64,000 nucleotides of DNA. Source: Saccharofermentans sp. GTDB taxonomy: Bacteria; Bacillota; Clostridia; Saccharofermentanales; Saccharofermentanaceae. Positions within the stretch are counted from its first letter, which is position 1, and each line of letters opens with the position of its first letter. A model generated the notes under the pieces. That model was not told the origin of the DNA. It did no database searches and saw only the letters and a list, made by a program, of their open reading frames with translations. The stretch covers positions 1 to 64,000 of the forward strand of contig JAKSRC010000005.1 of assembly GCA_024403855.1 (NCBI GenBank), in the 5' to 3' direction. Positions 1 through 64,000 of this stretch are shown here, in pieces. The translations under genes and the position numbers were made by a program.

Positions 1-53
1 TCGTCGACAATACTTGGCTGGCAACGGCCCGGGAAGATAGATTGCTGCCGGAT
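1..53 (+). rRNA. rrf: 5S ribosomal RNA, 3' end only
   Basis: The stretch contains the conserved 5S 3' portion (tacttggctgg, then cggcccgggaagatag, then gctgccgg). The 5' part lies outside the window. A tRNA and a terminator follow directly, as at the end of an rRNA operon. The exact 3' end is approximate. Confidence 0.8.
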
Positions 54-58
54 TAAAT

Positions 59-134
59 TCCTCGATAGCTCAGTCGGTAGAGCGTTCGGCTGTTAACCGA
101 AATGTCACAGGTTCAAGTCCTGTTCGGGGAGCCA
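59..134 (+). tRNA. tRNA-Asn (anticodon GTT)
   Basis: A complete cloverleaf can be drawn. The acceptor stem pairs 59-65 with 124-130 (one G-U). The D arm carries agctcagtcggtagagc, the anticodon stem ttcgg/ccgaa encloses loop ctgttaa with anticodon GTT, and the T arm holds gttcaagtc. The discriminator base is G, as expected for tRNA-Asn, and CCA is encoded at 132-134. It directly follows the 5S rRNA end and is probably part of the rRNA transcript. Confidence 0.95.
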
Positions 135-137
135 ACA

Positions 138-166
138 AGACCTAAGGTTTTTCCTTAGGTCTTTTT
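138..166 (+). terminator. Rho-independent terminator of the rRNA/tRNA transcript
   Basis: A perfect 10-bp stem (agacctaagg with ccttaggtct) has a five-T loop and is followed by TTTT. It lies four bases after the tRNA CCA end. Confidence 0.9.
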
Positions 167-184
167 GCTTTTAGGAGATCTATT

Positions 185-1579
185 TTGAGTCAGGGTAATG
201 TTCAGACTAAGCAGTATATCAAGATGGCGCAGACGCCTGTGCCTAAGCTTATTCTGACTCTTTCTATTCCGAGCGTTATTACAATGCTCGTTAATAACGT
301 TTATAACCTCGTTGATACTGCTTTTGTTGGAAGACTTGGTACTTCAGCTAGTGGTGCTGTCGGAATCGTTTTCGGCTTTATGGCGATAATTCAGGCCTTT
401 GGGTTCATGTTCGGACAGGGGTCCGGAAGTATTCTTTCCAGATCTTTAGGTAAAGGGGATAATGATACTGCATCTGTTTTCGCTTCAGCCGGTGTTCTGT
501 TCTCTACTATCTTTGGTTTATTGATTACTATAATTGGTTTTCTGTTTCTGGATGATATTGTTTATGCTCTCGGAAGCACAGATACTATCTTCCCTTATGC
601 CAAGACATATATTTTCTATATTCTTATTGCTGCTCCTTTTATGAGTTCTTCACTTACTATGAATAATCTCCTTCGTTACGAAGGAAAGGCAGCTCTAGGA
701 ATGATTGGCATGATGAGTGGTGTAGTTCTTAACATGGCTTTGGATCCGATATTTATGTTTGCACTTGGAATGGGCATAGCTGGTGCCGGTCTTTCCACTG
801 CTATAAGCCAGGTTGTGAGCTGGATAATTCTGTTGCTTATGTTCTTAACCAAGAAGACAGTATCTAGTTTGAGCCTAAAACTGGCTTTTAAAGCTGCACC
901 TTCTGTTGTATTCAACATAATGGCTACAGGCCTTCCAAGCCTTATAAGACAAGGACTTAACAGTGTTACAACGGTTCTTTTGAACTCAAGATGTGCTATT
1001 TACGGTGACGCAGCTGTAGCTGCCATGAGCATCGTATCAAGAATATTCTTTTTCGCTTTTTCAATTGCTCTTGGAATTGGTCAGGGCTTTCAGCCGGTGT
1101 CAGCTTTTAATTATGGAGCCAAGAAATACGCCAGAGTCAGAGAGAGTTTTAGATTTACTACGCTTGCAGGCCAGTTCATTATCACTGTGGGATGCGTACT
1201 TCTCTGCGTTTTCTCTGGTCAGTTAATTGGTATTTTCAGAGATGATCCGGAAGTAATTGCAATCGGAACAAGAGCGCTAATACTTCAGGCTATAGCTTCA
1301 CTATTTATGCCTCCTTGTGTTGCGACGGAAATGCTTTTACAAACAACAGGAAAGAGACTTGCAGCTTCGATTATTTCTGCGATTCGAAATGGTCTTATCT
1401 TTATTCCGGTTCTTATTATTCTTGCAGTTTTCAGAGGACTTCCGGGAATTCAGGAAGCTCAGCCGCTGTCTTTGGTCCTTGCACTTCCTGTGACAATTCC
1501 TTTCGCAATCAGTTTTTTCAAGAAACTTCCGAAAAATGATGAGGAAGACTCAATACCTTCTGAGGAAACAAAGGAATAA
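185..1579 (+). CDS. MATE family multidrug/cation exporter
   Basis: 464 aa, the usual length for the MATE family of Na+- or H+-coupled drug and metabolite antiporters of the cytoplasmic membrane. The protein is almost entirely hydrophobic with about 12 predicted membrane segments in two similar halves. The N-terminal half has the family-typical stretch MLVNNVYNLVDTAFVGRLG near residues 34-52. The start is TTG at 185, supported by AGGAG at 173-177 with suitable spacing; no ATG lies nearby. The gene sits alone between the tRNA terminator and the phosphoketolase gene. The substrate cannot be told from sequence. A second MATE gene lies at 58669. Confidence 0.9.
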   Translation: MSQGNVQTKQYIKMAQTPVPKLILTLSIPSVITMLVNNVYNLVDTAFVGRLGTSASGAVGIVFGFMAIIQAFGFMFGQGSGSILSRSLGKGDNDTASVFASAGVLFSTIFGLLITIIGFLFLDDIVYALGSTDTIFPYAKTYIFYILIAAPFMSSSLTMNNLLRYEGKAALGMIGMMSGVVLNMALDPIFMFALGMGIAGAGLSTAISQVVSWIILLLMFLTKKTVSSLSLKLAFKAAPSVVFNIMATGLPSLIRQGLNSVTTVLLNSRCAIYGDAAVAAMSIVSRIFFFAFSIALGIGQGFQPVSAFNYGAKKYARVRESFRFTTLAGQFIITVGCVLLCVFSGQLIGIFRDDPEVIAIGTRALILQAIASLFMPPCVATEMLLQTTGKRLAASIISAIRNGLIFIPVLIILAVFRGLPGIQEAQPLSLVLALPVTIPFAISFFKKLPKNDEEDSIPSEETKE

Positions 1580-1666
1580 CAAAGAATTGCCTTTTTCTAT
1601 ATGAAGAAGGAAAAACCACGCATTATTTTTGGTGCTTTAAGAATCACTCTAATTTCTACCTTCCTT

Positions 1667-1696
1667 TATAATGTGGGCAGATTGGTAATTGCCAAT
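1667..1696 (+). promoter_or_regulatory. -10 element and overlapping near-palindrome before the phosphoketolase gene
   Basis: TATAAT at 1667-1672 is a consensus -10 box; no good -35 is visible. A 16-bp near-palindrome (attggtaattgccaat, 1681-1696, one mismatched pair) lies where transcription would begin. It could be an operator for a repressor acting on the phosphoketolase gene; that is inference. Confidence 0.4.
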
Positions 1697-1746
1697 ACTG
1701 CTTGAATTCTTTTAATTCATTTGGATTACAGAAAGGAGAGAATTTT

Positions 1747-4134
1747 ATGCAAGAAAACAATTCTTTATGCGTAGAGAAGGGTCCCATGACCGAAGAGTAT
1801 TTACGCAAAATGGACGCTTATTGGCGTGCAGCAAATTATCTTTCAGCAGGACAGCTTTATCTGCTTGATAACCCACTTTTGAAGAAGCCTTTGACACTTG
1901 ATAGTGTCAAGAAGAAGATCGTTGGACACTGGGGTACAGTTCCTGGACAGAACTTTGTTTATGTTCATTTGAACCGTGTCATCAAGAAGTACGATCTCGA
2001 CATGATCCTCTTGTCCGGTCCTGGTCACGGAGGAAACTTCTATGTAGCTAATACATATCTTGAAGGAACTTATTCTGAAATCTATCCGAACATCAGTGAG
2101 GATGAGGCCGGAATGGCAAAGCTCTTCAAGCAGTTCTCATTCCCTGGCGGAATCCCCAGCCACTGCGCACCTGAGACTCCCGGCTCAATAAATGAGGGTG
2201 GTGAGTTAGGTTACGGAATCGCACACGCTTTCGGTGCAGTTTTCGATAACCCTGATCTTATCGCTACAGTTACTGTAGGTGACGGTGAAGCAGAGACAGG
2301 ACCTCTTGCTACTTCATGGCAGTGCAACAAGTTCTTGAATCCTGTAGGTGACGGTGCGGTTCTTCCTATTCTCCACCTCAACGGATATAAGATTGCTAAC
2401 CCTACACTTTTCGCAAGAATGAGCCACGAGGAAATCGTAGCATTCTTTACAGGTTGCGGCTGGAAGCCTTATTTCGTTGAAGGCTCAGATCCTATGACAA
2501 TGCATAAGCTCATGGCTGAGACAATGGATACAGTAATCGAAGAGATTCGTGCAATTCAGCAGCATGCAAGAACAACAGGTGATGGCACAAGACCTGTATG
2601 GCCTATGATCATTCTCCGCACACCTAAGGGCTGGACTGGTCCTAAGGAAGTTGACGGAAAGAAGATTGAGGATAACTATCTTGCTCACCAGGTTCCGATC
2701 AGCATGGAGAAGGGCGAAGAGCACCTCAAGATTTTGGAGCAGTGGCTTAGAAGCTATCACGCAGAAGAGCTTTTCGATGAGAACGGAAAACTCATTCCTG
2801 AACTCAAGGCTCTGGCACCTGAAGGTGACAGCAGAATTGGCGCTAACCCTCATGGTAACGGCGGTAAGCTCTTAAGAGATCTCCGTTTGCCTGACTTCCG
2901 TAACTATGCTGTTGAAGTTGAAGCTCACGGTGCAAAAGATGGTCAGGACATGACTGAGCTCGGTAAGTTCGTAAGAGATATCTTCAAGCTCAATGCTGAT
3001 AGCAAGAACTTCAGAATTTTCGGACCTGACGAGACAAATTCAAACCGTTTGAATGCTGTTTTCGAAGTTGAGAACAGAGACTGGAACGCAGAGTTCTATG
3101 ACAAGGATGACCACCTTGCAATCGACGGTCGTGTAATGGACTCCATGCTTTCTGAGCATATGTGCGAAGGCTGGCTTGAAGGTTACCTCCTTACAGGTCG
3201 TCACGGTTTCTTCGCAACATACGAGTCATTTGCAAGAATCATCGACTCAATGGCTGCTCAGCATGCTAAGTGGCTCAAGGTTTGCAACCAGCTCCCTTGG
3301 AGAGAAGAGATTGCTTCTTTGAACCTCATCATGGCTTCTACTGTATGGCAGCAGGACCACAACGGATTCACACACCAGGATCCTGGTTTCATGGATCATA
3401 TCGCAAACAAGAAGGCAGACGTTGTAAGACTTTACCTGCCGCCGGATTCTAACTGCTTGCTCTCAGTTTTCGATCACTGCATCAAGTCAAAGAACTACGT
3501 TAACGTTATCGTTGCAAGTAAGCATCCCCGTCCGCAGTGGCTCACAATGCCTGAAGCAGTTAAGCACTGCACACAGGGTATTGGTATCTGGGAATGGGCA
3601 AGTAACGACCAGGGCAAGGAGCCTGATATCGTTTTCGCTTGTGCAGGTGAGACACCTACACTCGAAGCACTTGCTGCTGTTTCTATCCTTAGAAAAGAGC
3701 TTCCTGAAGTTAAGATCCGTTTCATCAACGTTGTTGACCTCTTTAAGCTCCAGCCTGCATCTGAGCACCCTCACGGACTTACAGATGCTGAGTACGATAT
3801 CCTTTTCACAAAGGATAAGCCGGTTATCTTCAATTTCCACGGCTATGCTTCACTCATTCACGAGCTTACATACAGACGTCACAACAACCGTTGGATGCAC
3901 GTAAGAGGCTATAGAGAAGAAGGTACAATCACTACACCGTTCGATGTACGTGTACAGAACGATGTTGACCGTTTCCACCTCGTTATGGAAGCTATCAAGT
4001 TCCTTCCTCAGCTCGGCAACCGTGGCGCTTACCTCTATCAGAAGATGAGCGACAAGTTGGTTGAGCACAAGCAGTACATTCACGAAGTAGGTTTGGATCT
4101 CCCTGAGGTTGCAAACTGGAAGTGGGAAAACTGA
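1747..4134 (+). CDS. xfp: Xylulose-5-phosphate/fructose-6-phosphate phosphoketolase
   Basis: 795 aa, close to the usual ~790-830 aa. This TPP enzyme cleaves xylulose 5-phosphate (and often fructose 6-phosphate) with phosphate to acetyl phosphate plus glyceraldehyde 3-phosphate (or erythrose 4-phosphate). Signatures seen: LLSGPGHGG near residue 90, [18 protein letters not shown] at 139-156, the TPP/Mg motif GDGEAETG at 178-185, and the C-terminal phosphoketolase domain. ATG 1747 is chosen over an upstream in-frame TTG at 1702 because gaaaggagag ends six bases before it. The product links the pentose operon at 24042-29540 to acetate formation. A single-gene unit with its own promoter and terminator. 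Confidence 0.95.
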
Positions 4135-4156
4135 TTCCAACTGATTAGCAAATAAG

Positions 4157-4190
4157 AAGAGGTTGTCCTTTTGGGGCAACCTCTTTTGTT
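4157..4190 (+). terminator. Rho-independent terminator after xfp
   Basis: A 12-bp stem (aagaggttgtcc with gggcaacctctt, one G-U) is followed by a T-rich tail. A closely similar stem recurs at 29567 after the transketolase genes. Confidence 0.9.
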
Positions 4191-4210
4191 TTTATTTTGC
4201 TCGAAAAGAA

Positions 4211-4279
4211 TTATGCGACCTCATTAAGCAGTGAATAAGCTTCTTTGCTCCACTTGAGATAGTAGTCTTTATGGACGTT
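4211..4279 (-). pseudogene. Possible leftover 3' end of a lost gene
   Basis: Read on the minus strand just beyond the flavodoxin stop, an open frame of about 22 codons encodes NVHKDYYLKWSKEAYSLLNE followed by VA and a TAA stop. The composition (helical, charged/aromatic mix) looks protein-like, but there is no start or ribosome-binding site, and an in-frame stop lies directly upstream. It may be a gene remnant or chance. Confidence 0.2.
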
Positions 4280-4286
4280 TCAGACT

Positions 4287-4763
4287 TTAGCCGTTTTTTA
4301 TCTGACTTGCGAAAGCCTTGATTTTGCTGTCGTTATCCTTTGAGAGTTCATTGCTCTTATCAGCTAAAGCTACATTGTGCTTAAGGTTAGGAAGTCTCTT
4401 GTTAAGATTTGCAATGCACTTATCGTTATCGCCACCGCCACTGAAAGTGAAGACGGAAGTAATCTTGTCCGCAATTCCATTTGTAGCGAGGATGGTGTTA
4501 ATAGGGGAAGCACACTTGCCTGCCCAGATAGGAGCACCCAAAATCAATTCATCGTATTTGGATGTATCTGTAAGACCTGTAATGGCAGGCTTCATTCCGA
4601 AAGTAGTCTGCATACCGCCTTTAAGCATCTGTGCGCCCATTGATTTGGGCATCGGCTTAACGAAATCGACTTTAATAAGATCTGCTCCGATTAATGATGC
4701 CAGATCCTTTGCAGCTTTTTCTGTATTTCCTGAGAGTGAATAGTAGATGATTGCCTTTGTCAT
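4287..4763 (-). CDS. Flavodoxin family protein
   Basis: 158 aa, typical of short-chain flavodoxins: FMN-binding electron carriers of the cytoplasm. The N-terminus (TKAIIYYSLSGNTEKAAKDL) is the standard first beta strand and phosphate-binding loop, with SLSGNT at about residues 9-14. The region LILGAPIWAGKCASPINTI gives the second flavin-contacting loop. The ribosome-binding site on the minus strand reads aagaggt. It starts 20 bp after the D-lactate dehydrogenase stop on the same strand, so the two are probably cotranscribed. The redox partner is unknown. Confidence 0.85.
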   Translation of the reverse strand: MTKAIIYYSLSGNTEKAAKDLASLIGADLIKVDFVKPMPKSMGAQMLKGGMQTTFGMKPAITGLTDTSKYDELILGAPIWAGKCASPINTILATNGIADKITSVFTFSGGGDNDKCIANLNKRLPNLKHNVALADKSNELSKDNDSKIKAFASQIKNG

Positions 4764-4783
4764 AGTAAACCTCTTTTGGTGAC

Positions 4784-5791
4784 TTATTCTTTATTAACTA
4801 CAAAGCCTACATCATTGTGAGTAACGATGCCGTTTTTAGCATCCATAAGGTTCTGCAAAGTAGTGTCAGCAATCGACTGGAGAGCTTCTGTTGTGAAGAA
4901 ACCCTGGTGTGAAGTGATCATGACATTAGGGAATGACATAAGTCTTGCGGTTACTGAATGAGGCATGATCTCATCTGAACGGTCTTCAAATACGTTGCCT
5001 GTTTCCTCTTCGTAAACGTCAAGGCCTACACCTAAGAACTTATTCATTCTGATACCTTCAATGAGTTCGTCAGTATCAATGAGAGCGCCTCTTGATGTGT
5101 TTACAAGTATTACGTCCTTCTTCATCATCTTGATGCTTTCAAGATTGATCATGTGGTATGTGGAATACATGAGAGGGCAGTGAAGGGAAATAAGATCACT
5201 TCTTCTCAAAAGTTCATCCATGCTTACATACTCAACGAAAGACTTGAGTGACTCATTCTCATAAACGTCGCTTGCGATTACTTTCATGCCAAAGCCGTGG
5301 CAGATTCTGCACATTGCGGCACCGATCTTTCCTGTGCCTACGATACCGGCAGTTTTGCCGTAGAGCTGCATTCCACGAAGACCTCTTAATGAATAGTCAT
5401 TCTCACGTACTTTGTTATAGGCTTTGTAGATTCTTCTGTTTACAGCAAGTGCCAAAGCCATAGCGTGTTCAGCAACTGATTCAGGTGAATAACCGGGAAC
5501 GATTTTGACAGTGATGCCGAGTTCCTTTGTCTTTTCGACATCTACATTGTTGTAGCCTGCACATCTCATAAGGACTGTCTTTACGCCAAGTTCATCAAGA
5601 GTTGTAAGGGTTTTCGCGCCTACATCAGCACTGACGAATGCGCAAACGGCATCGTAACCTTTTGCAAGTGAAGCGGTGAGAGGGTCAAGCTCAGAATCGA
5701 TATAATCGATCTCGACGTCAGTGTAGTTTTTGATGACAGAATCAAAAGAATCGCGGTCGTACTGCTTTGCAGCGTAGAATAGTACTTTCAT
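4784..5791 (-). CDS. ldhA: D-lactate dehydrogenase (D-2-hydroxyacid dehydrogenase family)
   Basis: 335 aa from ATG 5791, which follows ggaggtaacaga (ideal ribosome-binding site); an upstream in-frame ATG at 5806 lacks one. The protein has the NAD-binding motif GIVGTGKIGAA at about 149-159, then catalytic Arg234 (NTSRGALI), Glu263 (GLDVYEEE) and His295 (TSHQGFF). These match the R/E/H set of D-LDH enzymes. It reduces pyruvate to D-lactate, regenerating NAD+ in fermentation. Other D-2-hydroxyacid substrates are possible, but overall similarity is to fermentative D-LDH. Followed by the flavodoxin gene. Confidence 0.9.
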   Translation of the reverse strand: MKVLFYAAKQYDRDSFDSVIKNYTDVEIDYIDSELDPLTASLAKGYDAVCAFVSADVGAKTLTTLDELGVKTVLMRCAGYNNVDVEKTKELGITVKIVPGYSPESVAEHAMALALAVNRRIYKAYNKVRENDYSLRGLRGMQLYGKTAGIVGTGKIGAAMCRICHGFGMKVIASDVYENESLKSFVEYVSMDELLRRSDLISLHCPLMYSTYHMINLESIKMMKKDVILVNTSRGALIDTDELIEGIRMNKFLGVGLDVYEEETGNVFEDRSDEIMPHSVTARLMSFPNVMITSHQGFFTTEALQSIADTTLQNLMDAKNGIVTHNDVGFVVNKE

Positions 5792-5822
5792 TTCTGTTAC
5801 CTCCATAATTTATTACCAGAAG

Positions 5823-5849
5823 AAGGTTTTGCAAGTAATCGAAAACCTT
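5823..5849. repeat. Inverted repeat in the D-LDH 5' region
   Basis: Perfect 8-bp arms aaggtttt (5823-5830) and aaaacctt (5842-5849) lie 31-58 bp upstream of the D-LDH start. This position suits an operator or a leader hairpin. No regulator can be assigned. Confidence 0.35.
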
Positions 5850-5981
5850 ACTTCAAAGTTTGCTCTTCTAGCCGCATTCTAACATTTCACAAATACCATA
5901 TATATAAGCTGCGGTAGGGGAATATATACAAATATAAAGCTCGAAAACGACCTGCGTATAAACACTACGCGATGCATGCAC

Positions 5982-6022
5982 CGTTAAGGAATCGTTAAGG
6001 TTAAGAGATTTTTTCGTTAAGG
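5982..6022 (+). promoter_or_regulatory. Three CGTTAAGG direct repeats in helical phase
   Basis: The octamer cgttaagg occurs at 5982, 5993 and 6015, that is 11 and 22 bp apart. Direct hexamer or octamer repeats with 11-bp spacing are the usual target of OmpR/PhoB-type response regulators, and two such regulators are encoded just downstream (7026, 8997). Likely an activator site for the DUF975 gene at 6110; the regulator assignment is inference. Confidence 0.45.
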
Positions 6023-6109
6023 TTCGATATATAGAATGATAACTGTCAGGGATAGAGCCGGCCGGTTCATGTTGATAAGTATAATTTATATGGGAAAGAG
6101 GTCGCAAAT

Positions 6110-6907
6110 ATGTGGACTAGGAAAAGTGTAAAAGGCAAGGGAAAAGTAGCCTTTTTGGGAAATTTTTGGAAGTGCGTTCTTGTAGCAATTATTCTTGGAA
6201 TCGTTTTAGGAACTGCAGGCGGCTCGGGAGCCGGTGGTGGCGGAACATATTTCCAGAACATCAATAACAGCAATAATTCAATAAGCACATCCATCAATGA
6301 GGATTTCACATCACCTGTTGATTTGGATAACATGAATAATGATCCTGCAAGTGCTGATCATGATACGGTTTCATTCGCTATCGGCGCAGGAGTTGCATTG
6401 TTCCTTGTAGTACTCATTATCTCACTTATAGCTACAGCAATAAGTTTGCTTTTCAAGTATCTGTTGTTATCACCGTTTGAGTATGGATGCAGAAAATTCT
6501 TCAGAAAGAATCTTGATGAACCGGCAAAGCTTTCAAACATCGTATATGTTTTCGATTCGCATTATAAGAACGTTGTAAAGACAGCATTCATGACTGATCT
6601 CTTCATATTCCTCTGGAGCCTCCTTTTCGTGATTCCGGGAATCATCAAGTCATATTCTTACAGACTTGTACCTTACATCGTAAGTGAGAATCCTCAGATC
6701 AGCTACAAGGATGCATTAGCAGAGAGCGCAAGACTCATGAATGGCAATAAGTGGAAGGCATTCGTACTTGATCTTTCATTCATCGGTTGGGACATGCTTT
6801 CAGCAGTTACATTTGGTATCGTAGGTTTGTTCTATGTTGATCCTTACAAGGCTTCAACAGATGCAGCACTCTACGAGGCAATTAAGTACGGTATCGATGT
6901 CAAGTAA
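6110..6907 (+). CDS. DUF975 family membrane protein
   Basis: 265 aa. The N-terminal WKCVLVAIILGIVLG segment, a Gly/Asn-rich loop (about 40-85), several membrane segments, and the C-terminal IPGIIKSYSYRLVPYIVSEN (about 175-194) and FVLDLSFIGWDML (about 223-235) stretches are characteristic of DUF975 integral membrane proteins of Firmicutes. The biochemical role of this family is unknown to me. The start ATG follows gggaaagaggtc. It lies upstream of two two-component systems and carries possible response-regulator repeats at 5982-6022, so it may be part of an envelope-stress response (inference). Confidence 0.8.
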   Translation: MWTRKSVKGKGKVAFLGNFWKCVLVAIILGIVLGTAGGSGAGGGGTYFQNINNSNNSISTSINEDFTSPVDLDNMNNDPASADHDTVSFAIGAGVALFLVVLIISLIATAISLLFKYLLLSPFEYGCRKFFRKNLDEPAKLSNIVYVFDSHYKNVVKTAFMTDLFIFLWSLLFVIPGIIKSYSYRLVPYIVSENPQISYKDALAESARLMNGNKWKAFVLDLSFIGWDMLSAVTFGIVGLFYVDPYKASTDAALYEAIKYGIDVK

Positions 6908-6956
6908 TTAGTGGAATAAGGGCACGACATCGATGTCAAATAACAAAGGGAATAGG
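6893..6956 (+). repeat. Short tandem duplication of a gene 3' end
   Basis: The last codons of the DUF975 gene plus following bases (atcgatgtcaagtaa, then ggaata, from 6893) recur 36 bp later with small changes (atcgatgtcaaataa, then ggaata, from 6929). The second copy again reads Asp-Val-Lys-stop in one frame. Confidence 0.5.
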
Positions 6957-6974
6957 AATAGGATATAATAGTTG

Positions 6975-7007
6975 CCGGAGGAGATGGAAGTCTCCTCCGG
7001 TTCGTTT
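6975..7007 (+). terminator. Strong hairpin, probable terminator before the first regulator gene
   Basis: A perfect 10-bp stem (ccggaggaga with tctcctccgg, loop tggaag) is followed by ttcgtttt. The T tail is imperfect. A TATAAT at 6964-6969 precedes it closely, so it could instead form the 5' end of the regulator mRNA. Confidence 0.55.
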
Positions 7008-7025
7008 TGAAAATGGAGAATTACT

Positions 7026-7709
7026 ATGAAATATAAAGTTCTGATCGCAGATGACGAGAAAGAGATCCGTAACCTTCTGAGGCTCTACCTCGAAAATGAC
7101 GGCTTTGAAGTTTGCGATGTTGCATCAGGTGAAGAAGTGACACCCGCTATGGATTCTTTTAAGCCGGACGTAATCCTGCTTGATGTCATGATGCCCGGAA
7201 AAGACGGCATTCATGTCCTCAAGGATATCAGAGCGGTAAGCAATATTCCTGTCATGATCATTTCGGCACGTACAGCTGATGCTGAAAGAATTCTCGGACT
7301 TAATGTTGGTGCAGACGATTATATCTGCAAGCCATTTAATCCGTTGGAGGTTGTTGCAAGAGTCAAATCCAGCCTTAGAAGATTCTATGCTTTAGGAAGC
7401 AGCGAAGGCAAAAAGGAACTTATTACACTTGGCGATCTGGAACTTGATACCGAAAAGTGTCAGCTTTTCAAAAATGGTGTTCCTATGGAACTTACTTCTG
7501 TTGAGTTCAAGATCATGGAACTTTTCATGAAGCATCCTGGCAAGGTATATACTAAGCAGCAGATTTATGAGTATGCCTGGGGCGAAGATTACTTTGTTGC
7601 AGACAATAACATCATGGTCGCAATCAGCAAATTGAGAACAAAACTCGATGAAGATGCTTCAAAATATATTAAGACCTTAAGAGGTTTGGGATACAGGTTA
7701 GAGGCCTGA
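7026..7709 (+). CDS. OmpR/PhoB-family response regulator
   Basis: 227 aa. The receiver domain (1-115) has acidic pair Asp9/Asp10, phospho-acceptor Asp53 (ILLDVMMPG), and the conserved Ser/Thr and Lys (IISART, CKPFNP). The winged-helix DNA-binding domain (about 130-227) ends with YIKTLRGLGYRLE, typical of the family. ggag at 7015-7018 precedes ATG. Partner kinase: the gene at 7758, 48 bp downstream. Likely target sites are the 11-bp repeats at 5982 or 10971 (inference). Confidence 0.92.
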   Translation: MKYKVLIADDEKEIRNLLRLYLENDGFEVCDVASGEEVTPAMDSFKPDVILLDVMMPGKDGIHVLKDIRAVSNIPVMIISARTADAERILGLNVGADDYICKPFNPLEVVARVKSSLRRFYALGSSEGKKELITLGDLELDTEKCQLFKNGVPMELTSVEFKIMELFMKHPGKVYTKQQIYEYAWGEDYFVADNNIMVAISKLRTKLDEDASKYIKTLRGLGYRLEA

Positions 7710-7728
7710 ATTACTGGCAAAAACGTGA

Positions 7729-7745
7729 GTGTAACATTGTTACAA
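7729..7745. promoter_or_regulatory. Palindromic operator-like site TGTAACAtTGTTACA
   Basis: A 15-bp palindrome with 7-bp arms (7730-7744) lies 13 bp before the kinase start. The same sequence, differing only at the central base, occurs at 18044-18058 upstream of a cupin gene. A shared regulator is suggested. Confidence 0.5.
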
Positions 7746-7757
7746 AGGGGTTAGAAG

Positions 7758-8981
7758 ATGGCAAAATCAAAGAAACCGGGTGGTAGCTTAAGACGCTACA
7801 TACTATCAAGATTTTTCTTGGTGCTTGCCATCGTGAGCATTGTTGAGATTATCGTTGCAAATATAGCGAATACCTATCTGCTCCCGATTCTGTTCTCATT
7901 ATCACAATACAATAATGTTATTAAGATAAATGGTGCAGAAGGTCTTTTCATTATCATATTTGTCCTGGTCGTTACATCGGTCGTGAACAAGATTTCTCCG
8001 ATCCTGAAAGTGTCGCCGGTTGAAGTTAACCAGTTTTTCGAGAATATTCTCATAAATCGTGGCTTTTACGGTACGGATGCTGAAGAAGCAGCTCGAATGT
8101 TTCATGCACTGAGTGAGGATCCGAAGGGACTTTTGCCGTTCATCGCATCGATGGCCATCATCGCGTTAGTACTCTTTCTTCCATACATTATCGGAGGTGT
8201 CATTTTCGCCGTATCTGTTGCGAAGCATATCCGTCGCATAGAACGCGAAAAGGAGACGCAGCGCAAGAATGAAGAGAGGCGCCGTTACCTCATGATTTCC
8301 GATATTGTGCACGACCTCAAGACTCCCATGACGACCGTCTATGGTTACGCAAAAGCATTAAATGACGGAATCGTTCCTTCAAACAAGCAAGCAGAATATC
8401 TTGATGCCATCATGGCCAAAACTGAAAGAACTAATGAAGTAATCTCTCTTTTGCTGGATTACGTTAAGCTCGACAGTGAAGGTTTTAAGATCAACAGAGC
8501 CAGAATTGATGTGTGTGAATTGGTGCGTTCCTGCTGCGCTTTCTGCTACACGGATATCGAATCTTCAGAAGACGAGATAGATATCGATGTGCCCGAAAAG
8601 TCCTTGTACATCAAAGCAGACAGTGTTCAGTTATCAAGAGTTATCACTAATCTTATAACTAATGCAATACGACATAACGAAAAGGGTACCAAAATCGGCA
8701 TATTTATTAAGTGTGAGAATCCATCAATCGGCGAAGATGTAAGAGTTCTTGTAGCTGACACTGGAGAGAAGATTCCGGATGAACTTAAAGATTCGATTTT
8801 CGAGCCTTTTGTTACAAGTGATGCCTCGCGTTCGACTTCAGGCGGTACGGGACTTGGACTTCCTCTGTCCGTCAAAATCTGCGATATGCATGGCTTTGGA
8901 TTAAAGCTTGTACAGGCTCCTGAAATCAAGCGTTATAATTTGGGTGACGAGTACAAAAAAGTCTTTGTCATTACGATGTGA
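7758..8981 (+). CDS. Membrane sensor histidine kinase
   Basis: 407 aa. It has an N-terminal membrane segment (about 14-37), a further hydrophobic stretch (about 58-75), a short loop, and another membrane segment (about 130-160). The dimerisation/phospho-acceptor motif SDIVHDLKTPMTTVYGYAK has His185. The HATPase domain includes the N box (ITNLITNAIRHNEKG) and G box (STSGGTGLGLPLSVKI). The phospho-acceptor helix leads straight from the last membrane segment, without a clear HAMP domain. The ribosome-binding site is aaagggg. Cotranscribed with the regulator at 7026; a palindromic site lies between them. The signal is unknown. Confidence 0.9.
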   Translation: MAKSKKPGGSLRRYILSRFFLVLAIVSIVEIIVANIANTYLLPILFSLSQYNNVIKINGAEGLFIIIFVLVVTSVVNKISPILKVSPVEVNQFFENILINRGFYGTDAEEAARMFHALSEDPKGLLPFIASMAIIALVLFLPYIIGGVIFAVSVAKHIRRIEREKETQRKNEERRRYLMISDIVHDLKTPMTTVYGYAKALNDGIVPSNKQAEYLDAIMAKTERTNEVISLLLDYVKLDSEGFKINRARIDVCELVRSCCAFCYTDIESSEDEIDIDVPEKSLYIKADSVQLSRVITNLITNAIRHNEKGTKIGIFIKCENPSIGEDVRVLVADTGEKIPDELKDSIFEPFVTSDASRSTSGGTGLGLPLSVKICDMHGFGLKLVQAPEIKRYNLGDEYKKVFVITM

Positions 8982-8996
8982 GTTTTCGGAGAGAAT

Positions 8997-9692
8997 ATGA
9001 GATTAGATTGTCTGATAATTGATGATGAGAAAGAGCTTGCCGATAATACCGCCGAATATTTCAACATGTTCGATGTTAAAACTTCTGCAGTATATTCGAG
9101 TAGTGACGCTGAAGAATTCCTGAAGAATAATGAGGTCTCATTGGTTCTTTTGGACATAAATCTTTCTGACGGAAGTGGCTTTGAACTTTGCAAAAAAATT
9201 CGTCAGACACTTAATATTCCTATCTTGTTTATTTCAGCCAGAAATACCGATGACGACAAGATAATCGCGCTTAACATCGGTGGTGACGATTATATCGAAA
9301 AGCCTTATTCTCTGGGAGTTTTGCTTGCAAAGGTGAAGGTCGTATTAAAGCGCTTTGCAAGTGCTGACATGAACAGTTCCGAGAAGACTGATTTTGATGA
9401 TGGTTATCTGAAACTCGATTCAATTAATAGAACTATCTATGTTGAAGGCAAAGAGAAAAAAGTAACTTCAATCGAGTGGAAGCTTTTGGACTACCTTATT
9501 AGCAATCGTAACAGACTGGTTACCAAAAATGAGATTTTCGATAATGTATGGAATGACAGGTTCACGACAGACGGAACTTTGAATGTTCATATCAGAAAAA
9601 TCAGGGAAGCCATCGAAAAAGATGCCCAGGACCCTAAGTACATAGTAACTGTATGGAAGGAAGGCTACAAGTTCGTAGCACCTGAAAAGTGA
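8997..9692 (+). CDS. OmpR/PhoB-family response regulator (second system)
   Basis: 231 aa. The receiver domain has acidic pair Asp9/Asp10 and Asp53 (VLLDINLSDGSG). The switch residues appear in LFISARNTDD and IEKPYSLG. The C-terminal winged helix (about 130-231) ends VTVWKEGYKFVAPEK. It starts 15 bp after the first kinase gene and overlaps its own kinase gene by one base, so both systems may sit in one transcript. It may control the ABC exporter at 11051-14184, whose promoter bears 11-bp repeats. Confidence 0.92.
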   Translation: MRLDCLIIDDEKELADNTAEYFNMFDVKTSAVYSSSDAEEFLKNNEVSLVLLDINLSDGSGFELCKKIRQTLNIPILFISARNTDDDKIIALNIGGDDYIEKPYSLGVLLAKVKVVLKRFASADMNSSEKTDFDDGYLKLDSINRTIYVEGKEKKVTSIEWKLLDYLISNRNRLVTKNEIFDNVWNDRFTTDGTLNVHIRKIREAIEKDAQDPKYIVTVWKEGYKFVAPEK

Positions 9693-10942
9693 TGAGAAAA
9701 TCGCCGTTCGTAGTAATTATATTGCTGACATTTGTTGTTGAAGCCTTGATCTGTTATTTCATGGTCAGGGATGTAAAGGATTTGAAGACAGATCCGGTTA
9801 AAGTCAACGACTGCATGTATTCGATTACCGATAATTACGGTGACACTTCAAAATACGACACATCTCTTGAGTATGTCATCATCGATAACGATGGCGAACT
9901 TGTGTATAAGACTTCTGAAGGCTTAAGTGAATCTGTCAACGAAGCTATAAAAACAAGAGGCCTTATTCTGGATCTTGTAGTTGATGGAGTAAATGTCGGC
10001 AAAGTCATTTTCGACTACAATATGAATGATCAGCTTAAGGAAATAAAGATAAACATAGTTGTTATCTTTGCCGTGATTGGCGTACTTCAGCTTGTGATTA
10101 TTCTTATGTGGTACGTTTACGTTAACCATAATATCGTTCGCCCTTTTAAAAGACTGAATTCGTTTGCATCGAGAGTTGCGGAAGGTAATCTTGATGTGCC
10201 GCTTACAATGGATAGAGGACATGTTTTCGGAGAGTTTACGGAAGCGTTTGACCTTATGCGCGCCGAACTTAAGAAGGCTCGTGCAGCTGAGAAAAAGGCC
10301 AACGACGAGAAAAAGGAAATGGTCGCTAAATTATCCCACGACATTAAGACACCTGTAGCTTCGATCAAGTCCACTTCCGAAGTTGGATACGAACTGACAA
10401 AAGAAGAACGCACGAAGGAAATGTTCAACGTAATTAACGGTAAGACTGACCAGATAAAGGCTCTTGTTGATAATCTCTTCAATTCAAGCGTACAGGATGC
10501 AACAGAGATTGAAGTAAATCCCGGAATGCAGACTTCAGAGGTAATCTCCGAAATAATTAAAAATGCTGATTATCTTGGCCGTGCCGATTCTTTTGATATG
10601 CCGGAATGTTACGTATATTTCGACAAATTAAGACTTCAGCAGGTATTCGATAACATATTCATGAATTCTTATAAGTATGCAAACACGGATATAAAAGTTA
10701 CTATTTTTATCCAGGGCGATTATCTGGTAGTAAGAATAGCTGATGAGGGGCCGGGCGTTAAGGAAGAAGAACTGCCGCTTCTCAAAGATAAATACAGACG
10801 TGGTTCCAATGCTTCCGACAAGGACGGAGCCGGCTTAGGCCTTTATCTTGCGGACTATTTCGTCGAAAAGATGGACGGCAAATTAGGACTTAAAAATCTG
10901 GAAAAGGGCTTTGAAGTTTCTGTATATCTGAGAATGAATTAA
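9692..10942 (+). CDS. Membrane sensor histidine kinase with HAMP domain (second system)
   Basis: 416 aa. ATG 9692 overlaps the regulator stop (TGATG); a GTG three bases earlier is also possible. Order: membrane segment (about 5-22), extracytoplasmic sensor region of about 90 residues, second membrane segment (about 118-138), HAMP (about 138-190, with IVRPFKRL), DHp motif AKLSHDIKTPVASIK with His216, and HATPase domain with ADEGPGV and DKDGAGLGLYLAD. Classic two-membrane-segment architecture. The ABC exporter follows after 108 bp. Confidence 0.92.
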   Translation: MRKSPFVVIILLTFVVEALICYFMVRDVKDLKTDPVKVNDCMYSITDNYGDTSKYDTSLEYVIIDNDGELVYKTSEGLSESVNEAIKTRGLILDLVVDGVNVGKVIFDYNMNDQLKEIKINIVVIFAVIGVLQLVIILMWYVYVNHNIVRPFKRLNSFASRVAEGNLDVPLTMDRGHVFGEFTEAFDLMRAELKKARAAEKKANDEKKEMVAKLSHDIKTPVASIKSTSEVGYELTKEERTKEMFNVINGKTDQIKALVDNLFNSSVQDATEIEVNPGMQTSEVISEIIKNADYLGRADSFDMPECYVYFDKLRLQQVFDNIFMNSYKYANTDIKVTIFIQGDYLVVRIADEGPGVKEEELPLLKDKYRRGSNASDKDGAGLGLYLADYFVEKMDGKLGLKNLEKGFEVSVYLRMN

Positions 10943-10970
10943 TAGCGTTTAATACTTGGGAATTGTCGTA

Positions 10971-11008
10971 TTTAAGAAGTATTTAAGAATTCCTTAAAGG
11001 CATTTAAG
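10971..11008 (+). promoter_or_regulatory. Phased TTTAAG direct repeats upstream of the ABC exporter
   Basis: TTAA cores lie at 10972, 10983, 10994 and 11004, that is 11, 11 and 10 bp apart, mostly in the context TTTAAGA. This periodic arrangement fits binding of tandem response-regulator dimers just upstream of the exporter promoter. The neighbouring regulators (7026, 8997) are the obvious candidates. Confidence 0.55.
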
Positions 11009-11050
11009 AGTTATAAGAATATGCTCTACGCTATAAGGAGGTCGTAAGAC

Positions 11051-11806
11051 ATGAAAAACATTATTGAAACAAAAAAACTTTGCAAGACATTCTCAAATGG
11101 CGGTATTCAGCAGCATGTTCTAAAGAACGTTGATCTTGAAATCTACGAAGGTGATTTCACTGTAATAATGGGTGCATCCGGTGCCGGAAAATCAACATTA
11201 CTTTATTCATTATCCGGAATGGATAAGCCGACTTTAGGTTCAGTAATCTTCGACGGCACTGAAATTACAAAGATGGACACTGATGAGCTCGCGTTGTTCA
11301 GAAGAAGCAATTGCGGATTCGTTTTCCAGCAGATTTATCTTGTTGATTCCATGAGCGTTTTGGACAACATTATGGCAGCAGGACTTCTTGTGTATAGAGA
11401 TAGAAAAGTGCTCGCAAAGAAGGCCGGCGATCTCTTGAAATCCGTTAATATCGATGAGTCTTTGTGGGGTAAGTTTCCTACACAGATTTCAGGCGGCGAG
11501 GCTCAGAGAGTGGGTATCGCAAGAGCTCTTATTAATGAGCCAAAGCTGGTTTTCGCTGATGAGCCGACGGGTGCTTTGAATTCCCAGACAGGTAAGGCTG
11601 TTCTTGATACACTTACAAAGTTCAATGAGAAGGGTCAGTCTATCGTAATGGTTACACACGACATCACAAGCGCGAGAAGAGGTAACAGAATTCTCTACGT
11701 CAAGGACGGTGAGATTGCAGGCGAATGTATTCTCGGCAAGTATGTGACAGGTGATAAGGAACGTCAGCAGAAACTGAATGATTTCCTTACTTCTATGGGG
11801 TGGTAA
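11051..11806 (+). CDS. ABC transporter ATP-binding protein (MacB/BceA-like)
   Basis: 251 aa. Walker A GASGAGKST at 41-49, signature ISGGEAQRVGIARAL near 146, Walker B LVFADEPTGAL and the switch His (VMVTHDITSA). The domain class is that of LolD/MacB/Bce ATPases, which pair with FtsX-type permeases, and such a permease follows two bases later. taaggaggtcg gives a very strong ribosome-binding site. In Firmicutes such exporters next to two-component systems often act in peptide-antibiotic sensing or resistance; this role is inferred from context. Confidence 0.93.
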   Translation: MKNIIETKKLCKTFSNGGIQQHVLKNVDLEIYEGDFTVIMGASGAGKSTLLYSLSGMDKPTLGSVIFDGTEITKMDTDELALFRRSNCGFVFQQIYLVDSMSVLDNIMAAGLLVYRDRKVLAKKAGDLLKSVNIDESLWGKFPTQISGGEAQRVGIARALINEPKLVFADEPTGALNSQTGKAVLDTLTKFNEKGQSIVMVTHDITSARRGNRILYVKDGEIAGECILGKYVTGDKERQQKLNDFLTSMGW

Positions 11807-11808
11807 TC

Positions 11809-14184
11809 ATGAACAAGATTTTATTGCTCTCAAAATCGAACCTCAGGAAGAACAGGGGTACGTCGGTTGGACTTTTCCTTCTTATGCTTATTGCGACAGC
11901 TCTTGTTGGTATTTCGCTTCTCCTCTTTTTCGACTGCTATCCAACTGCAAGAAAAACTTCCGAAAGACTTAAGGCCGGTGACGGATTCATCACAATCAGA
12001 GGCGATCTGGACGGTTTTACAGATGAGAAGATTGAAGAGGTTTTAGGACCTGACACAGATGATTACTATGTTTACAGAGCCCTGACATATTCGACTTTAT
12101 CTTTGCCCTTTGGCGATGGCAATGTCGCTCTCAGCCTGAATCTTTCTGATTCGCACGCGTTTTCGCGCAAGATGAACTTTTTCGAGGTGGTAAAAGAAGA
12201 TCCTTCAATCACTGAGAATTACGTTTATCTTCCTTATCAGTTCAACACATCCGGCGGATTTGATATTGGTGATACATATGAATATGAGAATTCCGGAAAC
12301 AAGTACAGCTATAAAGTAAAGGGCTTTACGGATGTCGCATATGGCGGCTGCAATAATACAGGCCGTTACGAATTCGTTGTCGATGATGCAAGTTATCAGA
12401 AAATTTGGGATAACGAGCGTGATGAAGGCGAGACGATCTTTATAATCTACGATCTCAAAGACGGTGTAAAATCCGGTGCTTTCAGAATCAGAGTCAGCAA
12501 CGAGTTTATCAAGATCAATCCTAATGCCATAGCAGACGGACTTGATATTGATGCGGTCATCGAAAACAGAACATTCATCGGACTTATTCTTGCAGTTTCC
12601 ATGTTGGTTCTTACATCGCTTATCGTAATTGTAGTTGCTCTCATGCTTGCTAATTGTATTGCGAACTACATCAAAGAAAACATGAAGACTCTCGGTGCTC
12701 TTAAGGCGATTGGATATACCGGCAAAGATATAAAGATGTCGCTTATCAGCTGGTTTATGGTTATCGCAGTTGTGGCAAGTATTATCGGTATAGCTATCTC
12801 TTATCTTGCGATGCCAATATTTGCACAGATCATGATTGGTCAGATGGGACTTTCATATAGTGTTTCCTTCAACGCTCTGGCAACCATTATCCCGATTGCG
12901 TTTGTTATTCTTTTCACATTGATCGTGACAGTTATCTGCTCCGGTAAGACCGCGAAAATCCAGCCCATTATGGCACTCCGTGAAGGCCTGGAATCACATA
13001 ACTTCAAGAAGAATTATGTAGCGCTTGATAAGACTTCTTTCAATCCTACAATGAGCCTTGCATTAAAGACTTTCTTCACCAATATGAAGCAGAATGTGAT
13101 TACATTTTTCGTTGTCGGATTGATGGTTTTTGCTTGCATCATTGCACTCCTCATGTTCGAGAATTTCAGCAGAAATCCTAAGATCGAGATTCTCACAACT
13201 GAGTTGTGTGCCGGTGTTATCGCATCAGATCTTGATAGTAAGGATGATGTTTATGAATATCTTGATTCAAGAAAAGATGTAACCAACATCAGAGAAATCA
13301 TCTATATGGATTTCTACTATAACGATGAGGAGAAACTGTTCACTTATATCGTTAATGATCCGACGAAAATGAACAATACCTCTATCTGCTACAAGGGAAG
13401 ACTTCCGGTAAACGATAATGAGGTCGTAGTAAGCGGAGCTTTTGCAAAGGCATACGGTTTTGAAATCGGTGATGAGATCAAACTTGATTATGGCGACAAT
13501 TCATTCAAGTATCTTGTTACAGGTTTTGTTCAGACTACTAATAATGGTGGACGTGAAGCTTTGCTTACATATAAAGCTGCTAGCCATGTAGTTGATACTG
13601 ATTCGATTCCCACCTGGTTCTGGTTCGATATTACGGATGAATCCAAAGATACAAATGCGAACAAGGTCGCTGTTGATGGAATCTTAGAAGAGGCCAAGGA
13701 AAAGTATGATTCACACATTATCAACACGATGAATTTCTATGAAATTATCGGAGGAAGCATGACGACCTTCAAGAGTATATCTGCGTTGATGCTTGTCGTA
13801 ATGATCTCCGTCTCTGTAATCGTCATCGCACTTATCCTTTTCCTTCTTATCAAGTCTTTGATTTACCACAAGCGCAAGGATTATGGTATCTACAAGGCTT
13901 TGGGTTACACATCAGGAAGCCTTATGCTCCAGACGGCATTAAGCTTTATGCCATCAGTAGTTTTGTCGGTAATTGTTTTCACGGTTGTATCTTACTTCGT
14001 CGCAAACCCTTATATGTCAATGTTTATGAGAATGTTTGGAATAATGAAGTGTAATTTCGATATACCCGCTGCAGGTGCTGCAATCGTTGGAATAGGCCTT
14101 GCTATAGCTTCTTTCGTCGTAGCACTTGTTCAGACAAGAAGAATTAAGAAGATCGAAGCATATAACCTTCTTGTGGCAGAGTAA
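11809..14184 (+). CDS. FtsX-like ABC transporter permease
   Basis: 791 aa. ATG 11809 is preferred (ggggtgg just upstream); a GTG at 11800 is in frame. Layout: membrane segment about 16-38, extracytoplasmic domain to about 250, three membrane segments (about 255-380) forming the first FtsX domain, a second membrane segment near 435-455, a second extracytoplasmic domain to about 650, and three final segments. The duplicated FtsX plan with two large external domains resembles MacB/YtrF-type exporters more than the 10-segment BceB. Works with the ATPase upstream. Confidence 0.9.
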   Translation: MNKILLLSKSNLRKNRGTSVGLFLLMLIATALVGISLLLFFDCYPTARKTSERLKAGDGFITIRGDLDGFTDEKIEEVLGPDTDDYYVYRALTYSTLSLPFGDGNVALSLNLSDSHAFSRKMNFFEVVKEDPSITENYVYLPYQFNTSGGFDIGDTYEYENSGNKYSYKVKGFTDVAYGGCNNTGRYEFVVDDASYQKIWDNERDEGETIFIIYDLKDGVKSGAFRIRVSNEFIKINPNAIADGLDIDAVIENRTFIGLILAVSMLVLTSLIVIVVALMLANCIANYIKENMKTLGALKAIGYTGKDIKMSLISWFMVIAVVASIIGIAISYLAMPIFAQIMIGQMGLSYSVSFNALATIIPIAFVILFTLIVTVICSGKTAKIQPIMALREGLESHNFKKNYVALDKTSFNPTMSLALKTFFTNMKQNVITFFVVGLMVFACIIALLMFENFSRNPKIEILTTELCAGVIASDLDSKDDVYEYLDSRKDVTNIREIIYMDFYYNDEEKLFTYIVNDPTKMNNTSICYKGRLPVNDNEVVVSGAFAKAYGFEIGDEIKLDYGDNSFKYLVTGFVQTTNNGGREALLTYKAASHVVDTDSIPTWFWFDITDESKDTNANKVAVDGILEEAKEKYDSHIINTMNFYEIIGGSMTTFKSISALMLVVMISVSVIVIALILFLLIKSLIYHKRKDYGIYKALGYTSGSLMLQTALSFMPSVVLSVIVFTVVSYFVANPYMSMFMRMFGIMKCNFDIPAAGAAIVGIGLAIASFVVALVQTRRIKKIEAYNLLVAE

Positions 14185-14211
14185 TTTACTGGCAGGATAG
14201 ATTAAGTCGAT

Positions 14212-14263
14212 AAGGGGCTGTGAAATAACCTAACTAACAAGTGGGTTTCACAGCTCCTTTTTT
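14212..14263 (+). terminator. Terminator after the ABC permease
   Basis: A 14-bp stem (aaggggctgtgaaa, 14212-14225, with tttcacagctcctt, 14246-14259) has a 20-base loop and a TTTT tail. Its left arm with the two bases before it (ataaggggctgtgaaa) is repeated exactly, in inverse orientation, at 14550-14565. Confidence 0.75.
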
Positions 14264-14520
14264 GTTGTGTCTGCTTTTGCGCTACCACTCCCGATACGGA
14301 ATATTCACGAAAAACGCTGATTTCGTGAATAAATCGTACACTTTGGGTTGATTTTCACGCTACGTTCACGAAAATCGCAATTTTCGTGAATCCTACGTGA
14401 ATGTGGAAAAGCAAGTGCAAAGAGAATTGCGATTGACAATTTCTTATCCAGATCGCTCGAAAATAAAGATTATGGATAATTGCACCTCTTCACTCTCACC
14501 ACCAGCTCCCCACGCGCACA
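14264..14520. other. Palindrome-rich non-coding block between two convergent terminators
   Basis: No credible gene. It holds nested inverted repeats: attcacgaaa/tttcgtgaat (14303-14330), ttcacgaaaat/attttcgtgaa (14365-14390), aatcgcaatt/aattgcgatt (from about 14374 to 14435), ttatcca/tggataa and an outer gtgcaa/ttgcac pair (about 14416-14484). Several are mutually exclusive, as in regulatory RNA. It could be a structured RNA linked to the adjacent reverse transcriptase, a small palindromic mobile element or a protein-binding array. Confidence 0.45.
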
Positions 14521-14564
14521 AAAAAAGAGGCCATGAAAAACATATAGTTTTTCACAGCCCCTTA
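14521..14564 (-). terminator. Terminator of the reverse transcriptase gene
   Basis: Read on the minus strand, a 17-bp stem (aaggggctgtgaaaaac with gtttttcatggcctctt, a few G-U pairs, loop tatat) is followed by a run of T. The stem starts within the stop codon of the reverse transcriptase gene. Confidence 0.8.
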
Positions 14565-15761
14565 TTCTTGATTGTCTTTGTAGTATTCGTTGACGAGACT
14601 TCTGTAACCAAGTGATTTCAGATCTTCATATCTGACATTGAAACGTGATTTTGTGTGCGTTCCGCTAATGAGGAAACGCAAAAGCTCCTGTGCGTATAAA
14701 TCAATCTCGTGAAGACTTTTCGAAGTGGTGATTACAGGGAAGAACCAAAGGCTCCAGGTAAGGTCCGAATCTTCATTAACTTCAAGCAGCTTGTGATTGA
14801 AGATCCTGATAAATGCAGCCGCCGCTTTAGTGCTATCGATGCCTTCTCTGCGACTCCATCTGTCGAGTGCTCTGGCTTTTCTTCGCATCTTCTGCTTGAG
14901 CTTAGTAACCGACGCCGGTGCGATGTCTATGTTACCGTCTTTTACCTGCACGCCAAGGAACGTGAAGCCGTCTTCCGGACTTGCAAATACTTCCTTGGAT
15001 GGGTTGACTGTAAGACCTCTGTTTTTCAGGAATTCAAGGATTGTTTCCTGGTATTCTCTTATTTCACTTTCGCTCTTTGCGAAAACAATTATGTCGTCAG
15101 AATATCTCGCATAAAGAACGCGTTTATCCTTGAAATACTTGTCCAGATCTTTCAGGTAAAGATTCGCATAGAATGAGGCAATCGGTGTGCCCGCCATAAT
15201 GCCTTTTTGCTCTTCTATAATCTTGCCTTCGGATACGACTCTTTCTTCGCGAAGAAGTGTCTTCATGAACGATAGAAGTCTGTCATCGTCAGTGATGTTC
15301 TTTTCGAGTTCCAGGCATATTTTATCGACAGGAATCGAGTTGAAATAATCGCTGACATCGATCTTATATGAATACATTTTCCTGATGTCTTTTGTTCGGC
15401 ATATCGCCATGATCGCATCTTTCGCACATACGCCCGGACGAAAAGAATATAGGTTACTTGTGTAGATGTGATTATATTTTCGAAGAGTCAGATAGGTGAG
15501 AAGCTTAAGTAACATGTTGAAGTTATATGGATACTTGTAAACAGTGCGCTTCTTCTGACTGCTCATCTTGCTGATTATGGATTTGGAGGGCAGAGGGAGA
15601 TCTGTCAGGGTTTTGACGGATTGCTCATATTCAAGATAAGCCTCACTGTCGATAAACTCACGAAGTTCTTTCTTGAAGCGTTTTGAGCATTTGAGACCGG
15701 ATTTGTATTCGTAGAATCTCTCCCAGTAACTTTTTTCGAAAAGATTATCGATTAAAGACAT
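14562..15761 (-). CDS. Stand-alone reverse transcriptase, group II-like or unknown group
   Basis: 399 aa. RT motifs in order: fingers motif FRPGVCAKDAI (108-117), palm motif A KIDVSDYF with Asp135, motif KGIMAGTPIASFYAN (186-200), catalytic YSDD at 220-223 (ARYSDDIIVF), and FTFLGVQV (267-274). A thumb-like tail follows and ends YEDLKSLGYRSLVNEYYK. There is no maturase X or HNH domain, no retron VTG motif and no DGR-type SQ motif. The start follows aaggagcagga. A minus-strand -10 (15790-15795) leaves a leader of only about 20 bases, so a retron-style RNA upstream is excluded. It is flanked by GH43 and an ABC permease gene. It may be a defence or domesticated RT; function unknown. Confidence 0.85.
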   Translation of the reverse strand: MSLIDNLFEKSYWERFYEYKSGLKCSKRFKKELREFIDSEAYLEYEQSVKTLTDLPLPSKSIISKMSSQKKRTVYKYPYNFNMLLKLLTYLTLRKYNHIYTSNLYSFRPGVCAKDAIMAICRTKDIRKMYSYKIDVSDYFNSIPVDKICLELEKNITDDDRLLSFMKTLLREERVVSEGKIIEEQKGIMAGTPIASFYANLYLKDLDKYFKDKRVLYARYSDDIIVFAKSESEIREYQETILEFLKNRGLTVNPSKEVFASPEDGFTFLGVQVKDGNIDIAPASVTKLKQKMRRKARALDRWSRREGIDSTKAAAAFIRIFNHKLLEVNEDSDLTWSLWFFPVITTSKSLHEIDLYAQELLRFLISGTHTKSRFNVRYEDLKSLGYRSLVNEYYKDNQE

Positions 15762-15852
15762 TCCTGCTCCTTAAGGCGTTTTGCCAAACATTATAACGCT
15801 TCTTTATATGGGTACCGACGAAACATAGCAAAATCGGTCGCTAATAACAAGA

Positions 15853-15889
15853 AACGTTTATTTACAAAGACTGTAAAAAAAGCTACTAT
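15853..15889 (+). promoter_or_regulatory. Promoter of the GH43 gene
   Basis: TTTACA (15861-15866), a 17-base spacer, and TACTAT (15884-15889). The palindrome aaacgttt directly upstream (about 15853-15860) faintly resembles a catabolite-response element; this is weak. Confidence 0.45.
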
Positions 15890-15923
15890 CTACATGTATT
15901 AGAGTATTAACGGGAGGCGCATT

Positions 15924-16904
15924 ATGAAAAAGAATGAACGCAAAGACCTCGTAACTAACATTTACACAGCAGACCCTTCTGCACATGTATTTGACGGTAA
16001 GATTTATATTTATCCTTCACACGATGAAGGTCTTGATGTTCCTGAAGATGACGACGGCGAACAGTATATCATGAAGGATTACCACATCCTTTCTATGGAT
16101 TCATTGGACAGCGATTGTGTTGATAACGGTGTTGCTATTCACGAGGATGACATCCCGTGGGTTTCAAGACAGCTTTGGGCACCTGATGCTATTTGCACAA
16201 ATGGTAAGTATTATCTCGTATTCCCTGCAAAGGATAAGGACGATATTTTCAGAATCGGTGTAGCTGAATCCGATTCACCTGTTGGTCCTTTCAAGCCTCA
16301 GGAGAACTACATTCAGGGAAGCTACAGTATCGACCCTGCAGTCCTCTTGGATGATGACGGCAGAATCTACTGCTACAATGGTGGTCTCTGGGGCGGTCAG
16401 CTCGAAATGTGGCAGTCCGGTACATTCAATCCTGATGAGCATCGTCCTGAAGGCGATGAGAACGCATTGGGACCCTTGTTCTCAGAGTTCACACCTGATA
16501 TGACAGCTTTCAAGGCTGCTCCTAAGATGATCACAATCCTCGATGAGAATGGTGACCCTATCAAGGCTGGTGACGAGGATCGTCGTTATTTCGAAGACCC
16601 TTGGATGCACAAGTTCAATGGCAAGTACTATTTCTCATATTCAACAGGCACAACACACTATCTCTGCTATGCTGAAGGTACTTCACCTGAAGGTCCTTTC
16701 ACATACAAGGGAAGAATCATGGAGCCTGTTATCGGTTGGACAACACATCACTCCATCGTAGAGATCGACGGCGAGTGGTATCTCTTCTATCACGATGCTA
16801 AGCGTGCAGGCGGCTGCTCACACAAGAGAAGCGTTAAGTTCACACACCTCAACATCGCTGAAGACGGTACAATCGAGAAGATTTATCCTTACGATCACGA
16901 GTAA
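15924..16904 (+). CDS. Glycoside hydrolase family 43 (xylosidase/arabinofuranosidase type)
   Basis: 326 aa, a single five-bladed propeller domain without signal peptide, so cytoplasmic. The three expected acidic residues are visible: Asp17 (YTADPSAHVF, base), Asp137 (SIDPAVLLDDDG, pKa modulator) and Glu224 (YFEDPWMHK, acid). The late blade motifs HHSIVEIDGEWYLFYHD and KRAGG are typical of GH43 enzymes that release xylose or arabinose from (arabino)xylan oligosaccharides. The exact specificity cannot be read. The start follows gggaggcgc. It probably acts with the GH3 enzyme at 35302 on imported oligosaccharides. Confidence 0.9.
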   Translation: MKKNERKDLVTNIYTADPSAHVFDGKIYIYPSHDEGLDVPEDDDGEQYIMKDYHILSMDSLDSDCVDNGVAIHEDDIPWVSRQLWAPDAICTNGKYYLVFPAKDKDDIFRIGVAESDSPVGPFKPQENYIQGSYSIDPAVLLDDDGRIYCYNGGLWGGQLEMWQSGTFNPDEHRPEGDENALGPLFSEFTPDMTAFKAAPKMITILDENGDPIKAGDEDRRYFEDPWMHKFNGKYYFSYSTGTTHYLCYAEGTSPEGPFTYKGRIMEPVIGWTTHHSIVEIDGEWYLFYHDAKRAGGCSHKRSVKFTHLNIAEDGTIEKIYPYDHE

Positions 16905-16926
16905 GTTTGAATTGAGTTTAAATGCA

Positions 16927-16955
16927 AAGGGCTGCCTTCGGGTGGCCCTTTTTGT
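16927..16955 (+). terminator. Terminator after the GH43 gene
   Basis: Stem aagggctgcc with ggtggccctt (two G-U pairs), a TTCG loop and a TTTTTG tail. Confidence 0.85.
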
Positions 16956-17130
16956 TGTTACAACATTAAATGCAAAAGCAGAAAGAGAAATCATTAAATC
17001 CAAGAATTTCTTGGATGTACAAGATCGTACACGAATCGGCTGCCTGCGAAGCCTGATAAGAAACGTGCCGGACCCGCCACAGGCGCTAAGCGTTCTCTTT
17101 CTGCCAGGGGTTATTATACTCTCAGTCTTA
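16956..17130. other. Structured intergenic region, possible small RNA or operator
   Basis: No gene. It contains a 19-bp palindrome with 9-bp arms (atccaagaa/ttcttggat, 16998-17016), then tgtac/gtaca, then atcggct/agcctgat, then an imperfect long hairpin aagaaacg...cgttctctt enclosed by cctg/cagg (about 17055-17106). It is noticeably more GC-rich than other intergenic stretches. I do not recognise a known RNA family. A -10 box (TATAAT, 17164-17169) for the next gene follows. Confidence 0.35.
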
Positions 17131-17217
17131 GCAGTTGTCTCTTTCGCAATGTCTGGTTTTCGGTATAATAAACGCGAATGACATTCCTTTGATTCGAGAG
17201 AAAGGCGTATACCAACC

Positions 17218-18027
17218 ATGACTACTTATTGGCCAAGTTATTATAAGAACTTCCACTGTCTGGCTGATAAGTGCCAGCATACCTGTTGTACTGACTGGGT
17301 TATTGGAATTGACGATGACTCTCTCGAGAGATTTTCGAAGAATGAGGAAATATGTTCCAAAATCTCGGATGGATGCTTTGTGCTGAAAGAAGATGGAAGA
17401 TGTCCATTCCTTAGAGACGATAATCTTTGTTCGATGATCATTAAGTATGGCGAAGATTACCTTTGCGAGATTTGCAAAGAACATCCAAGGTTTTACAACA
17501 CTGTTGATGACCATATCGAAGCCGGTATCGGACTTGTCTGTGAAGAGGCTTGCAGGCTGGTGTTAGATGCTGATAAGCCTTTTGAACTTTGCGCGGACGA
17601 TGGCTCGAAAATGGAACTTCCCGAATATGTAAGTGTAGTTTTCGATGAATCGAAGCCGCTTACCGAGATTCTCATGAGTATTAGCGGCGGCAAAAGAGCG
17701 CCCTCCAAGCTTAGAGCGGAGATTTTCGATCAGATGGAAGTGCTGGATCAGGAGTGGAGTACGCTCTTAAGCAAGTTGATTGAGAATCCTGTTTCTAATG
17801 AGGATGAAGACAGAGTCATCACTGAGCACGAACGCGAGTTCAGAAATTTTGCAGCATATCTTCTTTACCGCTATGTAGGAGTTGGCAGATTTACTGCTGA
17901 GTCGACTTATCTACTTGCAGATCTGGTTTATATAGGATGCGGATTGAAGGAAATTGCCAGAGTTTTCTCTTGCGAGGTTGAGTATTCAGATATTAATATT
18001 GAAGAGGCGCTTGATACGTTCGCCTAA
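17218..18027 (+). CDS. FliB-like (lysine-N-methylase family) cysteine-rich protein
   Basis: 269 aa. The N-terminus (YYKNFHCLADKCQHTCCTDW near 8-27) is the hallmark of the FliB family, named for flagellin lysine-N-methylase of enterobacteria. Further cysteines follow in CPFLRDDNLC (near 63-72) and LCEICKEHPRF (near 82-92), together a probable metal or Fe-S cluster site. No flagellar genes are visible, so methylation of flagellin is doubtful here; many Clostridia carry such genes outside flagellar loci. Monocistronic between a structured region and the cupin gene. Substrate unknown. Confidence 0.7.
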   Translation: MTTYWPSYYKNFHCLADKCQHTCCTDWVIGIDDDSLERFSKNEEICSKISDGCFVLKEDGRCPFLRDDNLCSMIIKYGEDYLCEICKEHPRFYNTVDDHIEAGIGLVCEEACRLVLDADKPFELCADDGSKMELPEYVSVVFDESKPLTEILMSISGGKRAPSKLRAEIFDQMEVLDQEWSTLLSKLIENPVSNEDEDRVITEHEREFRNFAAYLLYRYVGVGRFTAESTYLLADLVYIGCGLKEIARVFSCEVEYSDINIEEALDTFA

Positions 18028-18042
18028 AGGGTAAAATGACCG

Positions 18043-18059
18043 GTGTAACAATGTTACAC
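18043..18059. promoter_or_regulatory. Palindromic operator-like site TGTAACAaTGTTACA
   Basis: The 15-bp palindrome at 18044-18058 extends to 17 bp with flanking G and C. It lies 30 bp before the cupin start and matches the site at 7730-7744 except for the central base. Confidence 0.5.
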
Positions 18060-18088
18060 TCACAAAATACAAGTATTTGGAGGCTTTT

Positions 18089-18418
18089 ATGATTGCAGAT
18101 TACAACCAGATGGATTGGACCGCAAATCCCGCTTTTAAGGGCGGTGACGGAGTTTATTTCAACAAGACTTTCACTGATGGTGTTAATAAGATGATGCTGG
18201 GCAAATTGGAACCGGGTTCATCGATTGGTTTCCACAAGCATGAAGGTAACTGTGAGGTTATGTTCTTTGTTGAAGGTGAAGGCAAAGTGATTTACGACGA
18301 TGGCGAAGAGGAAGTTAAGCCCGGTTACTGCCATTATTGTCCTGAAGGACATTCACATTCGCTGATCAATAACGGTACGAAGGATTTGATCTTCTACGCT
18401 GCAGTAACAGTTCAGTAA
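18089..18418 (+). CDS. Small cupin-domain protein
   Basis: 109 aa from ATG 18089; the sequence ttggagg at 18077-18083 is its ribosome-binding site, so an upstream in-frame TTG that overlaps it is rejected. A single conserved beta-barrel: first cupin motif GFHKHEGNCEVMFFVEGEG (His, His, Glu) and second motif around PEGHSHSLIN (His). This set would bind a divalent metal. The ligand or reaction is unknown. It is preceded by a palindromic operator-like site shared with a two-component locus. Confidence 0.85.
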   Translation: MIADYNQMDWTANPAFKGGDGVYFNKTFTDGVNKMMLGKLEPGSSIGFHKHEGNCEVMFFVEGEGKVIYDDGEEEVKPGYCHYCPEGHSHSLINNGTKDLIFYAAVTVQ

Positions 18419-18423
18419 ATAAC

Positions 18424-18452
18424 AAAAGTCGTCTTACCGGACGACTTTTTTA
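18424..18452. terminator. Bidirectional terminator between cupin and acyltransferase genes
   Basis: Stem aaaagtcgtc with gacgactttt, followed by T on the plus strand and by TTTTGTT on the minus strand. It serves two convergent genes. Confidence 0.8.
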
Positions 18453-18475
18453 TTGGATATACATGAGCGGAAAAC

Positions 18476-19591
18476 TTAAAGTCTCTTACACAAAAGCTTT
18501 GAAAATCTATCTGAAGCAAAGCTTGTGAGGAAAACAACCGGTGTCAGCAAAACCATTGTCCAAAGATAGATAAGCAGTGTAATCTTGGGCCAGGTAATCA
18601 GGAATGCCAGTTCTTTTGTGTTGAGGAAAAACATGCCGCTCAAAAGCCAGTAGAACACAGAGTTTTTACCGATGAAAGTAAGCACATATCTGCTTTTCCT
18701 TTTTATATTGTCCATGATGAGAAGGAAGCCGCAGATAAAGATCGGTTCAAAAACTATATCTCCCATGCAGAAATGGTAAATAACCGAATCACCGACAAAA
18801 GTGTTGAAGATGAATCGCAGATAAAGCATGTTTCCGATTAACAGTACAGACAAAGCAATCACAAGGGCTGAAGGGAATTTACTGGCGAAATCGAAGACCT
18901 TTTTATACGTATTGTACTTTGCAAATAGCATTCCGACAGCGAAAAGCGGGAACCAGCCTAACACGAAAAGCACGGAGCTTCCAACGAATGAGAAAATGTT
19001 TTCGAAGCTTTCCTCGTGAATAATTCCTCTGCAAATAAAAGTGATCGCATAGGGAATGACAACATAAATCAGAATATCGATCAGGGCGTTCTTTTTGAAT
19101 CTGCGCTCGATTAATCTTATGAGTGGCAGCAATAAAATGAGCAACACATAAAGTTTTATGAACCAGCTGAAACTGACATAGAGAAGGTCATCTGAATGAA
19201 TCAGCGCGAAAAGGTTGAAAACAAGATTTTTGGGCTCAAATCTTCCTGCACATACAAGATAAATTATCGCGATGACCATCACGATCCAGTAGGGAATAAG
19301 AGTCTTGATCAGTCGCTGAAGAACGTAATGCTTTCTTGGCGTTTCCTTGCTGATATATGACTTGTATATGCCGTATCCTGAACAGAAAAGGAACATGGCA
19401 ATACAGATTTTGCCTGATGCTCCGATTACATAATCCATTCCTTCTGTGCCCGGTACTATTGCTCTCCAGCCTTCAAGATATTCAACTCCGAATAAGTGGT
19501 GGAACATCAGTAAAAGAAGGGCGATGCCTTTAAGATGTTCAGTCTTTTCTATTGTTATCTCTGAGGAAGGTGATGATTTGGGGATAGTCAT
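18476..19591 (-). CDS. Acyltransferase family 3 membrane protein (OafA/YrhL-like)
   Basis: 371 aa with about ten membrane segments. The first segment carries LKGIALLLLMFHHLFG (about 20-35), holding the conserved His pair of membrane-bound O-acyltransferases. These enzymes transfer acetyl or similar groups to surface polysaccharides, lipids or wall components. It starts four bases after the nuclease gene stop on the same strand, with only a weak ribosome-binding site, so it is probably translationally coupled. The sugar acceptor is unknown. Confidence 0.85.
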   Translation of the reverse strand: MTIPKSSPSSEITIEKTEHLKGIALLLLMFHHLFGVEYLEGWRAIVPGTEGMDYVIGASGKICIAMFLFCSGYGIYKSYISKETPRKHYVLQRLIKTLIPYWIVMVIAIIYLVCAGRFEPKNLVFNLFALIHSDDLLYVSFSWFIKLYVLLILLLPLIRLIERRFKKNALIDILIYVVIPYAITFICRGIIHEESFENIFSFVGSSVLFVLGWFPLFAVGMLFAKYNTYKKVFDFASKFPSALVIALSVLLIGNMLYLRFIFNTFVGDSVIYHFCMGDIVFEPIFICGFLLIMDNIKRKSRYVLTFIGKNSVFYWLLSGMFFLNTKELAFLITWPKITLLIYLWTMVLLTPVVFLTSFASDRFSKLLCKRL

Positions 19592-19594
19592 AAA

Positions 19595-20239
19595 TCAACT
19601 CTCGTATTTTCTGAAGTCGTCTGCGTATTTGAGGTTGGGTTTGATATAAACCGGTTTTGCGTGGCCTGTTGCAAGCATGATCTCGTTGACCATGATGTAG
19701 GTGGATCCTGTGTCAATCCAGACATAGGCAAGAGTTCTGTCGTACTGATCCTTTTCTTCGACGTCCATTTCGAGATAAACCGTGTCAACATTGGCCAGAA
19801 GTTCCTGCAAAAATTTTGAGGCTTCTCGGCCTTCGTCGGTGTTTTTGCTTTCATCTTCATGAACGGATTCAGGAGCGTCAATACCGGTAAGTCTGACTCT
19901 GACTTGTTTGCCGTTGGCATCGTGAATGATTATGGTGTCGCCATCAACTACACGCTCAAGTTCAACGGGAATAAGAACGGACGGGTTTACCTGGAGCTTT
20001 ACGCCGAAGGGTAACTCATCGCCGCCGAAATCATTCTCGGAATAGACTGAAGCAGCGGTATTGCTGGTCTCAACGTAGATTGGCTGTTGTGGTTTATCGA
20101 AAAAACATCCGGTGAGAAAGCCCAAAGAAAGCACCAATACCACCAGTGATGACGGTATCGGGCGCTCGAAAAATCTTACGAAAAAAGTTTTCGAATTCGA
20201 AAACGAACGAGGGATATCAGACTTTATTACATTTTTCAT
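19595..20239 (-). CDS. Thermonuclease (SNase) family lipoprotein
   Basis: 214 aa. After a charged N-terminus of about 30 residues comes a hydrophobic segment ending in lipobox LTGC (Cys near 46), so the protein is probably exported and lipid-anchored. The SNase fold follows: VVDGDTIII, VRLTGIDAPES (Arg, Asp and Glu of the active site) and QYDRTLAYVWI (second catalytic Arg). It hydrolyses DNA and RNA in a Ca2+-dependent way in the family. The N-terminal extension before the signal segment is longer than usual. First gene of a two-gene unit with the acyltransferase. Confidence 0.85.
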   Translation of the reverse strand: MKNVIKSDIPRSFSNSKTFFVRFFERPIPSSLVVLVLSLGFLTGCFFDKPQQPIYVETSNTAASVYSENDFGGDELPFGVKLQVNPSVLIPVELERVVDGDTIIIHDANGKQVRVRLTGIDAPESVHEDESKNTDEGREASKFLQELLANVDTVYLEMDVEEKDQYDRTLAYVWIDTGSTYIMVNEIMLATGHAKPVYIKPNLKYADDFRKYES

Positions 20240-20288
20240 GAAAGTATTTTAATCCTTAATTTATCCTCTGCAAAGTCGGGTTAATTAT

Positions 20289-20302
20289 GATAGAATTCTA
20301 TC
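20289..20302. promoter_or_regulatory. 14-bp perfect palindrome upstream of carB
   Basis: gatagaattctatc is fully self-complementary and sits 39 bp before the carB start. It overlaps a possible -10 (TATGAT, 20286-20291). It may be an operator for pyrimidine or arginine control, but it matches no motif I know. Confidence 0.35.
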
Positions 20303-20340
20303 CAGTAAATTTTTAGCATATATATAAAGGGGGCTTCATT

Positions 20341-23300
20341 ATGCCAAAGAGAGACGACATCAATAAGATTCTCATTATCGGTTCAGGTCCTATCATCATC
20401 GGTCAGGCTTGCGAGTTCGACTATTCAGGAACCCAGGCATGCAAAGCTTTGAGAAAGCTTGGCTACCAGATCGTTCTTGTAAACTCCAATCCTGCAACTA
20501 TCATGACCGACCCTGATGTAGCAGACAGAACTTACATCGAACCGCTCAACGTTAAGAGGCTTGAGCAGATTATTGCCAAGGAGCGCCCCGATGCACTTCT
20601 CCCTAACCTCGGTGGTCAGTCCGGATTGAACCTCTGCTCAGAACTTGCTGAAGCAGGTATCCTCGAGAAGTACAACGTTCAGGTAATCGGCGTTCAGGTT
20701 GACGCAATCGAAAGAGGCGAGGACAGAATCGAGTTCAAGGAGACAATGTCTTCTTTGGGTATCGAGATGCCCAGATCACGCGAAGCTTACTCTGTTGATG
20801 AAGCAATCAAGATTGCAGAAGAACTTAACTACCCTGTAGTAATCAGACCTGCTTACACAATGGGTGGCGCAGGCGGCGGTCTCGTTTATAACATTGACGA
20901 GCTTAAGACTGTCGTTGAAAGAGGTCTTGCTGCTTCCATGATTCACCAGGTACTCGTTGAAGAGTCAATCAGTGGTTGGGAAGAGCTTGAGCTCGAAGTA
21001 GTTAGAGACGCAAACAACAACGTTATCACAGTTTGTTTCATCGAGAATATCGATCCTATCGGCGTACATACAGGTGACTCTTTCTGCTCTGCTCCGATGC
21101 TTACAATTTCTGAAGATGTTCAGAAGAAACTTCAGGAATATTCATACAGCATTGTTAAGGCAATCGAAGTTATCGGTGGTTGTAACTGCCAGTTCGCTCA
21201 CGATCCTAAGACTGGAAGAATCGTTGTAATCGAGATCAACCCCAGAACATCAAGATCTTCCGCTTTGGCTTCCAAGGCAACAGGTTTCCCGATTGCTCTC
21301 GTATCTGCTATGCTCGCATGCGGACTCACATTGGATGAGATTCCTTGCGGTAAGTACGGCACACTCGATAAGTACTATCCGGATGGCGACTATGTCGTAA
21401 TCAAGTTCGCTAGATGGGCATTCGAAAAGTTCCATGGCGCACAGGACAAGCTCGGCACACAGATGAGAGCCGTTGGCGAAGTCATGAGCATTGGTAAGAC
21501 ATATAAGGAAGCTTTCCAGAAGGCTATCAGATCTTTGGAGAAGGATAGATATGGTTTGGGCTTTGCTAAGGATTTCAACAAGCTTTCAAAGGACGAGCTT
21601 ATGTTGAAGCTTGCTCAGCCTTCATCAGAGCGTCAGTTCATCATGTATGAGGCACTCCGTAAGGGCGCTACAGTTGATGAACTTTTCGAGCTTACAAAGA
21701 TCAAGCACTGGTTCATCGAGCAGATGAAGGAACTCGTTGAAGAAGAGGAAGAGCTTCTCAAGAATGCAGGCAGAATCCCTGACGAGAAGACAATGCGTCA
21801 GGCTAAGCTTGATGGTTTCTCTGATAAGTACCTCTCACAGCTCCTCGGTGTATCCGAAGATCTTATCCGCCGTGCTCGTTATGAATACGGAATCAAGGAA
21901 GGATGGGAAGGCGTTCACGTATCCGGAACACAGGATGCAGCTTATTACTATTCTTCTTACCACATTGAAGACAAGTCACCTTCTTCCAACAACAAGAAGA
22001 TCATGATTCTCGGCGGTGGTCCTAACAGAATCGGTCAGGGTATCGAATTCGACTATTGCTGCGTACACGCTGCTCTTGCTTTGAAGAAGCTTGGCTTCGA
22101 GTCAATCATCGTAAACTGCAACCCTGAGACAGTTTCAACAGACTACGATACATCCGACAAGCTCTATTTCGAGCCTTTGACATTGGAAGATGTTCTTGCA
22201 ATTCACGAAAAGGAAAAGCCTATCGGCGTTATCGCTCAGTTCGGCGGTCAGACACCTTTGAATCTTGCAGCATCCCTTAAGGCTAACGGCGTAAATATTC
22301 TCGGTACAACACCTGAGACAATCGACCTCGCAGAAGACAGAGATCACTTCCGTGCAATGATGGATCGTTTGGGCATCCCGATGCCTGAGGCTGGTATGGC
22401 AGTTAATGCTGATGAAGCTATCTCCATCGCAAATAAGATTGGCTACCCTGTAATGGTTCGTCCTTCTTACGTCTTGGGCGGAAGAGGAATGGAAATCGTT
22501 CACGATGACGAGATGATGAGAGTCTACATGAATGCCGCAGTAGGCGTTACACCTGACAGACCTATCCTCATCGACCGTTTCCTCCACCACGCTACAGAGT
22601 GCGAAGCAGATGCTATCTCTGATGGTACAAACTGCTATGTTCCTGCAGTTATGGAGCACATTGAGCTAGCCGGCATTCACTCCGGTGACTCCGCATGCAT
22701 CCTGCCTTCAAAGAATCTTTCACCTGAACTCGTTGAGACAATCAAGGAGTACACAAGAAAGATTGCTGTTGAGATGCACGTCGTAGGTCTTATGAACATG
22801 CAGTACGCTATTGAGGATGGTGTTGTATTTGTACTCGAGGCTAACCCTCGTGCTTCAAGAACAGTACCGCTCGTATCAAAGGTTACCGGTACAAACATGG
22901 TAAAGATTGCTACAGATATCATGACAGGAAGCCTTACAGGCAGACCGTCACCTGTACCTGAACTCCACGATAAGAAGTTCAATCACTATGGTGTCAAGGA
23001 AGCTGTCTTCCCGTTCAATATGTTCCAGGAAGTTGACCCTATCCTTGGACCTGAAATGAGATCTACCGGTGAGGTTTTGGGACTTGCTACAAACTTCGGT
23101 GAAGCAAGCTTCAAGGCTCAGGAAGCAACAAAGACAGAACTTCCTTTGGAGGGTAGTGTTCTTCTTTCAGTTTCTGACTACGATAAGGTTGACCTCGTTG
23201 AAGTAGCTCAGATGTTTGCAGATCTTGGATTCAAGATTTTCGCAACAGGCGGTACATACGACATGATCGTTAAGGCTGGCATTGAAGCTGAGAAGGCTAA

Positions 23301-23553
23301 GAAGCTTTATGAGGGCAGACCTAACATCGGCGACATGATCCTCAACCACCAGGTAGACTTGGTAATCAATACACCTGCAGGCAAGGCTTCAGCTCACGAC
23401 GACTCCTACATCCGTAAGGATGCTATCCGTCAGCACCTTCCTTACATCACAACAATGGCAGCTGCCAAGGCTTGTGCAGAAGGTATCAAGGCTGCTAAGG
23501 CTTCCGCTTTCGAAGTTAAGGCACTTCAGGACTATCACGCAGAGATTAAGTAA
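20341..23553 (+). CDS. carB: Carbamoyl-phosphate synthase large subunit
   Basis: 1070 aa, full family length. It makes carbamoyl phosphate from bicarbonate, ATP and glutamine-derived ammonia for pyrimidine and arginine synthesis. Two homologous ATP-grasp halves are seen: LIIGSGPIIIGQACEFDYSG at the N-terminus and ILGGGPNRIGQGIEFDYCC near 560, each with glycine-rich ATP loops (TMGGAGGG; VLGGRGMEI). The C-terminal MGS-like allosteric domain (about 935-1070) contains FATGGTYDMI. The ribosome-binding site is aaaggggg. No carA lies beside it, which is unusual because carA and carB are commonly adjacent. A single-gene unit with its own terminator. Confidence 0.97.
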   Translation: MPKRDDINKILIIGSGPIIIGQACEFDYSGTQACKALRKLGYQIVLVNSNPATIMTDPDVADRTYIEPLNVKRLEQIIAKERPDALLPNLGGQSGLNLCSELAEAGILEKYNVQVIGVQVDAIERGEDRIEFKETMSSLGIEMPRSREAYSVDEAIKIAEELNYPVVIRPAYTMGGAGGGLVYNIDELKTVVERGLAASMIHQVLVEESISGWEELELEVVRDANNNVITVCFIENIDPIGVHTGDSFCSAPMLTISEDVQKKLQEYSYSIVKAIEVIGGCNCQFAHDPKTGRIVVIEINPRTSRSSALASKATGFPIALVSAMLACGLTLDEIPCGKYGTLDKYYPDGDYVVIKFARWAFEKFHGAQDKLGTQMRAVGEVMSIGKTYKEAFQKAIRSLEKDRYGLGFAKDFNKLSKDELMLKLAQPSSERQFIMYEALRKGATVDELFELTKIKHWFIEQMKELVEEEEELLKNAGRIPDEKTMRQAKLDGFSDKYLSQLLGVSEDLIRRARYEYGIKEGWEGVHVSGTQDAAYYYSSYHIEDKSPSSNNKKIMILGGGPNRIGQGIEFDYCCVHAALALKKLGFESIIVNCNPETVSTDYDTSDKLYFEPLTLEDVLAIHEKEKPIGVIAQFGGQTPLNLAASLKANGVNILGTTPETIDLAEDRDHFRAMMDRLGIPMPEAGMAVNADEAISIANKIGYPVMVRPSYVLGGRGMEIVHDDEMMRVYMNAAVGVTPDRPILIDRFLHHATECEADAISDGTNCYVPAVMEHIELAGIHSGDSACILPSKNLSPELVETIKEYTRKIAVEMHVVGLMNMQYAIEDGVVFVLEANPRASRTVPLVSKVTGTNMVKIATDIMTGSLTGRPSPVPELHDKKFNHYGVKEAVFPFNMFQEVDPILGPEMRSTGEVLGLATNFGEASFKAQEATKTELPLEGSVLLSVSDYDKVDLVEVAQMFADLGFKIFATGGTYDMIVKAGIEAEKAKKLYEGRPNIGDMILNHQVDLVINTPAGKASAHDDSYIRKDAIRQHLPYITTMAAAKACAEGIKAAKASAFEVKALQDYHAEIK

Positions 23554-23579
23554 TATATCTCTTAAATCAAATTCATTGG

Positions 23580-23606
23580 GGGCTACTCATCTGAGTAGCC
23601 CTTTTC
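23580..23606 (+). terminator. Terminator after carB
   Basis: Perfect 10-bp stem gggctactca/tgagtagccc with a two-base loop and a TTTTCT tail. Confidence 0.85.
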
Positions 23607-24030
23607 TATTGTTTTCTCGTGGGAAATCTTTATAAAAATGTTTGATTTTGTGGGCTATTGCTTAAATCTTGCTAATTTTTCTGTGCTGTAAAAAGTGGGC
23701 TACAGTCCTCAAAGCCCCTAAAATACGCTATAGTGCTCTGATGCCTCATTATTGCCTCGTTTTGATTTTACCAATCTTGCTATGTTGGAGAGCAAGATTT
23801 GTATAGCGAAATTCGGAAAATACTGAAGAAATTGCAAGGATAAAACTCGTAAACTCCATTAAATAATGGGTGTTTGTCGAAAAACTCCATTGGAACGGTT
23901 GAGATTGCAAATCGCAAGAATGGTTAAATTTGTTCAAAGCGTATAATATTATTTGAAAGAATATTGCACTTTGGTAAATACATTTTTCGCCCCGTTCCTT
24001 TAATATGGTACTTGTACTATTAAGTGAATC
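23607..24030 (+). other. Long leader/regulatory region of the pentose operon
   Basis: No gene in about 430 bases. Seen: hairpin aatcttgct/agcaagatt (near 23771-23797); direct repeats aaactccatt at 23851 and 23882; an imperfect inverted repeat around aaactccat...atgggtgttt; ttgcaaatcgcaa near 23906; and a TATAAT at 23942-23947. The structure suggests operator or attenuation control of xylulokinase and following genes. No known riboswitch was recognised. Confidence 0.4.
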
Positions 24031-24041
24031 GGGAGGTTCTT

Positions 24042-25505
24042 ATGTATTACATTGGTATTGATCTCGGAACATCAGCAGTTAAGCTGCTTCTTATGAAGAG
24101 CGGGGGAGAGATTGTCAGAACAGTTTCTGAAAGTTATCCCGTTAACTTCCCTCAGACTGGCTGGTCCGAACAGAATCCTGAAGATTGGTTCGACGGAACA
24201 ATCAAGGGTCTTTCAAGACTTCTTGAAGGCATCGATGGTAATGAAGTAGCTGGTATCAGCTTCGGTGGCCAGATGCACGGACTTACTCTTCTCGATAGCG
24301 AAGGTCAGGTTATCAGACCTGCTATCCTTTGGAATGACGGTAGATCACAGGTTGAAACAGATTATCTCAATAATGAGATCGGCAAGGCAAATCTTTCTAA
24401 GTATACCGGCAACATTGCTTTCGCAGGCTTTACTGCACCTAAGGTAATGTGGGTACACAAGAATGAACCCGAGAATTTCGCTAAGATCGCTAAGATCTTG
24501 CTCCCTAAGGATTATCTCGCATACAGACTATCTGGCGTTTTCGCTACAGATGTTTCTGATGCATCAGGCACGCTCTATTTTGACTGCGAGAACAGAAAGT
24601 GGTCAGAAGACATGCTCAAGATTCTCGACATGAAGGCTGAGTGGCTTCCTGAAGTATTCGAGAGTTATGAAGCAATCGGTAAGATTTTACCTGAGATTGC
24701 TGACAAGCTCGGAATCAGCAAGGATTGCGTTATCGCAGCTGGTGCTGGTGATAATGCTGCTGCAGCAGTTGGTATGGGAATCATCGGCAATGGCGGATGC
24801 AATATTTCCCTTGGTACTTCCGGTACACTCTTCATCGCTTCAAGCGAGTTCAAGAACGATGAAGCTAACTCACTCCACGCTTTCGATCACGCTGACGGCG
24901 GATTCCACCTTATGGGTTGTATGCTCTCAGCTGCTTCCTGCAATAAGTGGTGGATGGAAGAGATCATCGGCACAACAGATTATGCTAAGGAACAGGAAGG
25001 CCTTGAGGCTTTGGGTACTAATAAAGTATTCTTCCTTCCTTATCTTATGGGTGAGAGATCACCTCTTAACAACCCTGACTGCCGTGCAATGTTCGTAGGC
25101 ATGTCCATGGATACAACTCGTAAAGATCTTACTCTTGCAGTTATGGAAGGCGTTGCTTTCGCTTTGAGAGATTCTTTCGAGTGCGCTAAGAAGATGGGCC
25201 TTGAGATCAAGAGTTCTTCTATCTGCGGCGGTGGTGCTAAATCTAAGCTTTGGTGCACAATCGTTTCCAACGTTTTAGGCATCGAACTTACTCAGACAGA
25301 GAACGACGAAGGCCCTGCAATGGGTGGTGCTCTCCTCGCAGCTGTTGCTTGCGGTGAGTATGCATCAGTAGAGGATGCTTGCGCTAAGACAGTTGCAAAG
25401 CATGTTTCTGTTGTTCCTACACCTGAGCTCGTTGCTAAGTACGACGAGAGATATAAAGAGTTTTCAAAAATCTATCCCGCAATGAAGGAGGCAGGTTTAT
25501 GGTAA
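24042..25505 (+). CDS. xylB: Xylulokinase
   Basis: 487 aa, normal for FGGY carbohydrate kinases. It phosphorylates D-xylulose to xylulose 5-phosphate. The N-terminal ATPase-fold strand MYYIGIDLGTSAVKLLLMK, the substrate loop ISFGGQMHGLTLLD (near 75-88, as in xylulokinases), DASGTLYFD, and the C-terminal GGGAKSKLWCTIVSNVLG support the call. ATG 24042 follows cgggaggttctt; an in-frame GTG at 24024 lies before that site and is rejected. It overlaps the next gene by 7 bp. The product feeds the phosphoketolase (1747) or the transketolase (27760-29540). Confidence 0.92.
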   Translation: MYYIGIDLGTSAVKLLLMKSGGEIVRTVSESYPVNFPQTGWSEQNPEDWFDGTIKGLSRLLEGIDGNEVAGISFGGQMHGLTLLDSEGQVIRPAILWNDGRSQVETDYLNNEIGKANLSKYTGNIAFAGFTAPKVMWVHKNEPENFAKIAKILLPKDYLAYRLSGVFATDVSDASGTLYFDCENRKWSEDMLKILDMKAEWLPEVFESYEAIGKILPEIADKLGISKDCVIAAGAGDNAAAAVGMGIIGNGGCNISLGTSGTLFIASSEFKNDEANSLHAFDHADGGFHLMGCMLSAASCNKWWMEEIIGTTDYAKEQEGLEALGTNKVFFLPYLMGERSPLNNPDCRAMFVGMSMDTTRKDLTLAVMEGVAFALRDSFECAKKMGLEIKSSSICGGGAKSKLWCTIVSNVLGIELTQTENDEGPAMGGALLAAVACGEYASVEDACAKTVAKHVSVVPTPELVAKYDERYKEFSKIYPAMKEAGLW

Positions 25506-26164
25506 TTTACGAGGCAACATCTTCCAATTTTAAAAAGTACGGAAGAATTGTTAAGAACATCGATTTTGCACCTGTAATCGAAGCTCTCGGCAAGATCGCT
25601 ATTCCTGAGGATGGCGTAGCTTATGAGCCGACAGTTGATTCTCTCGAAGAGGCTTCTGCAAAGGTTGATCTTACAAGACTTTTCGGTGGTGAGATGAAGT
25701 TGGAGACAGGCTATTGCGCTGGTCACAATACTCTTCTTAACGCTGTAGAGTATCACAGAGCATCAGAGATCAATGTAGCTGCTACAGACGCTATTCTTCT
25801 CTTAGGTTCTTTGCAGGATGTAACAGACGATTTCAAGTATGACACATCCAAGATTGAAGCATTCCACATTCGTAAGGGCACAGCAGTTGAGCTTTATGCT
25901 ACAACACTTCACTATGCACCTTGTGGCATCGAAAACGATGGCTTCATGGTAGGTATCGTTCTTCCTTATGGAACAAACTTCGCATTGGAAGAAGATCACA
26001 TTGATTGTCTGGCAGATTCAGACGACGAAGATAAGCTCCTTACAGCTCAGAATAAGTGGCTTATCGCTCATCCCGACGCTCCCGGTGAGAAGGGACATTT
26101 CCCTGGCCTCATTGGCGCTAATATTGAAGTTAATGTAACTAAAAAACAGATGGAGGAAATCTAA
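25499..26164 (+). CDS. DUF4867 family protein
   Basis: 221 aa, start ATG 25499 inside the end of xylB with aaggagg just upstream, so translationally coupled. Features such as ETGYCAGHNTLLNAVEYHRASE (about 62-83) and AFHIRKGTAVELYATTLHYAPC (about 122-143) match the DUF4867 family, whose fold and His/Glu pattern resemble cupin-type sugar isomerases or mutarotases. It is known mainly by its position beside sugar isomerase and kinase genes. Probable role in pentose or deoxyhexose interconversion; the reaction is not established. Confidence 0.75.
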   Translation: MVIYEATSSNFKKYGRIVKNIDFAPVIEALGKIAIPEDGVAYEPTVDSLEEASAKVDLTRLFGGEMKLETGYCAGHNTLLNAVEYHRASEINVAATDAILLLGSLQDVTDDFKYDTSKIEAFHIRKGTAVELYATTLHYAPCGIENDGFMVGIVLPYGTNFALEEDHIDCLADSDDEDKLLTAQNKWLIAHPDAPGEKGHFPGLIGANIEVNVTKKQMEEI

Positions 26165-26165
26165 A

Positions 26166-27662
26166 ATGTCAAAGAAATTATTTAATGCTCCCGACGTAAA
26201 GCTTGCTATCGTAGCAGTATCACGTGACTGTTTCCCGGAATCACTTTCCGTTAACAGAAGAAAGGCTCTTGTTAAGGCTTATACAGAAAAGTATGGTGCT
26301 GATGACATCTATGAGTGCCCTATCTGCATCGTAGAGTCTGAGATTCACATGCAGCAGGCTCTTGCAGACATTAAGGCTGCTGGCTGTAATGCTCTTTGCG
26401 TATACCTTGGTAACTTCGGACCTGAAATCTCCGAGACAATGCTCGCTCAGCAGTGGGGTGGCCCTGTTATGTTCTGCGCAGCTGCAGAAGAGACACAGGA
26501 CAACTTGGTTGGCGGCAGAGGCGACGCTTACTGCGGTATGCTCAACGCAAGCTACAACTTGAAGATCCGTGGCGTTAACGCTTACATCCCTGAGTATCCT
26601 GTTGGAAACGCAGAAGAGTGCGCTGATATGATCAAGGAGTTCATCCCTGTAGCTAGAGCTCTCGACGCTATGAAGAACCTCAAGATCATTTCTTTCGGAC
26701 CTCGTCCGCAGAACTTCTTCGCATGCAACGCTCCTATCGAGCCTTTGTACAGACTTGGTGTTGAAATTGAAGAGAACTCTGAGCTCGACCTTTTCGAGGC
26801 TTTCAATAATCACGCTGGTGATGAGAGAATCCCTGCTAAGGTTAAGGAAATGGAAGAAGAGCTTGGTGCAGGCAATAAGAAGCCTGAGATTCTTGAGAAG
26901 CTCGCTCAGTATGAGCTCACTCTCCTTGACTGGGTTGAGGCACACAAGGGTTCAAAGAAGTATGTTGCAATCGCTGGTAAGTGCTGGCCTGCATTCCAGA
27001 CACAGTTCAAGTTCGTTCCTTGCTATGTAAACAGCCGTCTCACAGGTATGGGTATCCCGGTATCTTGCGAAGTTGATATCTATGGCGCTCTCTCTGAGTA
27101 CTTAGGATATGTAATCTCTGAAGATGCAGTTACACTCCTCGACATCAACAACTCTGTACCTCACGACATGTATGACGAGTCAATCGCTGGTAAGTTCGAT
27201 TACAAGTTCACAGATACATTCATGGGCTTCCACTGTGGTAACACATGCTCCAAGAAGCTTGCTTTCTGTGAGATGAAGAACCAGATGATCATGGCTAGAG
27301 CTCTCCCTGTTGAGGTTACAAATGGTACACTCGAGGGCGATATCGCACCTGGTGACATCACATTCTACAGATTACAGTCTACATCTGACGGACAGATCAG
27401 AGCTTATGTTGCAGAGGGTGAAGTTCTCCCTGTTGCTACAAAGTCCTTCGGTGCTATCGGTGTATTCGCTATCAAGGAGATGGGCAGATTCTACAGATAC
27501 TTCCTTATCGAGAAGAACTTCCCTCACCACGGTGCAGTTGCATTCGGTCACTATGGAAAGGCTATCTACAACCTCTTCACATATCTTGGAATTTGCCCTT
27601 GCGACATCGGCTACAACAAGCCCGCAGGTGACAGATATCCGAAGGAAAATCCGTTCAACTGA
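26166..27662 (+). CDS. L-fucose/L-arabinose isomerase family protein
   Basis: 498 aa. Similar in layout to FucI-type ketol isomerases: an alpha/beta N-terminal half with YECPICIVESEIHMQQALAD (about 40-59) and LGNFGPEISETMLAQQWGGP, and a C-terminal domain with TFMGFHCGNTCS (about 356-367) and KNFPHHGAVAFGHYG (about 451-465), giving metal-binding acidic and His residues. Given the xylulokinase in the same operon, the product is probably a ketopentose; the natural aldose (xylose, arabinose or fucose) cannot be read. It starts one base after the DUF4867 stop. Confidence 0.8.
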   Translation: MSKKLFNAPDVKLAIVAVSRDCFPESLSVNRRKALVKAYTEKYGADDIYECPICIVESEIHMQQALADIKAAGCNALCVYLGNFGPEISETMLAQQWGGPVMFCAAAEETQDNLVGGRGDAYCGMLNASYNLKIRGVNAYIPEYPVGNAEECADMIKEFIPVARALDAMKNLKIISFGPRPQNFFACNAPIEPLYRLGVEIEENSELDLFEAFNNHAGDERIPAKVKEMEEELGAGNKKPEILEKLAQYELTLLDWVEAHKGSKKYVAIAGKCWPAFQTQFKFVPCYVNSRLTGMGIPVSCEVDIYGALSEYLGYVISEDAVTLLDINNSVPHDMYDESIAGKFDYKFTDTFMGFHCGNTCSKKLAFCEMKNQMIMARALPVEVTNGTLEGDIAPGDITFYRLQSTSDGQIRAYVAEGEVLPVATKSFGAIGVFAIKEMGRFYRYFLIEKNFPHHGAVAFGHYGKAIYNLFTYLGICPCDIGYNKPAGDRYPKENPFN

Positions 27663-27683
27663 TATAGTTTGGATACTTTGGCG

Positions 27684-27712
27684 GGGCTTGATCTTAAGGT
27701 CAAGCCCTTCCT
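27684..27712 (+). terminator. Intra-operon hairpin between isomerase and transketolase genes
   Basis: Stem gggcttga/tcaagccc with an eight-base loop and a weak pyrimidine tail (ttcct). It may reduce, rather than stop, transcription into the transketolase genes, or stabilise the upstream mRNA. Confidence 0.4.
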
Positions 27713-27759
27713 ACTGTCTCAAGATTGACAAAAATTAATTAGAAAAGGGAAAACCTAAA

Positions 27760-28599
27760 ATGAACAACAAAGAACTTCAAATCACAGCGACAAAAGTTCG
27801 CAAGGGAATAGTTGAAGCAGTTCACAGCGCAAAGTCCGGCCATCCGGGTGGATCTTTGTCTGCTGCTGATATGTTCACTTATCTCTATTTCGAAGAGATG
27901 AACATTGATCCCAAGAACCCTAAGGATCCTAACAGAGACAGATTCGTTCTCTCTAAGGGTCATACAGCTCCTGGTCTTTATTCTACACTCGCAAACAGAG
28001 GCTTCTTCCCCGTTGAAGACCTTAAGACATTAAGAAAACTTGGTTCCTACTTGCAGGGTCACCCTTGCATGACAGAAACTCCCGGCGTTGACATGAGCAC
28101 AGGCTCTTTGGGCCAGGGTGTATCTGCTGCAGTTGGTATGGCTCTCGCAGCAAAGCTTTCCGGTGATTCTTACAGAGTTTACGCTCTTACAGGCGACGGT
28201 GAGATTCAGGAAGGTCAGATCTGGGAAGCATTCATGTTCGCAGGCGCTAAGAAGATCGACAACCTTACAGTTGTTATCGACAATAACGGTCTCCAGATCG
28301 ATGGTAAGGTTGAAGACGTTTGCTCACCTTATCCGATCGACAAGAAGCTCGAAGCATTCAACTTCAATGTAATCTGCATTGATGGTCACGATTTCGACCA
28401 GATCAGAGACGCATTTGCAAAGGCTAAGGAATGCAAGGGTATGCCTACAGCAATTATCATGAAGACAACAAAGGGTAAGGGCGTTTCTTACATGGAGAAT
28501 CAGGCTGGCTGGCACGGAAAAGCTCCTAGCGATGACGAGTATGCACAGGCTATGAGCGAGCTTGATGAGAAGTTAGCAAAATTGGAAGCAGAGGTATGA
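27760..28599 (+). CDS. tktA: Transketolase, N-terminal (TPP-binding) subunit
   Basis: 279 aa, the first half of a two-gene transketolase as found in many Clostridia and archaea. It shows SGHPGGSLSAADMFTYLYFE (about 28-47), the conserved His in SKGHTAPGLYS, and the TPP/Mg motif ALTGDGEIQEGQIWEA...NN (about 144-170). With the next gene it exchanges two-carbon units between xylulose 5-phosphate and aldose phosphates. Ribosome-binding site aaaaggga. Gene order within the pentose operon supports pentose-phosphate catabolism. Confidence 0.93.
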   Translation: MNNKELQITATKVRKGIVEAVHSAKSGHPGGSLSAADMFTYLYFEEMNIDPKNPKDPNRDRFVLSKGHTAPGLYSTLANRGFFPVEDLKTLRKLGSYLQGHPCMTETPGVDMSTGSLGQGVSAAVGMALAAKLSGDSYRVYALTGDGEIQEGQIWEAFMFAGAKKIDNLTVVIDNNGLQIDGKVEDVCSPYPIDKKLEAFNFNVICIDGHDFDQIRDAFAKAKECKGMPTAIIMKTTKGKGVSYMENQAGWHGKAPSDDEYAQAMSELDEKLAKLEAEV

Positions 28600-28601
28600 A
28601 C

Positions 28602-29540
28602 ATGGGAGATGTAATTAAAATTGCTACACGTGAGAGCTACGGTAACGCTCTCGTAGAGTTGGGTCAGAAGAATCCCGACGTTATAGTTCTTGATGCTGAC
28701 CTCGCAGGTGCAACAAAGACAAGCACATTCAAGAAGGCATTCCCTGATCGTCATATCGACTGCGGAATCGCAGAAGCAAACATGACAGGCATCGCTGCAG
28801 GTCTTGCTACTTGCGGAAAGATTCCTTTCGTTTCTTCTTTCGCTATGTTCGCTGCAGGCAGAAACTTCGAGCAGGTTAGAAACTCCATCGGTTATCCTCA
28901 CCTCAATGTTAAGATCGGCGCTACACATGCCGGTATCACAGTAGGCGAGGACGGTGCTTCACACCAGTGCCTCGAGGATGTAGCTCTTATGCGTACAATC
29001 CCTGGCATGACAGTAATCATCCCTTCTGATGATATTGAATCAAAGGCTGCAGTTATGGCTGCTGCTGAGACAGAAGGTCCTTTCTACATGAGATTTGGTA
29101 GAGCTGCTGTACCGGTAATCAACGATAATCCTGATTATAAGTTTGAAGTAGGTAAGGCAGTTGTTATCAAGGATGGTACAGACATCGTCATCTTCGCTAA
29201 CGGCGTATGCGTAGCTGAAGCTATGGGCGCAGCTGATAAGCTCGCTGCTGATGGAATCAGTGCTGCTGTTGTTAACGTACACACAGTTAAGCCTATCGAC
29301 AAGGAGACAGTACTTGAGTTCGCTAAGAAGACAAACCGTGTATTCACAGTTGAAGAGCATTCAGTAATCGGCGGTTTGGGCAGCGCAGTATGTGATGTTC
29401 TCGCTGAAGAGTATCCTGTTAAGGTTACAAAGATCGGTGTTTATGACAGATTTGGTAAGAGTGGTCCGGCTTCTGCACTTATGCATGAGTTCCAGCTTGA
29501 TGCTGAAGGTATCTACAACCAGATTAAGGCTAAGCTCTGA
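28602..29540 (+). CDS. tktB: Transketolase, C-terminal (pyrimidine-binding) subunit
   Basis: 312 aa from ATG 28602, which is spaced six bases from agaggt; ATG 28596, overlapping the previous stop by 4 bp, is the alternative. It contains the pyrimidine-binding domain (DADLAGATKTSTFKKAFPDR; CGIAEANMTGIAAGLATCGK with catalytic Glu in IAEAN), the loop THAGITVGEDGASHQ (about 109-123), and a C-terminal domain with FTVEEHSVIGGLGSAV. It forms the active site with the N-terminal subunit. Last gene of the operon, followed by a terminator. Confidence 0.93.
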   Translation: MGDVIKIATRESYGNALVELGQKNPDVIVLDADLAGATKTSTFKKAFPDRHIDCGIAEANMTGIAAGLATCGKIPFVSSFAMFAAGRNFEQVRNSIGYPHLNVKIGATHAGITVGEDGASHQCLEDVALMRTIPGMTVIIPSDDIESKAAVMAAAETEGPFYMRFGRAAVPVINDNPDYKFEVGKAVVIKDGTDIVIFANGVCVAEAMGAADKLAADGISAAVVNVHTVKPIDKETVLEFAKKTNRVFTVEEHSVIGGLGSAVCDVLAEEYPVKVTKIGVYDRFGKSGPASALMHEFQLDAEGIYNQIKAKL

Positions 29541-29566
29541 TTTTAAAAAATAAGATTAAACAAAAT

Positions 29567-29600
29567 AAGAGGTTGTCTCATATGAGGCAACCTCTTTTAT
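29567..29600. terminator. Terminator between the transketolase and DUF624 genes
   Basis: A 14-bp stem (aagaggttgtctca/tgaggcaacctctt) with a three-base loop and a TTAT tail. On the minus strand the tail after the stem is T-rich too (TTATTTTG), so it may serve both convergent genes. Confidence 0.85.
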
Positions 29601-29630
29601 ATAGTAATAATAATATATAAGAAAAGAATA

Positions 29631-30293
29631 TTAATTCTTATCTGTATCATTGCCCTCTCTGTCCTTGAAAGAAATCTTAGCACCAAGCCTCTCGAAGATT
29701 CTCTTAAGGAAGATGGAGTAGAACATGGTGATGATTGAAATTCCAAGGAAAATGATAAGGCTCATTGTAAGAGAAGGTAACTGCCAGAGTGCGTAAGCAA
29801 GACCGGCTGTTATTACTACATACATGATCGTTACAGGCATATTGGTAAGTGTAAGAAGAAATGCATTCTTGATGATCTGCTTGATTGATTCTTCGAACCA
29901 GGCAAGGAGAGGAAATGAATAGAATGTGTGAGCAAGAATTACCAAGAGGAAGAACGACGGAATGTACTGAACCCATGAATACTCAGGTGACATCATAGTG
30001 TTAACCATGACAAGCTCTAAAATGAAAAAAGCAGATGCAGCTGCGTATATGAGTTCCAAGATCGTTGCTTTGGCGAAGTTTTCTTTAAATGATCTAAAGT
30101 ATTCTCTAAAGACAGACGGATTATCACCAGCAAGTATAGAAATAGTGATTCTATATAAAGCAGTGATTGAAGCGCCGATTGTAAAAACAGGTATACATGT
30201 CAAAATAAACAACAAATTGACTATGATTAAGTTGCAAAGGCCGGTAAGAAACTTGGTCGCAGCGCCTTTGGGATTAAAAAAAGAAGAAGCCAT
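29631..30293 (-). CDS. DUF624 (YesL-like) membrane protein
   Basis: 220 aa with about five membrane segments. The N-terminus (LTGLCNLIIVNLLFILTCIP, about 17-36, then GASITALYRITI) is the signature of DUF624/YesL proteins. These genes commonly sit next to carbohydrate ABC importers in Firmicutes, and one starts 323 bp away on the other strand. The molecular role is unknown; an accessory function for sugar uptake is inferred from location. The gene is divergent from the importer genes and shares the regulatory region 30294-30615. Confidence 0.85.
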   Translation of the reverse strand: MASSFFNPKGAATKFLTGLCNLIIVNLLFILTCIPVFTIGASITALYRITISILAGDNPSVFREYFRSFKENFAKATILELIYAAASAFFILELVMVNTMMSPEYSWVQYIPSFFLLVILAHTFYSFPLLAWFEESIKQIIKNAFLLTLTNMPVTIMYVVITAGLAYALWQLPSLTMSLIIFLGISIITMFYSIFLKRIFERLGAKISFKDREGNDTDKN

Positions 30294-30366
30294 ATCAATT
30301 CCCCATTTTCCATATATAATAGATAAAGAAATAATAACACACTAAGAGTTAATTGGTCTAATATCA

Positions 30367-30395
30367 GTTTGTTTGTGCTATCCGCACAAACAAAC
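30367..30395. promoter_or_regulatory. Perfect 12-bp inverted repeat in the divergent control region
   Basis: gtttgtttgtgc (30367-30378) pairs with gcacaaacaaac (30384-30395) around tatcc. No T run follows on either strand, so an operator between the DUF624 and sugar importer genes is more likely than a terminator. Confidence 0.5.
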
Positions 30396-30463
30396 CGGTT
30401 AGGAGAATAGCATAAGCGACAATTTGGTATTTCTTTTATGCAATTTAACCTTTGCAAAAGCAA

Positions 30464-30504
30464 AAATTGTACAATTTACTAAACAAACGCAATATTTGTA
30501 TAAT
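30464..30504 (+). promoter_or_regulatory. Importer promoter with a palindromic operator over the -35 region
   Basis: TATAAT at 30499-30504 is the -10. The 14-bp perfect palindrome aaattgtacaattt (30464-30477) covers the -35 position, as for a repressor site. A leader of about 100 bases then contains a small gggcc/ggccc hairpin (about 30573-30587). Confidence 0.45.
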
Positions 30505-30615
30505 TATAGGCGAATTGTAGCAAGAAATGTGGAGAAACATAATCCGTTTTTGACTAATATTTACAATGTAGAAGGGCCAAGAGGCCCGGAACAATTTCAT
30601 TAAGGAGGAAACTTT

Positions 30616-32073
30616 ATGAAAAAGGTTATTGCCGGTGTTCTTTCAGTAGCTATGGTTGCCGCTCTCGCAGCTGGTTGCCAGGATACAAAGCCTACTGAGA
30701 CAACAGGTAACGGTGGTGAAACCGCATCCACAGAGGAGAGCGGTGAAGGTGGCGAGACAGAGGCTACAACTACTGAGAAGCAGACCATGACATTCGGTAC
30801 AGGTTCTGAGAAGATCAATCTCTGGTCATTCACAGATGAGATCCCGAAGATGGTAGGTCAGTATGTTAAGCAGAACCCTGCTTACGGTGAGAAGTACACA
30901 GTTGATTGTACAATCATCGCTACAGACGGTGGTGCTTATCAGACAGCTCTCGACAACGCACTCGTAGCAGGTGGCGACATGGCTCCTGACTTCTATGCAG
31001 CTGAGGCAGCTTTCGTTCTTAAGTATGCTAAGGGCGATATGGCTAAGTTCGCAGCTACATACAAGGAACTTGGTATCGATGTAGATGCTAAGATCAAGGA
31101 AGCTGACATCGCTCAGTACACAATCGAAGTTGGTTCACGTGATGGTGAGCTCGTAGCTCTTGGTTATCAGGCTACAGGTTGTGCATTGATCTACAATGCT
31201 GAAGTAGCTAAGGATGCTTTCGGTACAGATGATCCGGCTGAGATCGAGAAGATCGTTGGCGCTGGTTCTGGTAACTGGGATAAGTTCTTTGAAGCAGCTG
31301 CAAAGCTCAAGGAGAAGAACTACGCTGTAGTTTCTGGTTCTGGTGATATCTGGAACGCTTGCGAGAAGTCTGCTGATACAGCATGGATCGTAAACGGCGA
31401 ACTCAACATCGACCCTAAGAGAGATCAGTTCATCGACATCGCTAAGACACTCAAGGACAACGGTTGGTCAAATGAGGCTGCTGGTTGGTCTGAGGCTTGG
31501 TATGCTGATATGAAGGGCGAGGGCGCTCAGAAGGTATTCTGCTTCATGGGACCTGCTTGGCTCATCAACTACGTAATGATCGGTAACTCTGGCGGAAACA
31601 AGGCTGGCGAAGGTACATTCGGTCAGTGGAGAGTTTGCGCTCCTCCGGTAGGCTTCTTCTGGGGCGGCACATGGGTTCTCGGTAACAAGGACGCTAAGAA
31701 CAAGGAAGGCGTTGCTGAGCTCATCGAGTGGATCACTCTTGACTCTTCTGATACAGGTCTCCAGTATCTCTGGGCTAACGGCGCTGTAGACTGGGACAAC
31801 GATCCTGAGACAGCAACAGCTAAGGATACAGTTGCTTCTGCAACAGTTATGGCTAAGTCCAATGGTGAGCTTGACTTCTGCGGCGGCCAGAATGTATTCC
31901 CTGCATTTATCGCTGGTAACTCTTATGCTTCTGCTAAGGCTATGACACAGTATGATGAAACAATCAATGGTTATTTCACAGATGCTGCTGCTCAGTATGC
32001 AGAGGGTAACTTGGATAGAGCTGGTGCTGTTGACGCTTTCAAGACAGCAGTTACAGACAACCTCTCCTTCTAA
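30616..32073 (+). CDS. Carbohydrate ABC importer, solute-binding lipoprotein
   Basis: 485 aa. Signal peptide with lipobox LAAGC (Cys21), then a Thr/Glu/Gly-rich linker (about 22-60) that would hold the binding domain off the membrane. The rest is a type-1 (maltose/oligosaccharide-like) binding fold with many aromatic residues (INLWSFTDEIPKMVGQY; EAAGWSEAWYADMKGEGAQ; GPAWLINYVM). Ribosome-binding site aaggagg. It works with the two permeases downstream; no ATPase gene is present, so a shared MsmX-type ATPase elsewhere is likely. Probable ligand is an oligosaccharide from hemicellulose, given neighbouring glycosidases. Confidence 0.92.
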   Translation: MKKVIAGVLSVAMVAALAAGCQDTKPTETTGNGGETASTEESGEGGETEATTTEKQTMTFGTGSEKINLWSFTDEIPKMVGQYVKQNPAYGEKYTVDCTIIATDGGAYQTALDNALVAGGDMAPDFYAAEAAFVLKYAKGDMAKFAATYKELGIDVDAKIKEADIAQYTIEVGSRDGELVALGYQATGCALIYNAEVAKDAFGTDDPAEIEKIVGAGSGNWDKFFEAAAKLKEKNYAVVSGSGDIWNACEKSADTAWIVNGELNIDPKRDQFIDIAKTLKDNGWSNEAAGWSEAWYADMKGEGAQKVFCFMGPAWLINYVMIGNSGGNKAGEGTFGQWRVCAPPVGFFWGGTWVLGNKDAKNKEGVAELIEWITLDSSDTGLQYLWANGAVDWDNDPETATAKDTVASATVMAKSNGELDFCGGQNVFPAFIAGNSYASAKAMTQYDETINGYFTDAAAQYAEGNLDRAGAVDAFKTAVTDNLSF

Positions 32074-32097
32074 TAGGATCTAATTTCTAGATGCTGT

Positions 32098-32136
32098 GAC
32101 GGCAGGGTAGAATTACATTTACCCTGCCGTCTTTTT
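32098..32136 (+). terminator. Hairpin between binding protein and permease genes
   Basis: A perfect 12-bp stem (gacggcagggta/taccctgccgtc) with a 10-base loop and TTTTT. It probably acts as a partial terminator that makes the binding protein more abundant than the permeases, a common arrangement. Confidence 0.85.
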
Positions 32137-32154
32137 AAAACTATAGGAGGCTGT

Positions 32155-33135
32155 ATGAGAAACAAAAAACTAGTCGATTACGCTAAGTATGGATATTTAT
32201 TCTCTCTTCCATTCATACTTACGTTCTGTATTTTTACACTTTATCCGGTAATCTATACTTTTGTTATCGGTTTCACAGATTTGAAGGGTGCTGGTAATAC
32301 TGAAATCCATGTTTTGCCTTTCATTTCTCCCAAGGACGGTTCTCCGTTCTACATCTTTAACAACTTCAAGGATGTTCTTACTTCTAAGACATTCCACAAG
32401 GCTTTTTCCAATACTTGGATTATCTGGTTCTTGAACTTCTTCCCTCAGATGGGATTTGCTCTTTTGTTCACTGCATGGTTCACTGACAGAAGATCAAAGG
32501 TTAAGGGTACAGGCTTATTTAAGGTCCTCTTCTATATGCCTAACATCATCACTGCAGCTACAATGGCTATTTTGTTCCAGAAGCTCTTTGGTTTCCCTGT
32601 AGGTGCTGTCAACCAGCTTTTCAACGCAGCAAAGCCTTACAACTTCTTGATTAATAACTGGCCTGTTAAGTTCATTATTGCATTCGTTCAGTTCTTCCAG
32701 TGGTATGGTCATACAATGGTTAACCTTATCGCCGGTGTTATCGGTATTAGCCCTGAAATCTTCGAGGCTGCTGAAATTGACGGTGCTAACAGAGTTCAGA
32801 CATTCTTCAAGGTTACAATCCCTTGTATCCGTCAGATTATGTTGTTCGTTCTCGTAACATCACTCATCGGCGGTCTCAACATGTTCGATATTCCGCAGTT
32901 GTTGGTCGGTCCTAAGAATGCAAACGGTGCCGCTCTTACAACTAATATGTATATCAGAAACCAGGCATTTGACGGTAGTTACCTCTATAACAGAGCTGCA
33001 GCTGCTTCAGTCATCTTATTCATCATTATTGTAGTTCTTTCTGCTATCGTATTCTTCCTCCTCAGAGATAAGGATGAAGCTAAGCTCAAGAAGCTTAAGA
33101 AGGCAGAGCTTAAGGCTGCAAGGAAAGGTATGTAA
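32155..33135 (+). CDS. Carbohydrate ABC importer permease (MalF-like)
   Basis: 326 aa with six membrane segments. The ATPase-contacting EAA loop reads EAAEIDGANRVQTFFKVTIP (about 203-222). Cytoplasmic C-terminus rich in Lys (KLKKLKKAELKAARKG). The ribosome-binding site taggaggctgt is strong. It forms the membrane channel with the permease at 33147 for the binding protein at 30616. Confidence 0.93.
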   Translation: MRNKKLVDYAKYGYLFSLPFILTFCIFTLYPVIYTFVIGFTDLKGAGNTEIHVLPFISPKDGSPFYIFNNFKDVLTSKTFHKAFSNTWIIWFLNFFPQMGFALLFTAWFTDRRSKVKGTGLFKVLFYMPNIITAATMAILFQKLFGFPVGAVNQLFNAAKPYNFLINNWPVKFIIAFVQFFQWYGHTMVNLIAGVIGISPEIFEAAEIDGANRVQTFFKVTIPCIRQIMLFVLVTSLIGGLNMFDIPQLLVGPKNANGAALTTNMYIRNQAFDGSYLYNRAAAASVILFIIIVVLSAIVFFLLRDKDEAKLKKLKKAELKAARKGM

Positions 33136-33146
33136 GGTGAACTGTT

Positions 33147-34022
33147 ATGGCTAATGAAACTAAGTTATCTTCTATTAAAAGAAACGAATTAATTTTGAAG
33201 GTAGTTATCTACGTTGTATCAATTATCTTCTCAATCATGACGTTGTTCCCCTTCGTTATGTTGATCGCTAACTCTTATAAGGATACTTACGAAGTTCAGG
33301 GTAACACTTTGTCACTCATTTCTAAGGCTCCTCTTAAGAACCTTAAGAATAACTGGCATCAGATTACCAGCAAGGACGCTTTCCACCCTGGTGTAGGTTT
33401 CAGAAACTCATTTATTGTTGCTACTCTCAGCACAATCCTCAATGTTTACTTCTCAGCCCTCACAGCTTATGCAATTACAGCATATGAGTGGAAGCTCAGA
33501 GATTCATTCAACGCTATGATCATGGCAGTAATGATGATTCCTGGTACGGTTACTATGATCGGTTTCTTCCAGATGGCATATAAGATTGGTTTGGTTAATA
33601 AGCTTTCAGCTCTCATTATCCCTTCAATCGCTGCTCCTACTGTAGTATTCTTCATGCGTCAGTACTTGCAGGCTTCCCTCTCAATGGAAATCGTACAGTC
33701 TGCTAGAATCGACGGTGCAGGCGAGTTCAGAATCTTTAACCAGATCGTTCTCCCTCTCATGAAGCCCGCTATCGCTACTCAGGCTATCTTCGCTTATGTA
33801 GGAAGCTGGAATAACCTCTTCTCACCTATGATTCTTCTTACTGATAAGAATAAGAAGACTCTCCCTGTCATGGTATCCTTGCTCAACGGTGATATTTATA
33901 AGAAAGAATACGGCGCTATTTACTTAGGACTCCTTGTTACAGTTCTTCCTCTTATCGTCGTTTACGCTTTCCTTTCTAAGTACATCGTAGAAGGTGTTGC
34001 ATTGGGTGGTGTAAAGTCCTAA
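33147..34022 (+). CDS. Carbohydrate ABC importer permease (MalG-like)
   Basis: 291 aa with six membrane segments. The EAA-loop equivalent reads VQSARIDGAGEFRIFNQIVL (about 184-203), the usual MalG-type variant. It starts 11 bp after the previous permease. The operon ends with a strong terminator at 34085. Confidence 0.93.
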   Translation: MANETKLSSIKRNELILKVVIYVVSIIFSIMTLFPFVMLIANSYKDTYEVQGNTLSLISKAPLKNLKNNWHQITSKDAFHPGVGFRNSFIVATLSTILNVYFSALTAYAITAYEWKLRDSFNAMIMAVMMIPGTVTMIGFFQMAYKIGLVNKLSALIIPSIAAPTVVFFMRQYLQASLSMEIVQSARIDGAGEFRIFNQIVLPLMKPAIATQAIFAYVGSWNNLFSPMILLTDKNKKTLPVMVSLLNGDIYKKEYGAIYLGLLVTVLPLIVVYAFLSKYIVEGVALGGVKS

Positions 34023-34084
34023 TAAGACTTATCTCTCATGCAATGAGATTCAGCTTTTAAGCTGATTAAAAACGAATAGTTTAT

Positions 34085-34128
34085 ACTGCGTCTTTGAATT
34101 TTGCCTCCTCAAAGACGCAGTTTTTTTA
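34085..34128 (+). terminator. Terminator of the sugar importer operon
   Basis: Perfect 13-bp stem (actgcgtctttga/tcaaagacgcagt), 11-base loop, then TTTTTTT. Confidence 0.95.
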
Positions 34129-34145
34129 TGTCTGAAAATATTCAC

Positions 34146-34176
34146 ATAAAAAGACCGGCACGGTGGCCGGTCTTTA
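34146..34176 (-). terminator. Terminator of the AraC-type regulator gene
   Basis: On the minus strand the stem aaagaccggc/gccggtcttt is followed by TTTATG. It lies 13 bp beyond the regulator stop and faces the importer terminator. Confidence 0.8.
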
Positions 34177-34188
34177 TTGATCTTAGAT

Positions 34189-35115
34189 TTACTTATTTTT
34201 AAGTCGCTTCATTCTGTTCCTGAATTGGGAGGGGGAGCAACCATATTGCTTCTTAAAGCATCTACTTAAGGATGTGAGATTGTTAAATCCGCACGACATA
34301 GCAATATCACTGATTTGCAGATCTGTATCAGAAAGCTTTCGTTCAACTTCTTTAAGCTTCAAAGTCGTCTGATATTCGTTAAAGGTCATACCAGTATATT
34401 CTTTGAAGAGTCTGGCGAAGTGGAATTTTGAATAGCCTACATGTGTAGCTGCTTCGTCCATTGAGACGTTTTCTGAACTGTGCATTGCGAGCCATTCAGC
34501 AAGCGACTTGAATTTGATATAAACTTCTCTTTGCTTGTCGTTCTGAATGACCACGAGACTATCAGAATAGTCTTTCTTCATGAGCATTCCAAAAACATCC
34601 ATGAGCTTACTGAATATTGATATTTCTTTTACTGTTGTAGAGTAAAAGAAGTAGAGGTCGTTAATCTCCATGAACCTTTCAAAAATAAGGTTATAAACTT
34701 CTGGGTGAGTTTCAGGAGTAATGAGAAGAGGTTCGTTTATTAATTTCGCAAATTCATCGAAATCGAATAGTCCTCTAAGAAAGTCCAGACTGAAAAGGTA
34801 GATAAATCTGATACCTGATCTTGTTCCGGCAATCTTGTGAAGTGAATTCGGTGGAACGAACAGAATCTCTTTCTCTTTAAGAATTATCGTTCTGTCATCA
34901 AAGATGTAAGTGTATGACTTCTCGATTGGAATAGAGATCTCAAGACATCCGTGCTTATGGACAGGATAGTCCTCAGAACGGTTGTTATACCATATACGCA
35001 TATTTGCGCCAGGAATAAAATCTACTTCCTCAACGTCGTTGCTGACGATACGGCCGGCAAAACTACCAATCGGTTGCTGGTATTTTCCTGGTACTGAATT
35101 ATCGTTAAATTGCAT
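34189..35115 (-). CDS. AraC-family transcriptional regulator
   Basis: 308 aa. An N-terminal cupin-like sensor (about 20-110, with YPVHKHGCLEISIPI and the typical FVPPNSLHKI turn) and a C-terminal pair of helix-turn-helices (about 205-305: MDEAATHVGYSKFHFARLFK and ISDIAMSCGFNNLTSLSRCF). It lies between the sugar importer and the GH3 gene, divergent from the latter, and probably activates one or both in response to an oligosaccharide (inference). Confidence 0.9.
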   Translation of the reverse strand: MQFNDNSVPGKYQQPIGSFAGRIVSNDVEEVDFIPGANMRIWYNNRSEDYPVHKHGCLEISIPIEKSYTYIFDDRTIILKEKEILFVPPNSLHKIAGTRSGIRFIYLFSLDFLRGLFDFDEFAKLINEPLLITPETHPEVYNLIFERFMEINDLYFFYSTTVKEISIFSKLMDVFGMLMKKDYSDSLVVIQNDKQREVYIKFKSLAEWLAMHSSENVSMDEAATHVGYSKFHFARLFKEYTGMTFNEYQTTLKLKEVERKLSDTDLQISDIAMSCGFNNLTSLSRCFKKQYGCSPSQFRNRMKRLKNK

Positions 35116-35301
35116 GCTAACCCCATATCAAAAAATATGTGTAGATTTTATATACATATTTAGTCATTTTCAAGCCTGTTTACCCCAGAAAATAGCAAAA
35201 TCTGTAAAACAAATGACAAGAAGTGGGATATCTAATATGGCTTAAATTAGCATATAATTGTTATAACTACCTAAAATTCTTATGAATAGGAGAGCATAAT
35301 T

Positions 35302-37389
35302 ATGGACCGTGCAAAAGCCATAAAGAGAGCCGAAGAATTAGTCGGCAAGATGACACTTGAAGAAGCTGCTTCTCAGCTTCGTTACGATTCTCCCGCTATT
35401 GATAGACTGGGTGTACCTGAGTACAACTGGTGGAATGAGACGCTGCATGGCGTTGCAAGAGCAGGTACTGCTACAAGCTTCCCTCAGGCTATCGGTCTTG
35501 GTGCTACTTTCGATCAGGAACTCCTTGGCGAAGTTGGTGTTGTTTGTGCTAATGAAGGTCGTGCCAAGTATAACGAATACAAGGCAAATGGCGACCGTGA
35601 TATCTATAAGGGACTTACATTCTGGTCTCCTAACGTCAACCTCTTCAGAGATCCAAGGTGGGGAAGAGGACAGGAAACATACGGTGAGGACCCTGTTCTT
35701 ATTTCAAAGCTTGCTATTCCTTTCATTGAGGGACTTCAGGGTGACGGTGAATACATGAAGACAGCAGCTTGTGCAAAGCACTTCGTTGTTCATTCAGGTC
35801 CGGAAGCTGTAAGACACCAGTTCAACGCTACATGCAATGATAAGGATCTTAACGAGACATATTTGCCTGCATTCGAAGCTTGCGTTAAGGAAGCTAATGT
35901 AGAGTCAGTAATGGGCGCTTATAACCGTACAAACGGAGAGCCTTGCTGCGGCCACTCATATCTTCAGGATATCATTCGTGATAAGTGGGGATTTGAAGGT
36001 CATATCGTTTCTGACTGCTGGGCAATCAGAGATTTTCATGAGCATCACAAGGTAACTAATACCAGTGAAGAGAGCGCTGCTTTGGCATTGAAGAAGGGTT
36101 GCGATCTCAACTGCGGTTGTACTTATATTTCACTCATGAGTGCATACAAGCAGGGTCTTGTTTCTGAGCAGGATATCAGAACTGCAGCAATCAGACTTTT
36201 CACTACCAGATATATTCTCGGTATGTTTGATGAGACTGAATTTGATGGTCTTAACTATCTTGATGTCGAGACAAAGGAAAATCTTGATGTAGCAAGAAGA
36301 GCATCTGAAGAAAGTATCGTTCTTCTTAAGAATGACGGTATCCTTCCTCTCGATAAGAATGAGAAGCAGGTTATCGCTGTTATCGGTCCTAACGCCGATG
36401 ACAGAGCTTGCCTTGTTGGTAACTACTACGGAACATCTTCAGAGTATATTACTGCTCTTGAGGGCATCAGAAACGCTTCAAGTGACAACACAAGAATCCT
36501 CTATTCTGAAGGCTGCAACATTAATACACCTAAGCCGGACGTTCTTTCACGTGAGTATCACAGACTTGCTGAAGCAAAGGCTGTAATCAAGAGATCCGAT
36601 CTTGTTGTACTCGTTATCGGTCTTAATGAGACTCTCGAAGGCGAAGAGGGCGACGAGGGTAACATGTACAGGTCCGGTGATAAGCCTGATCTTAAATTCC
36701 CTAAGACACAGCAGAAGTTGATTGACCTTGTAATTGCTGAAGGTAAGCCTTTCATCACAGTTGTTATGGCAGGTTCTGCTATGGATCTTAGCGCACTTAA
36801 CGATAAGTCTTCTGCTATCCTCCAGGCATGGTATCCGGGTGCAAGAGGTGGTCAGGCAATTGGTGACATCCTTTTCGGTAAGGTAAATCCTTCCGGTAAG
36901 CTCCCTGTTACTTTCTACAAGGATACTAACGATCTTCCTGACTTTGAAGACTACTCAATGAAGGGCAGAACATATCGTTACATTGAGACAGAACCTCTCT
37001 ATCCTTTCGGATATGGTCTTACATACGGAAAGATGGACATCACTTCTGTTGCAAATACAGGCGATAAGGCAAATGGCATAACTGTTAAGGCCGAAATCGC
37101 TAATACAGGTGACGTCAAGACTTCTGAAGTTGTCCAGGTTTACATGAAGGCTGAAGATCCTAACGAAGTTAAGAACACAAGACTCGTTGCATTTACAAGA
37201 ATTACTCTTGAAGCTGGTGCAAACGGCAGCGTAGAGCTGACAATCCCTGCTGAAAGATTCAAGGTTGTAAACGAAAAGGGCGAAAAGGTTGATCCTGAAG
37301 GACCTGTAACTGTATATGTAGGTCTCGGCCAGCCTGACAGCCTTACTGAGACTCTTACAGGTAAGAAGGCTCTCACATTTACTGTTTGA
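35302..37389 (+). CDS. Glycoside hydrolase family 3 (beta-xylosidase type)
   Basis: 695 aa without signal peptide, so cytoplasmic. Domains: TIM barrel (about 1-300) with nucleophile Asp238 in IVSDCWAIRDF, the SDCWAI form common in beta-xylosidases and related GH3 enzymes; alpha/beta sandwich (about 315-560); and a C-terminal fibronectin-III-like domain (about 590-695). YNWWNETLHGVARAG at 43-57 is also typical of xylosidase-type members. It removes non-reducing beta-linked sugars from imported oligosaccharides. Ribosome-binding site aggagag. The neighbouring AraC regulator and sugar importer support a shared pathway. Confidence 0.9.
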   Translation: MDRAKAIKRAEELVGKMTLEEAASQLRYDSPAIDRLGVPEYNWWNETLHGVARAGTATSFPQAIGLGATFDQELLGEVGVVCANEGRAKYNEYKANGDRDIYKGLTFWSPNVNLFRDPRWGRGQETYGEDPVLISKLAIPFIEGLQGDGEYMKTAACAKHFVVHSGPEAVRHQFNATCNDKDLNETYLPAFEACVKEANVESVMGAYNRTNGEPCCGHSYLQDIIRDKWGFEGHIVSDCWAIRDFHEHHKVTNTSEESAALALKKGCDLNCGCTYISLMSAYKQGLVSEQDIRTAAIRLFTTRYILGMFDETEFDGLNYLDVETKENLDVARRASEESIVLLKNDGILPLDKNEKQVIAVIGPNADDRACLVGNYYGTSSEYITALEGIRNASSDNTRILYSEGCNINTPKPDVLSREYHRLAEAKAVIKRSDLVVLVIGLNETLEGEEGDEGNMYRSGDKPDLKFPKTQQKLIDLVIAEGKPFITVVMAGSAMDLSALNDKSSAILQAWYPGARGGQAIGDILFGKVNPSGKLPVTFYKDTNDLPDFEDYSMKGRTYRYIETEPLYPFGYGLTYGKMDITSVANTGDKANGITVKAEIANTGDVKTSEVVQVYMKAEDPNEVKNTRLVAFTRITLEAGANGSVELTIPAERFKVVNEKGEKVDPEGPVTVYVGLGQPDSLTETLTGKKALTFTV

Positions 37390-37452
37390 TTAAAGAACTA
37401 TTGAATATAGCTTTGCGAAGTGCATAACATTTTACATGGAGGACAGATAATC

Positions 37453-38235
37453 TTGGATTTTTCATACCCTTTATTTCAGATTCCGTTTGTAGGTGTCTAT
37501 CTTATCGTTCTGGCATTCTTGTTCGGAGCGGTCTTCGCAAGCTTTATTACATGTACCGCGTGGCGTGTTGTCCGTAATGAAGACTGGATTTATGGTCACA
37601 GCCATTGCGATACTTGCGGTCACGAATTATCTACAGCAGATCTTTTCCCGATAGTTTCCTATATTGCGCTTAAGGGAAAGTGCAGATATTGCGGTTCGAA
37701 AGTGCCTCCGAGAGATCTCATTTTCGAGATCATACTTGGTGTATTATTTGCAGCGACTTTATGGCTTCATGGAGTAGTTGATGCTGCAGTTATTGCAGTT
37801 TTGGCACTTGAGATGCTGCTTTTGGGCTTATCCCTTGCTGACTGGGATTCAGGCGTTATTCCTAACGGATTTCTTGCAGCAATCCTCGTTGTATGGATAA
37901 TGTCCGTTGGTTTCAGACCTGATACTCAGCGTTTTGCTTTTGAAGGACTTATCGCTTCTCTGGCGGCAGGAATCCTTATGGCAATCGTTACGGCAGTTAT
38001 CGGAAAACTCTTCAAGTCAAAGGTAAGCTATGGACCTACAAAGCTTGCTATGTGCTTGTTGCTTTTCCTTGGATTTAAGGGATCTGTTGTCGCTGTAGCA
38101 CTAGGACTTTTATTGGGAATTGTTTTCGCGCTCATTTGCAAGGCGAAAAAGAGAAAGATGTCTATTGCTCCGGCGATCTCGATTGCTTTTGTTGCAGCAT
38201 TCTTTGTTAAAGACTTAGTACCGTTTTTCTCATAA
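37453..38235 (+). CDS. Prepilin-peptidase-like (A24) membrane protein lacking one catalytic Asp
   Basis: 260 aa from TTG 37453, chosen because ggagg lies at 37438-37442; an upstream in-frame GTG at 37420 precedes that site. The N-terminal Cys domain is intact (CDTCGHELSTADLFPIVSY, then CRYCGSKVPPRDLIFE). The first active-site region is present (LSLADWDSGVIPN). The second, normally GxGDxKL, reads SYGPTKL, so its aspartate is replaced by proline. About eight membrane segments. No pilin or type IV pilus genes are seen nearby. It may be a methylase-only or non-enzymatic relative. Confidence 0.75.
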   Translation: MDFSYPLFQIPFVGVYLIVLAFLFGAVFASFITCTAWRVVRNEDWIYGHSHCDTCGHELSTADLFPIVSYIALKGKCRYCGSKVPPRDLIFEIILGVLFAATLWLHGVVDAAVIAVLALEMLLLGLSLADWDSGVIPNGFLAAILVVWIMSVGFRPDTQRFAFEGLIASLAAGILMAIVTAVIGKLFKSKVSYGPTKLAMCLLLFLGFKGSVVAVALGLLLGIVFALICKAKKRKMSIAPAISIAFVAAFFVKDLVPFFS

Positions 38236-38247
38236 TTTATAAGGCGT

Positions 38248-38276
38248 TTGACTTATTCACACTCGTCTTATATAAT
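38248..38276 (+). promoter_or_regulatory. Promoter of rpsU
   Basis: TTGACT (38248-38253), a 17-base spacer and TATAAT (38271-38276): a near-consensus vegetative promoter about 40 bp before the rpsU start. Confidence 0.8.
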
Positions 38277-38316
38277 ATCCGAGTTTGAAATCCACGCGAA
38301 GAGAGGGGGGATAAAG

Positions 38317-38490
38317 ATGTCAGAGATTAAAGTTAAGGATGGCGAGTCCCTTGACAGTGCACTTCGCAGATTTAAGCGTTCTTGCGCAAAGTCAGGCGTT
38401 CTTGCAGAAGTACGTAAGAGAGAACATTACGAGAAGCCTTCTGTAAAGAGAAAGAAGAAGTCTGAAGCTGCTAGAAAGAGAAAGCATTGA
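38317..38490 (+). CDS. rpsU: 30S ribosomal protein S21
   Basis: 57 aa, the normal size. It begins [20 protein letters not shown] and has the basic C-terminus [17 protein letters not shown] 38317 follows gagagggggg; a longer in-frame extension from an earlier GTG would include the promoter and is rejected. A part of the small ribosomal subunit that helps translation initiation. Own promoter and terminator. Confidence 0.97.
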
Positions 38491-38502
38491 TAAGACTTTA
38501 AG

Positions 38503-38534
38503 AGAGGTTATCCTAACGGGTAACCTCTTTTTTT
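38503..38534 (+). terminator. Terminator after rpsU
   Basis: Stem agaggttatcc/gggtaacctct (one G-U), loop taac, then a run of seven T. Confidence 0.92.
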
Positions 38535-38571
38535 ATCGGTAAATTTGGCCGTATCGAGGGCCTCTATTCTT

Positions 38572-38600
38572 TTGTAAATTGAAGTCAGTTCGGATATAAT
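38572..38600 (+). promoter_or_regulatory. Promoter of the recJ-RSH operon
   Basis: TTGTAA (38572-38577), a 17-base spacer and TATAAT (38595-38600), 33 bp before the recJ start. Confidence 0.65.
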
Positions 38601-38633
38601 AAACTCAATAAAGATAAAGTTGAGAATATTTGT

Positions 38634-40775
38634 ATGTTATTGACCGGTAAGAACTGGCGCTTATCGGCATCCCGGAAAGTTGAGGATGCTGCTGCGCTTC
38701 TTGATGTATTGCTAAAGAATCGTGGAATAACCGAAGGCCAATCCGTAGAGCAGTTTTTGGCTGAAGATGACGGAATTTGGCACGATCCATTCCTTTATAA
38801 CGACATGCATAAGGCGGTCGACATTATCAATGACACGATGGATAGCAATGGCAAGATCCTCGTCTATGGTGACTACGATTGCGATGGCGTTACTGCTACT
38901 TCAATTCTCGTAAGATATTTCAGAAGTCATTCGGTTGATGTCGAGTATATTGTTCCGCACAGAGCTGAGCATGGATACGGCCTTACTGAGAAGATCATGG
39001 ACAAGGTTATCGAATCCCATCCTGATCTTGTAATAACTGTTGACTGCGGCGTTACAAATGTCGATACCGTACTTGAGCTTAAGAATCGTGGTATCAAGGT
39101 CATCATCACTGATCACCATAACGTTAAGGAAGAATTGCCTCTTGCTGACTGTGTTATCTGTGCAAAGAGAGCAGACAATACATATCCTTTCATTGATCTT
39201 TGTGGCGCCGGTGTCGCGTTAAAGCTTGTTGAAGCTTTGGGTAAGGATGGAAGGCATAAGGTTACAGGCAATATCTGGCGTCAGGCAATAGAGCTTGCAG
39301 GTCTTGCGACTATAGGCGACCTTGTATCTGTCACAAATGAGAACAGAACAATAATCAAGCGAGCATTTAAGAGCATGCAGAATCCTTCCAATGTCGGTGT
39401 TGGAATCATGAATGATATGCTTCTTGCGCCTGGAAAGACTTTGGATGAGACATTCATTTCTTTTAATTTTGTCCCCAGAATTAATGCTGCAGGCAGATTA
39501 TATGATTCAGCAGATGCTTTGAAGCTCTTCCTTGAGAACAATCCTACAGAGGCAAAGAGTGCTGCTCAGGATCTGACAAGACAGAATGATGAGCGTAAAG
39601 AGATTGAAGCCAAGGTTTTCGATGAGGCAAGAGCGCAGCTGGAAAGCCCTAACAGGCCTGACAGATGGTCTTTGACTAATACATGTGGTCCTATTGTCGT
39701 TTACAACAAAGACTGGCATCAGGGCGTGCTTGGAATCGTTGCAGGAAAGCTTTCCCAGTTCTATGGAAGATCTGCATTGGTATTTACTGATGATTCAACT
39801 GAGCCCGGTTGTGCAAAGGGTTCAGGAAGAGCATATGGCGACTTTGATCTTTATGAATGCCTTGAAAGAATCTCTGATAAGCTCGTAAATTTCGGTGGCC
39901 ATAAGAAGGCTGCAGGACTTCTTGTAAGAAAGAGCGAGATGGGCATTTTCATGGAGACTTTGGAAGCTGAAGCCGCTAAGATCTATGAAGAGAAGGGCCT
40001 TTCCGGAGAAGAATCCGAAGAGGATGCGATTGTTGCAGAGTGCGAGATCGCACCGGAATGCTTGGATTTTGATGCATATAACAAGGTCAGCAAATTAAGA
40101 CCTTTCGGAATCGGTAATCCTAAGCCGATATTCGTTACAAAGGGTCTTGTGATTTCCGGCATCGCACAGATGAGCCAGGGCGCTCACATAAGACTTGATC
40201 TGACTGATAAGGAAGGCCGATACAGTCTTTCAGCAGTAGGTTTTGGAATGGGCGATTACTTCAGTGTTCTTAAAGCAGGCGACAAAGTCGATATTGCCTA
40301 TACGATGAATGAATACTGCTTCAGAGGCGAGACGTCATTAAGTCTTCACCTTGAAGATATCAGACTTGAAAAGCCTATAGGATTCATGTGGCAGAAGGCA
40401 GATATCGCTGAAAAACTCTATACGAGTGGACTTGCGATGAACCAGATTGCCAAGATGGCACCAGGCGAAGATATAAGAGATCAGATGAAGCCCACGGCAG
40501 AGCAGTACGGCGCATGCTACAAAGCAATCGAGCGTTTCGGAGGTACTGCTATGTCAACTGCGGACTTAGACCTTCTTGCAAGATTGGTTACTAACAATTA
40601 TGATGTAGCGGTAACCCCGTTCCAGTTAAAGCGCTGCCTTGAGGTTTTCGCTGATTGCAAACTGATAAGGTTAAGGACTATGAAGCCCATGAGAGTATGT
40701 TTTAACATTCTCAGAACGGGAGACAAAGTAAAACTCAGTGATTCTGAGGTGTACAGGAGAATACAAGGTGACTAG
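38634..40775 (+). CDS. recJ: Single-stranded-DNA-specific exonuclease RecJ
   Basis: 713 aa. DHH phosphoesterase domain with metal motifs VYGDYDCDGVTAT (about 78-90), VDCGVTN and ITDHHN (about 157-162); DHHA1 domain with GGHKKAAGL (about 422-430); and an OB-fold region. It also carries a C-terminal extension of about 150 residues beyond the standard core, as in several Firmicutes RecJ proteins. It degrades single-stranded DNA 5' to 3' in repair. The ribosome-binding site is weak (gttgagaa). It overlaps the RSH gene by 8 bp. Confidence 0.93.
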   Translation: MLLTGKNWRLSASRKVEDAAALLDVLLKNRGITEGQSVEQFLAEDDGIWHDPFLYNDMHKAVDIINDTMDSNGKILVYGDYDCDGVTATSILVRYFRSHSVDVEYIVPHRAEHGYGLTEKIMDKVIESHPDLVITVDCGVTNVDTVLELKNRGIKVIITDHHNVKEELPLADCVICAKRADNTYPFIDLCGAGVALKLVEALGKDGRHKVTGNIWRQAIELAGLATIGDLVSVTNENRTIIKRAFKSMQNPSNVGVGIMNDMLLAPGKTLDETFISFNFVPRINAAGRLYDSADALKLFLENNPTEAKSAAQDLTRQNDERKEIEAKVFDEARAQLESPNRPDRWSLTNTCGPIVVYNKDWHQGVLGIVAGKLSQFYGRSALVFTDDSTEPGCAKGSGRAYGDFDLYECLERISDKLVNFGGHKKAAGLLVRKSEMGIFMETLEAEAAKIYEEKGLSGEESEEDAIVAECEIAPECLDFDAYNKVSKLRPFGIGNPKPIFVTKGLVISGIAQMSQGAHIRLDLTDKEGRYSLSAVGFGMGDYFSVLKAGDKVDIAYTMNEYCFRGETSLSLHLEDIRLEKPIGFMWQKADIAEKLYTSGLAMNQIAKMAPGEDIRDQMKPTAEQYGACYKAIERFGGTAMSTADLDLLARLVTNNYDVAVTPFQLKRCLEVFADCKLIRLRTMKPMRVCFNILRTGDKVKLSDSEVYRRIQGD

Positions 40776-43380
40776 AGGTAAGAACGATCTGGAATTTAAT
40801 GCAGTTACCGAAGAAGAAGTGCAGGCAGAAGCCGAACGCGCTTATCTACAGGACGACAGCTTAAAGCCCGAGATCCCTCAGGAACTTGAAGAAAAATTCC
40901 AGGAGATCGTAAAGCTCTATGACGAATATGCCAGAGCTGCAAATCTCGAAGAGAAGGATATTGAAAAAGATAATGCCGACTTAGAGAAGGCATTCATTTT
41001 CGCTTATAAAGCGCACCGTCATCAGAAGAGAAAGACGGGCGAGCCTTACATCACGCATCCTGTTGCTGTTGCTTTAATTCTTGCTGATTTGAAGGTTGAT
41101 TCTGCTACGATACAGGCAGCTCTACTTCACGATACTATTGAGGACACTATTGTAGACGACGATATGGTTACCGAGAAATTCGGTTCTGCCGTAAGGAGCC
41201 TCGTAGATGGCGTAACAAAGCTTAATCTCAGCCTTGATAATGTCGTATATAATTCCAAAATTGACATCCAGGCATCTAATGTCCGCAAGATGTTTATTGC
41301 TCTTACAGATGACATCAGAGTCATTTTCATTAAGCTTGCTGACCGCTTGCACAATATGAGAACGTTAAAGTCCATGAGCCCTGAAAAGCAGATTGAAAAG
41401 GCTCAGGAGACACTTGATATCTATGTTCCTTTCGCAGGACGCTTCGGTATTTACAAGATTAAATGGGAATTAGAAGATCTCTGTCTCAGATATCTTCACC
41501 CGACTGACTACTACGAACTTGTAAAGCTCGTCAGCGGTAACAGAGCTCAGAGAGAAGACTTCATGGCTGATGTCGTCTCTGAGATTCGTGCAAAGCTTGA
41601 GGAAAACGGCATTGTCCATTACGACATCGAAGGCCGTCCGAAGCACTTCTACAGCATATATAAGAAGATGCATGAGAAGGGTAAGACTATTGATGAGATC
41701 TACGACCTTTTTGCGTGCAGAATCATTGTAGATGAAGTCATTGAGTGCTATCAGGTATTGGGTATTATCCATGAAATGTACCAGCACGTACCCGGAAGAT
41801 TCAAAGACTATATTGCTATGCCTAAGGAGAACAAGTACCAGTCCATCCATACGACTGTCGTAAGTCATACAGGTACATCCTTTGAAGTGCAGATAAGAAC
41901 TTTTGCGATGCATCAGATTGCAGAGTTCGGTATCGCTGCTCATTGGCATTATAAGGAAGCCGGTAATTCTCAGGAATTCAAGGCTGATAAATACGATACG
42001 AAGATCAATGAGATGAGACAGATCATCGATTCTCATAATGAGCTTGCTGATTCCGGCGAGTTCCTGGAATCTTTCAAGATGAGTATCGCGCCTGACGAGA
42101 TTTTCGTATATACACCTAAGCACGAAGTAGTAAAACTTCCGAAGGGTTCATGTCCTATCGACTTTGCTTATGCGATCCACTCCGGCATCGGTAACCATAT
42201 GCATGGCGCCAAGGTTAACGGCCGTATCGTTCCTTTGTCTTATGAACTTAAGAACAGTGATATTGTTGAGATTCAGTCTTCTGATAAGCTCGTAAAGGGA
42301 CCTTCACGTGACTGGGTAGCTATTGCACGCACGGCAAATGCGAAGTCTAAGATCAATAACTGGTTCAAGCGTGAAGCACGTGCCGATAACATCGCTACCG
42401 GCCGAGAAATGCTTACAAATGAGATTACACGTAACGGCTTTGATCCTTCCAAGCTTCTTATGCATAAGGCTATCGAAGTTATTTTGAAGCGCAATAATTT
42501 CACTTCATTGGAGGATATGTTTGCTGCTTTAGGTTACGGTTCTATTAGCGTCAGCAAGGTCTTCTCAAGGCTCCGTGACGACTATATAAGGAATATTCCT
42601 GAAGAAGAGCGCAGAGCTTTAGGATACCGCGTAACAGCTGACGGTAACGTTGCATATAGCCCTAATGAGCTTCCTATCGAACTCGGTAAGGCTGACCAGA
42701 CTCGTAATTCCAAGAATACAAAGGCGAAGACACCTGAGACTAATAAGCAGGTTATCGATTACGATGTAGCGAAAATAAATGCACTTGCATTAGATCCTCA
42801 CCAGACAACCGTTCCGGGAACACCCAAGGGTGTGGAAGCGCTTAATAATGCAGCTTCCTCCAAGCAGTCAAAGGGCACTAAGTCGAATTCAGCAAGAAGA
42901 GTTCACAACAATGACGCAGTTGTCGTTAATGGCCTTGATACGATTGCAACGCACATTTCTAAGTGCTGCCATCCTGTATTTGGCGATGAGATCATCGGTT
43001 ATGTCACACAGGAAAAGGGCGTAGGCATTCACAAGGTGAACTGCAAGAACATCATGAACATTATCAAGAATCGCCAGAATTCTCAGAAGGACGAAGAGAA
43101 GTATCAGCGACTTGTTGCTGTTAAGTGGCTTTCAAAGGCGAAGTTCTCAAATTACGATGTACAGCTTGTGGTCGTTGCTATGGACAGAAATGGCCTTCTT
43201 ATCGACGTGCTCGACAAGATCAATGAAGAGAAGATCAATATCGTTAAGCTTAATACCGTAGTAGACGGTCCTGAAGCAAGGATTTTCGCGACTGTTAATG
43301 TATCAGGCAGGGAACAGCTTGACCGCACCTGTGAAAGGATTCTGCGAGTCAAGGATGTTGTTGATGTAATCAGGAACTAA
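40768..43380 (+). CDS. relA: RSH-type (p)ppGpp synthetase/hydrolase
   Basis: 870 aa from GTG 40768, which follows aggaga within the end of recJ. Domains: HD hydrolase (AALLHDTIEDT with His121), synthetase (about 290-420, HFYSIYKKMHEKGK, YDLFACRIIV, NKYQSIHTTV), TGS (about 435-500, DEIFVYTPKHEVVKLPKGS), helical region, zinc-finger-like HISKCCHPVFGDEI (about 734-747) and ACT. The HD residues look intact, so it is probably bifunctional. It is about 130 residues longer than usual: an acidic N-terminal extension and a low-complexity Ser/Thr/Lys/Asn-rich insert at about 640-720. Controls the stringent response. Confidence 0.93.
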   Translation: MTRGKNDLEFNAVTEEEVQAEAERAYLQDDSLKPEIPQELEEKFQEIVKLYDEYARAANLEEKDIEKDNADLEKAFIFAYKAHRHQKRKTGEPYITHPVAVALILADLKVDSATIQAALLHDTIEDTIVDDDMVTEKFGSAVRSLVDGVTKLNLSLDNVVYNSKIDIQASNVRKMFIALTDDIRVIFIKLADRLHNMRTLKSMSPEKQIEKAQETLDIYVPFAGRFGIYKIKWELEDLCLRYLHPTDYYELVKLVSGNRAQREDFMADVVSEIRAKLEENGIVHYDIEGRPKHFYSIYKKMHEKGKTIDEIYDLFACRIIVDEVIECYQVLGIIHEMYQHVPGRFKDYIAMPKENKYQSIHTTVVSHTGTSFEVQIRTFAMHQIAEFGIAAHWHYKEAGNSQEFKADKYDTKINEMRQIIDSHNELADSGEFLESFKMSIAPDEIFVYTPKHEVVKLPKGSCPIDFAYAIHSGIGNHMHGAKVNGRIVPLSYELKNSDIVEIQSSDKLVKGPSRDWVAIARTANAKSKINNWFKREARADNIATGREMLTNEITRNGFDPSKLLMHKAIEVILKRNNFTSLEDMFAALGYGSISVSKVFSRLRDDYIRNIPEEERRALGYRVTADGNVAYSPNELPIELGKADQTRNSKNTKAKTPETNKQVIDYDVAKINALALDPHQTTVPGTPKGVEALNNAASSKQSKGTKSNSARRVHNNDAVVVNGLDTIATHISKCCHPVFGDEIIGYVTQEKGVGIHKVNCKNIMNIIKNRQNSQKDEEKYQRLVAVKWLSKAKFSNYDVQLVVVAMDRNGLLIDVLDKINEEKINIVKLNTVVDGPEARIFATVNVSGREQLDRTCERILRVKDVVDVIRN

Positions 43381-43395
43381 GAATTTCCTTTTTGA

Positions 43396-45150
43396 TTAAG
43401 TATCGCCGTAGTAAGTGTCGTCATCGTATCCGCCAACATAGCTGATATTGAAGATTATCATGGGCTTTTTACCTGACTTGGAGTATACGAAGTTTTTAAT
43501 CTGCTCTCTGAAATTGCGCTTTTGGACGAAGGCTTCAATGCTGCCTGCTTTTGTGCTTGCCTGGCTAAGAAGATCGTCGACCTTCTTAGAAGTCAGTTCG
43601 TAAATGACATCCTGATTCTCATCTTCATCAAAGCAACCGAGTGAATTGATGGCAGGGGAGCAGGCAAGATCGCCCGTTCTCTCATCAACTGTAATAGCGA
43701 TTGCAAGGCATCCATCCTCACTCAAGTGAATTCTGTCGGTAAGAACTTTATCGTCAGCATCGACTGTGCCGGTGCCGTCGATGAGGACGGGAGCTGCCGG
43801 AACGTGGTCAGCAATTCTGGCATCTTCATTAGTGAGTTCAAGAACTGAACCATTTTCGAGGATGCAAACGTTATCTTCAGGCATACCGAGGCTTTCAGCC
43901 ATTTCTTTGTGGAGGCAGAGCATGCGGTATTCACCGTGAACGGGAATGAAGAATTTCGGCTTTACCAGAGCGTGGAACATCATGAGTTCGTTCCTGTAAG
44001 CGTGGCCTGAGACATGAACATCTGCAAGTGACTGGTAAATAACGTGAGCGCCTTTCTTGTAAAGTTCGTTTATTACTCTGTAAATAGGCTTCTCGTTGCC
44101 CGGAATCGGGTCAGCAGAGATGATTACCGTATCGCCCTTGGTGATATCTACGGAACGATGCGAAGAATATGCCATACGTGTCAGGGCGCTCATCGGCTCA
44201 GCCTGTGAACCGGTCGTGAGGATAACGATCTGGTTATCCGGATAGTTGTCAATTGCATCGATATCGATCAGGGTATCCGGCTGAATCTCAATGTAACCGA
44301 GAGTGTTTGCGATATTGAATACCTGAACCATTGAACGGCCCGAAAGAGCGACGTGGCGGCCATATTTCTCTGCTGCAGTGATGATCTGCTGCATGCGGTG
44401 AACGTGTGATGAGAAGGTGGCAACGATTATGCGGCCTTCTGCCATTCTGAAATAGTGCGAAAAAGCTTCGCCGACATGCTTTTCGGAGGGCGAAAAGCCG
44501 TCGATCTCAACGTTTGTAGATTCGCACATCAACATCAGTACGCCTTCTTTACCAAGCTCGCCCAAGCGCTGAAGATTGATCATTTTGCCGTTGATAGGTG
44601 TGTAATCGATCTTGAAGTCTCCGGAATGAACTATTCTTCCCTGAGGAGTGTTGATGCAGAGCGCATATGAATCTGCGATAGAGTGGTTGACTCTGATGAA
44701 TTCAACAGAAAAAGATTTGCCAAGGCTTATGATGTCACCATTCTTGCAGGTTGTAAGCTTGATGCCTTCCAAAGGAACATTCTTGTCCTGAAGCTTCAAC
44801 TTGATGAGCTCTATTGCCATCGTACCGCCGTAAACAGGACACTTGAACTCTCTTAAGAAATAGGGAAGAGAGCCGATGTGATCCTCGTGGCCGTGAGTGA
44901 TGAGAATACCGCGGAGTTTGGCCTGATTGCGTCTGATGTATGTGAAATCAGGAATAACACAGTCAACGCCGGGCATGTTTTCTTCAGGAAAACTCATACC
45001 GCAGTCAACGATGATGATATCGTTGTTATATTCGAATGCGGTCATGTTCTTTCCGATTTCACCGATACCACCCAACGGGATGATCTTTACGGGATTCAGA
45101 TTCTTATATTTAGGGTCGTTAAAGCTGTGTCTTTTAGAATTACTGCTCAT
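43396..45150 (-). CDS. rnj: Ribonuclease J
   Basis: 584 aa from ATG 45150, which follows gaaggaac; an in-frame start 33 bases further upstream is unlikely. Metallo-beta-lactamase/beta-CASP enzyme: zinc motif HGHEDH at 86-91, second-metal region VNHSIADSYAL, VHSGDFKIDY, and the beta-CASP motifs (AEPMSALTRMA, HVSGHAYRNELMMF, IPVHGEYRML). A C-terminal domain (about 480-584) mediates dimerisation. It combines endonuclease and 5' exonuclease activity in mRNA decay and rRNA processing. Convergent with the RSH gene; only 15 bp separate the stops and no clear terminator is seen. Confidence 0.95.
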   Translation of the reverse strand: MSSNSKRHSFNDPKYKNLNPVKIIPLGGIGEIGKNMTAFEYNNDIIIVDCGMSFPEENMPGVDCVIPDFTYIRRNQAKLRGILITHGHEDHIGSLPYFLREFKCPVYGGTMAIELIKLKLQDKNVPLEGIKLTTCKNGDIISLGKSFSVEFIRVNHSIADSYALCINTPQGRIVHSGDFKIDYTPINGKMINLQRLGELGKEGVLMLMCESTNVEIDGFSPSEKHVGEAFSHYFRMAEGRIIVATFSSHVHRMQQIITAAEKYGRHVALSGRSMVQVFNIANTLGYIEIQPDTLIDIDAIDNYPDNQIVILTTGSQAEPMSALTRMAYSSHRSVDITKGDTVIISADPIPGNEKPIYRVINELYKKGAHVIYQSLADVHVSGHAYRNELMMFHALVKPKFFIPVHGEYRMLCLHKEMAESLGMPEDNVCILENGSVLELTNEDARIADHVPAAPVLIDGTGTVDADDKVLTDRIHLSEDGCLAIAITVDERTGDLACSPAINSLGCFDEDENQDVIYELTSKKVDDLLSQASTKAGSIEAFVQKRNFREQIKNFVYSKSGKKPMIIFNISYVGGYDDDTYYGDT

Positions 45151-45225
45151 AATTGTTCCTTCTATAAATGTCAAATACTTCACGTGGATATGCGCGAAGT
45201 ATTTGGAGATTGCCTGATTCTTATT

Positions 45226-46299
45226 TTACTTTACGTAGACGTTGCGGTAGCAGGTCTTGTACTTGCCTGATTCACCGTCTTCAGCGTAGATATCTATGAT
45301 GTAGCCCTTAACGGCGCCACCCTTGTCTTCAACCGTATAATAACCATCTCCGCCCAACGGATCATTCTCAATGTAGATAACGGTGCCCTTAGGGAAGATT
45401 GACCAGTCAGCTGCAACCGTGCGGCCTTCCTTACATGTTGTGCCGGATGCGGTGCTCTTACTGTATGTACCATCCTTCATAAGCTGAGGACCATAGAATG
45501 TAATCTTGCAGTTAACAGCCTGGCCGGACGGCTTAGGTGCCGGAGTATTAGTTGCCTTAGGCTTCGGAGTAGGAGTATTGGTAGCCTTCGGTGCCGGAGT
45601 ATTAGTTGCCTTGGGCTTGGGTGTTGCCGTTGCCTTAGGCTTAGGTGTCGGAGTATTAGTAGGCTTTGTCTCGGTGGTATAAGACTTCTTAATATAATTG
45701 CCGTTATAAGTCTTGTACCAGCCGTTTGAAGTAACTGCGACTACATCGATCTTATCACCTGCGTGGACGCTCTTAACAACGTCGTATTCTGTGCCAGGGC
45801 CTTTTCTTACGTTTACTGTAGTTGTAGCGTAAACGAGGATCTTAAGCTCGGATTCAGTAATCTGAGGTTTTGTTTCTTTTGTAGTCGTAGTAGTAGCTTC
45901 TGTGGATTTTGTAGTCTCAGAAGTAGTTGCTGAAGTTGTTGCGAAAGTCTCTGAAGTAGAAGCTTCGGAAGTGGAGGCTTCAGTGCTCTCGGAGGTCTCT
46001 GAAGTTGCTGAGGTCTCAGAAGTCTCCGGTGCTTCTGTGGTCTCAGTTGTATTGGTTGTCTCGTCAGATGAAGCATCAACGCTACTGCCTGTAGGATCGA
46101 AGCCTTCAGGATAAGAGACGACCGTGATGGTAATCTCACCTGTCTCAATCGGCTGAGCAGGCATATTGGAACGGTCGAGAGCGGAATCCACAGCAAAAGT
46201 CGCCGTCGCGCAGAGCGAGACAACGATGCAACAGTTAACGGCCGAGACGATCTTGGCACGTGTGATGTTATAGAATTCCTTTATTCCAACAAACTTCAA
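45226..46299 (-). CDS. Secreted SH3b/3D-domain cell-wall protein
   Basis: 357 aa from TTG 46299 with aaggag upstream. Order: charged N-terminus and membrane/signal segment (about 15-38), a long Thr/Ser/Glu linker (about 70-150), an SH3b domain (about 155-205, VNVRKGPGTEYDVVKSVHAG), a Pro/Thr/Lys linker of repeated PKATNTPAPK-type units (about 210-255), and a C-terminal 3D domain (ITFYGP, ASGTTC, VAADWSIFPKGTVIYIE, VEDKGGAVKGYIIDIY) with the three Asp of YabE/MltA-like wall lytic enzymes. It probably cuts or remodels peptidoglycan outside the cell. Monocistronic. Confidence 0.85.
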   Translation of the reverse strand: MKFVGIKEFYNITRAKIVSAVNCCIVVSLCATATFAVDSALDRSNMPAQPIETGEITITVVSYPEGFDPTGSSVDASSDETTNTTETTEAPETSETSATSETSESTEASTSEASTSETFATTSATTSETTKSTEATTTTTKETKPQITESELKILVYATTTVNVRKGPGTEYDVVKSVHAGDKIDVVAVTSNGWYKTYNGNYIKKSYTTETKPTNTPTPKPKATATPKPKATNTPAPKATNTPTPKPKATNTPAPKPSGQAVNCKITFYGPQLMKDGTYSKSTASGTTCKEGRTVAADWSIFPKGTVIYIENDPLGGDGYYTVEDKGGAVKGYIIDIYAEDGESGKYKTCYRNVYVK

Positions 46300-46600
46300 G
46301 AGTTTTATTCTCCTTTATTTTGCCAGCATTTAGGAGTCGTCTGAACTTGGCGAATTGTGTGTTCCTAAAGTTCCGCTACCACCCAAATTGAAGGCACAAT
46401 TACAAACTTATTATATCATACTAATGATTTTGGCCATTCTGAGCCGAAAAAAGGGCATTTTTGTAAGTTTGTTATTTCCTGCCCGGGTTTTTCCTTTACC
46501 TCAAAAGTGATTTTGAGTAAAGCGTTTTTCGAAATTTGTCAATTGATTGTAACAACTATGAAAAGCATGAAATATTCTAAGCGTCTATAATCTAGACACC
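46300..46600. other. Divergent intergenic region with promoters and a hairpin
   Basis: No gene. A minus-strand TATAAT lies near 46411-46416 for the SH3/3D gene, and a plus-strand TATAAT at 46586-46591 for the small membrane protein. Between them a 12-bp imperfect inverted repeat (ctttacctcaaaa/ttttgagtaaag, 46494-46522) may be an operator. Confidence 0.4.
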
Positions 46601-46631
46601 ATCAAGGGAGTACAAAGAAGGGGGAAGTGCA

Positions 46632-46796
46632 ATGTCATACGGACGTGTCCGCAAGCCGTCGAAAAGAGCGCGATTCGGAACAACAGAACACGATGTCGAA
46701 AAGAAGCGCACCAAAATCCTCCTGATCTGTGCCCTGATACTCATTCTTTGCGGCATCCTGGATGTAATTTTCCTCGTCGGAATACTTGATTTGTGA
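46632..46796 (+). CDS. Small single-span membrane protein, 54 aa
   Basis: 54 codons from ATG 46632 to TGA 46796. The ribosome-binding site aagggggaagtg lies upstream, a -10 box (TATAAT, 46586-46591) precedes it, and a clean terminator follows eight bases after the stop. The N-terminal half is strongly basic (GRVRKPSKRARFG, then EKKRTK) and the C-terminal half is one membrane segment (ILLICALILILCGILDVIFL). This gives a cytoplasmic basic head and a membrane anchor. I do not recognise a family. The complete transcription signals argue that it is real. Confidence 0.65.
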   Translation: MSYGRVRKPSKRARFGTTEHDVEKKRTKILLICALILILCGILDVIFLVGILDL

Positions 46797-46804
46797 TTTA
46801 TACG

Positions 46805-46826
46805 AGCTGCCTTCGGGCAGCTTTTC
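46805..46826 (+). terminator. Terminator after the small membrane protein
   Basis: Stem agctgcc/ggcagct with a TTCG tetraloop and a TTTTCT tail. Confidence 0.8.
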
Positions 46827-46942
46827 TATTGGCCGGATACTTGTGGAATATTGCTGGCGCCGCAAGTAGAAGAGCGCCTTGAAAGTCGCCTGTTTCCTGC
46901 TCGAAAAAACTTTCTTCGGAACCATATTTCAGTGCACTGTTT

Positions 46943-47188
46943 TTGTCGTATTATGTCGGATTGTCTGTCGGAAAAATGCACTGATTTGTTGGAAAACAAC
47001 TTTTGTGCGCATATTTTGTCGGAAACCTTGTCTTAAAACACCCCGGATTTTTTCAGCAATTCGTTGTGCTGTTGGAAATTACCAGATACGACAATTTCGG
47101 AAAAATCTGAAAGGAATTTGCGACAAGTTGTCCGACAAAAAGTGACAAAAGGGACAACAGATATAGAGAATCAGATATTTCTCCGACA
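46943..47188. repeat. Cluster of TGTCGGA/TCCGACA heptamers in non-coding DNA upstream of proS
   Basis: Exact heptamers occur at 46954, 46966 and 47017 (plus orientation) and at 47131 and 47182 (inverse orientation). One-base variants (TGTCGTA, TGTTGGA) lie at about 46944, 46987 and 47070. The 520-base region 46797-47317 holds no credible gene and no T-box motif. Many copies are flanked by A/T runs, as for an array of protein-binding sites. Confidence 0.45.
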
Positions 47189-47317
47189 ATTTTTACTGAA
47201 AAAAGACAATTTTCGGCTATTAAATTAGGCTCAGACCACTGTTGTTATAAATTGCAAAAAACACCCCTCTCGTATATACTTACACCCGTAATATTTTTAT
47301 TAATAAGGGAGCAGAAT

Positions 47318-49012
47318 ATGAGAGTTTCCGAAATGTTTTTGGCTACACAGAGAGAGATACCTGCAGATGCAGAGATTCCTTCACACAGATTGATGCTTAG
47401 AGCGGGCTTGATCCGCAAGATGGCATCTGGCGTTTATTCTTTTATGCCGATGGGTTACCGCACATACAGAAAGGTTGAGGCGGTCATCAGAGAAGAGATG
47501 GATAAGGCAGGAGCACAGGAGCTCATCATGCCGGCACTTCTTCCTGCTGAAGCATACCAGGGTTCCGGCAGATGGGAGAAGTTCGGTCCTGAGATGTTCA
47601 GACTTTCCGACAGAGGCGGAAGATCTTTCTGCTTGGGCCCTACGCACGAAGAGCCTTTTACTGAAGCTGTCAGAGATTCAATCAGATCTTACAAGCAGCT
47701 CCCTGTAACGCTTTATCAGATCCAGCACAAGTACAGAGATGAGAAGCGTCCGAGATTCGGCGTTATCAGAGCTAGAGAGTTCGTCATGAAGGATGCTTAT
47801 TCTTTCGACGTTGACGAGGCTGGCCTTGATATTTCTTACAAGAAGATGTACGACGCTTACCGTGCAATTTTCGACAGACTCGGATTGGATTACACAATCG
47901 TTGACGCTGACTCTGGCGCAATGGGTGGTTCCGGTTCACAGGAATTCATGGTAAAGAGTGAAGTCGGTGAAGACGGTATCTGCTACTGCGATGAGTGCGG
48001 ATATGCTGCTAACGAAGAGAAGGCAGGCTGGACAAGAGGCGCTGCTGATACAGCTGCTGAACTCGCTGTTGAGAAGATTCACACTCCTGACGTTAAGACA
48101 ATCGAAGAGCTTTGCGGATATCTTAACTGTGGCGCTGACGCTTTCGTTAAGACAATCCTTTACAACATTGACGGTAAGTTCGTTGCTGCTATGTGCAGAG
48201 GCGACCGTGATATCAACGAGACAAAGCTTGGCAACCTTTACGATGCTACTGAGATGGAACTCGCTGCTTTCGTTGATGTTGAGATGATCACAGGCGCTAA
48301 GGTTGGATTTGCAGGCCCTGTTGGACTTAAGCAGAAGGTTGATATCGTTGTAGATTCAGAAGTTGCCGGAATGAAGAATTTCGTTGTCGGCGCTTGCGAG
48401 ACAGACTATCACTTCAAGAATATTAATATCGGCAGAGATTTCGAAGCTGATACTGTTGCTGACATTACAAATGCCAAGGTGGGCGATATCTGCCCTAAGT
48501 GCGGTAAGGGTAAGCTCGGTATGGCTCGTGGCGTTGAGGTTGGACATATTTTCAAGCTCGGCACAAAGTATTCTGATGCGCTCGGCTGTGTATATCTTGA
48601 TAACAACGGCAAAGAGCACAGCATGGTAATGGGCTGCTACGGAATCGGTGTATCCAGAGTTCTTGCAGCTATCATTGAGCAGAATCACGATGATGATGGC
48701 ATTATCTGGCCTTCAATCGTTGCTCCTTATAAGGTAATCGTTGTTCCTACAAAGGCTAACGACGAAGAGATTATGGGCGTAGCTGAAAAGATTTATGCAG
48801 ATCTTAAGAGTGCCGGCGTTGAAGTTCTTATCGACGACCGTAATGAGCGTCCTGGCGTTAAGTTTAAGGATGCTGACCTCTTGGGTATTCCGCTCAGAGT
48901 CACAGTCGGCAGAAGAGCCGGCGAAGGCATCGTTGAAGTCAAGAGAAGAGATTCAAAGGACGCAACTGAGCTTACTGTTGACGAAGCTATCAGCCTCTCT
49001 AAGGAGATCTGA
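47318..49012 (+). CDS. proS: Prolyl-tRNA synthetase (bacterial type)
   Basis: 564 aa from ATG 47318, which follows aagggagc; an in-frame upstream start at 47252 has no ribosome-binding site. Class II synthetase: motif 1 region [18 protein letters not shown] (about 39-56), motif 2 around [20 protein letters not shown] (about 139-158), motif 3 [11 protein letters not shown] (about 445-455), and an anticodon-binding domain at the end. The editing (INS) domain is present between motifs 2 and 3. It charges tRNA-Pro. No T-box leader was found upstream. Confidence 0.96.
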
Positions 49013-49014
49013 GA

Positions 49015-50517
49015 ATGATTTTGAGGGTAATCTTATCCCTTGTTCTGTGCGCGTCTTTTACGCTCGGAGCAATGCCTGTAGTGCAGGGTAAGGTTACTCC
49101 TATGCCGGCTTCATATGACTCATACGACCTCACGTACGTTGATGGTGGTACTTTGAGTCTGAAGCTTCTCGGCGGAAGTATATTTTTCGAGACGGGAAAA
49201 GCTGAAGACTGCGACAGACCTTTGAAGATTACTCTTTCGAGGTCGAAAAATAAACGCGTGGTCAAAAGCTTTAACGCCTCCGGCAAAAAGTTCAGTCTGG
49301 ATGTTTCAAAGCACATGGATGAGGGCGAGCTTTACTGTGTCACCATCCATTATGAAGCTTACGGTACGACGGTTAACTGCGGTGACAATCTGATTTTCAG
49401 GCAGGGTAGCAATATCTATTTCTGGAAATCTGATAACTACGATTACAATGTCGTAACGTGCCAGGAACTTTGGGCTGACGAGCAGTCCCTTAAAGAGTGC
49501 CTTGAACCGCAAAACGATATTGAGTGCGACGATCCTGTTCTGATCGGTTATTCGAACAGAATCGTTGAAGGTGCGAAGGACGATTGGGAAAAGGTTTTCC
49601 GCATTTATAAATTCATCTCAAGCGAGATGGCCTACGACAAAAAGGAAGCTGAAACTACATCTGCCGGATATCAGGATAGCGCCGTAGATGTTATCAGGAG
49701 CGGAAGATCGATCTGTGAGGGATTTGCAAACTGCTTTGTGGCACTTTGCAGAGCGCAGGGAATACCTGCTGTAGTTGAATTCGGCATTGGATTTACCTCA
49801 TACGAAGAGATAACGAACAGGAAGCCGACATCGCAGGATTATGCCGATCACGCATGGGCGGCGGTCTTCCTCGGAGGCAAGTGGCATTTCGTAGATCCCA
49901 CCTTCGATATGTCGAGATATTACCATGGTCCCAATGATATAAGGACCTATGAAGAGACAACGAAATACTACCTCCTGCCATTGGAGGCGATATCTAACGA
50001 TCACATGATCATGGATGCGGATACAAGACACGGTATACCGACGGCAGGTTATTGCGGCACTGACAGGTCAGGCGCGAAGTTTGAGATTACAAGAGACGGT
50101 GTCTGCCATATTACGGGAAACGGCGCACTCAAGATGCCTTATGGCGTAAATGGCTTCAGCAAGGTGGTTTTCGAAGAGGGAAGCAATATTACGGAGCTTT
50201 TGAGCGACTGCTTCAGAGATTGCGATCTGCTTACTACGATAGTGCTGCCGGACAGCGTAACAACAATTGACGAATACGCATTTGCGACTTGCGAGGATCT
50301 TCAGTATGTTTACCTGCCGGAAGGCTTGGTGGTTATTGGTAAGAAGGCTTTTCGCGGGTGCGACGAATTAAGTTATGTCAGGGTGCCTGACAAGTGCAAA
50401 GTAGTCGGAGAGAAGGCATTTGACGGATGCCCCAGGCTTTACTTAAGCATCTCAGAAGAACATAAGGATATGTTATCAGGTTACGATACACCGCCGATGT
50501 TTATCGATTACAGATAA
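49015..50517 (+). CDS. Secreted transglutaminase-like protein with BspA-type leucine-rich repeats
   Basis: 500 aa starting two bases after proS, with aaggagat as ribosome-binding site inside the proS end. Signal peptide (about 1-24). A transglutaminase/protease-like core with triad Cys234 (RSICEGFANCF), His279 (DHAWAAVF) and Asp294 (FVDPTFD). The C-terminal region (about 385-480) has three LRR_5 repeats (LTTIVLPDSVTTIDEYAFAT; LQYVYLPEGLVVIGKKAF; LSYVRVPDKCKVVGEKAF). It probably acts at the cell surface, as a protease or cross-linking enzyme. Its coupling to proS looks fortuitous. Confidence 0.85.
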   Translation: MILRVILSLVLCASFTLGAMPVVQGKVTPMPASYDSYDLTYVDGGTLSLKLLGGSIFFETGKAEDCDRPLKITLSRSKNKRVVKSFNASGKKFSLDVSKHMDEGELYCVTIHYEAYGTTVNCGDNLIFRQGSNIYFWKSDNYDYNVVTCQELWADEQSLKECLEPQNDIECDDPVLIGYSNRIVEGAKDDWEKVFRIYKFISSEMAYDKKEAETTSAGYQDSAVDVIRSGRSICEGFANCFVALCRAQGIPAVVEFGIGFTSYEEITNRKPTSQDYADHAWAAVFLGGKWHFVDPTFDMSRYYHGPNDIRTYEETTKYYLLPLEAISNDHMIMDADTRHGIPTAGYCGTDRSGAKFEITRDGVCHITGNGALKMPYGVNGFSKVVFEEGSNITELLSDCFRDCDLLTTIVLPDSVTTIDEYAFATCEDLQYVYLPEGLVVIGKKAFRGCDELSYVRVPDKCKVVGEKAFDGCPRLYLSISEEHKDMLSGYDTPPMFIDYR

Positions 50518-50553
50518 AGAGAGGCATTCATAGAAGGAAGGTAAGGGAAGAAC

Positions 50554-51255
50554 ATGTCATATATAGAATTTCGTGATGTCAGAAAGACATACAAGACCGG
50601 TGCGGTAAATGTTACTGCGCTCGATGGTGCTGAATTCTTTATCGAAAAAGGCGAGCTTTGCGTAATTCTTGGTCAGTCCGGTGCCGGAAAGACTACACTT
50701 CTTAACATCTTAGGTGGCATGGACAGACTTACTTCAGGTGAGGTTTTCCTTGACGGCAACGAGATATCCAAGCTCAATGCCAATGAACTTGCACTTTTCA
50801 GAAGACAGAACGTCGGTTTTGTTTTCCAGTTCTATAACCTTATTCCGAATCTTACGGCTTACGAGAATGTCGAGATGGCAGCTCAGCTCGTAAAAGATCC
50901 TATCAGCTGCGATCTTCTCATGGAAGAAGTCGGTCTGGCTGACCGTAAGAACAATTTCCCGGCTCAGCTTTCCGGTGGTGAGCAGCAGAGAGTCTCAATT
51001 GCCAGAGCGATTGCCAAGAACCCTAAGCTCCTTTTGTGTGATGAGCCGACAGGCGCGCTGGATTACCAGACAGGTAAAGCGATTCTGAAGCTTTTGCAGA
51101 ACCTCAGTATCGAAAAGGGTATGACAGTAGTAATAATCACACACAACTCCGCTCTTACTGCGATGGCTGACAGAGTCATCAAGGTTAAGAACGGCAAGAT
51201 AACAAGCAACATGATTAATGAAAATCCCGTTAATGTAGAAGAGATCGAGTGGTAA
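50554..51255 (+). CDS. ABC transporter ATP-binding protein (MacB/LolD-like)
   Basis: 233 aa. Walker [10 protein letters not shown] (about 39-47), signature [15 protein letters not shown], Walker [12 protein letters not shown] and switch His (VIITHNSAL). It belongs to the class that pairs with FtsX-type permeases, and its stop overlaps the start of such a permease. It shares family but not close identity with the ATPase at 11051. Confidence 0.93.
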
Positions 51256-54200
51256 TGAGTCCTTACGTAAAGACAATTTTAAGATCTATTAAGATGACAC
51301 TTCCAAGATTTATCGCAATTTTTGCGATAATCGCTTTGGGTGTGGGATTTTTTGCCGGACTCAAAGTAACAACACCTGCCTTCGTATATACGGGAGATAG
51401 TTACGTCAAAGAACAGAAGATGTTCGACTTCAAGCTCCTTTCGACGATCGGTTTTGATGACGAAGATATCGAGAAAATCAGTGAGCGCACGAACTGCGTT
51501 GTTGAAGGCGCTTATTCTGCTGACTGTTCAGCAAATTTAGGTTCACATCCCGGCAACTATACGGTGAAGTTCCTTTCCATAACCGAGAATGTAAATGCGT
51601 TAAGTCTTGAATCAGGCCGCCTTCCCGAAAAGGACGACGAGATTGTTATTGATGCATTCAGATTTCCTACAATCGAGCCCGGTACAAAGCTTCTCGTGAC
51701 AAATGACACAAGCGAGAAAGCCCTCGAAATGTTCAAATACAGGGAATACACGATTGTCGGCACAGCCAGAACTCCTCTTTATCTGAATTTCCAGAGAGGT
51801 ACATCCAACGAGGGTTCAGGCTCCATTTCATTTTACGTTTGCGCTCTTCCGGGAGCATTTGATTCGGAATATTTTACTGAAGCCTATCTTTTCGCGAATA
51901 CGGGATTATATCTCTATTCTGACGAATACAAGACTTGGGCTTCTTCTGCAGAGAAGCAGTATGGAGATATCGTCGATGAAGTCATCCGTGAAAGATTCGA
52001 CAGACTCATCAAGGAAGAATACGACAAGCTCTACGATGGTATCGATGAGTTCGACGAAGAAATCGGCGATGCATGGGACGAGATTACCGACGGTCAGAAA
52101 GAATTAGACGACGGTAAGAAGAAATTAGAAGACGCCCAGAAGGAAATTGACGACAACAGAAAAGAACTCGAAAAGGCCAAGAAATTACTGGATTCTTCCG
52201 CCAAGCAGATCAAAGATGCCAGCAAGCAAGTCACTTCTGCCACGGTATTGATTAATGCCGGCAGGAAGCAGATCGAAGACGGCCAAAAGCAGTTGGATTC
52301 AGCTAAGTCACAGCTCGATCTTTATGCTGCAGGCATAACTGACGCCAGAAACCAGTTAGCAGATGCAAGAGTTCAGACCGCTAATGCGATAGCAGGTCTT
52401 AAGGTAGCGATTCCGTCTTATAAGTCCGCTATTGCTGAACTTAGTGCGGGAATTGCAAATCTTAATGAAAGCCTTTCAGCAGCAGAAACAGAAGAAGAGA
52501 AAGCTCAGATTGAAGCTCAGATTACTCAGCAGCAGGCGAAAAAAGCAGAGTATGAAGGCAAGCTTGCTGAAGCAGAAGCAACACTTCCGGTACTCGAGCA
52601 GACTGAAGCCGGTTTTGACGCTCAGGAAGCACAGATAAATGCATCTCAGGCTGACTATGAGACAAAGCTTGCTGCTTACGAAGAAAGCTACCAGAAGTTC
52701 CTTGAAGAAAAAATCAAGTTCGATATTGCTGAAGAGCAGTATAAGAAAGGCAAGGCCGAGTATGAAGCCGGTCTTGCAAAATATAACGACGGACTTAAGA
52801 AGTACAAAGATGGTGAGAAGAAATTAAATGACGCTCAGAAGGAAGTAGACGACGGTTGGAAAGAATATAACGACGGCGTTTACGAGCTTTGGAGAGGTTA
52901 TTCTGAATTCTCATCTACGGCTTCCAATGTCTTCAATTCTGACATTGTATATGGTTTCTCCATAATCGCATCTGTTGATGCTCCTGATACATACACTCTT
53001 GGACGTGACAAGAACACTGGTTATGTCTGCTTTGACAACGATGCAAAGATTGTAGATGGTGTTGCATCGGTTTTCCCGATTTTCTTTTTCGCGATTGCAG
53101 CACTTGTCTGCTCCACGACCATGAGCCGAATGGTCAGCGATGAGAGAGGCGTCATCGGAACCATGAGAGCCATGGGCTATACCGATCTGTCGATTGTAAT
53201 GAAATATGCGATCTATGCGGGTTCTGCATCAATACTTGGCGCCGTCCTCGGATTTATGGGAGGCACCAAGCTTTTCCCGGCGGTCATTTGGGAAGTATAC
53301 AAGATGATGTATGGCTTTGCGCCAATTAAATTTACAACGAGCATTCCTTTATTTATTCTCGCTCTGGGAGTCTCTCTCCTTTGCACAGTCGGCGTTACGG
53401 TAATAACCTGCATGTCCTCATTACAGGGAATGCCTGCTGAGCTCATAAGACCAAAGGCACCTCTACCCGGCAAGCGTATCCTTTTGGAGCGTATCAGCTT
53501 TATCTGGACAAGACTTAAGTTCCTTCACAAGGTATCAGCTCGAAATGTTTTCCGCTTCAAAAAGAGAATGTGGATGATGATCGTCGGTATCGCCGGCTGC
53601 ACTGCGCTTCTTATTACGGCGTTCGGTCTTTACGACTCCATCTGCAACGTAGTAAATATTCAGTACGACAACATCATGAAATACGACCTGCTGGTTGTTT
53701 TCGACGATAAGTACAGACAGTACGAGATTGAAGCAGCAACAAAGGATGCGCTTGAGAATTCCGGCGTAACTTTCGAGTATATGGTTGCAAAGGGTGATTC
53801 AGCCAAGAATAATGGCTCCGCTTATGTAAGAGACCTTGAGATCTTTGTAAGCGACGCAACAGATACATCCAGCATTTTCGGTCTGACAGACCTTAAAACA
53901 GGCGCTGAATTGCCGTGGCCTTCTGATGGCGAGGTTGCAATTTCCGGTAAGCTTGCCGAAAAGAATAACGTCAAGGTCGGCGACAATATTACGCTCCTTT
54001 ATGGCGACGACGAGCGCGAAATTTCACTTAAGGTTGGTGCTATATTCACGAACTACACCTTCCACTATGCTGTAATGACATCAGAGACTTATAAGGAAGC
54101 TTTCGGTAAACCCTATACACCTGAGACGCTTCTTATCACGACTTCTACGAAGAACCCTGATGATACATACAAGATTGCTTCTTATCTGACAGAAAACTAC

Positions 54201-54665
54201 AGCATCAAGACATGGGCTTCAACAGCTGATAGCAGAGAGAGCTTCGCAAACACTATTGAGCGACTGAATTATGTAATCGTTCTTGTCGTTGTCTGCGCTG
54301 CTGCGCTTGCTTTCATCGTTCTCTTCAATCTTAATAACATTAACATCACAGAGCGTATCCGCGAGATCGCTACACTCAAAGTTATGGGCTTTAACAAGAG
54401 AGAGACCGGTCAATACGTTACGCGTGAGAACGTCATTCTTGTTCTTCTCGGCTTCGTAGTCGGAATCCCGCTGGGCTTCCTGCTCCACAGATTCGTAATG
54501 GCACAGATTGCAATGGATATGGTTACTTACCAGATAAGAATTGACTTCATAAGCTACATCTATTCGCTCCTGTTTGTTCTCGCATTCTCGACGGTTGTAA
54601 ACTTCATTATGCGTGCCAAGATCGAAAAGATCGACATGGCAGAATCATTGAAGAGTGCTGAGTAA
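51255..54665 (+). CDS. FtsX-like ABC permease with large coiled-coil extracytoplasmic domain
   Basis: 1136 aa from ATG 51255, sharing its A with the ATPase stop (TAATG). Membrane segment at about 12-32, then an external region to about 600 that contains a long coiled coil (about 260-555). Repeats there run DGQKELDDGKKKLEDAQKEI early and YKDGEKKLNDAQKEVDDGWK late, with heptad charge patterning. Three membrane segments (about 600-735) form the first FtsX domain; a second external domain and three segments (about 1000-1120) complete it. The plan resembles large Firmicutes permeases proposed to transmit force or shed surface molecules. Cargo unknown. Confidence 0.9.
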   Translation: MSPYVKTILRSIKMTLPRFIAIFAIIALGVGFFAGLKVTTPAFVYTGDSYVKEQKMFDFKLLSTIGFDDEDIEKISERTNCVVEGAYSADCSANLGSHPGNYTVKFLSITENVNALSLESGRLPEKDDEIVIDAFRFPTIEPGTKLLVTNDTSEKALEMFKYREYTIVGTARTPLYLNFQRGTSNEGSGSISFYVCALPGAFDSEYFTEAYLFANTGLYLYSDEYKTWASSAEKQYGDIVDEVIRERFDRLIKEEYDKLYDGIDEFDEEIGDAWDEITDGQKELDDGKKKLEDAQKEIDDNRKELEKAKKLLDSSAKQIKDASKQVTSATVLINAGRKQIEDGQKQLDSAKSQLDLYAAGITDARNQLADARVQTANAIAGLKVAIPSYKSAIAELSAGIANLNESLSAAETEEEKAQIEAQITQQQAKKAEYEGKLAEAEATLPVLEQTEAGFDAQEAQINASQADYETKLAAYEESYQKFLEEKIKFDIAEEQYKKGKAEYEAGLAKYNDGLKKYKDGEKKLNDAQKEVDDGWKEYNDGVYELWRGYSEFSSTASNVFNSDIVYGFSIIASVDAPDTYTLGRDKNTGYVCFDNDAKIVDGVASVFPIFFFAIAALVCSTTMSRMVSDERGVIGTMRAMGYTDLSIVMKYAIYAGSASILGAVLGFMGGTKLFPAVIWEVYKMMYGFAPIKFTTSIPLFILALGVSLLCTVGVTVITCMSSLQGMPAELIRPKAPLPGKRILLERISFIWTRLKFLHKVSARNVFRFKKRMWMMIVGIAGCTALLITAFGLYDSICNVVNIQYDNIMKYDLLVVFDDKYRQYEIEAATKDALENSGVTFEYMVAKGDSAKNNGSAYVRDLEIFVSDATDTSSIFGLTDLKTGAELPWPSDGEVAISGKLAEKNNVKVGDNITLLYGDDEREISLKVGAIFTNYTFHYAVMTSETYKEAFGKPYTPETLLITTSTKNPDDTYKIASYLTENYSIKTWASTADSRESFANTIERLNYVIVLVVVCAAALAFIVLFNLNNINITERIREIATLKVMGFNKRETGQYVTRENVILVLLGFVVGIPLGFLLHRFVMAQIAMDMVTYQIRIDFISYIYSLLFVLAFSTVVNFIMRAKIEKIDMAESLKSAE

Positions 54666-54712
54666 GAAATTGTCGCTTTTTCGATGAAGCATCACATACC
54701 GTATATAAGCAA

Positions 54713-54742
54713 AAGGCTGCCTCGTAAAAGAGACAGCCTTCT
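54713..54742. terminator. Hairpin between convergent FtsX and AraC genes
   Basis: Stem aaggctgcctc/gagacagcctt with one mismatch. The minus-strand side ends in TTTT, so it fits better as terminator of the AraC gene but may serve both. Confidence 0.65.
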
Positions 54743-54764
54743 TAATAAATAACTGTATATGTAA

Positions 54765-55520
54765 TTACTCTTCAGTCTCGCCGTTCATCCAGCTCTGGTG
54801 ATAATTTCTTCTTCTGTATTCTTCAGGTGTCATGCCTGTAGTCTTCTTGAATACCTGAATGAAGTGTGACTGTGATGAGAAACCAAGGTAGTTTGCAATG
54901 GTGAGGGAAGACTCATCCAAGTGTCTCAACATATTGCAAGCGACATTGATCTTCTGATCTCTGATATAACGGCTTAATGTAATGCCCATTTCCTGCTTAA
55001 ACAGCTTGGAAAGATAGCTTGAATTAAGAGAGAGGGAATCAGCGATAGACTCTACTGTCAGATTCTCCTGAATGTGAGATCTGATGTAGTCGATAGCTAC
55101 TACGATGTGACGTGAAACAACGCGATTCTTGGAAAGATCACTCATCTTTCTGCAATATCCACGGAGCATATCATTCTGAATAGCGTAGACTTCTTCAGTA
55201 GTGTTAGCAACGTCGATGAGTTCAATGTAAATATCGCTCAAGTTGTATGCTACTGAAATCTCAAGGCCTGCTTCGATGCAGAATCTGCTTACAAGAGCAG
55301 TGAGAATTATTGTGTGATATTTAAAATTACGGAGTTTGTTTTGGCTTAAAACACCCAAGATCTGTGAAGAACCAATTGTCTTAAGGGCTTCTTCGAGACG
55401 GCACATATTTCCGCTTGCAACAAGCTCGTAAAAGCTGATTTCATTGTTATAACCTGCCTGACGATTGCCGGAATCACCCTCATCCATTAATCGCTTGGCG
55501 AGTTCTTTTTCTACGTTCAT
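54765..55520 (-). CDS. AraC-family transcriptional regulator
   Basis: 251 aa. The N-terminal 140 residues hold no recognised sensor domain but are helix-rich. The C-terminal AraC DNA-binding domain (about 150-245) has both helix-turn-helices: VESIADSLSLNSSYLSKLFK and SSLTIANYLGFSSQSHFIQVF, followed by the conserved TGMTPEEYRRRNY. Ribosome-binding site gaggtgg. It resembles the C-terminal part of YesN/AraC regulators without their receiver domain. Its target is unknown; the divergent gene at 55732 is the nearest candidate. Confidence 0.85.
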   Translation of the reverse strand: MNVEKELAKRLMDEGDSGNRQAGYNNEISFYELVASGNMCRLEEALKTIGSSQILGVLSQNKLRNFKYHTIILTALVSRFCIEAGLEISVAYNLSDIYIELIDVANTTEEVYAIQNDMLRGYCRKMSDLSKNRVVSRHIVVAIDYIRSHIQENLTVESIADSLSLNSSYLSKLFKQEMGITLSRYIRDQKINVACNMLRHLDESSLTIANYLGFSSQSHFIQVFKKTTGMTPEEYRRRNYHQSWMNGETEE

Positions 55521-55731
55521 AAACCACCTCGAACAAAATAGTAAAAACTTGTCTAATATTTTACAAAAATTGTATATTTCTTTTCTATTTGTGTAAAGCG
55601 ATTTGACCGAATAGGGGTAATATAAATGCTGATAAGAGCAGTATTTATTTTCAAGATAAAATCTTATTGAGTTATTCTGTGAAAAGTAATAGAATTTTCA
55701 ATGTAGTACAAGTGGAGGGTGTGCATTAACT

Positions 55732-56388
55732 ATGAATGATGAACTTAAAGACATAATATATGCCGATTTGTTCAGATACACCGGTAATGCACGTCGCTAT
55801 AAGAATATCTATGCGTGCTATCTTGAAGAGCGCAGATCTTCCCCTGAGTTCAGCTATATAAGCGTTATGCGTCGTACTCGTTACTATTACGATCAGATTA
55901 GTAAGTATGACGGCATCAGGAAGAAGCTTTATCAGCTCAAGTTCGCTGTCAGCAACTACAGATTAGACAGACTGAGCCGCAAATATCATTTCCAGATTCC
56001 TTATGACACTGAGATCGGCAAGGGTTTCTATCTTGCACATTTCGGCCGTGTAATCATCCATCCGAAGAGCGTTATCGGTCACAATGTTAACGTATCTACA
56101 GGTGTTGTTATCGGTACTCAGTTCAGAGGTAAGAGAAAGGGCTCTCCTCATATCGGTAATTATGTCTGGATTGGTGCTAATGCCGTAATTGTCGGTAATA
56201 TCAGGATTGGTAACAACGTCCTTATCGCACCCGGCGCTTATGTTAACTTCGATGTACCGGATGGTTCTATCGTAATCGGCAACCCCGGTCTTATCAGAAG
56301 ATCACCCGGAGCTACGCTCAACTATATCAACAATACGATTCTTTTCGACGAATATAATGTTCGTTCCGACGGAGTCAGACAGTGGTAA
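55732..56388 (+). CDS. Serine O-acetyltransferase-like hexapeptide transferase
   Basis: 218 aa. A helical N-terminal part (about 1-85) precedes a left-handed beta-helix made of hexapeptide repeats (about 90-195: IPYDTEIGKGFYLAHFGRVI, HPKSVIGHNVNVSTGVVIG, PHIGNYVWIGANAVIVGN). The His in AHFGR and the overall plan match CysE-type acetyltransferases. Related enzymes acetylate capsule or surface sugars, and the N-terminal domain differs from classical CysE, so serine is not certain. ggaggg lies 12 bases before the ATG. Overlaps the next gene by 7 bp. Confidence 0.8.
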   Translation: MNDELKDIIYADLFRYTGNARRYKNIYACYLEERRSSPEFSYISVMRRTRYYYDQISKYDGIRKKLYQLKFAVSNYRLDRLSRKYHFQIPYDTEIGKGFYLAHFGRVIIHPKSVIGHNVNVSTGVVIGTQFRGKRKGSPHIGNYVWIGANAVIVGNIRIGNNVLIAPGAYVNFDVPDGSIVIGNPGLIRRSPGATLNYINNTILFDEYNVRSDGVRQW

Positions 56389-57623
56389 ATCCTGCTATTT
56401 ACAGAAACAACAGAGAACGTTTTGCCGCCGCGTTGCAGGATCGCTCCGCGGCGTTGCTTTTCTCCGGCGAACAGAAGCATATGTCTGCTGACACGGACTA
56501 TAGGTTCATGTCCGACCGTAATTTCTTTTATCTCACAGGTCTTGAAAGAGATGGGCTTATCCTGCTCATCGAAAAGTTCGACGGCAAAGTATCGACTAAG
56601 ATTTATGCTCCAAGCCACGATTCCATGAAGGAGCGCTGGCATGGCAAGCGTATGGATTTTGCAGATATTGCAGCAATATCCGGAGTTGATCCTGACGATA
56701 TTCTTGACCTTGAGACTTATGAAGAGAAAGAATACGAACTGATTAAAAACGCCGATATCAATATCTATCTTGATAGTTCGACAGTAATGGCCAAGCCTGA
56801 TGAGCTCAGAAAGATCATCGAAAAGGATGGCCGCAAGACTTTCGACCTGTCTGAGATAACCACTCCGCTTCGCATGATTAAGAGTCAGCATGAAGCAGAT
56901 TCGATCAGGGAAGCTGCAAGGATCACAGAAGAGGCTATCGAAGAAATGAAGACTCTGATCAAGCCAGGCGTATCTGAGTATGAACTTTATCTGAAACTTG
57001 AATATGAAATGGCCAAGAGAAGTTCTATGAATTTTGCGTTCGAGACGATTGTCTCCTGTGGCACGAATGCTTTTTATCTGCATCACTCCGATCCTGAAAC
57101 GGATGGTGATGGAATCGCTAAGGAAGGTTCGATTATTCAGCTCGATCTCGGTGCCAGATATAACGGCTACTGTGCTGATATCTCCAGAGTATTCTTCGTT
57201 GGAAAGCCTGAAGGTGATGACGACAGGAGAATGAAGCTTTTGGGCCTTATCAGGGACCTTCGTAAAGGTGCTTTTGACTATATCGCTCCCGGTAAAACCT
57301 TTGCCGGGCTTAATTCACAAATGTATGACATCGCAGGCAAATGGCTTGCAGGACAAGGATTAATACCCGATAATTTTACGGTGGACGATGTAAAATGCTA
57401 CTACTGGCACAATACATCACACTATCTGGGACTTGACGTTCATGACGTTGGTCCGAGAGACAAAGAATTTGAAGAGGGTAACTGTCTTGCAGTCGAGCCT
57501 GGCGTTTATATTCCTGAATGGAATATCGGCTTCAGGATTGAGGACGACCTTCTTATTACAGAAAATGGTTGTCAGCTCCTGAGTTCCGGGTGTGACAGCC
57601 CGGAGGGCATAATTGTCGGATAA
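56382..57623 (+). CDS. pepP: Xaa-Pro aminopeptidase (M24 family)
   Basis: 413 aa. GTG start at 56382, overlapping the acetyltransferase stop; ggag at 56371-56374 supports it. An N-terminal aminopeptidase P domain (about 1-130, with MSDRNFFYLTGLERDG) and a C-terminal pita-bread domain with the five dinuclear-metal ligands: Asp pair in IQLDLGARYNGYCADISRVF, His in NTSHYLGLDVHD, and Glu residues in LAVEPGVYIPE and FRIEDDLLITENG. It removes N-terminal residues that precede proline. It overlaps the next gene by 11 bp, indicating an operon. Confidence 0.93.
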   Translation: MVNPAIYRNNRERFAAALQDRSAALLFSGEQKHMSADTDYRFMSDRNFFYLTGLERDGLILLIEKFDGKVSTKIYAPSHDSMKERWHGKRMDFADIAAISGVDPDDILDLETYEEKEYELIKNADINIYLDSSTVMAKPDELRKIIEKDGRKTFDLSEITTPLRMIKSQHEADSIREAARITEEAIEEMKTLIKPGVSEYELYLKLEYEMAKRSSMNFAFETIVSCGTNAFYLHHSDPETDGDGIAKEGSIIQLDLGARYNGYCADISRVFFVGKPEGDDDRRMKLLGLIRDLRKGAFDYIAPGKTFAGLNSQMYDIAGKWLAGQGLIPDNFTVDDVKCYYWHNTSHYLGLDVHDVGPRDKEFEEGNCLAVEPGVYIPEWNIGFRIEDDLLITENGCQLLSSGCDSPEGIIVG

Positions 57624-58626
57624 CAGTTCAGTTTTAACCGCTGTTCTTGTCGCGGTACTTATATTACTTGTTCTGATCCTCGTCGGAGGAGCTCTTTTTA
57701 TGCTCTTCATGTCCTTCTCCGAAAAGGTATTCAAAAAGCTTTTCAAAAGGCCCAAGCCGCTTCCACAGGTTGACAGATCGCCAAAGAGAATCGACAGAAG
57801 CACTATCGTCGGCCGTGGTAAGAACTGGTTCTATACATTCCATAACGAATGGCTTGGAGTAAGAACAACATCATTTGACGGATGCCAGTTATCAGGTTAC
57901 TACAGACCTTCATCTGACAGGACTTGCAGAAATATGGTGATCCTTGTGCACGATTACGATGAATCACCGGCTGAGATGGCTGCTTATGCGCGTCTCATGA
58001 TGCGCAAAGTTCAGTGTCACTGCATTATTACCCATATGCGTGGTCACGGCATGAGCGATGGTAAGAATTATACCTGGGGTCTCATGGAGAGCGTTGACCT
58101 TGATACATGGTTTACATTTACAAAAAGACGCCTTGGCGAGAATTGCAGAATCTATCTTGTCGCAAGAGGAGCCGGAGCTACAGCGTGCCTTCTTGCAGCA
58201 CAGCAGCAGAGCTTTGACGATTGTGTTTGCGGAATTATCGCAGATTCTCCGATGGCTTCACTTACAGACTTTTTGAAGGCTACTTTGCCTCAGAGCACGA
58301 AAATCAATCCCGACTGGATTATCGCCCAGGTCAGAAGACTTGCTCAGAACAAGTTCGGCTTCGATATTAATCGCTGCGATTGTGCCGTTCATGCAAACTC
58401 AATTAAAGTGCCCGTTCTGATTTTCCAGGGTGGGGAAGATGACATCACACCACCGTCAGGTGCGAAGGAAATTTACGATAATCTTAGGTCACGTAAGAGG
58501 ATGGTTATCGTCAATAATGCAAAGCACACAGAGTGCTATGAAAAGTCTCAGGCTATGTATGAGCGCGAAGTGCAAAAGTTCATCGAGTCCTGTGTCGTAA
58601 GACTTGTGAAAATTGGCCGATTGTAA
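57613..58626 (+). CDS. Membrane-anchored alpha/beta hydrolase lacking the Ser nucleophile
   Basis: 337 aa from TTG 57613 with cggagg upstream. N-terminal membrane anchor (about 8-33), then an alpha/beta-hydrolase domain. Oxyanion-side strand MVILVHDYDESPAEM and the strand-helix HMRGHGMSDGKNY are typical of the BAAT/dienelactone-like group. At the nucleophile elbow, where GxSxG is expected, the sequence is VARGAGATACLL, so there is no Ser, Cys or Asp. The acid (GGEDDITPP) and the catalytic His (NNAKHTECYE) are kept. Either a pseudoenzyme or a protein with altered chemistry. Operon with pepP. Confidence 0.8.
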   Translation: MSDNSSVLTAVLVAVLILLVLILVGGALFMLFMSFSEKVFKKLFKRPKPLPQVDRSPKRIDRSTIVGRGKNWFYTFHNEWLGVRTTSFDGCQLSGYYRPSSDRTCRNMVILVHDYDESPAEMAAYARLMMRKVQCHCIITHMRGHGMSDGKNYTWGLMESVDLDTWFTFTKRRLGENCRIYLVARGAGATACLLAAQQQSFDDCVCGIIADSPMASLTDFLKATLPQSTKINPDWIIAQVRRLAQNKFGFDINRCDCAVHANSIKVPVLIFQGGEDDITPPSGAKEIYDNLRSRKRMVIVNNAKHTECYEKSQAMYEREVQKFIESCVVRLVKIGRL

Positions 58627-58634
58627 ATAGTTAA

Positions 58635-58670
58635 ATAACTTGTAAAATACACTTCGGAATTACAAGTTAT
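58635..58670. promoter_or_regulatory. 11-bp inverted repeat overlapping the MATE start codon
   Basis: ataacttgtaa (58635-58645) is perfectly complementary to ttacaagttat (58660-58670). The right arm includes the first two bases of the ATG at 58669. It could be an operator or an mRNA hairpin hiding the start. Confidence 0.5.
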
Positions 58671-60039
58671 GAGCGCAAAATACACTGACAAAAAATCAAT
58701 GCTTGAAGGAAGCCTTTGGAATAAGATCCTTGGGTTTGCTTTTCCTTTGGCATTGACGGGAATCTTGCAGCAGATGTTCAGTGCTGCCGATGTCGCTGTA
58801 GTAGGTAACTTTACAGGTGAAGCCGGCCAGGCCTGTATGGCGGCAGTTGGCGCGAATACTCCTATTATCAATTTCATCATCAACGGATTTCTTGGAATAT
58901 CACTGGGTTCTAATGTCGTCATTGCAAACGCAGTCGGCAGTAAGGACGACGATACCGTTCAAAAAGCCGTACATACATCTCTTATCGTAGCTGTCATTGG
59001 CGGTATTCTTACAGCCATTATCGGCGAGTTGATCGCAGAGCCGCTTTTAAGAGCTCAGAACATTTCAGAAGATACGATTGAAATGGCGATTCTCTATTTC
59101 CGTATCTATATCGGAGGTGTTCCGGTAATTCTCCTTTATAACTTTGAAGCTGCGATATTTAGAGGTATAGGCAATACGAGAATGCCATTTATTGCGCTCG
59201 TTTTATCCGGTGTTATTAACGTTGGAATGAACCTGTTCTTCGTTCTTTGCCTTCACAGGACAGTTGACGGTGTTGCTGCAGCTACGGTTATTTCAAACAT
59301 GATAAGCAGCATTATTCTTTTGCTGTTCCTGAAAAAGGAGAAATCAGCAGCCAAGTTTGATGAGAAGAAACTCAGAATAGATAAAACTGTATTGGTAAAT
59401 ATTCTCAAGATCGGTATTCCGGCAAGCATTCAGTCATGCGTTTTCTCTGCTGCAAATGTCATTATCCAGTCTGCTATTAACAGCCTTGGAACTCTTGTTA
59501 CAGCAGCTTCTTCTGCGGCATTTAACCTTGAGATTTTCTCTTATTATGTAATCAGCAGCTTCGGTCAGGCATGCACGACTTTCACAGGTCAGAACTTTGG
59601 TGCAAAGAAGTTCGACAGATGCAAGAGATCTTTAAGACTCTGCATCCTTGAAGGAATCGTTGTAGAAGGACTTATGGTGTTGTTCCTTCAGTTGTTTGGT
59701 AGGGAAATGATCGGCCTTTTCTGTCATAACGATCCTGCACTTGTTGAGGTTGGATTTACCAGAGTTATGTTCATTACGATTGCACATCTCTTCTCGCTCT
59801 TCTATGAGGTTATGTGCGGTTATATGAGAGGCTATGGCATTTCTTTGTCGCCGGCTCTTGTTACAATGGTCGTCATCTGCGGCATCAGGATTTTCTGGAT
59901 CTACACTATTTTCGAGCAGTATAGGACTTTCGTTTGCATCATGGCTGTATATCCTTTGAGCCTTGCTATAAACGCCCTTGCGATTACTGTCTTGCTCCTT
60001 ATTAAGAGACCTGCAAAAAAACTGAGTCTTAAGTCCTGA
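58669..60039 (+). CDS. MATE family exporter
   Basis: 456 aa with about 12 membrane segments in two halves. The family-typical start LEGSLWNKILGFAFPLALTG (about 12-31), QMFSAADVAVVGNF (about 36-49) and the second-half IKIGIPASIQSCVFSAANV-like helix are seen. It is only distantly like the MATE protein at 185. The ribosome-binding site is weak and its ATG lies within an inverted repeat. It starts 42 bp after the hydrolase gene and may be the end of that operon. Confidence 0.88.
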   Translation: MSAKYTDKKSMLEGSLWNKILGFAFPLALTGILQQMFSAADVAVVGNFTGEAGQACMAAVGANTPIINFIINGFLGISLGSNVVIANAVGSKDDDTVQKAVHTSLIVAVIGGILTAIIGELIAEPLLRAQNISEDTIEMAILYFRIYIGGVPVILLYNFEAAIFRGIGNTRMPFIALVLSGVINVGMNLFFVLCLHRTVDGVAAATVISNMISSIILLLFLKKEKSAAKFDEKKLRIDKTVLVNILKIGIPASIQSCVFSAANVIIQSAINSLGTLVTAASSAAFNLEIFSYYVISSFGQACTTFTGQNFGAKKFDRCKRSLRLCILEGIVVEGLMVLFLQLFGREMIGLFCHNDPALVEVGFTRVMFITIAHLFSLFYEVMCGYMRGYGISLSPALVTMVVICGIRIFWIYTIFEQYRTFVCIMAVYPLSLAINALAITVLLLIKRPAKKLSLKS

Positions 60040-60059
60040 CTTTTTGGGCATTTTTCACC

Positions 60060-60088
60060 TTGTCTAACTATTTTTTATATAGTATATT
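60060..60088 (+). promoter_or_regulatory. Promoter of the riboswitch-thiT-aquaporin unit
   Basis: TTGTCT (60060-60065), a 17-base spacer and TATATT (60083-60088). Transcription would begin about 8 bases before the riboswitch. Confidence 0.65.
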
Positions 60089-60099
60089 TTTCGCGAAAA

Positions 60100-60184
60100 G
60101 TGTATCGGGGAGCTGTAAAAAGCTGAGAGGGATTATATATCCGACCCGCTGAACCTGACGGATAATGCCGGCGTAGGGACCATA
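60100..60184 (+). ncRNA. TPP riboswitch (THI element)
   Basis: The conserved core is clear: cggggagc, then gctgagagggatt, then gacccgctgaacctgacgg, and ataatgccggcgtaggga. These correspond to the pyrimidine-sensing (CTGAGA) and pyrophosphate-sensing (gcgtaggga) helices of thiamine-pyrophosphate riboswitches. It sits in the 5' leader of the ThiT-aquaporin gene. Confidence 0.95.
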
Positions 60185-60195
60185 TATAAATATCT

Positions 60196-60249
60196 ACCTC
60201 TTGTCATGGCGCTGTTTTTAGGGTTTCCCGAGCATCATTTGACGGAGGT
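60196..60249 (+). promoter_or_regulatory. Ribosome-binding-site sequestering expression platform
   Basis: acctcttgtca (60196-60206) can pair with ttgacggaggt (60239-60249), which contains the ribosome-binding site ggaggt; an inner gggtttccc hairpin extends it. No T run follows, so control is probably at translation: TPP bound means site hidden. Confidence 0.6.
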
Positions 60250-60255
60250 GTTTTT

Positions 60256-61593
60256 ATGTCAAAACAATCACTTAATTCCAACCGTGAGAACATCTTAAGA
60301 CTCTCCACGGGTGGCGTATGCCTTGCATTGGCATTCGTACTTTCACAACTCAAGCTCTTTGAGATGCCTATGGGCGGATCTGTTACACCTGCTTCCACAT
60401 TGCCGATCATCATCTATGGTGTTGCTTTCGGACCTGTATGGGGCTTTGTAGTAGCATTCATCTTCAGCCTTTTGCAGCTCATCGGTGGCTGGCTTGTAAC
60501 TCCTTTCCAGGTATTCCTTGATTACACTCTCGGATACACTGCTTTGGGCTTCGCAGGCTTTGCAGCACTTAAGGCTGACAAGAGAATCAAGATTCCCGGT
60601 GCTCTTAACAGATACAGAAGCACATCAATCTTGAAGATCCTTATCTGCTCTGTTGTTGCTTACCTCGTTAGATGGTTAGGCTCTGTTGCTTCCGGCGTTA
60701 TCTTCTATGCTGAATATGCGGCAGATGCAGGTTACGACAGTGCTCTTGTTTACTCCATGGTATACAACGGCGCATTCCTCTTGGCTGACCTTGCAATCCT
60801 CGCTGTAGTACTTGTTGTTCTCTACATGGTTATCCCTTCCAAGACAGAGGATACATCTATCAACTATGTTAAGAAGTTCACAGCTGAATTCATCGGTACA
60901 TTCGTACTCGTTCTTGTTGGTTGCGGCACAGCTATGACAGTTGGTTGCGATTCTGTAAACGGTGGCGGATACATCCTCACAGCATTTGCTTTCGGTCTCG
61001 TAATCGTTGCTATGGCTTACTCAATCGGCAACATCTCAGGATGCCACATCAACCCTGCAGTTTCCCTCGCTATGCTCATCAACAAGAAGATGACAGTTAA
61101 GGAATTCTGGGGCTATGTTGTATTCCAGACATTGGGTGCTATTTCAGGTGCAGGCCTTCTCCAGTATTTGTTCAAGACATCAGGTAAGATCGATTTGACT
61201 GGTGTTTATGACGCAGAAAAGCAGAAGATGGCTACATGGGGTCTTGGTGCTAACGGTCTTGCCGGCGTTAACGGCAGCATTGCTGCAGGCATCATCATCG
61301 AAGTTGTTCTTACATTCATCTTCGTTCTTGCAATCCTCGGCGTTACAGATGATAAGTTCAAGCACGGTTCATTCGGCGGACTCGTAATCGGTCTTGCACT
61401 CGTTCTTGTTCACATCCTCGGCATTGGATTCACAGGCACATCAGTTAACCCTGCACGTTCAATCGGACCTGCTCTCTTCGCTGGCGGCGCTGCTCTTTCC
61501 AACCTCTGGATCTTCATCGTTGCTCCTTTGGCAGGCGCTGCAATCGCTGCAGTAGTTTACAAGGCTCTTTCAAGCAATAAAGAAGAGAAGTAA
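60256..61593 (+). CDS. thiT: Fusion protein: thiamine ECF S-component (ThiT) joined to an aquaporin
   Basis: 445 aa, one uninterrupted frame. Residues 1-195 are ThiT: EMPMGGSVTPASTLPIIIYG (near 36-55), FQVFLDYTLGYTALGFAG, SGVIFYAEYAADAG and YSMVYNGAFLLADL match the thiamine-binding S-component of ECF importers. Residues 206-445 are a complete MIP channel: AEFIGTFVLVLVGCGTA, first NPA at 266-268 (SGCHINPAVSLA), second NPA at 398-400 (GTSVNPARSIGPALF). The selectivity-filter residues Phe246, His386, Thr395 and Arg401 equal those of water-selective AqpZ. Both parts have six membrane segments with both ends inside, so a 12-span fusion is topologically sound. TPP-riboswitch control. The EcfAAT module is not in this window. 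Confidence 0.92.
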   Translation: MSKQSLNSNRENILRLSTGGVCLALAFVLSQLKLFEMPMGGSVTPASTLPIIIYGVAFGPVWGFVVAFIFSLLQLIGGWLVTPFQVFLDYTLGYTALGFAGFAALKADKRIKIPGALNRYRSTSILKILICSVVAYLVRWLGSVASGVIFYAEYAADAGYDSALVYSMVYNGAFLLADLAILAVVLVVLYMVIPSKTEDTSINYVKKFTAEFIGTFVLVLVGCGTAMTVGCDSVNGGGYILTAFAFGLVIVAMAYSIGNISGCHINPAVSLAMLINKKMTVKEFWGYVVFQTLGAISGAGLLQYLFKTSGKIDLTGVYDAEKQKMATWGLGANGLAGVNGSIAAGIIIEVVLTFIFVLAILGVTDDKFKHGSFGGLVIGLALVLVHILGIGFTGTSVNPARSIGPALFAGGAALSNLWIFIVAPLAGAAIAAVVYKALSSNKEEK

Positions 61594-61627
61594 TAACTAA
61601 GTAAGTTATTCATATCCTGTAAAGTTT

Positions 61628-61667
61628 CTTACCGGCCTGATCAATCGATCCGGTCGGTAAGTTTTTT
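61628..61667 (+). terminator. Terminator after the ThiT-aquaporin gene
   Basis: 10-bp stem cttaccggcc/ggtcggtaag (one G-U), 14-base loop and TTTTTT. Confidence 0.9.
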
Positions 61668-61720
61668 ATGTCTGTTATAATCTTCGAAAACAAGACTAAG
61701 TAAGCGAAAAGGGGCACCCA

Positions 61721-61842
61721 ATGAATAAAGTAATAGAAACAAAACGTCTATTTCTTCGTGCGGCATGAAGTTCGATAAAGAATACCCTGATGAAGCAAAT
61801 GAGATTACTCACGTTTCAGTGATTTACAGAAGTGAGAATTAA
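61721..61842 (+). pseudogene. GNAT acetyltransferase remnant with a large internal deletion
   Basis: ATG 61721, with a ggggca site upstream, begins MNKVIETKRLFLRA, the usual N-terminus of RimJ/RimL-type GNAT acetyltransferases, and then hits TGA. In a shifted frame GMKFDKEYPDEANEITHVSV continues to a stop at 61840-61842 and matches the usual C-terminus of the same family. About 120 middle codons are missing. The two ends of one gene are thus joined, showing deletion rather than insertion of foreign DNA. Not functional. Confidence 0.75.
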
Positions 61843-61896
61843 AGCGTTATAAGTGAGTAGAGTCCATATATACGTAGCACCGTATTAGATTAAGCA

Positions 61897-61918
61897 CCCT
61901 GGATATCCAGGGCGTTTT
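61897..61918 (+). terminator. Terminator of the deleted acetyltransferase locus
   Basis: Perfect 16-bp palindrome ccctggatatccaggg followed by cgTTTTT. The bases 61919-62075 hold no gene, only the leader of the next one. Confidence 0.8.
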
Positions 61919-62075
61919 TATATAGTATCCCTTCGAAAATTATGCAATCTGAAGCGTTTTGAAACAGATATTTAGTGCATCCATACATTGAAAGTGACAT
62001 AAAGCGTCTTTAAAATTTACACTGACGCCAATTTGATATTTTTACCATGAATTTGTTATCGGGGGATAATAGTTT

Positions 62076-64000
62076 ATGCATTTTTCAGTTAAGCATGCAC
62101 TTAGGCTTATTAGTTGTATTCTTGTTGCTACTTTTGTTGTCGGATTTATTCCCTGGCAAGAACTTAGTGCTGATGCCATGACTCGTGGTAATTATAAAGA
62201 TTACCCATTTGAGATTACATACGAACAGAATTCTACCTGGGGAAATAGTACGCAGGGTCAGTATCAGATAAAGAATATATCTGAATATGATGTGAAATCC
62301 TGGGCTATAGAGATTGATTATCAGGGCGAAGTCAGAATAAGTAATATTTGGAATGCAAAAGACATCACTGACTATGGTTCTGATGGGAAGATAATCGTCT
62401 CAGGTGATTCGAGAATCGAAGTCGGACAGACATATACTTTCGGTCTTATTGCTGATGGTACAGATGAAGCTCCTGTAGCTCCCAAGAGTGTAAAAGTATT
62501 TAATTATGTATCAGATGAGCCGCAGGTTACACCTACTTCCACACCTGCAGAAACTACCGAGACTGAAGTTACGGCCACAAATACTCCGACTACAACTCCG
62601 AATGCTACTTCAACATCTACTCCCACACCGACTCCTGCACAGGATATAGAAACCGGTGAGGTTTTCCCTTACGCAATATTTGCTTCGAGCAGAACTTCTG
62701 ACTATACATTCAACGGTTGGAAATCAACGATTGTAGGAGATATCTATACAGGCAAGGACTTTGTTTATCAAGGTTCCGAACTGTATATGGACGGTTATGT
62801 AAGAACTGCCGGAACAATAAAGACTTCCGGATGGAAGATTAACATGACAGGATCTGAAAAGCACATCGATCCGATTGAGAGTCCTGACTGGTCAAAAGAG
62901 ATTATGGCAAAAGAAAAGGTACTGCCTGCAATCTCCAAGACAACACTTACATCAAAAGATAAAGTGGTTGCAAACGGCTATTACTATACCAATGGCGATC
63001 TCGATATTAACGGCACCGATTTTACAGGTGACGCAGTTATTGTCGCAAAAGGCAATATTACGTATAACGTTGACAGCTTAAATGCTGAATCAGGAAGAGT
63101 ATTACTCTATTCAGAAAATGGCAATATCACCATCAACGGAACAAAGATTGGTATTAACGGTATAATCTACGCGCCTAAAGGCAAGGTGTCGATCAATGCA
63201 AATGAAGTAACACTTAACGGACGTATCGTAGCAGATAAGTTCAGCTACAGCGGATCCATCTTAAACGTAACTGCAGATCCTTCGGATCTTCAGTTATTCG
63301 CAGAACTTCCCGATGTAAAAGTAACTGCATCAAAAAAGAACGCAAGTATCGGTGATACGGCATATTACACTATTGAGATCTCTAAGAACAATGTATTTGA
63401 GATACTCTACAGACTTAACGTAACAGACGTAACGGTAGATTTACCTACAGATGAAAAAGATCCTATCAGATACAATCTTGATACCAGTGTTGCCGGCACA
63501 TACGTATTAGAGGCATATGTTGTTCTGCCTTATGGTGAGTTTGTTTTAGACAGCGACAAGATTGTAGTAAGTCCGCTGCCGACAAATACTCCTATAGCGA
63601 CAGCTACCCCTACAAGCACGCTCACACCAACACCCACAAACACACCTACGGCGACAGCTACTCCTACGAGCACGCCCACACCAATACCTACAAACACACC
63701 TGCGGCGACAGCTACTCCTACGAGCACGCCCACACCAATACCTACAAACACACCTACGGCGACAGCTACTCCTACGAGCACACCCACACCAACACTCACA
63801 AACACACCCACGGCGACAGCTGTCCCTACGAGCATACCTTCATCAACACCTACTAATACTCCTACGGTAACATCTACACCTACGAGTACGCCTACAAATA
63901 TTCCTTCAGCAACGCCTACAACAGCGCCTTTAGATGAAAAATATAAGATCTATTCTCAGGGCGATCCTGTATACAATTACAAGGAGCCGTTTAAGACTGA
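62076..64000 (+). CDS. Large secreted cell-surface protein with CBM2-like domain and Thr/Pro repeats (runs off the window)
   Basis: At least 641 codons from ATG 62076 (cgggggat upstream), open to the window edge. Order: signal peptide (about 8-38); a domain of about 90 residues resembling a CBM2 cellulose-binding module ([55 protein letters not shown]); a Thr/Pro linker (about 150-190); a beta-rich region (about 200-405) with bactofilin/DUF7305-like repeated Asn-Gly strands ([40 protein letters not shown]); an Ig-like stretch (about 410-500); and an 18-residue Thr/Pro tandem repeat. It probably forms a cell-wall adhesin or substrate-binding scaffold. Confidence 0.8.
63582..63851 (+). repeat. 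Five 54-bp tandem repeats encoding an 18-residue Thr/Pro unit
   Basis: Units begin at 63582, 63636, 63690, 63744 and 63798; units 2-4 are nearly identical, 1 and 5 are diverged. Each encodes a version of [18 protein letters not shown]. They lie in frame in the surface protein and form a stiff, probably glycosylated, linker. A long minus-strand frame here is a by-product of the repeat. Confidence 0.92.

What the first reader, a model, noticed from the sequence alone, without database searches (positions are those of the whole stretch)
14562..15761. Orphan reverse transcriptase of uncertain class with YSDD active site
All core RT motifs are present, but the hallmarks of group II intron maturases, retrons and DGRs are missing, and no intron domain V is visible nearby. 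The leader is only about 20 bases, so no RNA is encoded between promoter and gene. Stand-alone RTs of unknown groups include anti-phage systems (DRT). This one has no recognisable partner protein gene.
Basis: partly seen in the sequence, partly recalled or inferred. Interest (0 to 1): 0.65.

Follow-up and report, generated by a model that had tools for sequence, protein, structure and literature searches.

The report
UG26 reverse transcriptase with distant RNA
The "orphan" enzyme is a known but untested type of anti-phage reverse transcriptase (group UG26); its small folded RNA, normally encoded right in front of it, is in this bacterium a separate gene 1.2 kb away, which makes it a natural test of whether such an RNA works as a detached template.

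Summary
The ORF is real: 399 aa, intact palm (D135, YSDD). It is not of uncertain class: it matches PADLOC's RT_UG26 (DRT) at 577.7 bits over its full length; the next UG model scores 111. It is not a complete orphan: Rfam's RT-5 RNA lies on the same strand at 16974-17105, 1,212 nt upstream, behind a GH43 gene. In nearly every other UG26 locus RT-5 sits 7-100 nt before the RT, and a ~170-aa protein (PADLOC RTasCOG2852) is encoded before the RNA. In the genus all 18 RT genomes also have the RNA; one has RNA alone, 16 have neither. Covariation supports 46 of 48 pairs, including a closing stem outside the Rfam match and a pseudoknot. Only in one Saccharofermentans clade are RNA and RT split, by 1.2-9.4 kb, both intact. 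The partner sits at a third site in seven of eleven of these genomes and was not found in this one. By analogy with Class 2 DRTs (DRT2, 3a, 9, 10) I infer that the RT copies an 8-nt RNA loop (UUAAUGAU, then UU) into DNA repeats, perhaps protein-primed. A covariation test of the telomerase-like A-B-A' pattern was only suggestive. Defence is inferred, not shown.

The parts
14562..15761 (-). UG26 reverse transcriptase, 399 aa, palm intact (D135, YSDD 220-223), C-terminal motif LGYRSLVNEYY
15790..15795 (-). TATAAT, likely -10 box of the RT gene's own promoter; start site about 20-25 nt before the ATG
   Evidence: sequence; inference
16974..17105 (-). RT-5 noncoding RNA, full extent including closing stem P1 (Rfam RF03026 covers 16986-17088)
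17093..17105 (-). P1 closing stem, 5' strand (GGCAGAAAGAGAA)
   Evidence: 13 of 13 pairs with double changes
16977..16989 (-). P1 closing stem, 3' strand (UUCUCUUUCUGCU); its first UU(C) is the proposed alignment segment A'
   Evidence: role inferred
17078..17083 (-). pseudoknot 5' strand CCUGUG
   Evidence: 5 of 6 pairs with double changes
17043..17048 (-). pseudoknot 3' strand CGCAGG in the loop of the central hairpin
16998..17004 (-). 3' strand of hairpin P4 (CUUGGAU), proposed 5' template boundary
   Evidence: 8 of 8 pairs with double changes; role inferred by analogy with DRT10 SL5
16990..16997 (-). 8-nt template-loop candidate UUAAUGAU (UUAA near-invariant, last four variable across families)
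   Evidence: templating inferred
17113..17118 (-). TATAAT of the RNA's own promoter, 7 nt before P1; the clade's conserved upstream ATTTGATTTG element is not present here
15924..16904 (+). GH43 gene lying between RNA and RT; present in split loci, absent from loci L082-L084 where RNA and RT abut
5807..6109 (.). gap where the RTasCOG2852 partner gene lies in several split-clade relatives; none here

Best explanation
The RT is the protein core of a UG26 defence-associated RT system whose template is the RT-5 RNA. SHOWN here: UG26 identity; physical linkage, co-occurrence and conserved fold of RT-5 with UG26; a conserved partner in most loci; displacement of the RNA gene, with its own promoter-like sequence, in this clade; no detectable partner in this genome. 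INFERRED: the separately transcribed RNA binds the RT in trans. The RT copies the single-stranded loop UUAAUGAU between hairpin P4 and closing stem P1. It stops at P4 and realigns the new DNA end on the following UU(C), giving tandem repeats of about 8 nt, (ATCATTAA)n. It may prime on a residue of its C-terminal tail, as DRT9 and DRT10 do. Where present, the RTasCOG2852 protein is probably effector or regulator, and the product is used against phage. Step by step: identity about 0.97, RT-5 is its RNA partner about 0.9, RNA is the template about 0.75, short tandem repeats about 0.5, defence role in the family about 0.7.
For: UG26 577.7 bits full length versus 111 for the next UG model; all 89 sampled homologues hit UG26. 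RT-5 on the same strand upstream of the RT in 73 of 80 genome-contig loci, 62 of them within 100 nt, and in most divergent loci. Genus co-occurrence 18 both, 1 RNA only, 0 RT only, 16 neither (hypergeometric 4e-9). RNA and RT divergence correlate, Mantel r 0.85 (partly shared phylogeny). Fold: 96.7% of cells paired versus 83.6% shuffled, 46 of 48 pairs with double changes. Loop length 8 in 88 of 93 RNAs, UUAA near-invariant; the split clade keeps UUAAUGAU (one UUAAUAAU) while the adjacent stem varies. Nearest UG models include UG17/DRT10, UG28/DRT9 and DRT3a, all ncRNA-templated repeat synthesisers (PMC12632851, PMC12483538, PMC13174585). Partner matches PADLOC RTasCOG2852 in 49 of 49.
Against: Covariation between the two halves of the proposed A-B-A' repeat is not significant on de-replicated RNAs (p=0.14; p=0.067 for repeats of 5 nt or more at 75% identity; only the 95%-identity set is clearly significant). 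The C-terminal tyrosines are conserved as aromatics but not strictly as Tyr. No phage-challenge data for UG26 found. The locus sits among metabolic genes, with no UG26 on plasmids, phages or viral contigs. Without its partner the system here may be non-functional in defence.
Confidence: 0.6

Rival explanations
1. The window holds the decaying remains of a UG26 system: partner gone, RNA promoter partly lost, RNA and RT separated and no longer working together.
For: No partner in the genome; the clade's -35-like ATTTGATTTG element is absent upstream of the window RNA.
Against: RT frame intact with low dN/dS; RNA fold and UUAAUGAU loop intact; RT and RNA kept together in all RT-bearing genomes of the genus, including near-complete ones with no detectable partner (G032, G142, G115).
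Confidence: 0.17
2. It is a retron: RT-5 is the msr-msd RNA and the RT makes a branched multicopy DNA from it.
For: Folded RNA with paired ends directly upstream of the RT in most loci.
Against: Retron St85 model 56.5 bits against a cut-off of 235; no retron VTG or NAxxH motif in the protein (sequence; motifs from general knowledge); best HMM is UG26 by over 460 bits.
Confidence: 0.04
3. It is a group II intron-like (G2L) RT acting in DNA repair by snap-back or microhomology-primed synthesis, with RT-5 as regulator rather than template.
For: Best Foldseek matches are GsI-IIC and G2L4 RTs (TM 0.70-0.76), above DRT9 (0.61).
Against: Group II maturase model 112.7 bits against a cut-off of 300; no intron RNA; dedicated structured RNA and UG-type partner. 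Fold similarity to group II RTs is common across this RT superfamily.
Confidence: 0.06
4. The clade has domesticated the RT-RNA pair for a housekeeping role at a fixed chromosomal site; defence is lost.
For: Same site in all examined split-clade genomes; no mobile-element linkage found; partner undetected in several near-complete genomes.
Against: Patchy presence, 18 of 35 genus genomes, as expected for defence; seven of eleven split-clade genomes keep the partner.
Confidence: 0.13

Closest known systems
UG26 (PADLOC RT_UG26 with RTasCOG2852)
   Same: RT here and, in relatives, the partner match these models over full length.
   Different: In this clade the three parts are dispersed; in this genome the partner was not found. 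I found no paper in the held library that studies UG26 beyond counting it.
Rfam RF03026 RT-5 RNA
   Same: The RNA is a member above threshold.
   Different: P1 and the pseudoknot extend or add to the Rfam match; here the RNA is 1.2 kb from its RT with its own promoter-like box.
DRT10 (UG17), PMC12632851
   Same: Best-scoring other UG profile; compact RT, structured ncRNA with a loop just 3' of a hairpin, third protein component in most relatives; possible A-B-A' template.
   Different: Partner is RTasCOG2852-like, not SLATT; order is partner-RNA-RT; priming residue and product unknown.
DRT9 (UG28), PMC12483538
   Same: Class 2 UG RT with ncRNA; Foldseek TM 0.61; tyrosines in the C-terminal tail.
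   Different: No conserved poly-U template; the UG26 loop is UUAANNNN.
Telomerase
   Same: RT and template RNA encoded apart, short loop template next to a boundary hairpin, RNA pseudoknot (analogy only).
   Different: No homology test made here; product and primer unknown.

Membership tests
UG26 DRT | full-length match to the RT_UG26 profile, far above other UG groups | tested here: met
   577.7 vs 111.2 bits, residues 1-398 of 399
UG26 DRT | RTasCOG2852 partner encoded with the RT (usual in the group, not known to be required) | tested here: not met
   present in nearly all other UG26 loci, no match in this genome; whether PADLOC's system rule demands it was not checked
UG26 DRT | protects against phage | not testable with these tools
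   needs experiment
Rfam RT-5 RNA | score above gathering threshold | tested here: met
   86.8 vs 45.7 bits
DRT10 | UG17 RT | tested here: not met
   UG17 111 bits vs UG26 578
DRT10 | SLATT partner | tested here: not met
   the partner of relatives matches RTasCOG2852 consistently, nothing else
DRT10 | A-B-A' template repeat in the ncRNA loop | tested here: inconclusive
   window has GAUUU-AAU-GAUUU; permutation p 0.067-0.14 on de-replicated sets
DRT10 | C-terminal Ser/Tyr protein primer | not testable with these tools
   NEYY tail conserved as aromatics; model coordinates not available for a distance check
Group II intron maturase | TIGR04416 cut-off and intron RNA nearby | tested here: not met
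   112.7 vs 300 bits; no intron RNA
Retron | retron RT model and VTG/NAxxH motifs | tested here: not met
   56.5 vs 235 bits; motifs absent in P0001

The most novel reading that the evidence does not exclude
In Saccharofermentans a UG26 system has been taken apart into a fixed chromosomal RT gene and a separately transcribed template RNA that act in trans without the partner protein, making short DNA repeats such as (ATCATTAA)n for a role other than classical operon-encoded defence: a bacterial parallel to the separate TERT and TR genes of telomerase.
Probability: 0.13. Interest if true: 0.85.

Novelty: new variant of a known kind. Interest (0 to 1): 0.52.

Why it matters
UG26 is a widespread Clostridia RT group for which I found no mechanistic study. 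Linking it to the RT-5 RNA and to RTasCOG2852 gives a complete candidate system with a concrete, testable DNA product. The natural split, with the RNA promoter-driven and kilobases away, is evolutionary evidence that the RNA works in trans rather than as a leader of the RT mRNA.

Tried and rejected
A-B-A' covariation by half-swapping: suggestive only. Automatic loop extraction from single-sequence folds was too noisy and was dropped. UG26 in viral contigs, phages, plasmids: none; only distant group II or retron RTs. Pfam and PHROGs give nothing consistent for the partner; its model has an alpha-beta-beta-beta-alpha-beta-alpha C-terminal domain, resembling PD-(D/E)XK topology, but Foldseek found no significant match. 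Weak antisense model hits come from the RNA's near-palindromic shape, and the L085 hit of 18.5 bits is probably chance. The RT tree needs two changes between split and adjacent (L082-L084 nest inside the split clade), so I cannot say whether there were two insertions or one insertion and one loss. The UG/Abi and 224-RNA papers are not in the library; no held paper mentions RF03026, or COG2852 with RTs.

Full report
1. Observation. The minus-strand ORF 14562-15761 encodes a 399-aa RT with RVT_1 well above threshold. In an alignment of 89 homologues D135, D222 and D223 are invariant. The AlphaFold model is confident, mean pLDDT 94.4. Foldseek ranks group II RT GsI-IIC (TM up to 0.76), G2L4 (about 0.7) and DRT9 (about 0.6) among the best. 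No group II intron RNA lies in the 64 kb.

2. Class. PADLOC RT_UG26 matches at 577.7 bits over residues 1-398. The next UG models are UG17 (DRT10) 111, UG4 101, UG27 99 and Drt9 88. All 89 sampled homologues hit UG26. NCBIfam maturase and retron models fail their cut-offs.

3. The RNA. Rfam RT-5 lies at 16986-17088 (-) with 86.8 bits; my model, which adds the closing stem, covers 16974-17105. It is 1,212 nt upstream of the RT on the same strand, with a GH43 gene on the other strand between them. In other UG26 loci RT-5 is immediately upstream: 62 of 80 genome-contig loci have it within 100 nt, and 73 have it within the held flank (two weak hits discounted). Divergent loci from other families show the same. 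Within the genus, RT and RNA co-occur: 18 genomes with both, one with RNA only, none with RT only, 16 with neither.

4. RNA fold. On 89 distinct RNAs the seven-helix structure is 96.7% paired, against 83.6% in shuffles and about 39-46% when slid; 46 of 48 pairs show changes on both sides. This includes P1 (13 of 13) and a pseudoknot (5 of 6). The alignment was fitted to the nested part of the structure, which favours it, but the pseudoknot was not part of that model. A loop of exactly 8 nt in 88 of 93 RNAs lies between hairpin P4 and P1: UUAA near-invariant, then four variable bases, then UUC.

5. Partner. A ~170-aa protein is encoded just upstream of the RNA in most loci outside the split clade: 44 of 61 by clustering, more by HMM. 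It is PADLOC RTasCOG2852 in 49 of 49. In the split clade it sits at a third conserved site some 8-14 kb beyond the RT in G005, G007, G009, G020 and G029, and on other contigs in G018 and G025. It was not found in this genome, nor in G008, G027, G032, G115 or G142 (the slot lies at a contig end in G008 and G027).

6. The split. The split loci examined share the order FliB-like/cupin, RNA, GH43 with 0 to several other genes, RT, ABC transporter. In L082-L084 RNA and RT abut at the same site without GH43. The RT tree needs two state changes. In this clade the RNA carries its own TATAAT box 7 nt before P1 and usually an ATTTGATTTG element upstream; the window keeps the first and lacks the second. 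RNAs in other families are usually preceded by the end of the partner gene instead.

7. Mechanism. Class 2 UG RTs studied so far copy short loops of cis-encoded RNAs into repeats (PMC13174585; PMC12632851 for DRT10; PMC12483538 for DRT9). UG26 has the same anatomy. The window loop gives GAUUU-AAU-GAUUU, predicting (ATCATTAA)n. Half-swapping tests of A-A' covariation were not significant after de-replication, so the repeat mechanism stays an inference. The C-terminal motif LGYRSLVNEYY is conserved as aromatics, a candidate priming region by analogy.

8. Distribution. 571 relatives were confirmed in genome contigs (a lower bound; distant RTs may be among them); the 80 best, which are listed, are Clostridia, mostly rumen or gut MAGs. 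29 of 250 genomes (one per genus) sampled from one family carry it, and none outside the class in the phylum sample. None was found on phages, plasmids or viral contigs.

9. Verdict. A known kind of RT (UG26) in an unusual, dispersed form. The new points here, as far as the held library shows, are the assembly UG26 + RT-5 + RTasCOG2852 with P1 and pseudoknot, and the natural separation of RNA and RT genes. Defence and repeat synthesis remain to be shown.

Noticed in passing
window 14210-14565: Perfect 16-nt inverted pair (14210-14225 / 14550-14565) and two 27-nt near-palindromes TTCACGAAAA..TTTTCGTGAA (14304-14330, 14365-14391) in the gap between the ABC permease and RT genes.
   Followed up: partly
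window 60096-60196 (+): TPP riboswitch (Rfam RF00059, 61.5 bits).
   Followed up: no
L058 / G002:C3:18326-18429: One genus genome has an intact RT-5 RNA at the usual FliB site but no UG26 RT detected (93% complete assembly); possible RT loss with RNA kept.
   Followed up: partly
L205:243-806 (G004:C120): One genome has the RTasCOG2852 partner at its conserved site but neither RT nor RNA detected (81% complete assembly).
   Followed up: no
L170, L174, L182, L185 and similar: A divergent RT-5 subgroup has UUCAAAG instead of UUUAA in the template loop; several of its loci carry a divergent partner lacking the GWWN motif.
   Followed up: partly
L018 / L066: A 40%-identical UG26 RT in another family (G056) lies next to a tRNA cluster and has no recognisable RT-5 RNA.
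   Followed up: no
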